Part shown: one piece after another, positions 1 to 64,000 of the stretch | How positions within the stretch are numbered: position 1 is the stretch's first letter | Layout of the letters: each line of letters starts with the position of its first letter | Assembly: GCA_009909035.1 (NCBI GenBank) | Contig: JAAAOB010000141.1 | Coordinates: 62,001 to 126,000, forward strand | DNA: 64,000 bases | Direction of reading: 5' to 3' | DNA from: Bacteroidota bacterium | GTDB lineage: Bacteria; Bacteroidota; Rhodothermia; Balneolales; Balneolaceae | Notes under the pieces: model-generated | Told to the model about the DNA's origin: nothing | Databases searched by the model: none | What the model saw: the letters and a program-made list of their open reading frames with translations, nothing else | Position numbers and translations under genes: made by a program

Positions 1-512
1 GCCGACATATTCTTCCGCAGCCACTCTTTTGCAAGCCCCTCTTTGAGTATGCACGGCATCGACTCGCTGATAGGTTGTATCAATGTATTGGAGTCTGTAA
101 TAACCATTTCAGCATACGGAAAATCCTTCGCCTGGTCCCTGAAGATAAACCCGGCAGCGTACAACAGGGAATTATCAATTTTTCGGACAAAAAACGGATG
201 GTCCTCTTTCTTTCGGCTTTTCCAGATATAAAACCCGCTGATCGGGATAACTGCCCTGGCGTTTGCTCTCTTCTCAAGTTTCACAACATCTTCGTCTCGT
301 GAGGTCGCGGGTTCGGTCGATTTTTTTTCGAATCCCTCACCCCACCGAATTCGCTCAACGGAGAATACCCCTTCATGTTCGGTAAGAACAGGAATATGAT
401 GTCCGCGTGCTATATTATAGTGTGGATCAAAGATCACCTCGCGCGACTCGTCGAGATCAAATGTCTCCCTTAAATCAGCGGCATCAGCAAAAAAAGCAAT
501 ACGATTTGACAT
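1..512 (-). CDS. SRAP (SOS response-associated peptidase/YedK-HMCES)-like protein, 3' end truncated by the window edge
   Basis: Hand translation from ATG at 512: MSNRIAFFADAADLRETFDLDESREVIFDPHYNIARGHHIPVLTEHEGVFSVERIRWGEGFEKKS...RAVIPISGFYIWKSRKKEDHPFF...ISESMPCILKEGLAKEWL. It resembles the SRAP blocks YNIAPGQ, RCLIPADGFYEW and HDRMPVIL. Absent from the ORF track because it runs off the edge. Confidence 0.75.
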   Translation of the reverse strand, partial: MSNRIAFFADAADLRETFDLDESREVIFDPHYNIARGHHIPVLTEHEGVFSVERIRWGEGFEKKSTEPATSRDEDVVKLEKRANARAVIPISGFYIWKSRKKEDHPFFVRKIDNSLLYAAGFIFRDQAKDFPYAEMVITDSNTLIQPISESMPCILKEGLAKEWLRKNMS

Positions 513-967
513 ATGTCTGCAATCTATTTAATTCTACTTGGTCTCGTGTTAAAGTGTACTCATCCATATGAGTCAATGCTTAAAAACAATCTTATTCATA
601 ATGTCTCGATTTTTTCGAAAAAACATACGTTACATCACGCTAATAGATATTCAATATAAAAACCATCCACTTCATTTTTTTAACATTAGTATATACGCTT
701 AAAACCAAGGCAGGTCAAGCAGCCACCCGGCACCATTTCAAACAAACAGAAAATTGCGATAAATAACTCCGTTGATGAATAATTTTGATAGATATCGACA
801 TCTTTTCAACAGGTTTGGACGTCTGAGGGTAAATCCTTTTCATGGCATGTAAGAAGGCTGTATCTTGGCCGTTGTTAAATTAGTATGTAAAAAAAGCTAC
901 AGTTTGTATATTTAAGCTTGTTCTTTGTTAATTGAAATCGTGATTTAAAACGAATAGAGGTAAAAAA

Positions 968-2368
968 TTGTCGTTTCATCAATTTCGACTAAGTTCTGAT
1001 ATTTTGAAGGGGTTAAAAGATGTACAGATTGAAAGCCCCTCACTGCTGCAAAAGAAAATTTTTAATGAGGTTGAAACCGGTTCCGATTTAGTTATCAACA
1101 CTACGTCCGGCGAAAAACCGGAGCTTGGATATTTGCTGTCTCTTTTGAATTCGATATCGAAGTCCGACCGGCGCCAGGGCACACGAGCCATCATCCTTGC
1201 ATCGGACAGCAAACGCGCAAGCGAGCTGGACGAGTGGGTTTGGGCTATTGGATACCACGCGGGGATAGAGAGTGCCTGCCTGGCCGGTGACGGTGATACC
1301 AAAAAAGATCTTGCCACCCTGTCAGCGGGGCCGGTTATTGTGATCTCCACACCCAAACGCCTGGCCGATATCCTGGAAACAGGTCGCATGGTGTTCCGTG
1401 AAGTGGAACAGCTGATTGTTGACCAGGCGGAGCAGGTGAAAGAGTGGGCTCCGGTTGAAGTAATCAACAAAAGAATCATCAATCGTAAGTGTCAGAAAAT
1501 CTTTGCCGCCGCCAAAGACAGTCAGGAACTGCGTGAGGCGGAAAATAAACTTCTTGAAGACCCGAAACTGGTTACACCATCCGAAAAAACAGAATCCCGC
1601 AAGACCACCTTTACGAAAGATGTAATAAAAAAAGATCTGACCCAGTATTATATCAATGTGCCGCCTCGATCAAAGATATCTATTCTGATGGCGCACCTTG
1701 ATGAGAATAAGAATGATACAGTCGTAATTTTTGCTGCTTCCCGACGAACAGCAGACCGGCTCTATAAAATACTCAGGAAGAGCGGGCGGCGAGCGGTCAG
1801 CGTTCACGACAAAGTGGACAAAAAAACATATGATCAGCGCTTTGGTATGTTTACCGATGGAAACGTTCAGCATTTGATCGTAGGTGAACTATCCGCCGCA
1901 GATATTGCTCTCGAACATGCCACGAAAGTGATTAATTACGATGTTCCCGAGGATGTCAATGAGTACAAGTTACGTGCAGAACTGGTTGGCGACGGCAAGG
2001 CTACAAAAATACTTTCACTGGTATCAAAACAAGACCGGGGTGACATAAAAGAAATCTGCAATTCTCTTGGATATGCTCCGAAAGAGCTGCCGGTACCAAA
2101 AGAGGTCAAAGAGAAGAAAACAAATAAATCGTCCACATCCGGCAAGACAAGTAAAAACGGGAAACCTAAAAGCCGGGGCAAGAGTCCAAAAGGGAAATCG
2201 GATTCCGGCCGCAGCAAGCGTAGCAAAAAGAAGCGGAAGGAAAAACAGACAACCACAGAAGGATTACCACGGCCAACTTTTGATCAGCTCAGCGGCGGCC
2301 GCCAGGGGAAGAAGCAAGATGATGAGAAAAGCGGTGTCGTGAAATTCTTTAAAAAACTTTTTTCCTAA
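968..2368 (+). CDS. DEAD-box helicase-like protein with degenerate motifs, TTG start, Lys/Ser-rich basic C-terminal tail
   Basis: Q-motif-like SPSLLQKKIF, motif I position SGEKPE, motif II position VDQAEQ, C-terminal RecA-like region; basic tail KEKKTNKSSTSGKTSKNGKPKSRGKSPKGK. Confidence 0.7.
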   Translation: MSFHQFRLSSDILKGLKDVQIESPSLLQKKIFNEVETGSDLVINTTSGEKPELGYLLSLLNSISKSDRRQGTRAIILASDSKRASELDEWVWAIGYHAGIESACLAGDGDTKKDLATLSAGPVIVISTPKRLADILETGRMVFREVEQLIVDQAEQVKEWAPVEVINKRIINRKCQKIFAAAKDSQELREAENKLLEDPKLVTPSEKTESRKTTFTKDVIKKDLTQYYINVPPRSKISILMAHLDENKNDTVVIFAASRRTADRLYKILRKSGRRAVSVHDKVDKKTYDQRFGMFTDGNVQHLIVGELSAADIALEHATKVINYDVPEDVNEYKLRAELVGDGKATKILSLVSKQDRGDIKEICNSLGYAPKELPVPKEVKEKKTNKSSTSGKTSKNGKPKSRGKSPKGKSDSGRSKRSKKKRKEKQTTTEGLPRPTFDQLSGGRQGKKQDDEKSGVVKFFKKLFS

Positions 2369-2594
2369 AGCTCTGAGCTGAGGTCAGAGGATCGATCGTT
2401 GGTTTCAGGTTATTTAACTCTACGATACTATCGAAAACCCTGTGGCTTGGTGACCTGTATCTATTGGTTCCGCCGGGGTGTTCTCTATTCAGCAGCCGGC
2501 ATCTGAACCATAACGTCTCTATCATATCCAAAAAGAAGCCCATGATATCGTAAACTGATACCAACAGCTTTCTTTGTTGCAAGACTTTTTTTGT

Positions 2595-4091
2595 TCAAAA
2601 ATCTTTAAACATATCCTCAAATGCACGTTTAGTGTCCGGTGCCGGGGATGTCCATAAACTGACCAGCCAGGTAGCCAGCAGGCCGGCAATGAACCCGGGG
2701 ATCAGCTCGTACATCAGATCGCTTAAGTAGGGGGTAAAATACCAGGCAATAGTTACCGAGGTGCCCGCGATCATTCCCGCCATCACACCCGCGCGGGTTG
2801 TGCCTTTCCAGTAGAGCGCCAGGATTGACGTGGGGCCGATGGACGCCCCAAGACCGGCCCAGGCAAACAGAACCAGCCAAAACACCAGGTCCTCCGCAAT
2901 AAATCCAAATATCAGCGCCAAAACCACCAGCAGAAATACAACCGACCGGCTGTAGAGAACCAGCGTTTTCTGCGGGATTTCCTCTCCTTTTCGAATCAAC
3001 TTCTCGTAAACATCACGTACTACACTGGAAGCGGCCACCAGGAGCTGAGAGTCGGCCGTAGACATGATGGCTGCAAAGATAGAGGCCAGCACTACACCAA
3101 AAATGGCCGGGTGCATATGTTCTTGTGCGAGCAGCGGAAAGAGGTTCTCGGTATCTTCGGCCGGCAGCATCTCGACTTCGGGAAACCAGGCACGGCCGGC
3201 CAGGCCGATAAACACCGCTCCCCACGCCATAATCACGTTCCAGACCGTACCCACAATGGCAGCGGTCTTAAGGTGTTTGGAATTATCAATTGCCATGTAC
3301 CTGGCCAGGATGTGCGGGTTTCCCGGCGAGCCCAGGCCAATTCCAAGAAACCCGATGGCGGCTCCCACTGAAATAGCAAACGGGTCCACGTAGGCAACAT
3401 CCATCGCGGAGAGTTCCGACAGCATGGCGGATAGCCCGCCGGTGTTGGATATTGCGACCCACGGCAGTACCACAAGGGCAAGAATCATGAACACTGCCTG
3501 GATCATATCCGTCAGGCTGACGGCAAGAAATCCACCCAGAATCGTATAGGCTACAACGATCACGGCCGTCAGCAGGATCCCGTGATTCATCTCCATCCCA
3601 AAACCGGATGCAAACGCCTTTCCCCCGGCAACAAACTGTGCGGACACGTATCCAATCATAAAAATCAGGAAAATGACCACGATCAGCGTTCTCAGCCAGC
3701 CGTCATCATCATCAAAGCGGGCGGCATAAAAATCGGGGACCGTGATGCAGTTGCGGGCCTCGGTAAAGTTGCGGAGGCGTTTGGCGTAGTAAAGAAACAG
3801 AAACAGCTCCACCAGGATATATCCAAGGACGGCCCATATTGCTGACGGCCCCATGGTGTACGCCATTCCCGTAACACCGAGTAACAGCCACGCGCTGCGT
3901 CCCGAAACAACCGCAGACAGAGCCATCACATAGCGGTTCATTTTTCGTCCGGCAATAAAATATTCACTAATTCCTTTTGACGAAAAACGCGCGGTGTACA
4001 ACCCGATACCAACCAGGATCAACAGGTAGCCGATAAATGCAGCAATCGCGTACCCGTCGGCTGAAATGGCTATTTCACCAGTCTCATCCAT
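2595..4091 (-). CDS. putP: Sodium:solute symporter, PutP-like (sodium/proline symporter)
   Basis: 498 aa polytopic protein with SSS-family features (ISEYFIAGRKMNRYVMALSAVVSGRSAWLLLGVTGMAY, GSPGNPHILARYMAI). Confidence 0.85.
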   Translation of the reverse strand: MDETGEIAISADGYAIAAFIGYLLILVGIGLYTARFSSKGISEYFIAGRKMNRYVMALSAVVSGRSAWLLLGVTGMAYTMGPSAIWAVLGYILVELFLFLYYAKRLRNFTEARNCITVPDFYAARFDDDDGWLRTLIVVIFLIFMIGYVSAQFVAGGKAFASGFGMEMNHGILLTAVIVVAYTILGGFLAVSLTDMIQAVFMILALVVLPWVAISNTGGLSAMLSELSAMDVAYVDPFAISVGAAIGFLGIGLGSPGNPHILARYMAIDNSKHLKTAAIVGTVWNVIMAWGAVFIGLAGRAWFPEVEMLPAEDTENLFPLLAQEHMHPAIFGVVLASIFAAIMSTADSQLLVAASSVVRDVYEKLIRKGEEIPQKTLVLYSRSVVFLLVVLALIFGFIAEDLVFWLVLFAWAGLGASIGPTSILALYWKGTTRAGVMAGMIAGTSVTIAWYFTPYLSDLMYELIPGFIAGLLATWLVSLWTSPAPDTKRAFEDMFKDF

Positions 4092-4179
4092 CCAGTTCCC
4101 CCTCTCTCTTTACAAGCCAGACTGCCAGTGCAATCACCAGGATGGGAAGCAGAAACATGACAAGATAAAATGATATCAT
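4084..4179 (-). CDS. 31-aa single-TM small protein overlapping the symporter start (candidate symporter small accessory subunit)
   Basis: Hand translation MISFYLVMFLLPILVIALAVWLVKREGELDG*. Its stop overlaps the putP-like ATG by 8 nt. Missed by the ORF track (short). Confidence 0.7.
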   Translation of the reverse strand: MISFYLVMFLLPILVIALAVWLVKREGELDG

Positions 4180-4269
4180 TTTAGTTGAAATTATTTTGCA
4201 ACCATCCCTACTATCATGCGTAGTGTAGACATGATGTTTTGGTTAATATCATACTTTTTAAACATAGTA

Positions 4270-4304
4270 CCTCTGGGATTCTGAAAGATCCCAGAGGTTT
4301 TTTT
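4270..4304 (+). terminator. Intrinsic-terminator-like hairpin
   Basis: CCTCTGGGAT-TCTGAAAG-ATCCCAGAGG followed by TTTTTTT when read on +; both flanking genes are on -. Confidence 0.6.
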
Positions 4305-4306
4305 GA

Positions 4307-5710
4307 TTATGGGAATATCCCCATGCGTTCGTAGATCGTGCCAACTTTGTTGATCGCACTTATAAATGCTGCGGTTCTCAAATCGACATCATGTTTTTTT
4401 CTAAGCTCGTTCATTTCATTATAGGCGTTGATCATTGTTTCCTCCAGGCCTGAATCAACGAGCTCTGCCTCACCGCCGCCCTTGGCAAGAAACGACAGCT
4501 CTTTTTCGGTAAATTTGCGATCAGATATGGTTTCGATCACCGATAGAATTTTCTTATAGCTGTTCTCCTCGAACCGTTTTCCCATTCGGCCGAACCGCAC
4601 ATGCTGTATATTTTTTAACCATTCAAAATACGATACGGTTACACCACCGGCATTGAGGTAGTTATCGGGAATAATGAGTGCACCCCGTTTTTTTATAATT
4701 TCGTGTCCTCTTGCCGTGGTAGGACCGTTCGCAGCTTCCCCTATGATTTTCGCCTTGATTTTGCCTGCATTTTCTTCGTTGATTTGGTTTTCAAGGGCGG
4801 CGGGAATCAGGATGTCGCAGTCACTTTCGAGCACGGAATTGCTCTTTTCCAGCGTTTCTGTTCCTTCAAAACCGGTAACTCCACCGGTTTCTGCTTTATA
4901 CTCCATTAATTTTTCAAGATCGATACCGGCTTCACTGTAGATCGACCCATCAATTTCAGCTACACCCACCAGTTTTGCGCCGGCTTCAATCATATACAGC
5001 GCGGCATGATATCCCACATTACCCAGACCCTGTATGACAAATGTTTTCCCTTCAATACCGGGCGTCAGCCCAAGTTCTTTCATATCTTCTTTATTGTCGC
5101 ACGCTTCTTTGATCCCAAAATAGACCCCCCGGCCTGTTGCCTCAGTACGCCCGCGAATACCCCCCATTTCAACCGGCTTACCAGTCACGCAGCCATCTGC
5201 GTTTAAGTCGGTGCTCATTTGGCGGAATGTGTCCAGGATCCACCCCATCTCCTGTGCCCCGGTCCCGTAGTCAGGTGCCGGAACATCGGTTCCCGGCCCG
5301 ATAAAATTTTTCTTTATGAGCTCAAATGCATACCGCCGTGTGATATGCTCCAGTTCACGCTGGGAATATTTTGATTTATCGATTTTAATCCCTCCCTTGG
5401 CACCTCCAAATGGAACATCAACAACCGCGCATTTGTAGGTCATTAGCGCAGATAATGCCATCGTTTCATCTTCATTTACCGTCATGCTGTAGCGGATGCC
5501 CCCCTTCGTTGGCATTTTATGATGGCTGTGCTCTACTCTCCACGCCTCGATAACCTCAATTTTTCCGTTATCAAGTTCTACGGGAAATGTAATGTGAAGA
5601 ACATCATTGCAGATTTTCATCTGTGACAGCAGCCCTTTATCGTACGTAGTGTATTGTGCCGCTTCATCGAAAGCCGCGTTTACCTGCTCGTAAAATTTAT
5701 ATCCCTTCAT
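4307..5710 (-). CDS. gdhA: Glu/Leu/Phe/Val dehydrogenase (glutamate dehydrogenase)
   Basis: MPTKGGIRYS, KCAVVDVPFGGAKGGI, FVIQGLGNVGYHAA, GEAANGPTT motifs. Confidence 0.92.
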   Translation of the reverse strand: MKGYKFYEQVNAAFDEAAQYTTYDKGLLSQMKICNDVLHITFPVELDNGKIEVIEAWRVEHSHHKMPTKGGIRYSMTVNEDETMALSALMTYKCAVVDVPFGGAKGGIKIDKSKYSQRELEHITRRYAFELIKKNFIGPGTDVPAPDYGTGAQEMGWILDTFRQMSTDLNADGCVTGKPVEMGGIRGRTEATGRGVYFGIKEACDNKEDMKELGLTPGIEGKTFVIQGLGNVGYHAALYMIEAGAKLVGVAEIDGSIYSEAGIDLEKLMEYKAETGGVTGFEGTETLEKSNSVLESDCDILIPAALENQINEENAGKIKAKIIGEAANGPTTARGHEIIKKRGALIIPDNYLNAGGVTVSYFEWLKNIQHVRFGRMGKRFEENSYKKILSVIETISDRKFTEKELSFLAKGGGEAELVDSGLEETMINAYNEMNELRKKHDVDLRTAAFISAINKVGTIYERMGIFP

Positions 5711-5794
5711 AGGTCGGTTTTTTGATTATCCAGAAAAATTCGAATGTATGTTCGTAAATCAAAAACCCACTTCCAAATCAAAGTGGAAATCTTG

Positions 5795-6328
5795 CTAAAT
5801 ACTTTGTGAATAAAGGGTTTTCCAGTTTTTCACTTCCGGTTCCAGGCCAACGATTCTGAACTCAGCGACCGATAATATACCGGGCAATGTTTTTTCAAGG
5901 TCTGGTATCCACTGCTCAATTTCGGAGCATTCAACAGTGCCATAGAGCAGGCTGACATGGTGCTCCTCCTTGGCTATAAAACCGGGAGCTCTGTCAGCAA
6001 GATCAGCGTATAGCCGGTTCATCACCGGTTCGTAGTTACACTGGTGAACAAGATTTTGATATGGATGATCGCTGCACCTGATATGATCGGTCTGGATCGA
6101 GAGGCTGTCGTAAGATGAAAACAGATGCCTGAGCTGTTTATACAACCCGGATGGTGAGAGGCCGGGATGGTGGCCAAGCGTGATGTGCGGATCGAACCGA
6201 GGGGTTCCAAAACGTGATGAAAGGGCGTTGATCTGTTTTTCGTAAATATCAGTAGCGTGCGCATCGGGGATAAGCCACGCTACATGGCCCTGAAGAGGTG
6301 GAAGATTATGCTGATGAGTGGACCCGAT
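5795..6328 (-). CDS. 2H phosphoesterase / 2'-5' RNA ligase-like protein; non-canonical (ATC) start proposed
   Basis: Two HxT/S motifs: HITLG (upstream of the track ORF) and HHVSLLYG. The reading frame extends the 116-aa track ORF upstream as IGSTHQHNLPPLQGHVAWLIPDAHATDIYEKQINALSSRFGTPRFDPHITLGHHPG. AGGAGG lies 5 nt before ATC at 6328. Confidence 0.7.
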   Translation of the reverse strand: MGSTHQHNLPPLQGHVAWLIPDAHATDIYEKQINALSSRFGTPRFDPHITLGHHPGLSPSGLYKQLRHLFSSYDSLSIQTDHIRCSDHPYQNLVHQCNYEPVMNRLYADLADRAPGFIAKEEHHVSLLYGTVECSEIEQWIPDLEKTLPGILSVAEFRIVGLEPEVKNWKTLYSQSI

Positions 6329-6342
6329 GAAAACCTCCTGTT

Positions 6343-6618
6343 TTAGCTTGCTTTTGCAGAATCCCCGTGATTTTGCTCAAAACTAAACACATTTATCAGA
6401 AACAAAAATGCAATAGAACCTATTGCAGCGTAGATTAATGGTGCAAATACATTTAGAACAATCATAATAACACCAATGATGACCGACCCGGCAGCACCCC
6501 AGGCTACATTTCCAATCAGGCTGATGCCCCGTTTCATCATCAAGAGATCTATAACAAACCCGACAAGCAACCCGATTGAAATTAACCAGTATATTGTTAC
6601 TGCATTCAGCTCTTCCAT
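6343..6618 (-). CDS. Small membrane protein (91 aa)
   Basis: Three hydrophobic helices with Gly-rich WGAAGSVIIGVIM; loosely like GlsB/YeaQ/YmgE. Confidence 0.55.
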   Translation of the reverse strand: MEELNAVTIYWLISIGLLVGFVIDLLMMKRGISLIGNVAWGAAGSVIIGVIMIVLNVFAPLIYAAIGSIAFLFLINVFSFEQNHGDSAKAS

Positions 6619-6711
6619 GAGTGGACCGTATTTTTATTTTATAATGACAATGGGACGACAAAGTACGAAAATTCAAATTTTATTGCCTCATAGCAACGCA
6701 ATTATTCCCAC

Positions 6712-7818
6712 GTGACAGATACAAAACCCAGGAAAATTATACATGTGGATATGGATGCCTTTTACGCGTCGGTCGAGCAGCGCGACCATCCGGAGTACAG
6801 GGGCAAGCCGGTGGTTGTGGGTGGTTCTCCGCAAGGGCGAGGCGTTGTGGCTGCCGCCAGCTACGAGGCCCGGGCGTTTGGCATCCACTCTGCCATGCCT
6901 GCATCCCGGGCCGTAAAACAATGCCCGTCGGCTATTTTTGTCAAACCCAGGTTTGATATTTACAAAGAGGTGTCTCACCAAATCCGGGATATCTTTTTCG
7001 AATATACGGACCTGGTGGAGCCGCTCTCCCTGGATGAAGCCTACCTTGATGTAACCACAAACCTGAAAGAAAACCCATCGGCAACACTAATCGCGAAAGA
7101 AATCCGGCAGGCCATTCGCAAAGAGACCGGCCTTGTGGCATCTGCGGGCGTATCGTTTAATAAATTTCTTGCAAAAATTGCGTCCGATCTTGACAAACCG
7201 GACGGCTTGAGCGCCATCTATCCGGAGGATGCAGAAGAGTTTATCGAAAAGCTTCCCATCGGGTCATTCTATGGCGTTGGCAAAGCGACCAAGCAGAAGA
7301 TGGAGCTGCTCGGTATCCGAACCGGGGCTGACCTGAAGCAGTGGAGTGAAATTGACCTTGTAAAAAAGTTTGGGAAATCGGGGCACCACTACTACCGCAT
7401 TGCACGTGCCATTGACAACCGCAAGGTGAAATCGCACCGCATTAGAAAATCGATTGGTAAAGAGCGCACATTCTCCGAAGATGTATCAGACCTGGAGTGG
7501 ATTGGCCGGTTTCTTTATGAGCTGTCTGAGAAAATATCGGAATCCATGCGTAAATTAAGCGCAGCAGGCAAAACCGTAACGCTGAAAGTGCGCTTTAAAA
7601 ATTTCGACACCGTTACCCGCAGCTACACACATCCGCAATTTATTCATAAAACTGAGGATATATTTGAAACAGCACAGCGACTTTTACAAGAAACCGAGGC
7701 AGGAGCCCGTGAAGTACGCCTTCTCGGCATATCACTCTCCCTGCTTAACCTCCATGAAGGAGGTACATTTGGAGAGCAACTTGAACTGCCCTTCAACAAC
7801 CGCCAGAATGATGCATAA
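6712..7818 (+). CDS. dinB: DNA polymerase IV (Y-family)
   Basis: IIHVDMDAFYASVEQRDHPEYRGKPVVVGG, SLDEAYLDVT, GVSFNKFLAKIASD, GVGKATKQKM; GTG start. Confidence 0.95.
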   Translation: MTDTKPRKIIHVDMDAFYASVEQRDHPEYRGKPVVVGGSPQGRGVVAAASYEARAFGIHSAMPASRAVKQCPSAIFVKPRFDIYKEVSHQIRDIFFEYTDLVEPLSLDEAYLDVTTNLKENPSATLIAKEIRQAIRKETGLVASAGVSFNKFLAKIASDLDKPDGLSAIYPEDAEEFIEKLPIGSFYGVGKATKQKMELLGIRTGADLKQWSEIDLVKKFGKSGHHYYRIARAIDNRKVKSHRIRKSIGKERTFSEDVSDLEWIGRFLYELSEKISESMRKLSAAGKTVTLKVRFKNFDTVTRSYTHPQFIHKTEDIFETAQRLLQETEAGAREVRLLGISLSLLNLHEGGTFGEQLELPFNNRQNDA

Positions 7819-7833
7819 ACCGATGATCTGCGT

Positions 7834-8829
7834 ATGGATCCTGTAACACATGGTGTGGTCGGTGCAATGTCCGCATACCCGGTATCGAGCGCTGAACACA
7901 GGACTCGCGCTTCACTGGTCGGGATGGGGGCGGCCCTGCTGGCCGATATTGAAACCTTTCTCCATTTTCCATCCGACCCGCTCTTCAATCTTGAGATCCA
8001 CCGGCAGTTTACACACTCTCTCATTTTTATCCCGGCCGGCGCTTTGATTGCTGCGTCACTTTTCTGGCTGGTATGTCGTAAATCTCTCACCTTTGGTCAA
8101 ATTTATCTTTTCTCTCTTGCCGGCTATGCCACGCATTGGTTTATGGACCTCATTACAAGTTACGGCACCGAACTTTTGTGGCCCTTTTTGGATACGCGAT
8201 TCTCCCTCAATATTGTTTCGGTTGTGGATCCCGTCATAACCCTGGGCCTGCTGCTGTTTACCGGAGTTGCTCTCTGGAAGAACAGGGGGTCGTACATCGG
8301 GGCAGCCTGGGCATGGCTCCTTTTGTTCCTGCTCCTCGGCTGGTACCAGCATCATCGTGCGCAGCAGGCAGCATTCCTGCTCGCTGATGAGCGCGGTCAT
8401 GCTGTTGAACGCTGCGTAGTGAAGCCAACCATTGGAAATCAGCTGCTTTGGCGCTCCACCTATATCTCCGGCGATACAGTATATGCCGATGCGGTACGAA
8501 CCGGCTATTTTACGCCACCAAAAATTTACGCCGGTGAGAAAGCTCCTGTCGTTGACATATCGGGGGAATTTGACTCTTTTTCGGGCTCCACTCTCTATTC
8601 CGACCTCGAGCGTTTCAATAAACTCTCCAAAGGATACCTGGTACGGCATCCTGAACAGCCGGCGGTGATTGGTGATGCCCGCTACTCTATGCTACCGACC
8701 TCACTGACGCCACTCTGGGGTGTCAGGGCCGATACCGCACGACCGGAATCGCACCTTCCGTTTCTCTACTTCCGGGATGCCGGCACCCGCGTTAGAGAAT
8801 CATTTCTCAGGATGCTACTCGGCAAATAG
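7834..8829 (+). CDS. Membrane-bound metal-dependent hydrolase, YdjM-like
   Basis: MDPVTHGVVGA start, HRQFTHSLIFIP, HWFMDLITSYGTELLWPF; polytopic. Confidence 0.85.
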   Translation: MDPVTHGVVGAMSAYPVSSAEHRTRASLVGMGAALLADIETFLHFPSDPLFNLEIHRQFTHSLIFIPAGALIAASLFWLVCRKSLTFGQIYLFSLAGYATHWFMDLITSYGTELLWPFLDTRFSLNIVSVVDPVITLGLLLFTGVALWKNRGSYIGAAWAWLLLFLLLGWYQHHRAQQAAFLLADERGHAVERCVVKPTIGNQLLWRSTYISGDTVYADAVRTGYFTPPKIYAGEKAPVVDISGEFDSFSGSTLYSDLERFNKLSKGYLVRHPEQPAVIGDARYSMLPTSLTPLWGVRADTARPESHLPFLYFRDAGTRVRESFLRMLLGK

Positions 8830-9002
8830 AACGAGAGCGGAGACGGAGGCCTCTCTTCAGTTTCGCATTTCCATTGGTCCAGATTGAAAACATAAGAAGA
8901 CTCTAACTGGGTTTTTTGTCTGAATTATTGAATTTTGATGACAGAGATTCATGATCTGCATTGGTTCATGCATCCCAATAAAGAAAATTAAGAAAGAGAA
9001 TT

Positions 9003-9173
9003 ATGTCAGCATTTACCCTTTTACTTATTATTGTTTGTGTACTTTCCATCTGGGCAACTGTAGATCTTTTTATGGAAATCAGGAAGGGAGATAAGTTTGA
9101 GCTTTGGTGGGTTTTCATATTCATGCTTTTTCCATTTGTGGGTCCGGTAATCTATTTTCAGTACAAGTATTGA
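9003..9173 (+). CDS. 56-aa membrane protein, PLD nuclease N-terminal (PLDc_N)-like
   Basis: Hand translation MSAFTLLLIIVCVLSIWATVDLFMEIRKGDKFELWWVFIFMLFPFVGPVIYFQYKY*. Below the track cutoff. Confidence 0.65.
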   Translation: MSAFTLLLIIVCVLSIWATVDLFMEIRKGDKFELWWVFIFMLFPFVGPVIYFQYKY

Positions 9174-9582
9174 TCCCCCCCAGACCCGCTTGTCAAGCCA
9201 TCTCATCATGTCGTCCATCTCCACGGCTCGGCACATCCAAACCATCTACCGGTAATCACCCGTAATCAAAACGCGTAAACACAGCATAGCGTCGTAATTC
9301 TGGTATTGCCCACCTGCTTTTTTCATATCGCCTCGCCTTCAAAAGATGAACGACCGAATGATTACTATCGGTAATCGTTGATGAATCATGGAAAATCTTC
9401 CCAGGAACGAAGTAATGCTGTTTTCTACCCCCAGGCAAGCCCTTAAAAACTCTTTTTGGACTTACTGAAAACCTTGTGGATAATTTATAAAGTTTTCATG
9501 AATATTTGAGTGTATTTGAGGATCAAAATCCATGTTTACAAAGAAACTCCGGCCTTGAAAAAATTAGCGGGAACAAGGAGCT

Positions 9583-9676
9583 GGAATATCTGCGGGGACC
9601 TTTTATCATACCGGCGAGAAACCAATTACCAAGCAATGAACGTGATAGACCATTGATAAAAGGTAGCAGATATTCC
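9583..9676. repeat. Long imperfect inverted repeat (stem-loop), 22 paired bases per arm
   Basis: GGAATATCTGC-GGGG-ACCTTTTATCA ... TGATAAAAGGT-A-GCAGATATTCC, loop about 45 nt. Confidence 0.7.
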
Positions 9677-9910
9677 GCGACTGCCGCTCATTTTTTCACA
9701 GCCTTGATTTTTTGGTTCGTTTTGCATCAAGGCAAAATGAACAAGTAAATATTTAAAAGCAGTTGAGTCTATTTTCTACCCACAGGGATCTCCGTAAAAA
9801 CTCTTTTAAAACTTTTCTCCTCTTTCCATCGTCTATCAAACAGAACCGGTTCTTACGGAGGTATTACACGATGTTACCACATTCATGAACTGTTTACTGA
9901 ATTGGAATCC

Positions 9911-10486
9911 ATGGACGATGTCCTTCTTATTAAAAAGTTCAACCAGGGCGATACCCGGGCATTTACCAAGCTTGTGAATCGCTGGCACAAAAAGGTTTAC
10001 CGGTTTGCCTACCGGTTTTTTGCTGATGCCGACGAGGCAAACGAGATCACTCAAAAAACCTTTATCAAAATGTACAGCAAGCTGAATGATCTCGACGATC
10101 CGTCCCGGTTTGGAGCTTGGATCTACCGTGTAGCGAATAACCTTTGTCTTGACGAACTAAAGCGGGCCGGCCGCCGCAGATCCTCCCCGCTTGAAGCCTG
10201 GGTGGAACAACAAGGCGGGCTTGAGTCGGACGAGCAATCTCCCATGGCCGCCCTTCAGCAGAAGGAGCTTGGAGAGATTATACAGCAGGCTCTGCTGGAA
10301 CTACCGGATGAACAGCGCACGGTCATTATTTTGAAAGAGTATGAAGGGCTGAAATTCCGCGAAATTGCCGAGATACTGCAGGAGCCGGAAAGCACGGTGA
10401 AATCCCGGCTTTACTACGGGCTAAAATCAACGCGTAGAGTTTTAAAGAGCTGGAACATTGAACATCACTATTTGACCAATGACTGA
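9911..10486 (+). CDS. RNA polymerase ECF sigma-70 factor
   Basis: WHKKVYRFAYRFFADADEANEITQKTFIKMYSKL (region 2), LPDEQRTVIILKEYEGLKFREIAEILQEPESTVKSRLYYGL (region 4). Confidence 0.93.
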   Translation: MDDVLLIKKFNQGDTRAFTKLVNRWHKKVYRFAYRFFADADEANEITQKTFIKMYSKLNDLDDPSRFGAWIYRVANNLCLDELKRAGRRRSSPLEAWVEQQGGLESDEQSPMAALQQKELGEIIQQALLELPDEQRTVIILKEYEGLKFREIAEILQEPESTVKSRLYYGLKSTRRVLKSWNIEHHYLTND

Positions 10487-11165
10487 AAAAGAAGCACAAG
10501 AAAAACTGATGGACTATCTCTACGATGAGATGGATAGCGGCGATAAACAAGCGTTTGAAAAAATTTTATCGAACAGTCCTAAACTCAGGAAGGAGCTTCA
10601 GGAGCTGCGTGCCACACAGAACCTGTTGCGCGATGAGCCGGGCGAGGTACCGCACAGGGATCTGTTAATGCTCCAGCCGGAGTCCCCATCCGGTCATGAC
10701 CATCAAAAGAGAAAGCGGCCATTTTTCTACCTTAAGACCGCAGCTGCTATTGCCGCCACAATCCTGCTGACACTACTTGCGTTCTCTTTTATCGATCTAA
10801 AGGTCCATCAAACCGACCAGGGGCTGCTGATCGCATTTGGGGATCAGCCGGCAGCAGCCGAGGAACCAGCGGAGCCACAACTTACCGAGGAGGAGGTTTA
10901 CGGGCTGATACGTGACATGCAAGTGGAAAACAGACAGGTGTTTACAAATATCCTGGAGGAGACCCGCCAAGAGCATCAGCAGCAGATGGAAAACGTTATT
11001 TCGTCACTCACGGCGTATTACGACCAGAGACGACAGCAGGATCTTGTTCTAATCAGCGAGGGTCTTGCACAGCTTGAAGAAAAAACCTACTACCGCTTCC
11101 TGCAGACTGAAGAAGCTTTTGAAGATCTTATACTTGCACTTAATTATTCACAACCCGAGGAGTAA
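10479..11165 (+). CDS. Anti-sigma factor-like membrane protein
   Basis: Overlaps the sigma gene by 8 nt; MDYLYDEMDSGDKQAFEKILSNSPKLRKELQELR plus one TM helix (TAAAIAATILLTLLAFSFI). Confidence 0.7.
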   Translation: MTEKEAQEKLMDYLYDEMDSGDKQAFEKILSNSPKLRKELQELRATQNLLRDEPGEVPHRDLLMLQPESPSGHDHQKRKRPFFYLKTAAAIAATILLTLLAFSFIDLKVHQTDQGLLIAFGDQPAAAEEPAEPQLTEEEVYGLIRDMQVENRQVFTNILEETRQEHQQQMENVISSLTAYYDQRRQQDLVLISEGLAQLEEKTYYRFLQTEEAFEDLILALNYSQPEE

Positions 11166-12392
11166 ATGATGAGTACCACCACTAAAACAACCTTGTTGAT
11201 GATCGTCATGATGATACCTGTATACCCACTTTTTGCACAACATACAGGAGAAGAGATGGAACAGGATTTACGAATTTCCGAAAGCATTCTTGAGGAGATG
11301 TTCGATATCCGGACCAACAGATTTGTTCAGTACCACCGGGGGGGAGACGGCGTGGCCGGACAGTACATTCCGGGATACGGCATCCATTTCAGAATCAATG
11401 CTGCCCTCGATTCCACACCGGAGGCTGTACGCGTAAACGTTACGGGGCACGCACAGATTGAGCGCGCCGAAGAACCTGATTCTACCCAAAAAACGAAGAA
11501 CGAGCGGGCCATTGTAGAAGAGCGCTTTATGGATTATTTCAAAAATTACGCCTCCCTTTTGCGAAATATCCCCGACTCGGAGTTCGTTCGACTGTCGTTC
11601 GGTGTGGGCGTGATTCCCCTGCAGGGGTCTTTTTTTGACAATCATCACACCGGGCGTCCCACGTTAACCGCATGGGCACGCATGGCGGACATTCGATCAT
11701 TTACCAAAGGCACCCTGGCTGAACCGGAGTTTGAGAACCGTATCCAGGTTGAAGATTTATCCTCAGTGGAAACGCCGACAGACCAGGATGTATTCAGATC
11801 TATTCTTGAAACAGCTATGGAGAAGGCCGATGTAGAACATATTCAATTGCGACGGACCTCCGGGCCGGAATATCTCAATGGCTTTGGGCTCAGCTACCAG
11901 GTATCGGCATCCCTCTCGGCATTTCCGTTTTGGGGTGAGGGACTTCGAGACCTGGATATACGAGTTGACAGCCTGGCTACCACATGGTCCGATGCGCTGC
12001 AAACAATCGGCCAAAAACTTACCCCCATGGCTGTGAGAATTGACAGCATGTTTAACCCGGGTAAATACAACGGCAACACAGACAGCCTGATTAGCGCTTA
12101 CCAGGACAGCATTCGAGAGTCCACCCGGTCACTGCGCATACACCTTGAAAAAGAAAACCTGCCGGATGAGGTTGTGCGCAAGGAGATCTCTGCAATTCAC
12201 GACAAACTTGCGGATACCGTTGCGGACTATGGCCATACACTTCGCTCCCTGGATGACGAGGAGTTGTTGATGATCACCATCCACTGGAATAGCAGACACC
12301 CCGAAATGCCGATTCGGTCGGAGCTTCGAATTCGAAAGTCAGAATTGATCAGCGGAACATCACCGGAGATCCGGGTCATCGGAAAAGAGTAG
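11166..12392 (+). CDS. Secreted hypothetical protein in the sigma/anti-sigma operon
   Basis: Signal peptide MMSTTTKTTLLMIVMMIPVYPLFAQ; adjacent to the anti-sigma gene. Confidence 0.6.
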   Translation: MMSTTTKTTLLMIVMMIPVYPLFAQHTGEEMEQDLRISESILEEMFDIRTNRFVQYHRGGDGVAGQYIPGYGIHFRINAALDSTPEAVRVNVTGHAQIERAEEPDSTQKTKNERAIVEERFMDYFKNYASLLRNIPDSEFVRLSFGVGVIPLQGSFFDNHHTGRPTLTAWARMADIRSFTKGTLAEPEFENRIQVEDLSSVETPTDQDVFRSILETAMEKADVEHIQLRRTSGPEYLNGFGLSYQVSASLSAFPFWGEGLRDLDIRVDSLATTWSDALQTIGQKLTPMAVRIDSMFNPGKYNGNTDSLISAYQDSIRESTRSLRIHLEKENLPDEVVRKEISAIHDKLADTVADYGHTLRSLDDEELLMITIHWNSRHPEMPIRSELRIRKSELISGTSPEIRVIGKE

Positions 12393-12427
12393 CACGACCA
12401 CATACGTACCTCAATAATTCACTTTTA

Positions 12428-12467
12428 AAGCTGGCCGGGCTGACCCCCGGCGCAGCTTCTTTTTTTG
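12428..12467 (+). terminator. Intrinsic terminator of the sigma operon
   Basis: AAGCTGGCCGGGCTGACCCCCGGCGCAGCTT followed by a T-rich run. Confidence 0.75.
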
Positions 12468-12647
12468 GGCTTCTGCTCTGAACACGTCTGGTTCAGATTC
12501 ATATCATGCCGCCCAACCGCTGCGCGCCATTCATACTCTTCCCCGGGGATGCCGGTCATTGTACGAGTTTGCACCGAATCCATACATTCATGAAATGTTC
12601 ATTGAAAGCGCCTATATTGGGCAGTCTCCAAACCCCCAAACCGTTTC

Positions 12648-13901
12648 ATGAATAAACCCGCGCTGGCAACTGTTTTTTTAGTCGTTATGATCGACCTGCT
12701 CGGGTTCGGAATCGTACTGCCTCTGCTTCCTTTTTACGCCCAGGAATTTGCGGCTTCGGCGGTCACGATCGGCCTTTTGTACAGTGTCTACTCCTTTATG
12801 CAGCTCATCTTTTCTCCGATCTGGGGGAGTTTATCCGATCGTATTGGCCGGCGGCCGATCATGCTGATGAGCACATTTGGTGCAGTGCTCGCCTACATCA
12901 TTTTCGGGCTGGCGGAAACGCTTGGCGTTCTATTCTTTTCGCGAATTATTGCCGGTGTGATGGGCGGCAACATTTCCACAGCACAGGCCTACATTGCCGA
13001 CATTACGGATAAAGAAAACCGCGCGAAAGGGATGGGGCTGATCGGAGCTGCATTCGGGATTGGGTTTGTTGTCGGGCCCGCCTCCGCCACGCTTTTGATT
13101 CATTCTACATTTCACGACTTCGTAGCCGGCGCAGGTCTGCCCGAATTTGCTGACTGGATGAGCGCCAATAAGTTTGCATTGCCGGGGTTTTTTGCCGCCT
13201 TCCTTTCCTTCTGCAGTTTTTTGATGGTCCTATTAAAACTTCCGGAAACCGTCGACACGAGCCAGAAGCGTTCCTCCGGGATGAGCCGGCCAAGCGTGTT
13301 TACCCCCCGGTTTTGGCGGCAGCTCTCGCAGCAGAAAAGCATCACCTCTCGCGGCTTCCTGATTCCGCTTGTGATCGGTTTTTTCCTACTCTCATTCGGG
13401 GAGTCGAGCCTCTACAGCGCCTTTCCGCTTTTCGCCGAACAGGAACTCAGCCTGACGGCTGAACAGGTGGGGATCCAGTTCTTTTATATCGGTATTGTTG
13501 CCGTTGTGATCCAGGGATTTCTGATCAAGCCGCTGACCAACCGCTTCAACGAGGAAAAACTTTTTCTTACCGGAAACGGCCTGATGATTGTGGGCTTGGC
13601 CTGTATACCGCTGGCCGCCTCCATGGTGCAGCTGGCCCTTGCGCTCTGCCTGATGGCCGTGGGCAAGAGCCTGAATACACCGACCATCACCAGCCTCATC
13701 TCTCAGGAGGCAGATGAAGAGCATGTAGGAGCCGTCATGGGAACCGCCCAGGGGATGTCCGGACTTGGGCGCATGATTGGCCCCACCTGGGGAGGAGCCC
13801 TGTTTGCCATTGCGTTCGGGCTGCCGTTCGTCGCCACCGCCGCAATTGTGGGGGGTACGCTCTGGATTGGGTGGAAACTGCAGGGCACCGGAAGCCGGTG
13901 A
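12648..13901 (+). CDS. MFS transporter (TetA/TCR-like)
   Basis: GSLSDRIGRRPIMLMSTFG MFS motif; 12-TM pattern; NISTAQAYIADITDKENRAKGMGLIGAAFGIGFVVGP. Confidence 0.88.
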   Translation: MNKPALATVFLVVMIDLLGFGIVLPLLPFYAQEFAASAVTIGLLYSVYSFMQLIFSPIWGSLSDRIGRRPIMLMSTFGAVLAYIIFGLAETLGVLFFSRIIAGVMGGNISTAQAYIADITDKENRAKGMGLIGAAFGIGFVVGPASATLLIHSTFHDFVAGAGLPEFADWMSANKFALPGFFAAFLSFCSFLMVLLKLPETVDTSQKRSSGMSRPSVFTPRFWRQLSQQKSITSRGFLIPLVIGFFLLSFGESSLYSAFPLFAEQELSLTAEQVGIQFFYIGIVAVVIQGFLIKPLTNRFNEEKLFLTGNGLMIVGLACIPLAASMVQLALALCLMAVGKSLNTPTITSLISQEADEEHVGAVMGTAQGMSGLGRMIGPTWGGALFAIAFGLPFVATAAIVGGTLWIGWKLQGTGSR

Positions 13902-13925
13902 ATCGTTGGCTGACTGCCCCTTTCG

Positions 13926-16145
13926 CTAAAACCTGTGCGTATAATTGATCTTCGCTGCACCCTGAATCTCGATCGGTTCAAACTGTTCATCAACTTCAAT
14001 CCAGTTGTGGGTATACACCAGGAATAGATCAGACCCCGTGGTAATGGTCCAGCGAAAACGGCTAAAGAGCCCCAACACACCGCTTACGTCATCATATTGT
14101 ATGATATTTGTGAATGCCGTATTCGGGGTAAAGTCCGCATCGCCCCGGAACCGGAACAAATTTGTCGCAAAGTTTACTTCGGGCAGCGAAACATCACTTC
14201 TATTCCAATCCGCCGTTAAGTTAATACCCGGAAAGGGCCGCAGAGTACCAAAAAACTGGTACCTGTTTCTGTTGCCGGTCCAGAATCCCTGGAGTGTTAC
14301 CTCTGCACCTCCCGAAATTTTGCGAAAAGATGCCGTTTCTACCTCGGCATTTAAGCTCCAGCTGTAGTAGTCGCCCGGCGGGATAATCACGCGTCCATCC
14401 CTCAAAATATCGAAACTTGTCGTGAGCCGTTCAAAATCCCGACTGAGGCTCATTTCAACTTCATCCCCGCTCTCGAACTCAATGTCGAATGGTGTATATC
14501 GGATATTGATTGTTTCAGGCTCAAAGTCCAGGTTTGTCAGATATTCGTACCGAAGACCGCTTTCCCAGGATCGAATCACGCTGCTATTGCTAACTATTTT
14601 TTCGTACTCAATGGTGGGCTGTAATCTTCGAAAGCCATTCCGTTGGGTGAATCCTACCGCGGGGTTGAAGGACTCCCCGAACTCCCTGTACGACATCGAT
14701 CCTGAAAATGGAAAATTCGGGTAGTTTATCCGTATTCCGCGGCTGGTTCGGTCCCAGAATGAAGACTGTTCCAGCGGCCCGTTTTGATTATGCCAGACAA
14801 AAAAGGCCTGGAATTGAACATTTTTATCTCCCAGGAAACGTGAGGTGCCAAAATCCATATCGGCACCAAGCGTATGGCGATCATCAACAGCTGCTTCATC
14901 AAGTGTTGCCCGACGCGTATAGATCAGCCCCACTTTGCTTTCCGAAAAAAGATTCTGTGAAACCCGTGCAGCCGTAAAATCCTCCCGGTTTATCTCCCCT
15001 TTCGCGCCGGTCCGGATCTGGTAAAATCCCATATTGGTATTCCCCTCACGCCCAAGAAGCCGGATGCCCGCATTCAGCGGTATCGATTCGCCATCCTCGA
15101 GGCCGATTCTCCGGCTGAAAAACGGCTCAACACCACTTGACGGGGCAAAATTAAAGATTGTGGCTCCTTCCAGGAAAAAGTTTCTCTGTTCGGGAAATCG
15201 AAGCGGGAATCGAGTGAGGTTTACACGGCGCTGGTCCACTTCTGTCTCCGCAAAATCCGTATTGATGGTCAACGATGCACGAACACTCGGGGTAATACTA
15301 TAGGCGGCATCAAATCCCGTATCAAATGTCCCCGAATCGCTGCTCACACCGTCGGTCCACCTGCGATTGCCCGTGGTTGTAACGTAAGGATTCACCTCAA
15401 GGCCAAGGCCTTGCGACATGCCGCTGAGTCCCTGCAGAGTGCCCGCATTCTGGGGGCGAAACAGCCCCTGATTTCTGCGCCAGCCCGCCCAAACAATCTC
15501 CTCATTGTTGCGCCGGACGGTGCGCTGAAAATTTATCCCCCACCGGGTGTTTTCCGGATCGAAATCAAGTGACCGAAAGGGTATTCGAATTTCCGCAACC
15601 CACCCGTCTGATGTAATCGAGGTTTGTACGTTCCAAATTCCATCCCAAGATTTATTCAAGTTGGTACCCTGGCCTACCGTTAACAACCCATCTCCACGAA
15701 GAGCCGCCGGGTTGGTTTCAAAAAAGTAGGCGTTCCGGCCATCGTTAAACGTATCCAAAATCCACATAAACCGATCATCGGTGCCTAAACTTCTATCTTT
15801 TCTTTTTTGATAGGCAAGAATTCTGGATGGTTCGCTGTCAAAAAGCTTTGCCCCGATGTAAAGATATGTATCGTCAAAGGCTACAAAAATTTCAGTTCGC
15901 TGGGAGGGAGCACCTCCCTCATTAGGTTCTTGCTGACGAAAATTGCTGGCGGGCCGAATCTTGGTCCAAAACGATTCATTTAACTGGCCGTCAAGCTCTA
16001 CCCCCTCGTTTTGGGCCAGCTTGTACGCGTTGATTTGGTAGGTTTCCGAATCGCTTGCCGTTCCGCCCGTGGTTTGAGCAAGAATATCAGAACCAGACAA
16101 AAGGAGGAGAACCGGCAACCAAAAGAGCAGGCGGAAATTAATCAC
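13926..16145 (-). CDS. DUF5916 / CBM9-like outer membrane protein
   Basis: ELDGQLNESFWTKIRPASNFRQQEPNEGGAPSQRTEIFVAFDDTYLYIGAKLFD...RDRSLGTDDRFMWILDTFNDGRNAYFFETNPAAL; C-terminal beta-barrel-like. Confidence 0.85.
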   Translation of the reverse strand: MINFRLLFWLPVLLLLSGSDILAQTTGGTASDSETYQINAYKLAQNEGVELDGQLNESFWTKIRPASNFRQQEPNEGGAPSQRTEIFVAFDDTYLYIGAKLFDSEPSRILAYQKRKDRSLGTDDRFMWILDTFNDGRNAYFFETNPAALRGDGLLTVGQGTNLNKSWDGIWNVQTSITSDGWVAEIRIPFRSLDFDPENTRWGINFQRTVRRNNEEIVWAGWRRNQGLFRPQNAGTLQGLSGMSQGLGLEVNPYVTTTGNRRWTDGVSSDSGTFDTGFDAAYSITPSVRASLTINTDFAETEVDQRRVNLTRFPLRFPEQRNFFLEGATIFNFAPSSGVEPFFSRRIGLEDGESIPLNAGIRLLGREGNTNMGFYQIRTGAKGEINREDFTAARVSQNLFSESKVGLIYTRRATLDEAAVDDRHTLGADMDFGTSRFLGDKNVQFQAFFVWHNQNGPLEQSSFWDRTSRGIRINYPNFPFSGSMSYREFGESFNPAVGFTQRNGFRRLQPTIEYEKIVSNSSVIRSWESGLRYEYLTNLDFEPETINIRYTPFDIEFESGDEVEMSLSRDFERLTTSFDILRDGRVIIPPGDYYSWSLNAEVETASFRKISGGAEVTLQGFWTGNRNRYQFFGTLRPFPGINLTADWNRSDVSLPEVNFATNLFRFRGDADFTPNTAFTNIIQYDDVSGVLGLFSRFRWTITTGSDLFLVYTHNWIEVDEQFEPIEIQGAAKINYTHRF

Positions 16146-16281
16146 AGATTTGGAATTAGGTTTAAAAATTTGCCTGGAAAAGTAAGCAATCCACCTTTAA
16201 ATAACGATTTGAATGATCCCGCCGGGTACATCATCTACGGCATGATATCATCATATCAACCCGTCCGGGTGTTCATCTGCT

Positions 16282-16794
16282 CTATTCATTTGATTGATGA
16301 TACTCCTCAATGAATGTATCCACCACTCCAATGGCAGCATCGCGGATCACATCAATCCTGTCATACGATACGAGTCCTACCATAGCGGTTTCCCAGGTGC
16401 TGGCCGTGGTCTGCAGGTCGCGATTCAGCGTCAGCTTTACCGGCTGGTAGAGGCGCAGACGGATAGAAAATGGGATCAGGCCGTTCTCCATCTCCATTGC
16501 ATTGATGTGCAGGTGCAGAAACGGAATATCCGCTGACGAGCGCACCTCTTCGTCAGCAACATACCGCAGATCGGCCTCAACCATCCGTTTGACCGCATCC
16601 TGGCGAATGGCGGAGGGCGTCAGGTCTTCATCATCAGCAATTGTGCGGCTGCCTTCAATATTTGCGGTAAACCCAACCTCCCGGAGCCCTTCCAGTGAAA
16701 TCTGTTCGCGCACAACTTCATTTTGAGCGTTCAGAACCGCCGGCAGCATCAGTACGGTGAAACATATCGCGTATAGTTTGGCTACTGTTTTCAT
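16282..16794 (-). CDS. Secreted hypothetical protein
   Basis: MKTVAKLYAICFTVLMLPAVLNAQ signal peptide (internal Met of the track ORF 16282..16833). Confidence 0.6.
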   Translation of the reverse strand: MKTVAKLYAICFTVLMLPAVLNAQNEVVREQISLEGLREVGFTANIEGSRTIADDEDLTPSAIRQDAVKRMVEADLRYVADEEVRSSADIPFLHLHINAMEMENGLIPFSIRLRLYQPVKLTLNRDLQTTASTWETAMVGLVSYDRIDVIRDAAIGVVDTFIEEYHQSNE

Positions 16795-16908
16795 AATTCT
16801 TCTCTTTGGTTTTTCGGGGCCGTTTCGTTTCATAACGACCCAGGTTGAAACTCATTTTGTTCGCAATCGGGAGCGGCAGATAACACTGGGTGTCCTGATC
16901 GGTGCCAG

Positions 16909-17424
16909 TCAATTCCGGAGTTCGGGTCCGTTATCCGAGGATGGCCCGGTTGGCGGCCGGTCGTCGGACCTCATCTCCTCAAAAATTTTATACCTTGTCT
17001 CTGCCATTCCCAGTTTTTTGTATGTTTTCTGAGCCACAAGATTCTCTTTTTCAACGTAGAGCCGAAAACCGCAAACACCGGAGGATTGGGCGGCCTGCTG
17101 CTTCACATGGTGGTACATCGTACGATAAACACCCATTCGCCGGAATTCCTTAATCACAAAAACACTTTGAATCCACCAAAACAGCCCGTTTCGCCAGTCG
17201 CTCCACTCATTCGTTACCATCAGCGAGCCAATTACGGTCTCTTCCGTCTCGGCGACAAGATAAAATCCGTGTTCAGGGTGATTAAACAAAGCATTTACAC
17301 CGGGTTCAATCTTTTCCCGATCAAGCCGCTTATTCTCTGTTTCCATCGCCATTGCGATATTAAATTCTACGATTGATTGAGCATCTGATACGTCCGCCTT
17401 TCGCACCGTATATTTTTGTGCCAT
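16909..17424 (-). CDS. GNAT-family N-acetyltransferase
   Basis: YTVRKADVSDAQSIVEFN ... IQSVFVIKEFRRMGVYRTMYHHV ... NLVAQKTYKKLGM. Confidence 0.88.
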   Translation of the reverse strand: MAQKYTVRKADVSDAQSIVEFNIAMAMETENKRLDREKIEPGVNALFNHPEHGFYLVAETEETVIGSLMVTNEWSDWRNGLFWWIQSVFVIKEFRRMGVYRTMYHHVKQQAAQSSGVCGFRLYVEKENLVAQKTYKKLGMAETRYKIFEEMRSDDRPPTGPSSDNGPELRN

Positions 17425-17537
17425 GATCTATGAATCGATTTGAGTTTTATTTTAGTTACTTATTCACAAAACTGTCCAAAGCTTTAAAAAAATTTTGAAA
17501 AAAGTTAGAATACCTGAATATGATCGGCTGTTCTTTT

Positions 17538-17622
17538 CGCAGATTATCGCTGAGTTTCACGCAGATGTGCGCAGATTATCTGCGAGAATCAGCGAATGTA
17601 TCCGCGTAACTCTGCGATAAAT
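17538..17622. repeat. CTGCG/CAGCG-type dispersed repeat
   Basis: GCAGATTATCGCTGAGTTTCACGCAGATGTGCGCAGATTATCTGCGAGAATCAGCGAATGTATCCGCGTAACTCTGCGAT; related to 31223-31290 and 32003-32070. Confidence 0.65.
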
Positions 17623-17701
17623 AAGCAGGGAATCTTTTTTTGACTTGTAAAATTTTCGATTCTGAATAAACAGAAGTAAAGGTTTTTAAGGAACTCACGA
17701 A

Positions 17702-18205
17702 ATGTTTTGGACAGTTCTGACTTATTCATGCTCATATATAAAGAATCTATTTCTGATGACTCTGCTGATAAGCCTTTCCGTCGTATTATCTTCATTTGGG
17801 ATGGAATCAGCAACTTCTGACTCTATTTCATTTACGCTGGAAGACTACCGCTGGAAAAACCGGGTCATCATACTGTTATCGGACGATAAGAAAAACGATG
17901 ATTACCGCCAACAAGTCGATCAGCTGTACAAAAACAGTGTAGGCGTCAAAGAGAGGGATCTGCGTATAGTTTCAGTATTTGATAAAGGCGCTTCGAACCT
18001 GGATGGCAAACAAATTACCGTGGAGAGTGCGCAAAAAATCCAAGAAACCTACGGGGATGAAAAAGACAGCTTCTTGTTTTTGCTGATTGGCAAAGACGGG
18101 GGTATTAAAATCAGGGCCGATCACGCCGTATCTGTCGACCATATCTTTGAGCGCATTGACAGCATGCCGATGAGACAGCGGGAAATGAAGAACAAATACG
18201 AATAG
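17702..18205 (+). CDS. DUF4174-like protein
   Basis: LEDYRWKNRVIILLSDDKKNDDYRQQVDQL ... LFLLIGKDGGIKIRADHAVSVDHIFERIDSMPMRQREMKNK. Confidence 0.7.
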   Translation: MFWTVLTYSCSYIKNLFLMTLLISLSVVLSSFGMESATSDSISFTLEDYRWKNRVIILLSDDKKNDDYRQQVDQLYKNSVGVKERDLRIVSVFDKGASNLDGKQITVESAQKIQETYGDEKDSFLFLLIGKDGGIKIRADHAVSVDHIFERIDSMPMRQREMKNKYE

Positions 18206-18251
18206 TGCTGAAAATGATTTCTCCTGTATTATGAATCAGGTATTACATTTT

Positions 18252-18476
18252 CTATTCTTCCTCAAGATCCTCCAGAATGCGCCTGATCTGTTTATGAGCA
18301 TATGTTTCCAGGTTCTCTTCACGGCTTGTTAAAAAGCGTATAAGATGCTCAATACGTTCATAATATTTAAGATCCTTCTCCCTGATCTCCTTCAGAAACC
18401 GTTCTCTTTCCTCGGGAGGTTTTGAGAATATTTTTTCCGTTAGTTTTTCATACCTAAGCATCTGATCGTCATCCAT
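18252..18476 (-). CDS. Small charged helical hypothetical protein
   Basis: 74-aa ORF with coherent amphipathic composition. Confidence 0.4.
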   Translation of the reverse strand: MDDDQMLRYEKLTEKIFSKPPEERERFLKEIREKDLKYYERIEHLIRFLTSREENLETYAHKQIRRILEDLEEE

Positions 18477-18608
18477 AGCAAACGGTTGTTCACAATTTTT
18501 TGGAATTACGCCGCTACTATTGTAAGCGTTAAGAGGAGCAGAAATGTATCAAAAAGATTATTTTAGAGTCACGATAGAATATATTGACGGCCATACGATC
18601 TCCCGGCC

Positions 18609-19247
18609 TTAGCTGCTGATTTCATCCGAGAGCTGTTGCAGAAATTGGCGCATATAGAGAGTTCGCTTGCCGGCCATTGCCCGGGCGGAGTCGGTGTGCA
18701 TTGTCTTCGGCAGCTTCAATAGTTTTGTGTAAAAATGATCGATCGTCCACTGCCTGTCATCGTACTCTCTGTTCTCACCAAAGGGGTCGCGGGGATGGTA
18801 AAACGCGCTGCCCATCTGTCCGCCGATGGCAAAACAGCGTGCGATGCCGATTGCTCCCAGTGCGTCAAGACGGTCGGCATCCTGCACAATCTTTGCTTCG
18901 GGTGTTTTGGGCTGAATACCTGCGGAGAAGCTGTGAGCCTCAATGGCGTGAGCTACAGCAGGGTGCTTACTTTTTGAAAGGCTGGTTTCGGAAAGAATCT
19001 CCACTGCTTTCTGAGCGGCCAGGGTAGAGGCCGTTTTCCGTTCAGGGTGATCTTTAGGTAATACAACACAGTCATGCAGCCATGCAGCAGGCATCACAAT
19101 TTCCATGTCGGCCTGCTCTGCCTTCGCTATTTCGCGTGCACTCTTCACAACCCGTTCAATGTGAGCCAGGTCGTGGGCCGAATCTGCCCCCTTTTGATTG
19201 ATAATCCATTGACGGCAATGGGTTTCAATCTCCCGTAATCGATCCAT
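18609..19247 (-). CDS. HD-domain phosphohydrolase
   Basis: DSAHDLAHIERVVKSA ... MPAAWLHDCV ... VQDADRLDALGAIGIAR. Confidence 0.88.
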   Translation of the reverse strand: MDRLREIETHCRQWIINQKGADSAHDLAHIERVVKSAREIAKAEQADMEIVMPAAWLHDCVVLPKDHPERKTASTLAAQKAVEILSETSLSKSKHPAVAHAIEAHSFSAGIQPKTPEAKIVQDADRLDALGAIGIARCFAIGGQMGSAFYHPRDPFGENREYDDRQWTIDHFYTKLLKLPKTMHTDSARAMAGKRTLYMRQFLQQLSDEISS

Positions 19248-19449
19248 CTGTTAATTTTTTTAAGGGGTTTAATTCCGATGCTGTCCAAAAGGGTGATAAC
19301 CCGTACTTTCTGAGTGTCGAGCTGCCCTGAACTTGGTTCAGAAACTTAACGAATAATACCCCTCCCCCAGCCGGCCGGCGGGGTACTCCTCTCAAGAGGC
19401 TGTGAAAAAATAGAACAACAAGCATTGCAAACACCCGCTATGTGGGCCT

Positions 19450-19540
19450 CGAAGGCACGGCTACACAAAGATTTCACGAAGGTTATTTCATTGATAGTAT
19501 TTCACTTCGTGCACCTTCGTGACTTTGCGTCCTCGTGGCA
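19450..19540. repeat. CTTCGTG-type imperfect palindromic repeat (copy 1)
   Basis: GAAGGCACGGCTACACAAAGATTTCACGAAGGTTATTTC...CACTTCGTGCACCTTCGTGACTTTGCGTCCTCGTGGC. Confidence 0.7.
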
Positions 19541-19616
19541 AAAACAACTGGCTGATATACTTGACTATGTATTTCCTCACAGCCTCTCAAGAGAAGACTG
19601 GTTTCAGGTAGTTCCT

Positions 19617-20531
19617 TTACCGGCTTACGGTTGCCTCCTCGCGGTTTCCATAATCTGCCCAGGATCCTTCATACGGCCGTACCGAATCGTACCCCATCAG
19701 CCGAAGCGTGAAATAGGTGTGCGAACCCCGAACGTTCGTGTGGCAGTGCGGAATTACCTCTTTATCGGGTGTAATACCGACCGACGTGTACATCTCCTGG
19801 ATATCTGATGCCGGCCGGAAGTACGGGATTCCGTCGGACTCCAGTACACTACTCCATTCCAGGTGTACGGCATTCGGGATATGACCGCTTTTTTCAGCAC
19901 GTTCATCTTCACCGGAATATTCCGCTTCCGATCGCGTATCAACTATCACCTTATCCGCTGCCTGGGAGGCGGCCATTACGTACTCAAAATCACAAGATAG
20001 CCCCTCTTTGAGGTTTACGGTAAATGTACCGGGTCCGGGTTCTGCCGGCTCCTCAGCCAGCGGATATCCCTGTTCCTGCCACGCCTGAATGCCTCCGTTC
20101 AACACGGATGCATTTGAAAAGCCGTAGTAATCCAATGCATAAAAGAGTCGCGCGGCCGAAAGTGCATTCCCGGTGTCGTAAATAACCACGCGGCTGTCGT
20201 TATCAAGGCCAAGACCCCGCATCAACTCTCCGAACCGGTCTGGGCCTGTCAGGTAATACTCAATTGGGTGATCCGGATCAATTAGCGATGAAACCGCCGG
20301 GAAATGCACCGCACCGGCTATCACGCTATCTTGAATCTCATCCCTGGCATCAATCAGGAGCGGTGGATTATCGCCGGTCAGTTCTTCCTGCAGATCATCA
20401 GCTGTCACCAGCAGATGAGCATTCGGGTACGTCTCCGGCCTATCCGTCGTCAGTTCAGTCTGTTCATCAGCTGAACAGCCGGCAAGGATTACTAAAAACA
20501 GAACAAGGAAAGAGAGTAGATTTTGTTTCAT
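19617..20531 (-). CDS. Tandem-rhodanese sulfurtransferase, lipoprotein
   Basis: Lipobox MKQNLLSFLVLFLVILAGCSAD; PLLIDARDEIQDSVIAGAVHFP; VIVDTRSEAEYSGEDERAEKSGHIPNAVHLEW; IPHCHTNVRGSHTYFTLRLMGYDSVRPYEGSWADYG. Confidence 0.85.
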   Translation of the reverse strand: MKQNLLSFLVLFLVILAGCSADEQTELTTDRPETYPNAHLLVTADDLQEELTGDNPPLLIDARDEIQDSVIAGAVHFPAVSSLIDPDHPIEYYLTGPDRFGELMRGLGLDNDSRVVIYDTGNALSAARLFYALDYYGFSNASVLNGGIQAWQEQGYPLAEEPAEPGPGTFTVNLKEGLSCDFEYVMAASQAADKVIVDTRSEAEYSGEDERAEKSGHIPNAVHLEWSSVLESDGIPYFRPASDIQEMYTSVGITPDKEVIPHCHTNVRGSHTYFTLRLMGYDSVRPYEGSWADYGNREEATVSR

Positions 20532-20738
20532 TAGGATGGTGGTTAGGGTTATAGAATTATTCATAATCGGTTTGATTCCTGAAGGGTAAAGGAATGAGGC
20601 TGCAAACAAAAGCCATTATCCTGGAACATGTAAGCGGAATTTCTCTGGTTAGATAATACAAAAATTCTGCTTCGGTCACTACTGTATGCTGGACAGTTGC
20701 ACAGAAACTATTTTCTTGGGAATGCGTACTGAGGCCGG

Positions 20739-21668
20739 TTACCCGGCATTCTGTTTAGTGAAGTCATATATGATGCGGGAAATTTCAGCACCCACTTCTA
20801 CACTGCGCTCTTCATCCGGCACGTTTTTCGATAAATAGACCAAAATATAGGATTGCCCACCGGGCAGCGAAACAATTCCGGAGTCGTGTCTCACGCCGGT
20901 TATAAACCCGGATTTACTTGCCACAACGGCATCCTCCGGCAGATTGCCCCCAATGATGTCTTTGTAGAACTGTTCCTTCATAATCTCGATCATCTGCCGG
21001 CTGGCCTCTTCGTTAACCGCCTCTCCTTCGGCAATACGCTCCAGGATAACCGCCAGGTCGCGGGCCGTGGTGCGGTTACTTAATCCGCGCTCATACGCTT
21101 TCATATCGTACACTCCACGCAGCACGTTGATATTTTCAGCACCAAGTTCGCGCATGGTCTCTGTTGTATTTTCAGCTCCCACCAGCTGAATCATCAGGTT
21201 GGTGGCAATATTGCTGCTGTAGGTAATCATGGCGTGTGTAAGATCGTAGATGGTTGCCATCTCGCCCACTTTGCGCTCAAAGGGATCATCCGCGTTCGGA
21301 TCCAGCTCCAGGGAGAATTCGGAGCTGTCAACAATGCTGTAGAACGTGTTTTCGATGCGGATGGAATCATCGATGGAAAATCTATCCTCTTCAGCCTGTT
21401 TAAATACTTCAATCATCACGGGCGTTTTCATCGTGCTGGCCGCGTGAAATACCGTGTCCGGGTTGATCGTGATTTGACGGCTTTCATCCTTCAGATCTTT
21501 AAAAAAGATCGCATAGGTACCCGGCTCATCGTCCAGTATGGAGGTGATCTCCGACCTCAGCTCTTCAACGGTAGCAGGTTCGTCGGAACAGCTTGTCATC
21601 CAGAGGCTGGAAGAGAGGATCAATAAAATTAATGTGTTAAAATGCAGCTCTTTCATATTGACAGACAT
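20739..21668 (-). CDS. Class A beta-lactamase-like serine hydrolase, lipoprotein
   Basis: STMK (SxxK), YSSNIATN (SxN), KSGFITG (KTG-like); lipobox MTSCSDE. Confidence 0.82.
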   Translation of the reverse strand: MSVNMKELHFNTLILLILSSSLWMTSCSDEPATVEELRSEITSILDDEPGTYAIFFKDLKDESRQITINPDTVFHAASTMKTPVMIEVFKQAEEDRFSIDDSIRIENTFYSIVDSSEFSLELDPNADDPFERKVGEMATIYDLTHAMITYSSNIATNLMIQLVGAENTTETMRELGAENINVLRGVYDMKAYERGLSNRTTARDLAVILERIAEGEAVNEEASRQMIEIMKEQFYKDIIGGNLPEDAVVASKSGFITGVRHDSGIVSLPGGQSYILVYLSKNVPDEERSVEVGAEISRIIYDFTKQNAG

Positions 21669-21786
21669 GTGGTCGTCATTTTTGGTTTAATTCATCAGAC
21701 CTGTGAGCTATCCATGATAGTTCATCATCTTTGCCTTAAGGCCGTTTACATATGATAGTAACCACGTAAATAAAAATCTATTAACC

Positions 21787-21816
21787 ATAAAAAAAGCCCC
21801 GAATACACGAGGCTTT
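21787..21816 (-). terminator. Intrinsic terminator downstream of susD
   Basis: On -: AAAGCCTCGTGTATTCGGGGCTTTTTTT. Confidence 0.75.
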
Positions 21817-21847
21817 GATATCATTGGTTACGTTTTAAAAAAGTGAG

Positions 21848-23200
21848 TTACTCCGTAGGGTAGCCGGGGTTCTGTTCCAGCACTTCGGAGATTTGAAGTT
21901 CTTCCCTTGGAATAGGAAATACTTTCCTGAAATCTTCTCTGCCAAGAACAGCGTTGAGCCTGTCGAGCCGCACAAGGTCAAAAAACCTGTGGCCCTCGTA
22001 ATGAAGTTCCGCTCTGCGCTCCTGAAGAAGTGCATCAACGTACTCCTCCTCCGTTGTAAACGGGCCCACGTCGTCAAGCCCCGCACGATTCCTGATTACA
22101 TTGATATCATCCGTACCCGCATCCGGATCATTCGTGCTAAAAACTGCCGCTTCCGATCGAATAAGGTAGAGTTCTCCGAGCCGTAGCACTTTCATATTAT
22201 TGGCGTTATCGGAGTTTGACCATTTAAGTGACCTGTCGCTATTTCGGCTAAAAGAGAAAAGGTCGGCTCGTTCATCACCTTCCTCAAACGACTCTATGAG
22301 AGACGGATCGACATTATATTCATCCCGCTGGAACATAAACGTGAAGTAATCACTCTGATCCTGGTCTGTAAACACAAGGTCAAAAATCGATTCGCTCGTT
22401 GTACTTGTAGTCAAAAAGAGATCGTCCACATCTTCTACCAGCACAAATCCGCCATTTTCAATCACATCATTTGCATCATTGAATGCATCTGTGTAGTTGC
22501 CGGCATAGAGGTGTACTCGCGCACGAAGTGCAACGGCAGGCCAATAGCTCAGGCGGGTATTATCTTCAAACCCGGCAAGCAAGGAGATTGCCGTATCCAG
22601 GTCATCTAAAATCAGCTGGTAGGTATCAGCCACTGAACTCCTTGGCAGATCGGGAATAAGATTAAAATCGTTATTCTCGATCGGCTCCTCAAGCAGCGGG
22701 ACACCAAAGGCTGAGCTTGTATCAAAGTGGTATCCATAAACCCTGAGAAGGTCGAAATAGGCAAGAGCGCGGACGGCATGAGCCTCCCCGATCACCTGGT
22801 CTCGAGTTGAAAAAGCTTCATCCTCGATGCCCGGAACTTCAGTAATCAACTGGTTGGCGATATTCACCACCCGGTAGATATCGACCCAGGCATTCCCCAC
22901 CCAGTTATTGGTGATTGGGAAGTTCCCGGAATCGACTTCTAATTGTGAGTCAAAAAATCCCTGGTAACGCGCATTATCTGACGCCAGATCGTTATTCAGG
23001 GTGTACTCAATGCCGTAGTAGTCGCCATCCTGCATATTGGAATAGGCACCGAGAAGAATGGCTTCAGCGGAGGCTCCGTCCACAAGTGCTGTTTCGGCAG
23101 CAAGGGATGTTTCAGGATCCGTATCCAGTACGTCGCACGACGCAATCAATATTGCCAGCAGTGTAAAAAGTGTAATATATAAGGTTCTCATAGGTCCCAT
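21848..23200 (-). CDS. susD: RagB/SusD family nutrient-binding outer membrane lipoprotein
   Basis: LIASCDVLDTDPE; GEAHAVRALAYFDLLRVYG; LGELYLIRSEA; RRAELHYEGHRFFDLVRLDRL. Confidence 0.93.
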   Translation of the reverse strand: MGPMRTLYITLFTLLAILIASCDVLDTDPETSLAAETALVDGASAEAILLGAYSNMQDGDYYGIEYTLNNDLASDNARYQGFFDSQLEVDSGNFPITNNWVGNAWVDIYRVVNIANQLITEVPGIEDEAFSTRDQVIGEAHAVRALAYFDLLRVYGYHFDTSSAFGVPLLEEPIENNDFNLIPDLPRSSVADTYQLILDDLDTAISLLAGFEDNTRLSYWPAVALRARVHLYAGNYTDAFNDANDVIENGGFVLVEDVDDLFLTTSTTSESIFDLVFTDQDQSDYFTFMFQRDEYNVDPSLIESFEEGDERADLFSFSRNSDRSLKWSNSDNANNMKVLRLGELYLIRSEAAVFSTNDPDAGTDDINVIRNRAGLDDVGPFTTEEEYVDALLQERRAELHYEGHRFFDLVRLDRLNAVLGREDFRKVFPIPREELQISEVLEQNPGYPTE

Positions 23201-23203
23201 TTT

Positions 23204-26200
23204 TTAAAATTCCAGATTGATGCCGAAAGAGATGGTTCGTACCTGCGGCATGGTTCCAAAATCGGACCCTGCAACAAGCGGGTTACGCGCGTTTTGATTT
23301 ACTTCCGGGTCCAGCCCTGAATAGTCCGTAAAGGTCAGCAGGTTTTGTCCCTGGCCGTACACCCGCAGTGAACTCATACCGAGCCGCTGGGTGAAATCGG
23401 GTGAGAAATTATACCCAAGCGTCAGTGTCTTCAGGCGCAGATAGGAGCCATCTTCCAGCCATCGTGTGGAGTACTCCCTCCAGTTGATGTTGGTTAGGGA
23501 AGCTCTTGGAATATCGGTTTCATCCCCTGGCTCCATCCATCGGTCATCGGCGCGTGTATGATTGTTACCATCCGGCAGCGGGAACCCGGTTCCGATCCGG
23601 CTCCATCCCAGGTTTTCATACGAGGCACGGCTGTGATTGAAAATATCGTTGCCGTACGTAAACTGGAACAACATGTTGAGATCAAACCCTTTGTAGTTTA
23701 TCGTGTTGCCAAATCCGCCAAAAAAATCGGGTTCTGCGTTTCCAACAATTCGTTTATCCCCGGAGTCGATCACGCCATCGCCGTTCAGGTCTACCCATCG
23801 AATATTACCTGTCTGGGGATCTACGCCATTTTGATCAATCAGGTTGAACGTTCCAATCGGCTCGCCTTCAGACAGGATGTGTGAATCGTTCAGCACCTGG
23901 TTGTCGACCTCAAGTTCTTCTACGGTGTTTCGAATAAATGAAATGTTGAAGCTTGACGTCCAGGAAAAATCCGACCGGGACAGTACCGCCCCGTTGATGC
24001 TGAACTCGAACCCTTTGTTCTGTACACGGCCGATGTTATCTGTCACGTTCGAAAAGCCCGAAACACCGGGAATAAGCCGGTTCAAAAGCAGATCATCGGT
24101 ATTCTTGATAAAGTAATCGGCGGTAAAGTTAATTCGGCCCTCAAACAGACCCACATCCACACCAAAATCGAGCTGCTCTGTACTCTCCCACGAAAGATCC
24201 GCATTACTGAGCTGCGTCGGTACGAGCGTTGGTGTATTTCGGTAGTCCGATACGCCAAACAGCCCGCGGGACGCAAAGTTTCCAATACCTTCCTGGTTTC
24301 CCGTTACCCCGAAACTGATTCGAGGCTTAAGCTCAGAGAATATTTCCTGGTCTTCCATAAACACTTCATTAGCCACGTTCCAGGCAATAGAACCGGATGG
24401 GAAAAATCCATACTGGAAATTATCCCCGAAGCGTGACGACCCGTCTACCCGCCCGGTGAACGTAAACAGGTAACGGTTATCGTAGGTGTAATTCCCCCTG
24501 AAATAGTACGAGGCCAGCCCCCAGCTTGTGCCCGACGTGGACGCTGCTGTAACCTGCGAGGCGACACTTAACTTCACGAACTGATCGCTCGGAAATCCCT
24601 GCGCGTTGATAGACGAGAAATCGCGGTTTGACTTTTGAAAAGAGGTCCCCAAAACACCGCTGAATTTATGTGATTCCGCAAAAGTTTCTGCATAGGAGAG
24701 GTAATTTTCGATCAGCCAGGTAAAATCCTGCGTGGTGCCGAATGTCCCAAACCCGTTCGCATTTGCATTCTGCGATTCCCTGGAGATGATGGGCGTGTAC
24801 GCCTCGTCCTCGAGATTGGTGTAATCTATATTCATGGAACTTCTCAGAGATATATTCTCTGTGATGTTTGCCACGCCAAAGATGGTTCCGATACCCCGCG
24901 TTGTTCTTGTAAAACGCTTGTACTCTTCACCGATCAATACCGGGTTATCGAGCATCCACCAGCCGAAATAGTTGAAGGGATCGGCATACGATCCATCCTC
25001 TTCAAACACCGGCATAAGCGGGTCTCCGGCAATCGAGTTAATAACAACGCCAAACAGCGAGTTATCGTTAATAACCCTGTCCTGGATTGTTCGGTTCAGC
25101 GTCAGGCTGGTCCCGAAGTCAAGCCAGTCGTTAATTTTTGTATCAAGGTTCAGGCGTCCGCTAATTCTTTCAAACCCGGTTCCAATCTGCGCCCCTTCCT
25201 GGTCGAAATAGGACAGAGAGGAGAAATACTGCGTGTTTTCGGAACCGCCGGACGCATTCAGCTCGTAATTATTTATCGGTGAGGTGCGGAATATCTCGTC
25301 GTACCAGTTGGTATTTTGCAGATCGGGGTTATTCGGATCGAATCCCCAGAGATTGGATACAAAATTTTCGGGATAACTTGTGCCCAAATCGCGGTTATCC
25401 TGCCGGGCCGCGTCATCCATCAAATTCAGAAATTCCTGCGATGAGTGCATATCAATGGTATTGGTCACTTCCTGAAACCCGGTGTACATACTGAACCCGA
25501 TCTTGGATTCACCGGCGCTTCCGCGCTTTGTTGAGATCAATACCACACCGTTCGCACCACGCGATCCGTAAATGGCTGTGGCGGATGCATCCTTCAGAAT
25601 TTCAATGGATTCAATATCATTGGGATTCAGATCGGCAAGCGAGTTTGTGGCCTGGCCGCCCGAAAAGAGGCCCGACAGATCCTCCGAAATTATCGGCACC
25701 CCGTCAATTACGTAGAGCGGCTGGCTGCTGGCAGTAAGCGATGTCTGCCCCCTGATATTCATGGTGATACCGGCACCGGGTGTGCCTGAGGGCGTGCTTA
25801 CAAATACGCCGGAAGCCCGGCCCTGCAGTGCGCCGTCGATACTGGCCACCGGCTGATTTTCAATTTCATCTCCCGATACACTGGCGATCGAACCTGTAAG
25901 GTCACTTCGTTCCTGTACTCCATACCCCACAACAACGAGTTCATCCAGCAGCTGGTCGTCAAGTTCCAGAACAATTGTATATTCTGTTCTCTCATCGACA
26001 ACGATTTCCTGCGTTTTATAACCAATAAAGGTTACCACAAGAACATCGCCCTGATCCGCTGTTAGGCTAAACTCGCCATTAATATCCGTTGACGTCCCGA
26101 CGTCCTGGCGATCAGAGATTACAACAGTTGCACCTACGAGCGGTTCTCCGCCCGTGTCGGTAACGGTTCCTGAAATCTGCTGCTGGGCAAATACATGACC

Positions 26201-26257
26201 CGCGGTCAGCAGGATCAGGAACTTGGTTAATAGAACGATTTTCGTAGAAGTTTGCAT
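23204..26257 (-). CDS. susC: SusC/RagA family TonB-linked outer membrane protein
   Basis: GTVTDTGGEPLVGATVVI carboxypeptidase-like domain, plug LDELVVVGYGVQERSDLTGS, ILKDASATAIYGSRGANGVVLISTKRG, C-terminal beta-barrel strand. Confidence 0.95.
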   Translation of the reverse strand: MQTSTKIVLLTKFLILLTAGHVFAQQQISGTVTDTGGEPLVGATVVISDRQDVGTSTDINGEFSLTADQGDVLVVTFIGYKTQEIVVDERTEYTIVLELDDQLLDELVVVGYGVQERSDLTGSIASVSGDEIENQPVASIDGALQGRASGVFVSTPSGTPGAGITMNIRGQTSLTASSQPLYVIDGVPIISEDLSGLFSGGQATNSLADLNPNDIESIEILKDASATAIYGSRGANGVVLISTKRGSAGESKIGFSMYTGFQEVTNTIDMHSSQEFLNLMDDAARQDNRDLGTSYPENFVSNLWGFDPNNPDLQNTNWYDEIFRTSPINNYELNASGGSENTQYFSSLSYFDQEGAQIGTGFERISGRLNLDTKINDWLDFGTSLTLNRTIQDRVINDNSLFGVVINSIAGDPLMPVFEEDGSYADPFNYFGWWMLDNPVLIGEEYKRFTRTTRGIGTIFGVANITENISLRSSMNIDYTNLEDEAYTPIISRESQNANANGFGTFGTTQDFTWLIENYLSYAETFAESHKFSGVLGTSFQKSNRDFSSINAQGFPSDQFVKLSVASQVTAASTSGTSWGLASYYFRGNYTYDNRYLFTFTGRVDGSSRFGDNFQYGFFPSGSIAWNVANEVFMEDQEIFSELKPRISFGVTGNQEGIGNFASRGLFGVSDYRNTPTLVPTQLSNADLSWESTEQLDFGVDVGLFEGRINFTADYFIKNTDDLLLNRLIPGVSGFSNVTDNIGRVQNKGFEFSINGAVLSRSDFSWTSSFNISFIRNTVEELEVDNQVLNDSHILSEGEPIGTFNLIDQNGVDPQTGNIRWVDLNGDGVIDSGDKRIVGNAEPDFFGGFGNTINYKGFDLNMLFQFTYGNDIFNHSRASYENLGWSRIGTGFPLPDGNNHTRADDRWMEPGDETDIPRASLTNINWREYSTRWLEDGSYLRLKTLTLGYNFSPDFTQRLGMSSLRVYGQGQNLLTFTDYSGLDPEVNQNARNPLVAGSDFGTMPQVRTISFGINLEF

Positions 26258-26802
26258 ACACGTGGTTGGTTTGGTTGAAGGTAAACGTTAATTTTTTCGA
26301 GATAGCTAATCGCGTAGCACCCCATTTTTTGAGCGACCCCTCAATAATTCCTGATACGTGAACTGGCTGAAGTTCAAACAGGTAGAAAATTACGTGAGGT
26401 TGTCCTATCACACCATTCAATGCTGCCTAATGAGATAAAAAGTAATTCGCTACATCTTATACTTATCTTATGAATTGGATCGTGTTGGATGTGCTATTTT
26501 TTGCCTGTTCAAATTGAACCTGAATAATGCGTAAAAAAGTGTAAACACCACAAATTTTTTTTCCGAGTTCTGTTTTAAACTGATGAGTTAACGGAAAACC
26601 GCTTTTTCAGCTCATATATTAAAGAAGAGTGGCCGAAATTTTATAAAACAAAAACCAGGTTTTTTTAAAAATTCATCCCTCAAGTGTAAAATTTGTGCGC
26701 TAAATTGAGTGCAACCCTTTTTCCCTCTTTCTGTTGCCCTGCGCCAAAAGCCGGCAGCCAACGGCGCCGGCCTGTTATATTTTCAGGGAGATTCCGCCTG
26801 CA

Positions 26803-28116
26803 TTACGGCAACTCAATACTGTTAAGCATCGTACGCAAACGTCCAATTCCCGGGGTTCCGGCTGAGCCGAGGTGGGAGCAATTTTCCATCACTTTTTCCG
26901 TGGTCAGCCCCTTTGTCAGCTTCGGGTTCTGAGCTAACTTTTTATAGGCCTCACGAAACGACAGGTTTTCGCGTTTTACGATCTCATATGCCGCTTCTGC
27001 CGCAAAAATATCTCCGCTGCAGGCATCGGCCAGCACCTGCCGGTTCGGTTGCAGGTGACTAACCAGCAGCGCCATCGCCTCGAGTGCGTCTCCTGTTTTT
27101 TGAACCGCATCCATAACCGGCTCCTTCGATAGCTGAAGATCCCGGTGATAGCCGCTGGTCAGGTTTGTCCCAAGCATCTGAAGCGTGGAGGCATGGCCCG
27201 TAACGACGGCGTGATGCGCCCGAACGAGCTCAGCAACATCCGGGTTCTTTTTTTGCGGCATGATAGAGGAGCCTGTGCAGACGACCGGGTGAAGCGTAAA
27301 GTAGGGTGTTGATTCACTGCTGAACTGGATCAGGTCAGACGCAAAACGGTTGGCAACAGACGTTAATGACGATAAAAACTGGACCAGCTGCAGCTCCGTA
27401 AAGCCCCTTGAAAGCTGGGCTGTTGTGGAGCAAACAAGTGGGGCTTCAAACCCGAGAGCCTCCGACTCGGCATCCCGGTCGATGTTAAAGGAGGTTCCAA
27501 ACCCGGCTGCACTGCCCAGCGGCGAGCGGTTGATCAGTGACCAAACACCGTTTGATGACATCAGCTGCAGGATCAGAAGCTCCGCAAAACCGCCCGACCA
27601 AAGAGCCACGCTGCTCATCATTGCTTTCCGCGTGTGGGTAAATCCCGGCATGGGGACCGCCTCATATCTATCCGCGAACTCCAGCAGCAGCTTTGCACAC
27701 CCTTTTGACTTAGCCAGAATCGACGAAAGCGCCTCCTTTTCGTACAACCTCAGGGCGGTTAATACCTGGTCGTTACGCGATCGGGCCGTGTGAATTTTTT
27801 TTCCGAGATCGCCCAGCTTCTGTACGAGATCATTCTCAATTGCCGTATGCATGTCTTCATCCTCCACGCTGATCGTAAACTCCCCTTTTTTCCACGCCTC
27901 GTGTATTTCCTCCAGGGCAGACGCAAGCCTTTTATATTCAGTTTGCGATACTACACCTGCATCCTGAAGCGCTTTAGCATGAACTCTGGAGCCCTTCAGA
28001 TCGTACGGTACCAGCTGCTGGTCCAGCGTGTAGTCGTTCCCAACTGTAAAAGCCTCCACCTTTTTTGCGGTTTCAGATTCAGTATCGGTCGTGCTCTTTT
28101 GCCAGAGTTTGGACAT
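26803..28116 (-). CDS. argH: Argininosuccinate lyase
   Basis: DEDMHTAIENDLVQKLGDLGKKIHTARSRNDQV; GSSIMPQKKNPDVAELVRA signature. Confidence 0.95.
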   Translation of the reverse strand: MSKLWQKSTTDTESETAKKVEAFTVGNDYTLDQQLVPYDLKGSRVHAKALQDAGVVSQTEYKRLASALEEIHEAWKKGEFTISVEDEDMHTAIENDLVQKLGDLGKKIHTARSRNDQVLTALRLYEKEALSSILAKSKGCAKLLLEFADRYEAVPMPGFTHTRKAMMSSVALWSGGFAELLILQLMSSNGVWSLINRSPLGSAAGFGTSFNIDRDAESEALGFEAPLVCSTTAQLSRGFTELQLVQFLSSLTSVANRFASDLIQFSSESTPYFTLHPVVCTGSSIMPQKKNPDVAELVRAHHAVVTGHASTLQMLGTNLTSGYHRDLQLSKEPVMDAVQKTGDALEAMALLVSHLQPNRQVLADACSGDIFAAEAAYEIVKRENLSFREAYKKLAQNPKLTKGLTTEKVMENCSHLGSAGTPGIGRLRTMLNSIELP

Positions 28117-28350
28117 GAGATTCAGCTTGTGAGTATGTTCAAAAAATTCTCCCTTTACGGGCTGTGTAAAAACTGTATTTCATAAAAAACGTACCGAAAC
28201 AAGGTAAGAATTCTGTCTCTTCAAACCCTGCCGGTCTTTTTGACCCTCCCTGTCCTCCGTACGAGACTTCGGAAGGCGGGCCCAAACTCCCATACGCGCT
28301 AACTTATTTATTATGAACGCAATGATTATTATTTCAGAATGTCTGGGACC

Positions 28351-28480
28351 GTCCAAAAAAGAGCGCGGTATTGCTGAAACGTTATTTATTTCGTCATTCC
28401 GGACCCCGATCCGGGATCTCCTAACCACATGTGTCGTCCCGATGCTTCGGAATGCGGGATGACGCTCTTTTTGGACAGCC
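28351..28480. repeat. Palindromic dispersed element between argG and argH
   Basis: Ends GTCCAAAAAAGAGCG / CGCTCTTTTTGGAC inverted; internal CGTCATTCCGGACCCCGATCCGGGATC and CGTCCCGATGCTTCGGAATGCGGGATGACG. Confidence 0.7.
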
Positions 28481-28523
28481 AAATTGTATCAAATACATCT
28501 TTTTTTGCCTTCTCACTTCTCAC

Positions 28524-29795
28524 TCACTGCACAACTTCCTTCTTCACCTCTTTTTTCAGCTGATAGGCCGTTTTCTGAGGCAGATTCCACAGCTCGATAA
28601 AGCCGGCCGAAGCATTTTGATTGAAGGATGCCGATTTATTAAAAGTCGCAAGGTTTTCGTCGAACAGCGAATAGGGCGATGAGAGCGATACCACCACACA
28701 GTTGCCTTTGTAGAGCCTCAGCGTCACCTCGCCGGTCACTTTTTTGTTTTGCTCGTTGATGAACGCCCGGATATTATCCATCACCGGTTCAAAATATTTG
28801 GCCCCGTAGATCAGGTACGCCCATTTTTGATCCATAAATCCCTTCAGCTCATTCTCTTCCCGGGTTGACACCAGCTGCTCCAGGTTTTTGTGGGCCTGGA
28901 TCAAAATCGTTGCGGCCGGATTTTCATACACGCCCCGCACCTTCAGGCCCACCACCCGGTCTTCAATCAGGTGAAACACGCCAACCGCATGCTTACCGCC
29001 GATTTCATTCAGCATCAGGATGAGGTCTTTCTTCTCATACTCGATACCGTTCAGCGACACCGGCTCCCCGTTTTCAAAGCCAATTTTCACCAGCTCTTCT
29101 TCATCAGGCGCCTGCTGCGGGGTGTTCGCCCACTTCAGGATATTTTCCAGCGGGGGAATCAGCTCCGGATTTTCTATCTCACCGCCTTCACCCGTATTGG
29201 CCCACATATTTTCATCATAGGAATAGGGACTTTTCCGGGTTTGATCTACCGGAATGCCATTGCTGATGGCGTATTCAATCTGTTCATCCCGCCCCATGCT
29301 CCACTCCCGCACCGGGGCAATGATCTTCAGGTCAGGATTCAGCGTGGTGATATAGCTTTCAAACCTCACCTGGTCGTTGCCTTTTCCGGTGCAGCCGTGT
29401 GCAATCACTTCGCATCCAAACTCCGCCGCAAACTGCACGGCCAGCTGGGAAATCATCACCCGGCCCAGCGGACAGCCAAGCGCATAGCCTCCCTGGTAGT
29501 CGGCGTTGGCTTTGACCGCTTCGGCACAGAGTTCGGCAAATTCCGATTTCGCATCATACACAATCGCATCTTTTGCTCCCAGCATCAGCGCTTTCTGCTT
29601 GATGGCATCCAGGTCGTCGGCCGTCTGGCCAATGTTCACCGTGAGCGCAATCACGTTACAATCATACTCTTCCTGGATCCATTTCAGCATCATGCTGGTA
29701 TCGAGCCCGCCCGAGTAGAGGAGCAGGCACGTGGTAAAGGATCCTTTTTCCGCTTCGTGTGACGCTACTTTTTTATATGTGGTTTCGTTTTTCAT
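28524..29795 (-). CDS. argG: Argininosuccinate synthase
   Basis: LLYSGGLDTSMMLKWIQEEY; HGCTGKGNDQVRFE; SPYSYDENMWANTGEGGE. Confidence 0.95.
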   Translation of the reverse strand: MKNETTYKKVASHEAEKGSFTTCLLLYSGGLDTSMMLKWIQEEYDCNVIALTVNIGQTADDLDAIKQKALMLGAKDAIVYDAKSEFAELCAEAVKANADYQGGYALGCPLGRVMISQLAVQFAAEFGCEVIAHGCTGKGNDQVRFESYITTLNPDLKIIAPVREWSMGRDEQIEYAISNGIPVDQTRKSPYSYDENMWANTGEGGEIENPELIPPLENILKWANTPQQAPDEEELVKIGFENGEPVSLNGIEYEKKDLILMLNEIGGKHAVGVFHLIEDRVVGLKVRGVYENPAATILIQAHKNLEQLVSTREENELKGFMDQKWAYLIYGAKYFEPVMDNIRAFINEQNKKVTGEVTLRLYKGNCVVVSLSSPYSLFDENLATFNKSASFNQNASAGFIELWNLPQKTAYQLKKEVKKEVVQ

Positions 29796-29838
29796 GGTAG
29801 TAGTTTATTAATTGCTTTTTTATAATTCCTTTTTTTGT

Positions 29839-30002
29839 GTCCCCCTTAGAAGGGGGGATATTTGAACACTTATAGCGTGCAAATTGGGGGGATGACTTTC
29901 GAAGCGTTGATTTGTTGAGCGAATTAGTGAAACTTTTAGCCCATACTCATCATCCCCCTCTGTCCGCTAATTAGCGGACTTCCTCCTCCTTCAAAGGGGG
30001 AC
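29839..30002. repeat. MITE-like palindromic element between argF and argG
   Basis: Terminal inverted repeats GTCCCCCTTAGAAGGGGGGAT / GTCCCCCTTTGAAGGAGGAGG, with a second inner inverted pair (ATTGGGGGGATGAC / GAGGGGGATGATG). Confidence 0.75.
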
Positions 30003-30960
30003 TATAAACTTCATTCAAATTTAAATCTATAACCTCACTTGAAAGCAGCCCTGCAAACACGCCTTTTGATACAACCATACGGTTTTCGGCTTGCTGGTAG
30101 ACCCACGAATTCTCGTGATCGATGACCTCATCGGTCACCTCTACGCCGCGGTGCGCCGGCAGGCAGTGCATAAAGCCCGCCCCGGGATTCGCTTTCGAAA
30201 ACAGATCTATGTTGACCTGGTACGGTTTGAAGTGCTTGATCTTTTCATCATACAGATGCTCTTCACCCATCGAAATAAACGTGTCGGTGTAAACCGCATC
30301 GGCATAGGGTACTGCCTCTGATGGATCGGGAAACGTTGTAAATGTTCCGTTATACTGTACTGCCAGAAGGGCGAAATACCGGAGCTGATCATCCGACCAG
30401 CCGTAGGACTCCGGCCCTGAGAAATGAACCGTATGGCCAAATTTCAACAGAATCTCGATCAGTGAAAACGCAACATTATTGGCATCGCCCACAAATGCTA
30501 CGGTAAGTTCACTGTCCGCCCCGTACTGTTGCTGCAGGGTATAGAGATCGGCGAGCGCCTGCATTGGGTGATGCTTATCGCACAGCGCGTTGATGATTGG
30601 AATTGAGCTGTATTCCGCCATATTCTTCAGCGTTTGATGGGTGTAGACCCTGGCAAAAACCGCATCACACCATAGAGATACGTTTTTCATGGCATCTTTC
30701 AGCGATTCCCGGCTGGTAAAGGGAATGGCCTTACCGCTGCTCAGTAAAATGTCGGCATCGATATGGATGACGTTACCGCCCAGATGATTGATGCCAGCCT
30801 CGGTGCCTACCTTGGTTCGCAGGGATGGCTTTTCGAAAACAAAGGCGATATTTTTGCCTTTCAGCTCGTTCCCTGGATGGAGGTGAAGTTCTGTACTGTA
30901 ATCCAGGAGGGTTTGAAGCTGCTCAGGCTCGTAGTCTGAAATCGTTAAAAAATCTGACAT
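29971..30960 (-). CDS. argF: Ornithine carbamoyltransferase family
   Basis: FEKPSLRTKVGTEAGINHLGG, HHPMQALADLYTL, FMHCLPAHRGVEV. Confidence 0.88.
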   Translation of the reverse strand: MSDFLTISDYEPEQLQTLLDYSTELHLHPGNELKGKNIAFVFEKPSLRTKVGTEAGINHLGGNVIHIDADILLSSGKAIPFTSRESLKDAMKNVSLWCDAVFARVYTHQTLKNMAEYSSIPIINALCDKHHPMQALADLYTLQQQYGADSELTVAFVGDANNVAFSLIEILLKFGHTVHFSGPESYGWSDDQLRYFALLAVQYNGTFTTFPDPSEAVPYADAVYTDTFISMGEEHLYDEKIKHFKPYQVNIDLFSKANPGAGFMHCLPAHRGVEVTDEVIDHENSWVYQQAENRMVVSKGVFAGLLSSEVIDLNLNEVYSPPLKEEEVR

Positions 30961-31023
30961 AATATTGTATTGTATGGTGAATTTTGAATAAAAATGGATG
31001 GTCCCAAAGGATGCCTTTGGCGC

Positions 31024-31063
31024 AAAAAAAAAACGCCTGCTTAAAGTGAATTAAGCAGGCGTT
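31024..31063 (-). terminator. Attenuator terminator of the argFGH leader
   Basis: On -: AACGCCTGCTTAA-TTCACT-TTAAGCAGGCGTT (13-bp perfect stem) followed by a long T run; lies between the leader ORF and the argF ATG. Confidence 0.92.
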
Positions 31064-31091
31064 GTGAAAATGGTTGGATTACACAGCTATT

Positions 31092-31157
31092 TCACACGCC
31101 TGAGCGGCGGCGACGGCGGAAAGAAAAGAGAGCAATGCTGTGTGTTTCAAAATTCAT
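31092..31157 (-). CDS. argL: Arginine leader peptide (attenuator) of argFGH
   Basis: ATG AAT TTT GAA ACA CAC AGC ATT GCT CTC TTT TCT TTC CGC CGT CGC CGC CGC TCA GGC GTG TGA = MNFETHSIALFSFRRRRRSGV*. Followed 28 nt later by a terminator. Confidence 0.88.
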   Translation of the reverse strand: MNFETHSIALFSFRRRRRSGV

Positions 31158-31222
31158 GTCAATAAACTCTGATTATTGTATTTAAAATCCAAATAAATTT
31201 TTTCGTTACCGGGATTATTTTT

Positions 31223-31290
31223 CTTTTGCAGGATCACCCCCTGGACTCTCGCAGAGTTACGCGGATGAGATCGCTGAGTTTCGCTGATGA
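31223..31290. repeat. Dispersed repeat, CTGCG-type (copy)
   Basis: CTTTTGCAGGATCACCCCCTGGACTCTCGCAGAGTTACGCGGATGAGATCGCTGAGTTTCGCTGATGA, nearly identical to 32003-32070. Confidence 0.75.
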
Positions 31291-31311
31291 TAAGCCAGCG
31301 CCAGCGGGGCT

Positions 31312-31480
31312 GGTTTCATCCCTGAAAAAGTGACCACCATTCATGGTATCTAATACATCCGGGCTCAATTAAAATTAGCCCCGAAGCGGGCGTAAGCATC
31401 AGCACAGGGCATCGCCCTGTGTAGAATGCGGCAGTTTCCGATATCAGCCCTGAAAGGGCGAAAGCCCGTTCATCTTCCTG
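31312..31480. repeat. GCCCTGAAAGGGCGAAAG-type dispersed repeat block (copy 1)
   Basis: TAGCCCCGAAGCGGGCGTAAGCATCAGCACAGGGCATCGCCCTGTGTAGAATGCGGCAGTTT...CAGCCCTGAAAGGGCGAAAGCCCGTTCATC. Confidence 0.8.
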
Positions 31481-31912
31481 TGTGTCCTGCACCCTGTTCT
31501 GGGCTAACGATATGGTATAGGCCCATTGATCATAGGCCGATGCCAATGCCATCGCCCTTTAAGGGCCCACTTTGCTAACGTTTACGAAAGTTGAGTTAGA
31601 AAGAGAGCGCCATAGGCGCGACATGTCCGTAGCCCCTGGTCAGCGCAAAGCGGTGGCCAGGGGTTACTAAACACGCACAACAAAAGAGAGCGCCGTAGGT
31701 GCGAAATATATGTAGCCCTGCAAGGCGAGCCACCAACCATACCACACAATCTCCTGTATTGAAGTTGGCAGATCCTTCCCGCAAAGTTCCGGGATTGAAT
31801 TTAAGATTCACATTATGTCGCGCCGATGGCGCTTCTTTTGATGTGGGCTCCTGCTATACCCAACGGACATGCTGCGCATTCCCATTGGGCTACGGACATA
31901 CCGCCCCTGAAC

Positions 31913-32070
31913 GGGGCTGGTTTATACCCAAAAAAAGTGACCACCATTCATTGAATCGAATCATCCGGGCTCAAATAAAATTAGTCCCAAAGCGGACGTA
32001 AGCTTTTGCAGGATTCCCCCTGGATTCTCGCAGAGTTCCGCGGATGAAATCGCTTATTTTCGCTGAGAAT
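31913..32070. repeat. Repeat block copy 2 (partial) fused to a CTGCG-type repeat
   Basis: GGGGCTGGTTTATACCCAAAAAAAGTGACCACCATTCATTGAATCGAATCATCCGGGCTC, then CTTTTGCAGGATTCCCCCTGGATTCTCGCAGAGTTCCGCGG. Confidence 0.75.
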
Positions 32071-32234
32071 AACCAAGCTCCATCGGTGCGACATATCCGT
32101 AGTCCGAGGCCGCTGCAACGCGGTAGGCCTGGTTTAAAACAAGAGCATTGGCTCAGTATCCGAAAAATTGAACATGTCGTTTCTACAAATGGTAGCTGAA
32201 TGCCCATCCTTTTAATTGATTCATTACTCATCTT

Positions 32235-32375
32235 ATGAGGTAATCCGGACTCAAAAAGTTTAGCCCCGAAGCGGGCGTAAGCACCAGCACAGGGCATCGC
32301 CCTGTGTGGAAGGCGGCAGTTTTCTTCATCAGCCCTGAAAGGGCGAAAGCCCGTTCATCATTCCTGTGGGGCCAC
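32235..32375. repeat. Repeat block copy 3
   Basis: TAATCCGGACTCAAAAAGTTTAGCCCCGAAGCGGGCGTAAGCACCAGCACAGGGCATCGCCCTGTGTGGAAGGCGGCAGTTTTCTTCATCAGCCCTGAAAGGGCGAAAGCCCGTTCATC. Confidence 0.8.
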
Positions 32376-32574
32376 GGCCATGCCCCCCAGCAAGGTGAGA
32401 AACCCATCATCACCCACTGCTTTTTTCAACTATTGCACCAACCCTTATTTTTTAAATAAACTATATGAGAATTGGGTATGTTAGTCGTTACATAATACCA
32501 ATTGTATTTCCATCTACCTTCCGGCAGGTGAGCCGCCGGAACGGTTGTTAATTTTCAACTTATGTCAACCGGCC

Positions 32575-33951
32575 ATGATTAATAAAACCTTCCTCCTTTC
32601 GGCTATTTTATTTCTTGCCGGAACGGCTTTTGTCCTGCAGGAAACAGAGAATCCGGCCGATCTCCAGGATTTAACCACTCAAGAGGCCGACACAACCAAG
32701 AGTAACGGGCCCGGATCAGTCAGCATCATTTCCGTATCCGGGACCATCGGCCCCACCACCACCCAGTATATAACCAGGGGGTTAAACGCCTCCCGGGAAC
32801 GAGGGGATGAACTCCTCATTATAGAGCTCGACACGCCCGGCGGTCTGCTCGATTCCACACAGGAAATTGTCCAGGAGCTACTCGGATCATCGCACCCGAT
32901 AGCGGTATATGTATCACCGGAAGGAGCCAACGCCGGCAGCGCGGGTACCTTTATTACGCTTGCGGCTCATATTGCGGCTATGGCACCGGCCACCAACATA
33001 GGTGCAGCTTCGCCCGTATCGATGGGCGGCGGGGAGATGGACAGCGTATCCCAAAAGAAAATTTTTAACTTCTCAGAAAGTTACATCGAAACGATTGCCG
33101 AACGAAGAGGCAGGAACACGGAGTGGGCAAAATCAGCCGTCCGCGACGGCGCCTCCATCACAGCAGACGAAGCCGTTGAAATCAATGTAGTCGATTTGAT
33201 CGCCGGGAGTATCGACGATCTGCTATCCCAGATCAACGGCATCGAGGTAGAAAACAGCGTGCTGAATACCGAAGGCGCTACTCAAAACCGGATAGAGCAA
33301 AATCTTGCCGAGATTTTCTTTAGCTTCTTGTTGCGGCCCGAGGTGATGCTCATCCTCACGCTTATATCGATCTACGGAATTATCGGCGAGGTGACCAACC
33401 CGGGAGCGATCGTTCCGGGAATGGCGGGCGTCATTGCATTAATTTTATTACTTTACGGTGTGTCAGCAATGCCTGTAAACATTGCCGGGTTTCTATTAAT
33501 CGGCCTGGCGATCATTCTCTTTGTGGCCGAAGCATTTACCCCTGCTTTCGGGCTGCTTATTTCAGGTGGTGCAGTATCATTTTTTTTAGGCGCTTTAATG
33601 TTATTTCAAGATCTTCCGGAGGAGATGCAAGTGTCCTGGTATTGGCTCATTCCCGCAACTATCGTTACCGTTCTGTTTTTTGGCTGGATTGTAACATCCG
33701 GTATTAAAGCCCAGTTTACCGGCTTTCGCTCCGGGCTTGAGTCGGAAGTTGGGCGCGAAGCGGAAGTAACCGATCGCATTACCCCTGAAATGGAAGGACG
33801 TATCTTTCACAACGGGGAGTATTGGCGCGCCGAAAGCGACGACATACTGAATGAAGGAGACCGCTGTATTATTCAAGAATTTCAAGGCCTTAAAGCAATT
33901 GTAAAATCAACAACCAAACAAACCGAAAACAAGGAGTTATCGAATGGATGA
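32575..33951 (+). CDS. nfeD: NfeD-family membrane-bound ClpP-class serine protease
   Basis: ELDTPGGLLDSTQEIVQ, GANAGSAGTFITLAAHIAAMAPATNIGAASPV, C-terminal OB-fold region. Confidence 0.9.
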   Translation: MINKTFLLSAILFLAGTAFVLQETENPADLQDLTTQEADTTKSNGPGSVSIISVSGTIGPTTTQYITRGLNASRERGDELLIIELDTPGGLLDSTQEIVQELLGSSHPIAVYVSPEGANAGSAGTFITLAAHIAAMAPATNIGAASPVSMGGGEMDSVSQKKIFNFSESYIETIAERRGRNTEWAKSAVRDGASITADEAVEINVVDLIAGSIDDLLSQINGIEVENSVLNTEGATQNRIEQNLAEIFFSFLLRPEVMLILTLISIYGIIGEVTNPGAIVPGMAGVIALILLLYGVSAMPVNIAGFLLIGLAIILFVAEAFTPAFGLLISGGAVSFFLGALMLFQDLPEEMQVSWYWLIPATIVTVLFFGWIVTSGIKAQFTGFRSGLESEVGREAEVTDRITPEMEGRIFHNGEYWRAESDDILNEGDRCIIQEFQGLKAIVKSTTKQTENKELSNG

Positions 33952-34741
33952 TCCAGGTGCACTATCAAATTTAATTATATGGCTGGTTACAATTGTCATT
34001 TTCCTGTCGGTATTTCTGCCGCAGATGTTCAAGATTCTTCGGGAGTATGAACGCGGTGTCGTCTTCCGGCTTGGAAAATTTCAGGCCACCAAAGGCCCCG
34101 GCCTTATTATTCTGATTCCGTTTATTGATAAAGTAGAGCGGGTAGATCTTCGTGTTCTCACCATCAATGTGGACAAACAGGAGGTCATCACCAAAGACAA
34201 CGTGACCGTGAATGTGGATGCCATCAACTTTTTCCGGGTTGTGGATGCCGAAAAGGCTGTCATCCAGGTGGAGCGTTACATCGGCGCCACCTCCATGATT
34301 GCCCAGACAACGCTCCGCAGTGTTTTGGGACAGTTTGAACTGGATGAGCTGCTGTCTGAACGGGATAAGATTAACAAAAAGATACAGGATATCATCGACC
34401 GGCAAACCGATCCATGGGGAATCAAAGTGGTGTCTGTAGAGGTACGTGATGTGATCTTGCCCGAATCAATGAAGCGTGCGATGGCCCGCCAGGCCGAATC
34501 GGAGCGTGACCGGCGTGCAAAAATCATTAATGCACAAGGGGAATTCGAGGCGGCTGCCAAACTTGTTGAGGCCGGCGAGATGATTGAAAAAACACCAACA
34601 GCCCTTCAGCTGCGGTACCTGCAAACCATGAACGAAATTAGTGAAGAGAACTCAACATTCACCTTTGTACCGTTCCCAATGGAGTTCCTTGAGTCGTTCA
34701 GGCCCGAGGTTAAACGTGAGAAAAGAGATACGGACGAGTAA
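33944..34741 (+). CDS. Slipin / SPFH (band 7) protein
   Basis: KILREYERGVVFRLGKFQATKGPGLIILIPFIDKVERVDLRVLTINVDKQEVITKDNVTVNVDAINFFRVVD; overlaps nfeD by 8 nt. Confidence 0.93.
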   Translation: MDDPGALSNLIIWLVTIVIFLSVFLPQMFKILREYERGVVFRLGKFQATKGPGLIILIPFIDKVERVDLRVLTINVDKQEVITKDNVTVNVDAINFFRVVDAEKAVIQVERYIGATSMIAQTTLRSVLGQFELDELLSERDKINKKIQDIIDRQTDPWGIKVVSVEVRDVILPESMKRAMARQAESERDRRAKIINAQGEFEAAAKLVEAGEMIEKTPTALQLRYLQTMNEISEENSTFTFVPFPMEFLESFRPEVKREKRDTDE

Positions 34742-35303
34742 GTAACCGTCTTCTCTTTATAACGTCAGGTTACAAATGGACTACCTCGGGCCGAGATTCC
34801 GGGGTATCAACTAAGAACTTGACTTTTTTGATCGATATGAAGCAGGACCGCCCGTCTCACGGAGGTCTCAAGTCATCACGCCCGTCATTGACCCTGACAT
34901 TAAAACGTCAGGGCCGAACAGGTGAACTCCAAAATTCAGCAGTTAAAATCGATTTCGAAAGGCTACCGGAACTTCGATAATTTCCGAAATGCCATCCTGT
35001 TCTATTTTGGAAAATTAGACCTCTACCCACAAGGTTTCCCGTAGAACCAGTTTTTTTAATAGAACGGCTGACATTCTCCTCAATCTCGCTGATACGGGAT
35101 CAGTTCGAAAGCCTATGATTGAGTATGGGATAACAACAAAATCATACCCGAAAGTAGAAAAGTGAACAGAGGTTTCATATTCATTTCCTCCCCGGTTGGA
35201 TTGAAGGTCGTTGGGGCGTAGTTTGCCGCAGAGTGCTTTTTTATTTTGCAGAAATCTCGCTTACATTCTATCTCATTCCGACAACCACTTAATATTTCAT
35301 CTT

Positions 35304-36341
35304 ATGATCCATTTATCTCATCCAAAATTTCAAATTCTGATAATCGCCTCCATCCTCACCGGGCTTTTTCTTGCCGGATGTTCTGAACCGGCTAATGAGG
35401 AGTCGGTCGAATGGGCCCTGGCTCTTCATGGCGGCGCCGGTGCTATATCGCAGGAAATGCCCGACTCCGTAAAAAATCAATACTACGACGGGCTCGAGCA
35501 GGCCGTGCGCACCGGGGAAATTGTTTTACGAGAGGGTGGGTCCGCGCTTGATGCCGTTGAGCAGGTAGTCCGTAATCTTGAAAACAACCCTCTCTTCAAT
35601 GCGGGGAAAGGTGCCGTCTTTACCAAAGAGGGCCGGCACGAACTGGATGCAGCTATTATGGATGGCAGCACCATGCAGGCAGGGGCGCTGACCGGGCTCA
35701 CAACGGTCAAAAACCCGGTATCCCTGGCTCGCGTTGTGATGCAGGAGTCCGACCACATCTTTTTCTCGGGGCAGGGGGCAGAACAGTTCGCCGATGAAAC
35801 GAATGTGGAACGCGTAGAAAACGACCACTTTTTTACACAAAATCGGTATGATCAATGGCAGCGATCCAACAATCAAACCAGTTCAGCTGCTCCGGAGAAT
35901 CCGCGAACGCTTTCATCACACAACAGCTATAAATTTGGCACTGTGGGTGCTGTTGCCATCGATACCGACGGGCACCTTGCAGCCGCCACCTCTACCGGGG
36001 GCATGACCAATAAGCAGTTTGGCAGAGTTGGGGATGTGCCTATCATTGGGTCCGGCACGTTTGCCAATCACGTAGCAGCCGTATCGGCAACGGGATGGGG
36101 TGAAAAAATTATGCAGCAGGTATCGGCCAACACAATAGCCAACCTGGTTGAGTTTGGCGGGTATTCGCTGGAAGAGGCTGTTGATTTTCTGCTCGAGGAG
36201 CGCCTTCAGCCGGATGAAGCCGGTTTTATTGCCGTAGACAGCGACGGGAATATTGTCATGAAAATGAATACGCCCGGAATGTACCGCGGTTCTGTTAATT
36301 CACTCGGCGAAACAGAGATTAAAATCTGGACTGAAGAGTAA
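35304..36341 (+). CDS. Isoaspartyl peptidase/L-asparaginase (Ntn hydrolase), lipoprotein
   Basis: ALHGGAGAISQEMP; FNAGKGAVFTKEGRHELDAAIMDG; KFGTVGAVAIDTDGHLAAATSTGGMTNKQFGRVGDVPIIGSGTFA; lipobox FLAGCSEP. Confidence 0.92.
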   Translation: MIHLSHPKFQILIIASILTGLFLAGCSEPANEESVEWALALHGGAGAISQEMPDSVKNQYYDGLEQAVRTGEIVLREGGSALDAVEQVVRNLENNPLFNAGKGAVFTKEGRHELDAAIMDGSTMQAGALTGLTTVKNPVSLARVVMQESDHIFFSGQGAEQFADETNVERVENDHFFTQNRYDQWQRSNNQTSSAAPENPRTLSSHNSYKFGTVGAVAIDTDGHLAAATSTGGMTNKQFGRVGDVPIIGSGTFANHVAAVSATGWGEKIMQQVSANTIANLVEFGGYSLEEAVDFLLEERLQPDEAGFIAVDSDGNIVMKMNTPGMYRGSVNSLGETEIKIWTEE

Positions 36342-36384
36342 CAGTTCACCGGCAGGTCCAAACACCTGTAACTTCTTATACAAT

Positions 36385-36424
36385 CAACAAAGGCCGGGTC
36401 ATCCCGACCTTTGTTGTTTTTATT
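36385..36424 (+). terminator. Intrinsic terminator
   Basis: CAACAAAGGCCGGGTCATCCCGACCTTTGTTGTTTTTA. Confidence 0.8.
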
Positions 36425-36616
36425 CTATTGTCATGTCAACCGTAATGTATCAGGCACTCAAAGACTTCCGAAGTCTTTTCTGGCTGTATGAATGCTCAGT
36501 CTCTTTTATAATTCTCCCTTTTACAACAAGCCCGCAGACTTCGGAAGTCTGCCTTATCCGCAATTTTAACCGGCATTCCAGTGTAGACATGAAACTATTT
36601 TGAAAGGGATCTTATG

Positions 36617-37390
36617 CTATTCAATTCCGTACCTGAATTTATCCCGCAACTCTTGTACATAAATTCCGATGTCGTTTCGTATTTCAAACAGCCTCTCGTG
36701 AAAATCGGCGTACACGGAACCGGAAAAGTACGAGTCGCCCTTCAGGTATTGAAGCCTGAGCAGAGCTTCGTTGGAACTGTGGAGCGCTTTTTTCGTGTAG
36801 GCGATGTTTCCGCCCAGCACATCTTTTTCAAACCCGAACGAGTAGCCGCCGGCAAGCTTCGCCCCTATTTTCAGTATATTGCTTACAAACTCATGGACCC
36901 GCTGGTTCATCAGGTGGGCGGGAATGGACTCTCCCCACTTCAGCACATCTACGGCGAGTTCAATAGAGTGTCGATAGACCGCAAGGTTTTCGATTGAGCC
37001 GTAATCTGAATAGGTAAAATCGTCGCTCAGCTCCTTCCAATCTTCACCGTAGTCAAAATCATCCTCGTCTGATTCAAGAAATGGGGGGATATCGTCTGTA
37101 AAAAAGATATCCTCGTCAAATTCATCCTCTCCATCTTCATCATCCCAGTCATCTTCGTCCTCGGGAAAATAGGCTTCGTCAAACAGCAGCTCTTCCTCGA
37201 TAAACGCCTCAACGGCGTCAATTTCATCAAAACTCTCGCGCAGCAGGCTAATCCACCGCGGCACGTCCTCGTTGGGATCGGAGGTAATGAATTTTCGAAG
37301 CTGCTCGCTTCTCTTCTCAATTTCGTCTAAATGAGACTCCCACTGGTGTTCATTCCAAACGGGATCTCTGTCAAAATCGTCAAAGCTCAT
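36617..37390 (-). CDS. Acidic hypothetical protein
   Basis: 257-aa coherent ORF with Asp/Glu-rich centre (FPEDEDDWDDEDGEDEFDEDIFF); in line with downstream PNP. Confidence 0.6.
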   Translation of the reverse strand: MSFDDFDRDPVWNEHQWESHLDEIEKRSEQLRKFITSDPNEDVPRWISLLRESFDEIDAVEAFIEEELLFDEAYFPEDEDDWDDEDGEDEFDEDIFFTDDIPPFLESDEDDFDYGEDWKELSDDFTYSDYGSIENLAVYRHSIELAVDVLKWGESIPAHLMNQRVHEFVSNILKIGAKLAGGYSFGFEKDVLGGNIAYTKKALHSSNEALLRLQYLKGDSYFSGSVYADFHERLFEIRNDIGIYVQELRDKFRYGIE

Positions 37391-37478
37391 ACGTTTGATG
37401 TGCTATTTGATTTGGTGGTAATGAGTTTCTGTCCTGCTGAAATTACTATATTTCAAGCTTTAAAAACAGCGGTCTGCA

Positions 37479-38315
37479 TTATAGTTTCTTAAGTACATGC
37501 ACGATGACGCGGGTCATTTTAGGCTCGGCAATGGAGGCGGCCTCAAGAATTTCCTCCATATTAACCGGTTTTAACGCGTCCGGGAAACATTCGTCCGTAA
37601 TTGCAGAAATTCCTAATACTTCCATTCCCATGTGAACAGCGGCAATTACCTCGGGAATGGTGCTCATGCCTACAACATCAGCGCCGATAAGTCTCAAAAA
37701 CCGGTATTCTGCTTTCGTTTCCAGCATCGGTCCGCTCAGGGCAACATAGACGCCTTGGTGCATCTGAATATTATTTTCGAGCGCTACGTTTTTTGCAATA
37801 TCCATCAGCCGTTCGCAGTAGGGTTCGCTCATATCCGGGAATCGCGGGCCAAGCTCCTCGTCATTGGGGCCCATGAGTGGATTATCACCCAGCATGTTGA
37901 TATGATCGCGGATCAGCATGATATCACCGCGCGAGTGGTTGGGGTTCATCCCTCCGCAGGCGTTGCTGACAAACAGTGTATCGGCTCCATTCTTTTTCAA
38001 CACGCGAACCGGAAAAACGATCTGCTGCATGGAGTACCCTTCGTAGTAGTGAAACCTCCCCTGCATGGCAACGACCTCTTTCCCGCCGAGGATGCCGAAA
38101 AGTAATTTGCCGTCGTGCCCCTCCACCGTAGAGACCGGGAAATGGGGTATATCGTGATAGGAGATGCTCGTTTCGATCTCCATCTCTTCGGCAAGCTGTC
38201 CCAGGCCGGTACCTAAAATAAGCATATAGTTTGGCCTGAGGTCAGTCTTACTTTGAATAAACCGGAGGGACTCATCGCGTTTTTTTCGAAACGTCTCTGT
38301 AGATTCAATCTGCAT
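37479..38315 (-). CDS. Purine-nucleoside phosphorylase
   Basis: ILGTGLGQLAEEME; VVAMQGRFHYYEGYSMQQIVFPVRVLK; VSNACGGMNPNHSRGDIMLIRDHINM; GVYVALSGPMLETKAEYRFLRLIGADVVGMSTIPE. Confidence 0.94.
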   Translation of the reverse strand: MQIESTETFRKKRDESLRFIQSKTDLRPNYMLILGTGLGQLAEEMEIETSISYHDIPHFPVSTVEGHDGKLLFGILGGKEVVAMQGRFHYYEGYSMQQIVFPVRVLKKNGADTLFVSNACGGMNPNHSRGDIMLIRDHINMLGDNPLMGPNDEELGPRFPDMSEPYCERLMDIAKNVALENNIQMHQGVYVALSGPMLETKAEYRFLRLIGADVVGMSTIPEVIAAVHMGMEVLGISAITDECFPDALKPVNMEEILEAASIAEPKMTRVIVHVLKKL

Positions 38316-38342
38316 TCAGCGGGGACTACGGTGGTTCGTACG

Positions 38343-38969
38343 TTATTCAATTTCATCTAAAATATTGTCGAGATCTTCAGACCCCGGCGGCAAATGTTGT
38401 TCGACGGGGGGTGCCGGACGTTTCCGGCTCCGTGCCGGCTTCCGATCTTCTCCATCGATCCGGCTGTTGCTCTCATCCGAAGTCTCAGCCTCCTCTTTGG
38501 GAAGTGAAAAAAGCGAGGCATCATCCCTTGAGAAATGGTGAAGGGATTCCTGGGCCATATCGAGATACGATTTCATACCGCCGACAATTTCTTCCCGCCG
38601 GTCGAGAAGACGCAGGATGCTCTGGCGAATTTCCTGGCGCTGCCGGCTGGCATCGCGAACGATGCTGTCGGCCTCCATCTCAGCCTTGCTTATGATGTTC
38701 TTGGCCTCCTGTTTGGCGCCTACAAGCTTATGCTCTGCGTTATCCTTGGCCGTCTGCAAAGTTTCATGGAGCGCCTGCTCTACACGTTCGTAGTGCTTCA
38801 GCTTCTCATCCATTTTATCAAGCTGGTCCTCGAGCTCACGCATCCTGGCGGTCATATGCTCCCATTCATTCGACACGAGGTTCAGGTATGCCTTCACCTC
38901 AGACACATCATATCCGCGGAGCGATTTTTCGAATTGCTGCTGCTTGATTTCGAGAGCTGTCAATTTCAT
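38343..38969 (-). CDS. divIVA: DivIVA-domain protein
   Basis: MKLTALEIKQQQFEKSLRGYDVSEVKAYLNLVSNEWE followed by a long coiled coil. Confidence 0.85.
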   Translation of the reverse strand: MKLTALEIKQQQFEKSLRGYDVSEVKAYLNLVSNEWEHMTARMRELEDQLDKMDEKLKHYERVEQALHETLQTAKDNAEHKLVGAKQEAKNIISKAEMEADSIVRDASRQRQEIRQSILRLLDRREEIVGGMKSYLDMAQESLHHFSRDDASLFSLPKEEAETSDESNSRIDGEDRKPARSRKRPAPPVEQHLPPGSEDLDNILDEIE

Positions 38970-39008
38970 AAGGGGAACGTCGCTATTTTTGAATTCTGAA
39001 GATAAAGA

Positions 39009-39365
39009 TTACTGGTTTAACATGTTGCGGAGATTACCAGAATTAGACGTTTCGGACTCTTCCGTCTCCTCATTGAGCTCTATTTCAATAGAGTCGGACT
39101 GCTGTTTCTCCTCAACGTTCTGCCGGCTCTTTTTTCTGTCGCGCTCTTCATCCGTCACAATCTCTTCAAGATTGGACAGACGCCGGTCGGTTTTCTCCTT
39201 AAATTCGCGCAGTGCTTGTAAAAACTCCTCGTTTTTGGTTATATCGTCCGAGTTTGACCCGCGCTTCATCCATGTCTTTATAATGCTGCCCACAATTCCC
39301 AGGAATACAATTGTAAGGATACTTCCAAATACAATTGCAACAACTGCAACTTCTTCACCCATCAT
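39009..39365 (-). CDS. PspB-like small TM/coiled-coil protein
   Basis: N-terminal TM AVVAIVFGSILTIVFLGIVGSII followed by EFLQALREFKEKTDRRLSNLEEIVTDEE. Confidence 0.6.
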   Translation of the reverse strand: MMGEEVAVVAIVFGSILTIVFLGIVGSIIKTWMKRGSNSDDITKNEEFLQALREFKEKTDRRLSNLEEIVTDEERDRKKSRQNVEEKQQSDSIEIELNEETEESETSNSGNLRNMLNQ

Positions 39366-39372
39366 AATTCAA

Positions 39373-39684
39373 TCACCTCTGTTTATTTGCAATAGTTTCT
39401 ACTTTGGTCTTGTTTTTTTCTTTTTGCGTCTGACGATCATCTATCTCAATCTGGTCCAACGGATCTGCGCCGGCGGCTGAAAATTCGCCCGGATCACCGG
39501 CGGCTATCGCCTCCAGGTTCTCAATCCGTGTTTTCATCTGTTCCACCTGCAGTTTCATATCCTCCAGCTCAGCCTCATTGCTGTTGGTTTGATTCTGCCA
39601 TTTCAGCTTGTTTTTTTGATAGTCGATAATATATCCCCCGATGATAGCAACCAGGGGAATTAAAACCCATATCCATGCAGACAT
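39373..39684 (-). CDS. PspB-like small TM/coiled-coil protein
   Basis: MSAWIWVLIPLVAIIGGYII TM followed by ELEDMKLQVEQMKTRIENLEAIAAGDPGEF. Confidence 0.6.
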   Translation of the reverse strand: MSAWIWVLIPLVAIIGGYIIDYQKNKLKWQNQTNSNEAELEDMKLQVEQMKTRIENLEAIAAGDPGEFSAAGADPLDQIEIDDRQTQKEKNKTKVETIANKQR

Positions 39685-39745
39685 ATTGCTTTTCTTTTTA
39701 AAATAAAAAATTTACGGTAAATCACACTGTCTTTAACGTACAAAA

Positions 39746-40441
39746 TCAGGTATAGTTACGCTCGCCAAATATGGCAGTGCCCACACGAACCATCGTCGAC
39801 CCCTCTTCAATGGCCTCTTCCAGGTCGTTGGTCATCCCCATGGAGAGATGCTCAAGGGTGACGGAGCCGTCGACCAGGTGCAGATGTTCATCGCGAAGAG
39901 TTTTCAGCAGCTTAAATTCATTGCGAACCTGCTCTTTATCGTCCGTAAATGTGGCCATGCCCATGAGTCCCCTGACGTGCGTATACGTTAGATCTTGTCC
40001 GTATGTTAGTATCTTCTCAAGGTCGTCCGGATCGCACCCGCTCTTCTGATCCTCATCACTGATATTTACCTGGATCAGAACGTTTATGTGCCGGCCGATT
40101 CGTGACGCCCGCTTTTCTACCTCTTTGAGCGCTTTCTTTTTATGGATTGAATCGATCCAGTCTACCCGCTCCACCATATATTTAATTTTATTGGTCTGGA
40201 GATTTCCTATAAAATGCCACCGGATCTCATCATCTTCAATCTCTTCCATTTTATCCTGGAGCTCCTTCGCCCGGTTTTCACCGAAATGAAGCTGAGAAGC
40301 TTTTCGTGCCTCCAGAATATCGGCATTGGGCTTGGTTTTGCTTACCGCCACCAGCACGATCTCCTCCGGATCCCGTCCACAGGCGGTACAGGCTGTTCTG
40401 ATTCGTTGCTGAACGTTGTCTAAATTTTCTTCTATAGCCAT
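39746..40441 (-). CDS. yggS: YggS/PLPBP-family PLP-dependent protein
   Basis: VLVAVSKTKPNADILEA, HFGENRAKELQDKM, WHFIGNLQTNKIKYMV, LSMGMTNDLEEAIEEGSTMVRVGTAIFGER. Confidence 0.95.
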   Translation of the reverse strand: MAIEENLDNVQQRIRTACTACGRDPEEIVLVAVSKTKPNADILEARKASQLHFGENRAKELQDKMEEIEDDEIRWHFIGNLQTNKIKYMVERVDWIDSIHKKKALKEVEKRASRIGRHINVLIQVNISDEDQKSGCDPDDLEKILTYGQDLTYTHVRGLMGMATFTDDKEQVRNEFKLLKTLRDEHLHLVDGSVTLEHLSMGMTNDLEEAIEEGSTMVRVGTAIFGERNYT

Positions 40442-40962
40442 ATGGTTGTTTTCAGTTTGTGACGTTTGTTAGCTAAAAATGAATCACCGGAGAAACATTC
40501 CGTTCGTTTCCTTTTTATTCTCACCATATCTGTTCATCTGAAGAGGGAGTGCCGGCAACTGCTTTTGGCAGCTTTTAAAAAACGACCCCGGCACAAGATA
40601 ATAATTTTGGTTCTGCCGGAAACATTGTGGATAAACAAATTCATTAGAACATTGCCCCCCCTTTCGCCCTGAAATAGTAGAAGGCAGGTCCACTCGTAAC
40701 TCCGGATTCCCTACATCGTTCTCCAGCTCAAAAGTCTCCTAACCTTTGTAATGGATTTGAAACCGTTTGCGATTTCCGAATTTACCAGCCTTGGAATTGG
40801 GAGCGAGGCGGGCAGGTTCTGCGGAGCGTATGGGATTGGTTGTAAATAGCCTACCGGATCGATCGTTGATTGCAAGCAATGAGAGATATGGACCATTGCT
40901 ATTTACATCCCATAGCGAAGCATAATCTCCGAGCGAGCAATTCCACAGCCTGGCGATTTTTG

Positions 40963-40988
40963 GATACTTTTTGACGCCAAAAAGTATC
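40963..40988. repeat. Perfect 11-bp palindrome hairpin within a dispersed repeat
   Basis: GATACTTTTTG-ACGC-CAAAAAGTATC. Confidence 0.75.
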
Positions 40989-42063
40989 AGGAGAGAAAAT
41001 AGTTGGGGTACACTAACTATGCTGTACCCATAACGTTTCCTGTAGTTCTTTTGTTTATTCGGTAATTTGAGTATTGGGTATCATTTTTATGGCGGAGTGG
41101 AACATCATGTGGTTCGATATCGAAATTTTATATGCCGCCCATTCACCAAAAAAAGCCTGTCATTCTGACTGAGCGGAGGCCGCTTTTTAGCCGGAGTCGC
41201 CCCGAATGGATCCCCCCAGGGGAAAGAATCTCCTTGTTATGGGATTTAGTTTATTAGGTAATTTGATAATTCGTTATCGAACTTCATTTTGTGTGACGGT
41301 GTAAATCGGCTTGTGGTTTCTTTCTACCGCACTGTTGCGCAAAGGTATTCGCCTTGCTCCCTGCCTCCTATGCCTTGAATCTTCAACTCAATCCTCACCA
41401 CCACAAACTCCAGTAACAGACGCTGTCAGCTCCTTCTGTTCACTCCCTCTCACAGCATTTGTCGACTCACCCTCCGCTGGTGAAACTGACGAACCGATGA
41501 ACCGAGAAATACCCAACCGATGAAGTGGTGAACGTCATCGGATGAGTTTCGATGAAAATACCAGAAGTGCAGTATCCATGCATTGACTCATTGGTGCCTC
41601 ATCCGATGACTCTCCGGAATTCATTTATTCCGTGGTGGCTCCACGGATTGAACTCCTCAACTCCCCATCGACTCAACTATTTTTTCTTGTAACTCCCATT
41701 GCCTCGGGGCATGGAGATGGACGCCTCAAAAGACCACGCACCGTGCTCCAAAAAAAACGGCGCTTTCCGACTCATCCTCCGCAGGGGAAACTGACGAACC
41801 GAGAATCCGAGAAAATGATGAACTATTGGGCATCGATTCTCTTTGCTTATGGCGATGTGAAACATTACGTGGGGTCGTTAACTGCAGTGTTATCTAAAGA
41901 TTTTCGCCGTGCACCCTGCAACTTTGCTCTGAATCCTGTCTCGCCAGTTGTATTTCTACCATTGATCAAATAGATTGATCTATCTGCTTTTCAGTCCGCT
42001 ACGAGACAAATGGCTGCAGATATTTGCGGTTTCTTGAACACTTATAGGTTAACCTTCGGCACC

Positions 42064-43779
42064 ATGAATATGAACGGAAAACACAAAAAAGAGAACAGCT
42101 ACGATGCAATTGTTGTGGGATCCGGAATCACCGGGGGATGGGCCGCCAAGGAGCTCTGCGATCGGGGCCTGAAGACGCTTGTACTGGAGCGAGGACGCCC
42201 GGTGGAGCATCAGGACGACTATCCCACCGCCCTGCTTGATCCCTGGGAAGAGACCAACGCAGGACGAATTCCGCAATCTGAACGGGAAAAGAACCCGGTT
42301 GTCAATCGCTGCTACGCCTACAATGAAAACACAAAACACTTCTTCCTGGAAGATGAAGAGCACCCGTACCAGCAGGAACAGCCGTTCGACTGGATTCGTG
42401 CCTACGTAGAAGGGGGCAAATCCCTGCTCTGGGCCCGCAACGGCCAGCGGTGGAGCCGTTACGATTTTGAGCGCCCTGCCCGCGACGGCTGGGGCTTTGA
42501 ATGGCCAATCACCTACGATGAGCTGGCGCCCTGGTACGATAAGGTGGAGCATTTCGTTGGGTGGAGCGGCAACAAAGATGGCCTTGAAGAACTGCCTGAC
42601 GGCGATTTCCTCCCGCCATTCGACCTCAACTGCGTGGAGTCGGACATGAAAACACGGATTGAACTACAGTTCCCGGAGCGAACCATGATCCAGGGACGCT
42701 GTGCCCATTTAACCGAGGTCCGCGACATCCACCGCCAGCAGGGACGCGGACTCTGTATGGCCCGCAACCGGTGCTACCGCGGATGCCCCTACGGCGCCTA
42801 CTTCAGCTCCAACTCCTCCACCCTGCCCTGGGCCCAGCGAACCGGCAACCTCACCAAGGTGACGCACGCGGTTGTTCACTCCGTTATTTACGACGATACC
42901 AAAGAAACCGCCACCGGGGTCCGCGTGGTGGATGCAAATACCGGGAACATGACCGAATATTACGGGCGCACCATCTTTATGAATGCCTCCTGCCTGAACA
43001 CAAACCTGATTATGATGAACAGCCGATCGGCCCGATTTCCCGACGGACTCGGCAACGACAACGGGCTGCTGGGCCGTTACGTTGCCTTCCACAACTACCG
43101 CGGTCAGATCAGTGCCGATATGGAGGGATACCTGGAGTCATACTACTACGGCAGACGGCCGGCCGGCCCGCTCATCGCCCCGTTTCGAAATGTATTTCAG
43201 CGTGACCAGGTCGATTTTGAAGGCTCTTACCTGGTTCCGGTTGGCGCGAGCCGCCAGGGATGGCAGCGGGGTATTTATGAAAAGACGATCGGTACAGAAC
43301 TGAAGAAAAAAATGACTCAGCCCGGGCCGTGGACTGTTTATATGGGCCTGCAGGCGGAAACCGTTCCGATTTTTGAGAACCATGTGAGGCTCAGTACAGA
43401 TCAGACCGATCGCTGGGGGTTGCCGCAGCTGGTGACCTCGGTCGATTATACCGAAAATGATGAAGCGCTGCTTACAGATTACTTTGAACAGGGAACCGCA
43501 ATGCTGGAAGCCGCAGGCTGTACGAACATCCGCGTCCGGGACACCAAGCAGGCCCCCGGACTGGATATTCACGAAATCGGTGGGGCACGCATGGGGAACG
43601 ACCCGAAAACTTCTGTCTTGAACAGGTGGAACCAGGTTCACGGTTGCAAAAACGTGTTTGTGACCGACGGGGCCTGTATGAGCTCAGTGGCCACCCAGAA
43701 TCCATCGCTCACATTCATGGCTCTTACTGCCCGTGCCGCCAACTATGCCGCGGATGAGATGGAAAAAGGGAATCTGTAA
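42064..43779 (+). CDS. GMC-family FAD-dependent oxidoreductase
   Basis: YDAIVVGSGITGGWAAKELCDRGLKTLVLERG; HEIGGARMGNDPKTSVLNRWNQVHGCKNVFVTDGACMSSVATQNPSLTFMALTARAA. Confidence 0.93.
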   Translation: MNMNGKHKKENSYDAIVVGSGITGGWAAKELCDRGLKTLVLERGRPVEHQDDYPTALLDPWEETNAGRIPQSEREKNPVVNRCYAYNENTKHFFLEDEEHPYQQEQPFDWIRAYVEGGKSLLWARNGQRWSRYDFERPARDGWGFEWPITYDELAPWYDKVEHFVGWSGNKDGLEELPDGDFLPPFDLNCVESDMKTRIELQFPERTMIQGRCAHLTEVRDIHRQQGRGLCMARNRCYRGCPYGAYFSSNSSTLPWAQRTGNLTKVTHAVVHSVIYDDTKETATGVRVVDANTGNMTEYYGRTIFMNASCLNTNLIMMNSRSARFPDGLGNDNGLLGRYVAFHNYRGQISADMEGYLESYYYGRRPAGPLIAPFRNVFQRDQVDFEGSYLVPVGASRQGWQRGIYEKTIGTELKKKMTQPGPWTVYMGLQAETVPIFENHVRLSTDQTDRWGLPQLVTSVDYTENDEALLTDYFEQGTAMLEAAGCTNIRVRDTKQAPGLDIHEIGGARMGNDPKTSVLNRWNQVHGCKNVFVTDGACMSSVATQNPSLTFMALTARAANYAADEMEKGNL

Positions 43780-43824
43780 CACCATTTTCGGACCCAGGTG
43801 CCACATTTTGAATACTGCTCTTAC

Positions 43825-44043
43825 CTAATTTTCCCGCTCAAGATTGGGTGCGCAAGTCTGGGTTCCAAATATCCTGTAAATCGGGCAAAACGAAAGTGTA
43901 CCTGTTCCAATCAGGATAATTCCTACAATTCCCCATAGAGAATCAAACCAGAAACCCGCAAAAATAATAAGCATTCCAAGGACTACCCGAATAATTGAGT
44001 CCATCGATCCGACATTTTTTTTCACAATTCTCATAACATTCAC
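43825..44043 (-). CDS. DUF2892-family inner membrane protein
   Basis: KKNVGSMDSIIRVVLGMLIIFAGFWFDSLWGIVGIILIGTGTLSFCPIYRIFG. Confidence 0.85.
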   Translation of the reverse strand: MNVMRIVKKNVGSMDSIIRVVLGMLIIFAGFWFDSLWGIVGIILIGTGTLSFCPIYRIFGTQTCAPNLEREN

Positions 44044-44054
44044 CTCTTTTTTTT

Positions 44055-44110
44055 ATTGATATAAATAATGCTCTGTTGAACTATTGATATAAATAATGCT
44101 CTGTTGAACT
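44055..44110. repeat. Exact tandem duplication, 2 x 28 bp
   Basis: ATTGATATAAATAATGCTCTGTTGAACT twice, directly upstream of the DUF2892 gene. Confidence 0.95.
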
Positions 44111-44268
44111 AAAGGTACAATCTGTATCAAATTAAACCTGTACGGTCACCGCTGAAACCAATGTAGGAGAATTGACTACACGCTTGCCGCCGGTGCAATC
44201 ACGACCCAAAAACAACAGCGCATTATTTCTATTCATCAAAACCCTTCTTATCTTCCTGCCGACCAACT

Positions 44269-44352
44269 GCCCGGGTGGCGGAATTGGTAGACGCGCCGGA
44301 TTCAAAATCCGGTGATGGCAACATCGTAGGGGTTCAAGTCCCCTCCCGGGTA
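44269..44352 (+). tRNA. tRNA-Leu(CAA)
   Basis: GCCCGGGTGGCGGAATTGGTAGACGCGCCGGATTCAAAATCCGGTGATGGCAACATCGTAGGGGTTCAAGTCCCCTCCCGGGTA; anticodon loop TTCAAAA, TpsiC GGTTCAAGTCC, long variable arm. Confidence 0.95.
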
Positions 44353-44662
44353 CTGAGAAGTTTTGAGATAGGAGATCATAGATAAGAGATATGATATAAT
44401 CGATGAGAGTGATGCTGGTCACGCTCTGGGCGATGCATGCTAAGTCATTCTTCGATAGCACTCTCCTTGCAACTCTGGTTTTATTTTTTTGGTATTCGCT
44501 GGCTTGATTGCCCACATCCCCCCTTCAAGAAGACTTTTCTCATACCCAGGAAAAACCAAGGGTCGTATCAAAAATTTTTTATGAATTGAACCTTTCTGCG
44601 AAAATTTCCCGCCTCTCTTGCCGGCGCTTCACCAACTAAGGTCAACATTATTCCACAGAAAG

Positions 44663-44696
44663 TTGACATACATTGCGGCATTATGTATTATACATA
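44663..44696 (+). promoter_or_regulatory. Candidate sigma70-type promoter with a PadR-like operator overlapping the -10
   Basis: TTGACA-17 nt-TATTAT; the -10 lies inside the dyad TATGTATTATACATA (44682-44696). Confidence 0.5.
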
Positions 44697-44721
44697 GCAA
44701 CATTATGTAACTAATAAGTCT

Positions 44722-44973
44722 ATGTACAAAACAATCATAATTTCCATTCTGGCCGCATTCACAGCACATATCGTGGATGCTCAATCCGTCCTGTCACCGG
44801 CACTGGCCGAGACTCTCAGTTTGGCTGATGTTGAAAACCGCGATCAGGTGATCTACCTGGTGGAGACGGGCGAACCGGCAACAGGTATCGTTGAAGAGTA
44901 CCACGAGTCCGGCCAGATCAAGAGCAGGCGCTCCGTTGTAACCGGCAAAGCGGACGGAAGAGTTTGTTTATAG
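44722..44973 (+). CDS. Short secreted YwqK/MORN-like protein
   Basis: Signal peptide MYKTIIISILAAFTAHIVDAQ; GEPATGIVEEYHESGQIKSRRSVVTGKADG repeat, then an early stop. Confidence 0.55.
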   Translation: MYKTIIISILAAFTAHIVDAQSVLSPALAETLSLADVENRDQVIYLVETGEPATGIVEEYHESGQIKSRRSVVTGKADGRVCL

Positions 44974-45024
44974 GACACGAATCAGCACAAACAGAGAATA
45001 GTACAACACCAAATAGAGGAAACC

Positions 45025-45369
45025 ATGGCAACTAAAGCTCTCGTAGCAGCATCCAGTAAACCGATTATACTATCTATCCTGTCTCACGGAAAAAGTTATG
45101 GGTACCAGGTTATTAAAAACGTGGAGCGTCTTTCCGGCGGCGAGCTTGAATGGACGGATGCGATGCTCTATCCGGTACTGCACAGAATGGAAAAAGACGG
45201 CCTGATTCAGTCTGAATGGGTTGTGGCCGATAACGGCAGGCGGCGGAAGTACTATCAGATCACGGAAGCCGGGCAGGAAGAGCTCGAGAAGGAAAAATCG
45301 CAATGGATGAATGTACACCACGCGCTTGAGAAGCTGTGGGGACCCAATCCGGCATTGAACCTGGGGTAA
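45025..45369 (+). CDS. PadR-family transcriptional regulator
   Basis: ILSILSHGKSYGYQVIKNVERLSGGELEWTDAMLYPVLHRMEKDGLIQSEWVVADNGRRRKYYQITEAGQEEL. Confidence 0.93.
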   Translation: MATKALVAASSKPIILSILSHGKSYGYQVIKNVERLSGGELEWTDAMLYPVLHRMEKDGLIQSEWVVADNGRRRKYYQITEAGQEELEKEKSQWMNVHHALEKLWGPNPALNLG

Positions 45370-45376
45370 ATCACGA

Positions 45377-48094
45377 ATGAGCAGTTTTGATCTGAACCAT
45401 GCCCTCAACGAGTGGCGCCGAAAACTTCGAAAACAGCAGGGTCTGGAACCCGGCATGATCGAAGAACTGGAGTCTAATCTCCTGGACCGGATGGATGAGT
45501 ACGTCATCAAGGGATATTCGGCTGAGGAGGCATTCAAAATGGCGGCGGAAAAAAGCCTGGGCGGTGATGATGGAGAAGCCGTGGCCGATGAATTCTACAA
45601 GGCTCGTACGCCCTTCTACAAACAGACGCCGCCCTGGAAGGGCAACGCATCCCTGGTCGATCTGCTGCCAAGCTACCTCAAAGTGGCCGTCCGTAACTTC
45701 CAGCGTAAGGGAGCCTACACGGCAATTAACTACATCGGGCTCACGGTTGGGCTGTTAACCGCCTGCTTTGTAGGCCTCTATATTCACTTTGAGTTAAGCT
45801 GGGACGACTTTCACACCAAGTCAGACCGAATTGTACGTATCGGGCAAGAATTTCGGTCGCAATCCTACAGTCTGAACGCATTCGATGGATACCGAAGTGC
45901 GACACGGGAAACACAGCTCAATCAAATTACAGGCTTTGAGAATGTGCCCGGGGTTAAGGATGTTGCCCACTTTTGGATCTTTGGCGGGGCATCGTTTTTG
46001 ACGATTGACGACCGGCGATATTCCGAAGACGGACTTCTGACGACCAATACACCGTCAGCATTTTTCAACCTGTTCGACTGGAGATTTATACACGGAAGCG
46101 CCGAAAACTTTTCGGCCACTCCGAACCGGGCGGTGCTGACCGAGTCTACAGCCGACATGATTTCACCGGATGATCAGCGATTACTCTCCGAGCTGATCGG
46201 ACAAACGTTTGTGCTTGATTCCACGACCTACGAGATTGCCGGAATCATTGAGGACATCCCCGAGAACTCTCACTACGAATTTAAGATTGCGCTTCACGAT
46301 CCCAAGATTGAATACTGGGGAGGCCGTACCTACGCACTTCTCGAGGATGGAGTTAGCCCGCAAACAGTAAAGCAGCGGTGGGATGACAACATTTCAGAAA
46401 TCAATTCGAGGCTGGCGGCTGAAACGGAGTTGTTTAAAGGCTTTGTCGTCCGACCGCTCGAAAGTCTCCATCTTTATGGAGATGATCTGTACGAGTTAAA
46501 AACGCCCGGCAACCCGCGCTATCTTTGGATATTCGGGATCATCGGGCTGGTCATTCTGCTAATTACCCTTACCAACTACACCAATCTCTCAATAGCAATA
46601 TATTCCGGACGAAACCGGGAGATCGGAATGCGGAAGGTGATGGGGGCAGGGCAATTGCAGGTCGCCGGGCAGTTTTTGATGGAATCGGTACTATTGGCCC
46701 TGTTTACGTTGCCCGTTGTTCTTGCGCTCATCACATGGCTGCTCCCATACTTTAATTCGTTTATGGATGTGAACATTGAGAATCTATTTCTGAGCAACTG
46801 GTCAGCCTCATTACTGCTCCTGGCGGCCGTGCTGATGTTTGGATTGGCATCCGGACTATATCCCGCGCTGACTCTCTCCGGTAGAAATATTCGTGACCTC
46901 TTCAACAAACAGATGACCCGTCCAAAAACACGCGGGGTCACGCTTCGAAAAGGTCTGATCACCTTTCAGTTTGTGCTTCTGATCGGGCTTGGCAGCGCTA
47001 CGTGGTACATCAACAGCCAGCTCAACTACATCAACCAGAAAGATATCGGGTACGCAAAAGAGGGTATTGTGTATGTGCTGATGGAGGACAATGATAAATA
47101 CAATGAGTTTAAAGAGAGGCTGTCGTCGGTACCGGGAATCAATGGTGTTGGATCCGGTACTCCGCTGGCCAGGAGCACCTTTAACCAGGTGACCTATCGA
47201 ATTGACGGGGATGACCAGATTTTTGATGATGGATACCGCATTTTTATGAATCCCGGTGCACTGAAAGCCTATGGAATTGAGACATCGGTGGATGAGTATT
47301 TTGAGAATACTGAAAATACTCCTCAGCTGCTGACGCTGATTAATCAGTCTGGCGCCGAAAAATTTTCACGGGTGATGGGCGTGCCGAAAGAGGATCTTAT
47401 CGGGATGACTTTTCGAACGGAGCCGTCATACACACAAGACGACGGAACTGTTGGATTTCCCAAGCAGATCGACGGCTTTTTTGAAGACATCAACATGTTT
47501 TCGCTGCGTGAAGAGATCGATCCCTATTTTATGGAGGTCCGGCCGGATGTAACCACCGCATGGGCGATTGTAAACTTTAATACCGCCAGTGCGGGCAGCG
47601 TACTGGACGACATCAGGGCGACTTATAATAAGCTTGGACAGTCCTTTCCGTTTATCAGTCGCTTCCAGGAAGACCGGATTGAAAGTCTCTACATCAAAGA
47701 TCAGCAGGCAGGGTCGCTCACGATCTACCTGAGCGTACTTGCGTTCCTGGTGGCGATGCTTGGGCTGATCGGGTTGGCGGCCTACCTCACAACGCTGCGC
47801 GAGAAAGAGATTGGCGTACGAAAAGTGTTGGGCGCATCCACAGGCCAAATCCTGTTTCAGCTAAATAAAGAGTATATCTACCTGATCGGAATTTCCGTGC
47901 TAATTGCGGGACCGATCGCATACCTGGGCGTCACGCAGTGGCTTGCAAATTACGCCTTCCGAATTTACATCAATCCGCTCGTAATACTGGCCGTTGCCCT
48001 GCTGACGCTTTTCATCGCTTCACTTGCCGTCAGTTCACAGACGCTGAGGGCTGCCGTCAACAACCCCGTCAAAGCGCTCCGAAGCGAGCAGTAA
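45377..48094 (+). CDS. ABC transporter permease with N-terminal permease-prefix region (MacB/FtsX type)
   Basis: GRNREIGMRKVMGAGQLQVAGQFLMESVLLALF; TTLREKEIGVRKVLGASTGQILFQLNKEYIYLIG; N-terminal ~100 aa helical prefix. Confidence 0.9.
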   Translation: MSSFDLNHALNEWRRKLRKQQGLEPGMIEELESNLLDRMDEYVIKGYSAEEAFKMAAEKSLGGDDGEAVADEFYKARTPFYKQTPPWKGNASLVDLLPSYLKVAVRNFQRKGAYTAINYIGLTVGLLTACFVGLYIHFELSWDDFHTKSDRIVRIGQEFRSQSYSLNAFDGYRSATRETQLNQITGFENVPGVKDVAHFWIFGGASFLTIDDRRYSEDGLLTTNTPSAFFNLFDWRFIHGSAENFSATPNRAVLTESTADMISPDDQRLLSELIGQTFVLDSTTYEIAGIIEDIPENSHYEFKIALHDPKIEYWGGRTYALLEDGVSPQTVKQRWDDNISEINSRLAAETELFKGFVVRPLESLHLYGDDLYELKTPGNPRYLWIFGIIGLVILLITLTNYTNLSIAIYSGRNREIGMRKVMGAGQLQVAGQFLMESVLLALFTLPVVLALITWLLPYFNSFMDVNIENLFLSNWSASLLLLAAVLMFGLASGLYPALTLSGRNIRDLFNKQMTRPKTRGVTLRKGLITFQFVLLIGLGSATWYINSQLNYINQKDIGYAKEGIVYVLMEDNDKYNEFKERLSSVPGINGVGSGTPLARSTFNQVTYRIDGDDQIFDDGYRIFMNPGALKAYGIETSVDEYFENTENTPQLLTLINQSGAEKFSRVMGVPKEDLIGMTFRTEPSYTQDDGTVGFPKQIDGFFEDINMFSLREEIDPYFMEVRPDVTTAWAIVNFNTASAGSVLDDIRATYNKLGQSFPFISRFQEDRIESLYIKDQQAGSLTIYLSVLAFLVAMLGLIGLAAYLTTLREKEIGVRKVLGASTGQILFQLNKEYIYLIGISVLIAGPIAYLGVTQWLANYAFRIYINPLVILAVALLTLFIASLAVSSQTLRAAVNNPVKALRSEQ

Positions 48095-48169
48095 CCTTTT
48101 CATTATCCTATGACCTGAACCAAAATACTCAATACAGAAGATTCCTTAACCCCCATACCTAACAACGTT

Positions 48170-49768
48170 ATGCAATTTTATAAAAGTCTTACACGCGGTC
48201 ATCAAAAAAGCGGAAAAAGATTCAGACATCGATTCAAACCGATACTAATAGCACTCACGATCGCGTGTTCATTGGCATTAACAAACAATCTGTTACATGC
48301 ATCGGATGTTGATATTTCAGATGGTCAGGTTGTAATGGAGGGAGATCAGGCCTTCATTGAGTTTCAGATATCCTGGAAGCTCTCCTGGCATAACGAAACC
48401 AACTGGGACGCCGCCTGGGTGTTTGCCAAAGACCCATCGCGAGGATTTCAGCACGTGGCATTGACTCATGACTCGGGTGAACTCATCAGGAATCATCTAT
48501 CTGATCAGCCGGAACCGGGGTTTGATGTCTCGGACGATCAGCTGGGCGTGTTTATCTACAGGGGCCAGCAGCGCTCAGAGCGTGGTTCTAATAACTGGAG
48601 TGTGAGGGTTGAGTGGGATTATGCTGCATCAGACTACACGATTGATGAGTTGCCAGAATCCGTTGAAATGTATGCCATTGAGATGGTTTACGTGCCGGAT
48701 GGTCCGTTTGAGACAGGTGATCCGTTGGGGAAAAACGGGCCCGACAACGCGTTTTTCAGCCTGAATGAGGACAGTACCGGCACGTATCGCGTTACCTCCT
48801 CAGAGGCGATATCCGTCTGCGATGAGGACGGAAGTCTCTGCTATCAAAATCAGTATGGACGCGGGCGTGGAGGTGATCAGAAAGGGCCGATTCCCGCTGA
48901 GTATCCGAATGGGTACGACGCTTTCTACCTGATGAAATACAAGATCTCACAGGGACAGTATGCCGAAATGCTGAATACGCTGTCGGATCTTCAAACCGCT
49001 AACCGGGCTATTTTTGGTTCGTCTGCATATGAAGACCGCGGTACGATAAAACGGGTCAATGGTCGATATGTAGCTGAAAATCCCGATCGTGCGTGCAATT
49101 ATCTCGGCTGGGAAGACGGGGCTTTGTTTGCTGACTGGGCCGGATTAAGGCCATTCACAGAATTGGAATATGAAAAAGCAGCCCGTGGACCTGTTGAGGC
49201 AGTTGCTAATGAATATGCCTGGGGAACAACCAGCATCACACATGGTGATACGCTCTTCAACCCAAACGGCATCATGGCAGACCGGGAAGATGGTGATGAA
49301 TACATTCGCGGAAACGCAAACTACCGGCCACAGGACCGGGATTTCAGCGTCAGGGAAGAGACCATCTTTATCGGTGGAGATGGAGGGATTGGCCCACTTA
49401 GAATCGACATTTTTGAAACACGGGCACATCGTATCAACGCGGAAAATATCCGGGAGGCATCTGGTGCGGGATACTACGGTGCACTTGGGCTTACAGGCGG
49501 TCTTTTTGAACGGATTGTAACGGTTGGAAATGAACGCGGACGAGCCTTTACCGGATCTCATGGTGATGGTAATATCAACTACTCAGGATACGCTGGAAAT
49601 ACAGTAGAGGACTGGCCGTCACGATCCGGGAATGGCCTTGCGCTGCGTGCCCGTAACTATGCATTTGATACCCGTCGACTACAAATGGCCAACCGCGGAT
49701 TTGGACAGTATTCTGCCACCTATCGGGCGAGAGGTATGGGATTCCGTGCCGCCCGTACTTCAGATTAA
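48170..49768 (+). CDS. SUMF1/FGE-fold secreted protein (copy 1)
   Basis: IEMVYVPDGPFETGDP; FYLMKYKISQGQYAEMLNTL; WEDGALFADWAGLRPFTELEYEKAARGP; GNERGRAFTGSHGDGNINYSGYAGN; GFRAARTSD. Confidence 0.85.
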   Translation: MQFYKSLTRGHQKSGKRFRHRFKPILIALTIACSLALTNNLLHASDVDISDGQVVMEGDQAFIEFQISWKLSWHNETNWDAAWVFAKDPSRGFQHVALTHDSGELIRNHLSDQPEPGFDVSDDQLGVFIYRGQQRSERGSNNWSVRVEWDYAASDYTIDELPESVEMYAIEMVYVPDGPFETGDPLGKNGPDNAFFSLNEDSTGTYRVTSSEAISVCDEDGSLCYQNQYGRGRGGDQKGPIPAEYPNGYDAFYLMKYKISQGQYAEMLNTLSDLQTANRAIFGSSAYEDRGTIKRVNGRYVAENPDRACNYLGWEDGALFADWAGLRPFTELEYEKAARGPVEAVANEYAWGTTSITHGDTLFNPNGIMADREDGDEYIRGNANYRPQDRDFSVREETIFIGGDGGIGPLRIDIFETRAHRINAENIREASGAGYYGALGLTGGLFERIVTVGNERGRAFTGSHGDGNINYSGYAGNTVEDWPSRSGNGLALRARNYAFDTRRLQMANRGFGQYSATYRARGMGFRAARTSD

Positions 49769-49791
49769 TCTCACTATAAAAAAGAACAGAT

Positions 49792-51012
49792 ATGAAGATT
49801 TTAATTCACGCTTTAGCAATTATCACACCGGTGTTACTAATTGGGTGCAGCATGTCTGATGCCCCCGAAAACTATGACGATCAGGGGCCTAATATCATGT
49901 CCGGAACCTTTGAGCTCACAATGGAGACTGACTCCATGGATATCAGCTTTTCAGTTGAACTCGTGACGGCGGTCGACAGCGCAGTTTACGGATATATCGA
50001 ATCTGAAACAGTCGACTATGAAGCACCGATCGGACTGGACAGTCTCACGACCGATAGTCTCTACTTCAGAACATATACGCATCACCTGGCGTTAAGTCGA
50101 TCAGATACAGTGATGGATGGTCAGTTCGATTTCTTCGATACGTTTCACCCTGCAACCATGACAAAACGGAGTGACGATGTAAGGACTTCACTGTTGGCGA
50201 CGCGGGAGCAGCTCCCGCTGAAGCTCGATATAGAAGCGAAAGGAATGGCCTGGGCCGCTCCCCTATCCGGTGATCGTACATACCTGGTTAATGACAATCT
50301 CATCTACCTGGCTGAAAAAGAGGGCGATTTGTGGAATACCACGTTTGTGGAGTATGACACAACAGCCTGGGATTTCTATTCGATAGGACTCTCGCCCGAC
50401 CAGGATCGGTTACTGGCCCATGGCGTACCCAAAACAGACGCTTATCCGCACGAAGGAGGAGGTGACTACTACATGCTTACCCTCGATACACCTACATCCG
50501 TTGGGAACATTACGCATCTGCCATCAAGTGTCAATACAGACAGCTACGATATTTTTCCTGCGTTTACGCCCGATGGAAATGTTCTATTGAGCACCTGGGG
50601 CAAAGTTGAGGGTCTTGATCAGGCGGGAAGAGGGGATCTTTATCTTGCCGAAGTAGATGGTGGAAACTATACCGTAAGACCTATCATGGAGGGACTCAAT
50701 ACGGAGCAGCCGGAAGCGGGTGCGTCCATGGGACCCAACGGCGATATTCTGCTTTTTCATCGAAGTGATCGTGACCAGGGCTTTCCCGATCGGATATTCA
50801 AAATGGAGAAAACAGACTCAGAATGGAGCGAGCCAGAACTGGTTGGGCCACCCGTTACGCGTGATTTCACCTACACCTACGGCGGGCGGATTGATCCAAC
50901 CGGAGAGTATCTCTTTTTCAACAGCGGGTTTCGGGGCCAGACAGAAATATTCAAAATTCCCATTTCGGATATTCCGGATCTGGCAAACTCTTTCAATAAT
51001 CACAATCAATAA
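49792..51012 (+). CDS. PD40/TolB-like beta-propeller lipoprotein
   Basis: Lipobox VLLIGCSMSD; repeats DIFPAFTPDGNVLLSTWG, GASMGPNGDILLFHRSD, GGRIDPTGEYLFFNSGFRGQTEIFKIPIS. Confidence 0.75.
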   Translation: MKILIHALAIITPVLLIGCSMSDAPENYDDQGPNIMSGTFELTMETDSMDISFSVELVTAVDSAVYGYIESETVDYEAPIGLDSLTTDSLYFRTYTHHLALSRSDTVMDGQFDFFDTFHPATMTKRSDDVRTSLLATREQLPLKLDIEAKGMAWAAPLSGDRTYLVNDNLIYLAEKEGDLWNTTFVEYDTTAWDFYSIGLSPDQDRLLAHGVPKTDAYPHEGGGDYYMLTLDTPTSVGNITHLPSSVNTDSYDIFPAFTPDGNVLLSTWGKVEGLDQAGRGDLYLAEVDGGNYTVRPIMEGLNTEQPEAGASMGPNGDILLFHRSDRDQGFPDRIFKMEKTDSEWSEPELVGPPVTRDFTYTYGGRIDPTGEYLFFNSGFRGQTEIFKIPISDIPDLANSFNNHNQ

Positions 51013-51021
51013 GAAATTTTT

Positions 51022-51864
51022 ATGATGTATCGTCTATTATATATCGCATTCATCACTTTCTCCGCAGTTAATGTTTATGCACAAGATGTCGTCGAATTTG
51101 AGGTATTCGAACCCGGCGTCATCTCCCTTGAAGGTATCTCCGAAGGGTCTCCCGACGTGACGGCAGATGGGAACACACTTGTGTTTACACGCTATCAAAG
51201 CTATGGCGACAAGGTTCCCTACATCGCTGAGAGAACAGAGTCGGGGTGGGATGTCAGGCAGCTGACGTTTACAGATACCCTTTACAATCTGGCCATTTCT
51301 CCAGACGGTCAGCGAATCGTCTACAAAACAAGAAACCGACCATCACCGGGCGCTGATCGCGTGAATAATGCGTTTCGGGTCGATCGAAATGCTGACGGAA
51401 GCTGGAGTGATCCGGTGGAAATGCAGCCCGCGCTCAAAAATGCCGGCTATTTCCGGATTGCAAATGATGGCACTCTATATCTCTTCATCAATGCTTCCGA
51501 TGGCGAGCCAAGGGGAATTTTCACGTCAGAGCTGAATTCAGACGGAAGCTACAGCGATCCCGTTTGGCTGAGTGATGCCGTCAGTCCGTATCCATCGGTT
51601 ACCTACAGTCCAGTCATTAACCATGACGAGACCAAAATCATCGTCAACCGTGCAGGCCTGAGCGAAGAAGAGGAGCAGAAGCTGGGAGAACGCGGCCTTT
51701 ACATCCATCAAAAATACGGCTTCCAATGGGACACCGGCCGGCGACTCAATCTGCCCTACAGCTGGTACGCGGAAGTACTGCCGGATGGACGACTCATCTT
51801 TGTTGAGAATGGCGATCTGTATGAGGCGTCTTTAGAGGAACTTGGTATCAACTGGAATGAATAA
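51022..51864 (+). CDS. PD40-like beta-propeller secreted protein
   Basis: Signal peptide; GSPDVTADGNTLVFTRYQSYGDKVPYIAERTESGW; LAISPDGQRIVYKTRNRPS. Confidence 0.75.
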   Translation: MMYRLLYIAFITFSAVNVYAQDVVEFEVFEPGVISLEGISEGSPDVTADGNTLVFTRYQSYGDKVPYIAERTESGWDVRQLTFTDTLYNLAISPDGQRIVYKTRNRPSPGADRVNNAFRVDRNADGSWSDPVEMQPALKNAGYFRIANDGTLYLFINASDGEPRGIFTSELNSDGSYSDPVWLSDAVSPYPSVTYSPVINHDETKIIVNRAGLSEEEEQKLGERGLYIHQKYGFQWDTGRRLNLPYSWYAEVLPDGRLIFVENGDLYEASLEELGINWNE

Positions 51865-53329
51865 ATCAAAAAGCAACAGCGCTATGAAATCTCAGAAACT
51901 ATTTTCCTTAATGATGATTTTGGCAATCATCCCCTTGACCATTTTTGGTCAGCAATCTGACCAAATAGGAATACACATCTCTCATGTAGAAGCCCAAACA
52001 CTCGATTTTCCCAATCGGTACTACAACGTTACGGTTGAGTGGGAGAACGCCTGGCGCAACGAGAAAAACCATGATGCCGCGTGGGTATTTCTGAAATCCA
52101 TTGATGTAAGTGGATATACGCATATTCCGATTCTGCCAGGCAGTGAACAAATGCTCTGGAAAGCAGATGAGGAGATGCCGGATGCTACCATTAACGTTGC
52201 GGATGACGGAAGGGGAATGTTTATCTATGCATCCGACAACTACAGAGGGGAGCTGAAATACAGGGTGCAGGTCAAGATTGACACATCAGCCGTAAATATA
52301 CGTGACCTCACCAGAGATACGGAGGCGTATGGTATTGAGATGGTGTATATCCCGGAAGGAGGATTTACACTGGGAGATCCTGATACCACAGCACTTAATT
52401 ACTATGGATTTTACCAGTCCGGCCCGGATGGATCTTATCACGGACTCTACGAGATTGAATCCGAGGATGAGACAATCCCTGTTGGAACAGACGAAGGAGA
52501 TCTTTATTACCGCTCCAACAGTGCCCAATACCGCGGGGATCAACAGGGACCGATTCCCGCTTCATTTCCAAAAGGGGTGGATCCATTTTATATCATGAAG
52601 TATGAGGTGTCACAGGGCGATTATGTGGCATTTTTAAATACGCTTACCGCTCAGAATGCATCGATACGTTACCCTGCAGGTGCTAAGGATTACCGCGCGC
52701 TCGGGGGGACAATTCGTGTTGCGGATGGTGAGTTTGTTGCTGACCGTCCAGATCAACGAATGATGTACTGGCACTGGGACGATATGATGGCGTACGCCGA
52801 CTGGGCAGCACTCCGGCCTTTTACCGAACTGGAATACACAAAAGCCGCCAGGGGACCGCTCGATCCTGTGCCGGGCGAGTACGCATGGAATACCGGCAGC
52901 CTCGATCAAATGGCCCGGCGCATTGATTCGCGCGACCAGGTGATGAAAATGAACCGGGATCTGTCGCTGAGTGATCTCTCAGATGAGTCGCGCGACATTT
53001 TTGGAGCATCGTACTACTGGGTATTTGATCTGAACGGGAGCGTCTGGGAAAAAGTGATCACGGTCGGTGATACCGTCGGGCGATCGTTCGTTGGAAACCA
53101 TGGTGATGGAAACATTAGCTACTATGGATTTGCCGATGTAGATGGATGGCCGAGCGGTTACAGAGATTCAGAAGGAGGGTACGGCTATCGCGGTGGTGGA
53201 TTTTACGGCTACAACGCCATTTCAATCACGAATCCATATCCCCCAATCGCATTTCGTCCGTACGCCGCCTGGAGTGGTGGGCCCCGAAACAGTGCGTATG
53301 GATTCAGGGGAGCAAGAACTGCAGATTGA
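51857..53329 (+). CDS. SUMF1/FGE-fold secreted protein (copy 2)
   Basis: IEMVYIPEGGFTLGDP; FYIMKYEVSQGDYVAFLNTL; YADWAALRPFTELEYTKAARGPLDPVPGEYAW; SFVGNHGDGNISYYGFADVDGWPSGYR; YGFRGARTAD. Confidence 0.85.
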   Translation: MNKSKSNSAMKSQKLFSLMMILAIIPLTIFGQQSDQIGIHISHVEAQTLDFPNRYYNVTVEWENAWRNEKNHDAAWVFLKSIDVSGYTHIPILPGSEQMLWKADEEMPDATINVADDGRGMFIYASDNYRGELKYRVQVKIDTSAVNIRDLTRDTEAYGIEMVYIPEGGFTLGDPDTTALNYYGFYQSGPDGSYHGLYEIESEDETIPVGTDEGDLYYRSNSAQYRGDQQGPIPASFPKGVDPFYIMKYEVSQGDYVAFLNTLTAQNASIRYPAGAKDYRALGGTIRVADGEFVADRPDQRMMYWHWDDMMAYADWAALRPFTELEYTKAARGPLDPVPGEYAWNTGSLDQMARRIDSRDQVMKMNRDLSLSDLSDESRDIFGASYYWVFDLNGSVWEKVITVGDTVGRSFVGNHGDGNISYYGFADVDGWPSGYRDSEGGYGYRGGGFYGYNAISITNPYPPIAFRPYAAWSGGPRNSAYGFRGARTAD

Positions 53330-53353
53330 GAGTAATAGACTACACCTAAAATC

Positions 53354-54643
53354 ATGAAGAAGTCAATGAAAGACAAACCAGGTGACAGAGGAATGGACGA
53401 GCAAATAGATTCGGGTTGGTGGTCACGCACAAGGCTTTTGCTGGTCGCTGCAGTTGTGTTTCTGTCCGTCTCGCTTGTTTTGATTTATCAGATTTTAAAC
53501 GCCGGCACGGCTACAAATGTAGATCGCGACCGCCTGGTGATCAGCACCGTTGAGGAAGATCTGTTCCAGGAGTTTATCCAGATCACTGGCAGCCTTCAGC
53601 CAAGCCGGTCCATTTATCTTGATGCGGTTGAGGGCGGCGTGATCGAGTCGATTTTGATTTCGTCCGGCAGCACCGTTGTGAAAGGAGATACCATTCTGAC
53701 GCTCTCAAACTCAAACTTGAGGCTTCAGGTGCTTCAGCAAAGTTCAGGCATTTACGACCAGATCAACCAGGCGCGAAACGCCCGCCTGAATATTGAGCAA
53801 AACTCACTCAGCCTGAAAGAGCGGCTGGCTTCTGCAGAAAATCGCTATCGCGTATCGGATGCCAGCTACAAGCGACAGCAATCTCTTTATGGTGAAGAGA
53901 TGATATCTGAACAGGAGCATATGGAGGCCAGGGAAAATTATCTCTATCGGCAGAAGCAGTACGATTTGATATATAAATCTTTCCGGCAGGATTCTATTAA
54001 ATCGAGCCAGCAGCTTCGCCAGATCGATGAATCCCTGGACCGGATGCAGCAGAGCCTGGGCGCCGTGCAGGGCATTCTGGACCGGCTTGTGGTCACTGCC
54101 CCGATGGCCGGGCAGCTCTCCACGGCTGACCTTGCCGTTGGGCAGTCTGTCAGCAGCGGCGAACGCATTGGTCAGATTGACAACCTCGATAGCTACAATG
54201 TTCGGGTTTCGATCGATGAATACAATCTCTCCCGGATCAGCGAAGGTCTTACGGGAACGACGACCATCGGTTCAAACGTGTACTCACTGGAGATTGAGCG
54301 GGTCTACCCGATCGTGGAAAATGGCCGCTTCCAGGTCGATATGCACTTTACCGGTGAGGCGCCCGGGGATCTGCGGCGGGGTCAAACTCTTCGAATACGC
54401 CTGCAGCTTGGCAATTCATCGCCGGCGCTACTGATCGATCGCGGCGGCTTTTACCAGCAAACCGGCGGAAACTGGGTCTACAAACTGACTGACAATGGAG
54501 ACCGAGCGGAACGCCAGCCGATCGAAATTGGCCGCCAGAATCCCGATCACTTTGAGGTCGTCTCGGGCCTGAACAGCGGCGACAAAGTCATTATTTCCAG
54601 CTATGAACCCTTTGGTGAAAATGAAACGCTTAATCTGCAATAA
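53354..54643 (+). CDS. HlyD-family periplasmic adaptor
   Basis: One TM, biotinyl-lipoyl-like ILISSGSTVVKGDTILTLSN, coiled coil, APMAGQLSTADLAVGQSVSSGERIGQI. Confidence 0.9.
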   Translation: MKKSMKDKPGDRGMDEQIDSGWWSRTRLLLVAAVVFLSVSLVLIYQILNAGTATNVDRDRLVISTVEEDLFQEFIQITGSLQPSRSIYLDAVEGGVIESILISSGSTVVKGDTILTLSNSNLRLQVLQQSSGIYDQINQARNARLNIEQNSLSLKERLASAENRYRVSDASYKRQQSLYGEEMISEQEHMEARENYLYRQKQYDLIYKSFRQDSIKSSQQLRQIDESLDRMQQSLGAVQGILDRLVVTAPMAGQLSTADLAVGQSVSSGERIGQIDNLDSYNVRVSIDEYNLSRISEGLTGTTTIGSNVYSLEIERVYPIVENGRFQVDMHFTGEAPGDLRRGQTLRIRLQLGNSSPALLIDRGGFYQQTGGNWVYKLTDNGDRAERQPIEIGRQNPDHFEVVSGLNSGDKVIISSYEPFGENETLNLQ

Positions 54644-54781
54644 TGAGATCAGATGTGGATTATGATTACTTCAATTATCGTGTTCAATTAATTATGTCTG
54701 ATGAATTTAAATCAAAAACCTCCTCTCGAAAGGCATTGAGAAAAGAACTAATAAGCAATATTCAAAAGTTCATGATATCAA

Positions 54782-54873
54782 CCACGAAGCCACGAGGGCC
54801 CGAAGAATCACGAAGGTTATTTAAACCATAATAGTGACCTTCGTGAACCTTCGGGTCTTTGAGCCTTCGTGGC
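54782..54873. repeat. CTTCGTG-type imperfect palindromic repeat (copy 2)
   Basis: CCACGAAGCCACGAGGGCCCGAAGAATCACGAAGGTTATTT...GTGACCTTCGTGAACCTTCGGGTCTTTGAGCCTTCGTGG. Confidence 0.8.
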
Positions 54874-55009
54874 AATATGAACCGGAACGTTAATTTAGTT
54901 AGTAATTCTATCGCAGCCTCTGAAAGGATTACTCCATCACCTGATGGATGGTGGTTAACCAATTATCGGACAATTGAATTAAAATTTTTAATAAAAACCA
55001 CACAAAACC

Positions 55010-55696
55010 ATGATAGAAATCAACCAGCTTCAAAAAGTTTACACCACGGACAGCGTAAAGACCACCGCGCTAAATGAAATCAGTCTCGACATCAATGAAG
55101 GCGAGTTCTGCGCCGTGATGGGACCCTCCGGCTGCGGTAAATCCACGCTGCTGAACATTTTAGGACTACTGGATGCACCATCAGGCGGCCAATACCATTT
55201 TCTGGATCACGATATGTCGCAGGCATCTGAAAAAGAACGGGCCAACATTCGAAAAGGCACGATTGGGTTTATTTTCCAAAGCTTTAACCTGATTGACGAG
55301 TTGACGGTGTTCGAGAACGTGGAGATGCCGCTTCTCTATCTTGGAACGTCATCTGAAGATCGAAGTGAACGCGTGAAAGAGGCTCTTGAGCGAATGGAAA
55401 TGATGCACAGGATAGACCACTACCCGCAGCAACTGTCCGGGGGCCAGCAGCAGCGTGCAGCCATTGCGAGAGCGGTCGTTACAGGGCCCAAACTGATTCT
55501 TGCCGATGAACCGACCGGCAATCTTGATTCCGGACGGGGAGACCAGGTGATGGAACTGCTCAAAAAACTGAACCGGGAGGGCACAACGATCGTGATGGTC
55601 ACCCACTCACCGCACGATGCAACCTACGCCGACAGGGAGATCAATCTTTTCGACGGAAACCTGGTAACGTCAAATGAAAAGAACTTTCACGTCTGA
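55010..55696 (+). CDS. ABC transporter ATP-binding protein (MacB/LolD type)
   Basis: MGPSGCGKSTLLNILGLLD (Walker A), LSGGQQQRAAIARAVVTGPKLILADEPTGNLDS. Confidence 0.96.
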   Translation: MIEINQLQKVYTTDSVKTTALNEISLDINEGEFCAVMGPSGCGKSTLLNILGLLDAPSGGQYHFLDHDMSQASEKERANIRKGTIGFIFQSFNLIDELTVFENVEMPLLYLGTSSEDRSERVKEALERMEMMHRIDHYPQQLSGGQQQRAAIARAVVTGPKLILADEPTGNLDSGRGDQVMELLKKLNREGTTIVMVTHSPHDATYADREINLFDGNLVTSNEKNFHV

Positions 55697-55760
55697 CCCG
55701 GATGTCTCACAAAAAAATTTCTCAACGAACCAGCGGGACCAAATTCACCGCCCTGTGTTG

Positions 55761-56207
55761 TTATGGGGTGCAGGCCGGGGGCTCGGGGGCGGTGCCGTCC
55801 CGGCCGACGGTTCCCACCCGGAAGGTGTCGGGGCAGACGCGAACGGCCATGGTGGTCAGCTCCTGCCCTTTCGCGATTGCGGTGACCAGGAATTCACCCG
55901 CCGCCACGTCCGAAATTGTATAGCTGCCGTTTTCGTTTTCCGCCTCGCGGGGTATGGCTGATTGCACTGTGCCGCTGAAGGAGAACTTATTGAAATTGAT
56001 CCCTTCAAACGAGCTCCCTCCACCACCGATCATGGCCGGCTTGTAGTAGTAGCTTTGAGACGATGCGGCAATTGTGGACAGGTCCGCTTTCAGCGCATCC
56101 TCCGCTGAGGCGTCTGATGCCGAGCTGAACAGATCAATCGCCAGGTAGGAGGCAATTCCCACTATGATCAAAACTAAAATCAAGAGAAGAAGTTGTTGCT
56201 GGCCCAT
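55761..56207 (-). CDS. Pilin-like surface protein paralog A (MGQQQLLL N-terminus)
   Basis: MGQQQLLLLILVLIIVGIASYLAIDLFSSASD; YYYKPAMIGGGGSSFEGINFNKFSF; shares N-terminus and GGGG motif with the next ORF. Confidence 0.7.
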   Translation of the reverse strand: MGQQQLLLLILVLIIVGIASYLAIDLFSSASDASAEDALKADLSTIAASSQSYYYKPAMIGGGGSSFEGINFNKFSFSGTVQSAIPREAENENGSYTISDVAAGEFLVTAIAKGQELTTMAVRVCPDTFRVGTVGRDGTAPEPPACTP

Positions 56208-56309
56208 GTTATTGAATATCTAAAGAAATAAGCCGTTAAAATCTCAGGCATATCATCAGATTATGAATGTTATGAGTCTCTCGAAATAAGGTTTTACACT
56301 TTCACCCCT

Positions 56310-56357
56310 AAATATAGACAAAAAAAAAGCTCCCGAAGGAGCTTTTTTTTGTCTATG
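56310..56357. terminator. Bidirectional intrinsic-terminator-like palindrome between pilin-like genes
   Basis: TAGACAAAAAAAAAGCTCC-CGAA-GGAGCTTTTTTTTGTCTA. Confidence 0.85.
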
Positions 56358-56370
56358 ATCTGCTGCGTTA

Positions 56371-56823
56371 TTAGTTGCTGGTTCCTGGACTGCTTCTTAC
56401 CCAAGTTATGCCATTTTCTTCTACTGTTGCTTCCATCGTATTAGAGGCAGTTGAAGTTACATCAATATCTCCGTCAATTTCACTTGCTGGATGAGCAGTT
56501 AAAGTAAAACTGTCTGAACTGCCAGAAGATATTACGTAGACTCCATTTTCATTAAATGCTCTACTTCCATCTGCATTCACAGAATCAGAAGCAAAAGAAA
56601 TATTGTCAAAGCTAATATCGGTAAAGTCTTGACCACCGCCACCAAGCATATCCGGCTTCATGTAGTATCCTTGAGCTGATGCGCCAATTTGTGCAACATC
56701 TTGAGTCACGGCATCTATATTCGCCTGGTCGGCTGCGGAGCCGAAGGTGTTGATGGCTACGACCGTCGCGATACCGACGATAATGGTTACGAGTATTACG
56801 AGTAAAAGTTGTTGTTGTCCCAT
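56371..56823 (-). CDS. Pilin-like surface protein paralog B (MGQQQLLL N-terminus)
   Basis: MGQQQLLLVILVTIIVGIATVVAINTFGSAADQ; GYYMKPDMLGGGGQDFTDISFDNISF. Confidence 0.7.
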   Translation of the reverse strand: MGQQQLLLVILVTIIVGIATVVAINTFGSAADQANIDAVTQDVAQIGASAQGYYMKPDMLGGGGQDFTDISFDNISFASDSVNADGSRAFNENGVYVISSGSSDSFTLTAHPASEIDGDIDVTSTASNTMEATVEENGITWVRSSPGTSN

Positions 56824-57351
56824 GGGGTACTCCGAGTATGTTTATTTAGTATTAGTTATCCGTTTTTTAGAAAAACGTCTGTTTGTGTTGTTTGTTTACA
56901 AGAGGATTTGACGAGCGGTTTGTTACAGCATCAGGTTACATTTTTCTAATTCTAATTTTTCGCGTCCCTCTGAAGAACCGAAAAATTGGGCAGAAGTATC
57001 TGCCGCAAACCCAGGCTGCTCCCGGTGTCCATCGTGCCGTTCATGGAAGTGAACAACAACCTGTGGGCCGGGGCACAAATCGACGTCGCATTATGTGAAT
57101 GAACATATATAAGGTTCCGCGGATGGTGTGCCGAAGCACACACATCACTGCAGTCGTTACTTTTCAACGCACCGAAGACGTCTGCTTCAGACTGCGCTGC
57201 CGCCGGGTAAACCGGCGTATCAACCACATCATCACTCGTGTAAAACCGTTTATGAGATGTTTCTTTTAGCATTATCGGCGGGCCATTAGCTTTCTTTAAT
57301 CTAAATGGCAAAAAAATTTTTAATTGGGAAGTTGGTGGATTTGGGAAGAGC

Positions 57352-57412
57352 AGATCCGCAATGTCTCAGAAAGACATTGCGGATCTTTTGGAAATTGGCC
57401 ACGAAACCTCCG
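57352..57412. repeat. AGATCCGCAATGTCT palindrome repeat, copy 1
   Basis: AGATCCGCAATGTCT-CAGAA-AGACATTGCGGATCT TTTGGAAATTGGCCACGAAACCTCC. Confidence 0.85.
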
Positions 57413-57433
57413 GGGTTTTGGAAACCCCGGAGG
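57407..57433. terminator. GC-rich palindrome just beyond the AAA ATPase stop
   Basis: CCTCCGGGGTTTTGGAAACCCCGGAGG. Confidence 0.45.
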
Positions 57434-57449
57434 TTTTCGAATCATCCCT

Positions 57450-58634
57450 CTAATACAAAAAGCCGAACAACCACAACGGAATTTTATTACCGGACCCACC
57501 CTCTATGCGATCGGCCGCTATATATGCGTTGGGTATTCCCCGGATCTGTTCATTTGTTTTCGTAGGGCCTCCTACCTCAAACGTGTAGATACCATCTACC
57601 ATAAAGTCTGCAAATTTTGAGGACGTTATTGTATAACCGGGACTCAACTGACTCATAAAAAAGGTCTCCCGCACATTTCCGGTCTCTGGGTTATGATCGG
57701 AGTAAAGATCTATTAAATTGGGATTCTGAAGATAAATTTTTTCCGGTTTTTGGAGATAACTGATTCCTTTCGTGTCACTTTTTAAAAGTGCAATCAATCC
57801 TGCCCGCTCAAGCAGGTCAAGCAATTTCAGGACTGTATTACGGGGAATACTTAATTTTTTGGAAATCTTGGAAATGTTTGGTTTAAATGGAACAGACTGG
57901 CTGATTACATAGATCAATTTTTTCATATTTCGGACGGTCGAATAATTCAGATCTTCAAATGGAGCTACATCCACATCCAGAATGAGGCTTGTCATTTCTC
58001 TTAGTTTCTGGAAAAATGTTGCCTCCCCTTCTATAGAGAATGGGTAATACCCGTATTGAAGGTATTCCCCGAATGCACTCATTATATTCGCCCGGTCATG
58101 ATACTCGTTTGCTATGTCAAAATGAGACTCTAAAATTGCCTTAAGTGATTGTGACTTAAATTTCTTGTTATACTGCAAGTGCAAAAACTCCCGAAATGAT
58201 AAACCCGGCATATTATATACGGTTGCTCTCCTGGAAAGATCCTCTTGCCCCTGCCTGATTTGAAGTATGGATGAACCGGTAACAACCATCTGCACATCAG
58301 GATAATTATCATACGCATTTTTCAAATCTTTCGACCAATATCGATACCGATGTGCTTCATCCAGAAAAAACCTTCGATAGCCCTGTTCATATAAAATGTC
58401 AATCAGTGAAATTAACCGGTTCGCTTCAAAGTAAATGTCATCCAGGCTCAAATAGATTGCATTTGAGCGGTTTTTATGCAGCATCTGAAGCAAAAAAGTA
58501 GTCTTACCTGTTCCTCTCTGACCCAATATCACAATCAACTGTTGATTCCAGTCGATTTCTGAGTGCAAAAATCGTTTAAACTCCTTTGGTACTCCGGCTG
58601 CTTTCTTGTCTGATAGTTTTAATAATTTTTCCAT
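57450..58634 (-). CDS. AAA-family ATPase with C-terminal DUF4143-like domain
   Basis: ILGQRGTGKTTFLLQML (Walker A), RFFLDEAHRYRYWSKDLKNAYDNYPDVQMVVTGSS; start moved to MEKLLKLSDKKAAG from the over-extended track ORF. Confidence 0.88.
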   Translation of the reverse strand: MEKLLKLSDKKAAGVPKEFKRFLHSEIDWNQQLIVILGQRGTGKTTFLLQMLHKNRSNAIYLSLDDIYFEANRLISLIDILYEQGYRRFFLDEAHRYRYWSKDLKNAYDNYPDVQMVVTGSSILQIRQGQEDLSRRATVYNMPGLSFREFLHLQYNKKFKSQSLKAILESHFDIANEYHDRANIMSAFGEYLQYGYYPFSIEGEATFFQKLREMTSLILDVDVAPFEDLNYSTVRNMKKLIYVISQSVPFKPNISKISKKLSIPRNTVLKLLDLLERAGLIALLKSDTKGISYLQKPEKIYLQNPNLIDLYSDHNPETGNVRETFFMSQLSPGYTITSSKFADFMVDGIYTFEVGGPTKTNEQIRGIPNAYIAADRIEGGSGNKIPLWLFGFLY

Positions 58635-58805
58635 AATGTTAAATGTATTAAGCAAAATATAGTTTTGCTTTTTACAAAAAGCAAAATTTAAAAATGCTTT
58701 ATTCATTGAGCATTTACTTCCTGCTCTGCTTGACAGGAGATCTGCAAAGTCTGAATGGGGATTTGGAAGAGGGAGTGAAAGAGGGACGGAGAGAGTGTGT
58801 GTGAG

Positions 58806-58840
58806 AAGATCCACAATGTCTTTTTGAGGCATTGTGGATT
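58806..58840. repeat. AATGTC palindrome repeat, degenerate copy 2
   Basis: AAGATCCACAATGTCTTTTTGAGGCATTGTGGATTTTTTG. Confidence 0.7.
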
Positions 58841-59081
58841 TTTTGAGGAATTGCAGCAGCGCCCGCTTCGATCTTTGTATCGTGTGGAGTACGCCCCCGA
58901 AATCCCCCGAAATTCTTCGGGACCAGAAATACACTGGCTTCGGCACGTTGAACTGTTGAACCGTTTCCCAGATTACTAACTTACGTGCTTTTACACGTGA
59001 GCGAAGCGAACACTCAACAATTCTACGCGCCGGAGGCGCACTCAACGATTCCACGATTCAACGCCTAAGGGGCCTCCCTCG

Positions 59082-59140
59082 AGATCCGCAATGTCTGATT
59101 GAGACATTGCGGATCTTTTGGGTTTGGTCAGGAAACCTCC
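59082..59140. repeat. AGATCCGCAATGTCT palindrome repeat, copy 3
   Basis: AGATCCGCAATGTCT-GATTG-AGACATTGCGGATCT TTTGGGTTTGGTCAGGAAACCTCC. Confidence 0.85.
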
Positions 59141-59210
59141 CCTTTTTTGTATCGGCTTCATCATCTATATTAATCAAAAATGGCCAACTGCTTACAGAAC
59201 CGATCATCAG

Positions 59211-60839
59211 ATGAATAAAATCAGCGGCACAATACTGGACCCTCTCAACAACCGTCAGTTTCCGGGAGAAATAACCATTGACGATGGGCATATCCGCTCG
59301 GTTGAACGGAGGCGGGAGGCGGACGTGTCCAGCCGGGTGATCGCGCCGGGATTCGTCGACGCCCATATCCACATCGAAAGCTCCATGCTGGTCCCTTCGG
59401 AGTTTGCCCGGCTGGCGGTGCAGCACGGAACGGTGGCTACGGTCTCCGATCCGCACGAAATTGCCAACGTCTGCGGCATGGAGGGCGTGGAGTATATGAT
59501 TGACAACGGCCGGAAGGTGCCGCTGAAGTTCTACTTCGGGGCTCCCTCCTGCGTGCCGGCCACACCGTTCGAGACGGCCGGGGCTGAGCTGACGCCGGAT
59601 GATGTGGCCACACTCCTGGATCGCGAGGAGATCCGCTACCTGGCGGAGATGATGAACTGGCCGGGGGTGCTGAACGATGATCCCGATGTGCTGAAGAAAA
59701 TTGAGTCGGCCCGGGTCCGCGAGAAGCCGGTAGACGGCCACGCGCCGGGCGTGACGGGCGAGGACGCAAAGAAATACGCCTCGGCCGGGATCTCCACCGA
59801 CCACGAGTGCTTTACCATTGGGGAAGCGCGCGACAAGCTGGCCGCCGGTATGATGATCGCCATCCGCGAGGGAAGCGCCGCCAAAAATTACGAGGCCCTC
59901 CACCCTCTCTTTCTGGAGGCCCCGGACCGCCTGATGTTCTGCTCTGATGATAAACACCCCGACGACCTGGTGGAGGGACACATCAACCGGCTTGCCGCAC
60001 GGTCGCTCCGTCACGGCTACGACCTGTTCCAGATCCTCCGGGCCTGTTCGGTTCACGCCGTGCAGCACTACAACCTGGATGTGGGCCTGCTGCAGCCCGG
60101 CGATCCGGCCGATTTTGTACTCCTGGACTCCATGGAGAGCATGAATGTTGCCGAAACCTGGATCAACGGAGCGTGCGTCTTCCGTGACGGTACCGTTCGG
60201 TTTGATAAGGTCGATGCAGCCGTGATCAACAATTTCCGGCCCCGCACGATTTCTGCCGGCGACCTGGCGCTGAAAGCAGAGAATGACTCTGGGAGTGTTG
60301 AGATGCCGGTCATTGTGGCACGGGACGGCGAACTGGTGACTGAAAAATCTATGGAGACTCTGAACCTAACCGATGGAGTTGTTCAGCCCGATCCTGAACG
60401 GGACATTCTGAAAGTGGCGGTGGTTAACCGGTACAAAGAGGCCGCGCCGGCCCTCGGGTTTATCAGAAATTTTGGAATCAGGGACGGGGCCATCGCCTCG
60501 TCAGTTGCGCACGACTCGCACAACATCATTGCGGTGGGATCCTCTGATGAACACATGGCCACCGTTATCAACCAGATTATGGAGGCGAAAGGCGGCATCG
60601 CCACAAGCGGGCCGTCGGGCACCGACCTGCTCCCCCTGCCCGTCGGCGGCATCATGACGGACTGGCCGGGGGATGAAACCGGGGCACACTACAAGCGCCT
60701 GACCCGCCGGGCTCACGACATGGGCAGCACGCTCAACTCCCCGTTTATGACCATCTCGTTCATGGCGCTGCTTGTGATCCCGAAACTGAAAATGAGCGAC
60801 AAGGGACTGTTCGACGGGGAGACGTTTGAATTTGTGTAG
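59211..60839 (+). CDS. ade: Adenine deaminase
   Basis: VIAPGFVDAHIHIESSMLVPSEFARLAVQHGTVATVSDPHEIANVCG; VAHDSHNIIAVGSSDEHMATVINQIMEAKGG; start set at MNKISGTILD. Confidence 0.94.
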   Translation: MNKISGTILDPLNNRQFPGEITIDDGHIRSVERRREADVSSRVIAPGFVDAHIHIESSMLVPSEFARLAVQHGTVATVSDPHEIANVCGMEGVEYMIDNGRKVPLKFYFGAPSCVPATPFETAGAELTPDDVATLLDREEIRYLAEMMNWPGVLNDDPDVLKKIESARVREKPVDGHAPGVTGEDAKKYASAGISTDHECFTIGEARDKLAAGMMIAIREGSAAKNYEALHPLFLEAPDRLMFCSDDKHPDDLVEGHINRLAARSLRHGYDLFQILRACSVHAVQHYNLDVGLLQPGDPADFVLLDSMESMNVAETWINGACVFRDGTVRFDKVDAAVINNFRPRTISAGDLALKAENDSGSVEMPVIVARDGELVTEKSMETLNLTDGVVQPDPERDILKVAVVNRYKEAAPALGFIRNFGIRDGAIASSVAHDSHNIIAVGSSDEHMATVINQIMEAKGGIATSGPSGTDLLPLPVGGIMTDWPGDETGAHYKRLTRRAHDMGSTLNSPFMTISFMALLVIPKLKMSDKGLFDGETFEFV

Positions 60840-61288
60840 GCTCACACCACCCCGCCGCCGTCATCGCGGGCTCCGACCGCGATCCCCTGTCTTCGTCATA
60901 GCAAACAGCTTGCCAATGAGTCGATCGGTTTAAATTCCAAATCACACTTTGACAGAAGGAGCTTGTGAAATCTCCCCTTCAGGGGAGTACCACGCGGGTT
61001 TTTCCGCGTGGGGAGGGGTGTTACTCTTTTTGCATCAGAACCAAAAATGGACAATTCTAAACTCAGAAACTCATCCCCCGGCCGTACGAGACCTGATGCA
61101 GAGATTCGGACCTACTCCACTCATCCGATGACGGGAAGTCGTCGGATGAGAAGAGGACCTTATCCAGACAGATCAGCACGAACCCAGTTTTCAAATCAAC
61201 TGCACAATAATTTTGTTATGTTCATGTGATGAACGTAGCACAAAGAGGCATGATCTTCCGGATAGAATAATTAAAAAAATATGATACC

Positions 61289-62017
61289 ATGTCACACACA
61301 AAAGAATCGATACTTGTTGTAGAGGACAATCAGGATTTGGTTAACCTTTTAGAGATCAATCTTGAGGATGAAGGGTACGACGTGCACATTGCGATGGATG
61401 GAGTGAAGGCTGTTGAAACATTTAAAGCAACCGATCCCTCCCTTATCCTGCTTGATGTGATGCTGCCTAAAATGGACGGGTTTGACGTCTGCAAGGAGAT
61501 CCGGTCCGTTGATAAACAGGTCCCCATCCTGATGTTAACGGCCAAATCGGAAGAGGTGGATAAGGTGCTTGGGCTTGAGATTGGTGCAGATGATTATATG
61601 ACCAAGCCGTTTAGCGTGCGCGAGCTGCTGGCCCGCGTTAAAGCGATTCTCCGCCGGGCCCATCACAGCTCGGAAGAGAGCGACAAGAAATCCATCCTCA
61701 AGTACAAGGATCTCAAGGTGGATCCCAACAAGCGCCGCGTGCAGCTGCATGGCGAACCAGTTGAGCTGACCAGCAAGGAGTATGACCTGCTTCTGCTCTT
61801 TTTCTCGAATCCCGGGAAAGCCTACAGCCGCGAAGAGCTTCTCAACGATGTGTGGGGATACAGCTATGAAGGGTACAGCCACACTGTAAACTCCCATATC
61901 AACCGGCTCAGAAGCAAAATCGAGGACGATCCATCGGAACCGGACTACATCAAAACCGTCTGGGGCGTAGGCTACCGTTTTGCTGATACAGAACAAGAGG
62001 CCGAAAACCATGCGTAG
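61289..62017 (+). CDS. OmpR/PhoB-family response regulator
   Basis: ILVVEDNQDLVNLLEINLEDEGYDV; LILLDVMLPKMDG; winged-helix C-terminus SKEYDLLLLFFSNPGKAYSREELLNDVWGYSYEGYSHTVNSHINRLRSKIE. Confidence 0.96.
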   Translation: MSHTKESILVVEDNQDLVNLLEINLEDEGYDVHIAMDGVKAVETFKATDPSLILLDVMLPKMDGFDVCKEIRSVDKQVPILMLTAKSEEVDKVLGLEIGADDYMTKPFSVRELLARVKAILRRAHHSSEESDKKSILKYKDLKVDPNKRRVQLHGEPVELTSKEYDLLLLFFSNPGKAYSREELLNDVWGYSYEGYSHTVNSHINRLRSKIEDDPSEPDYIKTVWGVGYRFADTEQEAENHA

Positions 62018-63467
62018 TTTTTATTTAAAACTTGCCGTCATTTTCTCCATCATCCTGGTTGTGTTCGGGGTGCTGGTTGCCTATATCAGTATCCGGGCCT
62101 CATCGCAGGTGGCCCAGGAGGCGCTGCAGAAAACGAATAAAGATCTTGCCGCCAACCTGGTTCGCGAGATTGAGCCGATGGTGCAGGATGAGTTTGACCA
62201 GGAGAAGATTGAAGCCCGCCTGGTGGAGCTGAAAGGCAGCAGTCCGCAGTTTGATTTTTATCTCCTCAACAGCAACGGTGCCGTCAAAAGTGTACGTCCG
62301 GGGTCCGGTGAAGATGTGGTTCGCCACCAGCCGGTTGTGGATACCGCCCCCCTGGATGCCTTCATTGACGGTGAACCGATGCCGATTCTGGCTTCCGACC
62401 CGCTGAACCCGGGGCAGCGAAAGCCATTCAGCGTGGCACATATCAGCATTATGGGCTCGCAGAGCTGCTATCTCTACGTGGTTTTAGAGGGAGAAGAGTT
62501 TACTGAAACGTTTGCCATGCTGACCGATAGTTACATTACCCGCGGATCGATTTTAATCATCGGGGCTGTGCTTCTTCTGAGCCTTGCGGTGGGGCTGCTT
62601 CTGTTTCGGCAGCTCACCCAGCGCCTGAATAAAATCAAATCCACGGTCACAGATTTTGAGCGCGGTGAGCTGACCAAGCGGATCGCCGTGAAAGGAAATG
62701 ATGAGCTTTCGGAACTCTCCAGGGGGTTCAACCGGATGGCTGATAATCTCTATCAGAGCATGCTGGACATTCAAAAATCGGATCGATTGCGGCGCGAGCT
62801 TGTGGCGAATGTCAGCCATGATCTCCGCAGTCCGCTCGCTTCCATCCAGGGATATCTCGAAACTATACAAATTAAAGGTAAAGATTTAACCAAGGAGCAG
62901 TTCAACCAGTACATTGAAACGGCGATCGGGAATACAAAACGCCTGAATAACCTGATCGGCGACCTGTTTGACCTCTCCAAGCTCGATGCCGAAAATGTTC
63001 AGCCGGTCCTTGAAAGTGTGTCGGTGGCCGAACTGGTGCAAGACCTCGTGCTGCAGTTTAAGCCCATCGCTGAAAAGAAGAATATGACGCTTACCGCGGG
63101 GTTTCCAGAAACATCGCAATCCTACATTACCGCGGATATCGGGCTTTTGAACCGGGCGATATCAAACCTGATCAACAACGCCATTGAGCACACACCTGAA
63201 GGCGGGACCGTTACGGTTGGCTTTTCGAACGAGGGTACAGATGTGCGTATTGAGGTATCGGATACCGGGTCCGGAATTCCCGAGGCGGACCTCCCCCATA
63301 TTTTTGACCGGTTTTACCAGGCGGATAAAAGCCGTACAAGCGGAAGCAATGCCGGCCTCGGGCTTGCAATTGCAAAGAAAATATTCAACCTGCACAACGG
63401 CAAAGTATCTGTGGAGAGTCCCGGCAACAGCGGCACAACGTTTAAAATCTGGATTCCAAGTTCCTGA
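62010..63467 (+). CDS. Sensor histidine kinase (HAMP + HisKA + HATPase)
   Basis: VANVSHDLRSPLASIQGYLETI (H-box), NLINNAIEHTPEGG (N-box), VSDTGSGIPEADLPHIFDRFYQADKSR, GLGLAIAKKI. Confidence 0.96.
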   Translation: MRSFYLKLAVIFSIILVVFGVLVAYISIRASSQVAQEALQKTNKDLAANLVREIEPMVQDEFDQEKIEARLVELKGSSPQFDFYLLNSNGAVKSVRPGSGEDVVRHQPVVDTAPLDAFIDGEPMPILASDPLNPGQRKPFSVAHISIMGSQSCYLYVVLEGEEFTETFAMLTDSYITRGSILIIGAVLLLSLAVGLLLFRQLTQRLNKIKSTVTDFERGELTKRIAVKGNDELSELSRGFNRMADNLYQSMLDIQKSDRLRRELVANVSHDLRSPLASIQGYLETIQIKGKDLTKEQFNQYIETAIGNTKRLNNLIGDLFDLSKLDAENVQPVLESVSVAELVQDLVLQFKPIAEKKNMTLTAGFPETSQSYITADIGLLNRAISNLINNAIEHTPEGGTVTVGFSNEGTDVRIEVSDTGSGIPEADLPHIFDRFYQADKSRTSGSNAGLGLAIAKKIFNLHNGKVSVESPGNSGTTFKIWIPSS

Positions 63468-63737
63468 AACCGGTCCGCTGAACCGCTGCAACCACTAAAA
63501 GCGGTGGTGCATCCGGCCGGGATAAATTTTTACCAGGACCGTTTTTTCTGAACGAATCTGCATCTCTCGTTGTCAGCATCAGACAAGGTTTTCGAAAAAC
63601 TAACTCTGTTGATTTATCCTACATTCACGAATATGTCGTAAATTACAGAATGGAGCTGCCAGACACCGGGCACTGAACAGGCTCCTGCAGACGTTAAGAA
63701 TTTCATAGAGACCCGACAACCATTTTATCGAACGTTA

Positions 63738-64000
63738 ATGAACTGTACTACGAAACCTTTTGTGAAACAGATTAGCCTCCTGCTCTCGCTGATGCTCTTG
63801 CTGCCGGCAGCGCTCCATGCCCAGAATGCATCGAGCAAGGATAAACTCGATATTGAGATCAAACAGTCTCAAAATGTAATCCCCGCCGGCACGTCCGCCA
63901 AACATGCCGTTTTGCTGAACCTGGAGGATACCTGGCACGTGAATTCGGACCAGCCGTCGCAGGATTTCCTCATCGGCACCAAGCTGACGATCAACAGCAC
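63738..64000 (+). CDS. DsbD N-terminal-domain-like secreted protein (3' truncated by window)
   Basis: MNCTTKPFVKQISLLLSLMLLLPAALHAQNASSKDKLDIEIKQSQNVIPAGTSAKHAVLLNLEDTWHVNSDQPSQDFLIGTKLTINS. Confidence 0.65.
   Translation, partial: MNCTTKPFVKQISLLLSLMLLLPAALHAQNASSKDKLDIEIKQSQNVIPAGTSAKHAVLLNLEDTWHVNSDQPSQDFLIGTKLTINS

Follow-up and report, generated by a model that had tools for sequence, protein, structure and literature searches.

Comparison of a 64,000-nt stretch of a Balneolaceae genome (hereafter, the window) with its relatives makes it highly probable that the argFGH operon is controlled by an arginine-specific, ribosome-mediated transcription attenuator of the trp/his type, and argFGH would very probably be transcribed only under arginine shortage. 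The parts of this putative switch (Table 1), their conservation and co-variation, their footprint-sized spacing and (by profile search) the absence of the ArgR repressor are read from sequence, and from these we infer that the leader ORF is translated, that ribosomes stall on it, which way the operon responds and where transcription starts.

Table 1. Elements of the proposed arginine attenuator and the genes downstream of it (window positions; all on the minus strand, with upstream and downstream set by the orientation of argF)
Feature	Position	Strand	Support
Probable promoter region with a TTTG-type element, 35 nt upstream of leader AUG	31158..31193	(-)	TTG[CG] in relatives
Leader peptide ORF, MNFETHSIALFSFRRRRRSGV*	31092..31157	(-)	Arg-run ORF in 33/33 homologous loci
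Segment 1, ACACAGC, outer helix able to protect segment 2	31137..31143	(-)	Family-wide matched pairing
Putative sensor, five Arg codons (CGC CGT CGC CGC CGC)	31104..31118	(-)
Segment 2, antiterminator 5' strand, CAGGCGUGUGAAA	31090..31102	(-)	Begins 16 nt past first Arg codon base
Segment 1 partner, GCUGUGU, just 3' of leader stop codon	31081..31087	(-)
Segment 3, antiterminator 3' strand, UUUCACAACGCCUG, overlapping terminator 5' arm	31056..31069	(-)
Intrinsic terminator hairpin (segments 3:4), 13 bp	31032..31063	(-)
Terminator U tract, 10 T	31024..31033	(-)
argF, ornithine carbamoyltransferase, first gene under the proposed control	29971..30960	(-)	TIGR00658, 300.4 bits, above cut-off
argG, argininosuccinate synthase	28524..29795	(-)	TIGR00032, 456 bits
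argH, argininosuccinate lyase	26803..28116	(-)	TIGR00838, 286.7 bits, above cut-off

A preliminary description of this DNA had claimed a 21-aa ORF with five consecutive Arg codons, a 13-bp hairpin 28 nt past it and about 64 nt before argF, and two complementary pairs of segments. The ORF lies where it had been placed, its Arg codons starting at 31118; the hairpin (AACGCCTGCTTAA-TTCACT-TTAAGCAGGCGTT, 31063-31032) does follow the leader stop after a 28-nt gap, and we measured 63 nt from the end of its U run (31024) to the argF ATG (30960). CAGGCGT (31102-31096) is indeed complementary to ACGCCTG (31062-31056), and the resulting antiterminator is longer than had been claimed: CAGGCG+TGTGAAA (31102-31090) can pair with TTTCACA+CGCCTG (31069-31056) over 13 pairs with one bulged A, at a predicted -19.0 kcal/mol vs. 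-20.9 kcal/mol for the terminator. The second complementarity, of ACACAGC (31143-31137) to GCTGTGT (31087-31081), is likewise present, and the predicted fold of the leader reaches -48.2 kcal/mol vs. -30.5 kcal/mol for dinucleotide shuffles (z = -5.3). The identities proposed for argF (OTC), argG and argH are borne out by the TIGR profile scores. In the surroundings of the leader, the intergenic stretch between it and the next gene (31237-32359) is rich in repeats (direct repeats 36-100 nt long and 73-93% identical) and in short GC-rich hairpins. The 407-nt gap between argG and argH (28117-28523) holds no obvious gene and carries apparently inverted motifs of the GTCATTCCG/CGGAATGAC type, a possible miniature repeat insertion.

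Conservation of this arrangement was assessed on ArgF orthologues gathered by protein identity alone; removal of duplicates and of loci cut at a contig end left 33 distinct loci, comprising the window, its close relatives, several genera of the family and other families of the order (Balneolaceae, Balneolia and Rhodohalobacter among the names), with most of the compared genomes being metagenome-assembled and gapped. Upstream of argF, each of the 33 Balneolia loci carries an ORF of 19-36 codons (mostly 20-21) that contains an Arg run or an Arg-rich stretch, and an intrinsic terminator lies between this ORF and argF. The terminator is canonical in each of them, with a U run of at least 6 that ends within approximately 90 nt of the leader stop, 23-146 nt before argF. 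Within the Arg run, codon differences amount to 0.40 per site at third positions vs. 0.05-0.07 at positions 1 and 2; thus the third positions vary, the first two hardly do, and the amino acid is kept. Two leaders (L013, L019) have four CGG codons where CGC/CGT is usual (CGC CGT CGC CGC to CGG CGG CGG CGG), and in L062 the Arg codons are reduced to RR..R. Chance is excluded as the source of this arrangement of ORF and terminator. Some more distant ArgF relatives were considered and set aside: those of candidate phyla (L054, L055, L057, L063-L065) have no such leader, and in at least some of them (L063, L065) the DNA upstream of argF resembles the end of argG, so that argF is apparently not the first gene there. 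A Cytophagaceae genome (L066, CP030886.1, metagenome-assembled, 49% ArgF identity) has an Arg-rich ORF, MTNSYNNIVNIRRSYRRYRRS, upstream of its distant argF and no clear terminator, and was left out of the count.

Of the 33 leaders, 27 have an upstream TTG[CG] element, which may be the Bacteroidota -33 promoter element, at 35 to 37 nt from the leader AUG. If this reading of the element is right, its position suggests a transcription start only a few nucleotides away from the AUG and a nearly leaderless RNA.

An antiterminator is predicted alongside the terminator in all 33 leaders, at varying strength. Compared with dinucleotide shuffles of the same stretch, it is more stable than the shuffle average in 32 of 33 leaders, and in most of them it comes near the terminator in energy; the margin over shuffles is slight in L015-L017, L036 and a few others, and L015, L016 and L017 have antiterminators that are weak or do not exceed the shuffles. 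Pairing of segment 2 with its own segment 3 (mean -17.4 kcal/mol) is stronger than with those of other leaders (-14.1 kcal/mol), a difference matched in 0 of 2000 permutations, vs. 52 of 2000 for a much weaker reversed-segment control. For the outer 1:2 helix, matched pairing also beats mismatched pairing across the family (0 of 2000 permutations). Such permutations leave the kinship between leaders in, and, taken alone, they support compensatory change rather than prove it. Among the paired variants are CAGGCG:CGCCUG, GGGC:GCCC, CGGGUGUGA:UUACACCCG and CGGGCAAUG:CAUUGCCCG. Applied to a MAFFT alignment, RNAalifold detected the terminator and the hairpin at the Arg codons with little covariation score, which is explained by the segments sliding against each other. 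The distance from the first Arg codon to segment 2 is nearly constant (16 nt, interquartile range 15-17, in the 33 argF leaders) and is about one ribosome footprint, and in nearly all leaders the stop codon falls 3-13 nt past the point where segment 2 begins. Thus, the look at close relatives proposed in the preliminary description found the Arg run, terminator, antiterminator and spacing all kept, with the paired segments changing together across the order.

Another reading is that the ORF lies only by chance ahead of a plain terminator, which would shield argF from transcription arriving from upstream; a terminator alone would insulate, and the upstream intergenic region is long and repeat-rich. 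The conservation in 33 of 33 loci, the synonymous substitution in the Arg run, the co-variation of segments 2 and 3, the fixed spacing and an independent second class of leaders (described below) speak against this explanation, to which we assign a practically negligible probability.

As regards the attenuator, the sequence of events would be the following. The ribosome would trail RNA polymerase along the leader and, when charged Arg-tRNA is scarce, would stall with its A site at one of the first two Arg codons; the footprint of the stalled ribosome would end just before segment 2, leaving segments 2 and 3 to pair as the antiterminator, so that the terminator would not form in time and argFGH would be transcribed. 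With plentiful Arg-tRNA, the ribosome would reach the stop codon and cover segment 2, segments 3 and 4 would pair, and transcription would end before argF.

These states were modeled with a ribosome covering approximately 15 nt on each side of the P-site codon (an assumed footprint of E. coli size), and the calculation on nascent RNA was stopped before segment 4, with P(2:3) denoting the probability of segment 2 pairing with the terminator 5' arm. In the nascent argF leaders, mean P(2:3) is 0.79 (median 0.90) with the ribosome at the first Arg codon, 0.01 with the ribosome at the stop codon and 0.25 with no ribosome, as compared to 0.35, 0.06 and 0.19, respectively, for leaders with shuffled spacers. 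Switch-like behavior is predicted for 82% of the real leaders vs. 20% of those with shuffled spacers. The same model applied to E. coli trpL (with a slightly wider partner region) gives 0.99 at the equivalent stall, 0.15 at the stop and 0.09 without a ribosome. Spacing and modeled states therefore agree with the earlier proposal that a stall at the first Arg codons would free CAGGCGU and a ribosome at the stop would cover it. The protective hairpin suggested along with it fares less evenly: it covaries across the family, but for the window leader the nascent-RNA calculation gives the antiterminator a probability of 0.97 with no ribosome present, and hence basal termination without translation may be weak and untranslated transcripts of this leader may read through. 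In equilibrium folding of the completed leader, the terminator is more stable in every ribosome state, which means that the switch must act kinetically on nascent RNA. Attenuation of trp is likewise generally held to be kinetic and to take place on nascent RNA.

A second class of leaders is found in clusters that begin with argG. Of 9 argG loci from other families of the order, 8 are preceded by an Arg-rich leader and a terminator, and the leader sequence (e.g., MLIQITYPLNDSNRRRRRIRRRSPDGTCGDCV) differs from the argF type; in other families of the class, Arg-rich leaders occur at 11 of 13 loci, two of the 11 (L233, L234) being weak and failing a stricter threshold. The pattern of leader plus terminator arose in 0 of 210 shuffled upstream regions of argG-first loci, and a switch is predicted for the argG leaders as well (median P of 1.00 at the first Arg codon and 0.24 at the stop). 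The exception among the nine (L181, in genome G052) keeps a terminator of the argG-leader type behind an ORF, MQINTLHTNLVKGSAIARTNPGKVMSGI, without an Arg run, possibly a decayed or retargeted leader. A potential counterexample, G347, was discounted because its contig stops shortly before argG. In argG-first Balneolaceae clusters lying behind an acetyltransferase-like gene, the surroundings of argG showed no Arg leader.

The two classes bear on the question of what the ribosome would be sensing. In one alternative, the nascent peptide together with free arginine would arrest the ribosome much as TnaC or the fungal arginine attenuator peptide does, with the stall controlling the hairpins, and some residues outside the Arg run do recur (MNF/MKF..H..., RRRRPxGV). 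Much of this recurring coding sequence serves RNA pairing (CACAC:GUGUG; CCC:GGG), however, and outside the Arg run the leaders otherwise diverge almost completely (e.g., MIEQVRIALNERRRRPKGRNT and MTTMTTKNDILSSLRNRRRPC), with the argG leaders forming a class unrelated to them in sequence; a fungal-type peptide needs a conserved peptide outside the Arg codons, which these leaders lack. Moreover, a stall at the Arg run under high arginine would let transcription run on into argF while arginine is in good supply, the opposite of what a biosynthetic operon calls for. On these grounds, an arrest peptide is very unlikely.

The Arg run might instead slow ribosomes under stress through codon rarity or the positive charge of the chain, with the operon reading translation rate rather than arginine. 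Basic runs can slow ribosomes, and CGG (24 occurrences) exceeds CGC (14) and CGT (12) in four long genes of the window, whose leader uses the latter two. Against such a general sensor, L013, L019, L056 and L062 use CGG, the commonest of these codons in the same window genes, rather than CGC/CGT, no Lys runs stand in place of Arg, the leader is found at arginine genes in every argF locus examined, and the different leader of argG-first clusters again carries Arg codons; we consider a sensor of this kind highly improbable.

The proposed arginine-specific attenuator stands in a genomic context in which the regulator that the preliminary description had named as usual for arginine is missing, consistent with that description: the ArgR profile (PF01316) matched none of 61 relatives, including the genome of the window (89% complete), with matches in 9 of 14 control genomes as a positive control. 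Across the phylum, PF01316 matches were obtained in 141 of 398 genomes, adjoining argG in many of them, and the sole match inside the class was a weak, repeated one in G088. The scan for Arg leaders detected one at 0 of 30 argG loci of ArgR-bearing lineages. Leaders and ArgR are complementary in the phylum, ArgR adjoining argG in many leader-less genomes. Most other ArgR-less lineages of the phylum also showed no Arg leader near argG, and the leader is therefore not the only alternative to ArgR. No convincing Arg leader was found at the argC loci scanned, so that only part of the arginine pathway would be controlled by the attenuator. A T-box covariance model gave no match in 30700-31700 even at E values up to 5, and an Rfam scan of the leader region returned no family at gathering score (sub-threshold chance matches only).

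An RNA model (R1) run over the 398 genomes of the phylum gave strong matches at Arg leaders only. The weak matches proved to be putative His leaders (hisG), a putative Ile/Val/Leu-rich leader (ilvD) and chance terminators. Possible His-rich leaders with terminators precede hisG at L126 and L127 and, within Balneolales, at L279, L283, L288, L290, L299 and L300, and a possible Ile/Val/Leu-rich leader with a terminator precedes ilvD at L122, which suggests that leader-peptide attenuation may serve other amino acids in Bacteroidota and Balneolales too. In G276, a genome of the same family that is 97% complete, there is a clear leader of type I, MKFYGNILLMHTRRRRCLLGM, whose Arg codons and terminator (-20.0 kcal/mol) are intact and which no arg gene follows (L120 / L304, G276:C17). 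In this genome argF is absent genome-wide, the nearest sequence being a paralogous carbamoyltransferase at 31% identity, and argG is absent at E values of 1e-20 or better. The orphan leader is apparently what remains of a lost operon and, as such, would present one of these elements after the loss of its operon.

The closest known systems are E. coli trpL and the trp, his, leu, thr and phe attenuators of Proteobacteria, with which the leaders described here share a short ORF with a run of codons for the regulated amino acid, antiterminator and terminator pairings with a U tract, a possible protective pairing, and a biosynthetic operon that follows; for trpL, a nascent-RNA calculation of this kind also yields the same switch. 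They differ in the amino acid (arginine), in their occurrence in a class-level Bacteroidota lineage and in an AUG that apparently lies very near the transcription start. Sequence similarity between the two is not expected. A trp-type attenuator ahead of an arg operon did not turn up in the open-access literature, which leaves most subscription journals outside and an earlier description possible. For Flavobacterium psychrophilum, attenuation of amino-acid operons by leader peptides has been mentioned in general terms (PMC9723704), and arginine T-boxes (PMC1262725) represent, along with ArgR, other solutions to arginine control, in contrast to the present region and relatives, where neither was detected.

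Leader peptides with a link to arginine have been described elsewhere. In Staphylococcus aureus, Arg codons of the rbfL leader ORF pause ribosomes at low arginine (PMC13009471), but the outcome is translational control of a biofilm regulator by occlusion of the ribosome-binding site, with the opposite sign and no terminator. For Pseudomonas aeruginosa carAB, attenuation has been proposed from a leader peptide preceding this arginine-feeding gene (cited in PMC4997734); carAB feeds pyrimidines as well and is not an arg operon, and that paper describes the attenuation as pyrimidine control, with arginine acting at the transcriptional level. In Salmonella, Arg codons of an ORF upstream of speF (orf34, or speFL) sense arginine via ribosome pausing (PMC6386406). 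Unlike the leaders studied here, orf34 has two Arg codons, targets ornithine decarboxylase and acts via Rho, RNase G and masking of the ribosome-binding site, with no intrinsic terminator before arginine biosynthesis genes. This precedent speaks in favor of mixed control, i.e., a leader ORF that mainly guards against Rho or alters mRNA stability or argF translation, with the hairpin switch being secondary. The canonical terminator with its U run in all 33 leaders argues otherwise, and when the leaders were compared for ORF and terminator, no conserved structure that would mask the start of argF stood out; we regard mixed control as extremely improbable.

Overall, the comparative evidence gives good support to an arginine-specific addition to the ribosome-mediated attenuators, arginine having been missing so far, within the literature searched, among the amino acids with a trp-type attenuator on their own biosynthetic operon. 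More tentatively, and with a probability that we place a little below even, leader-peptide attenuators may have replaced ArgR across the class by at least two recruitments (to argF of argFGH and to argG of argG-first clusters), acting on nearly leaderless transcripts; if so, the sensing ribosome would load almost as soon as the RNA leaves the polymerase. The near-constant 16-nt spacing and the unrelated second class of leaders provide ready test constructs, and the complementary distribution of ArgR and leaders offers a clean case for studying the mutual replacement of a repressor and an RNA switch.
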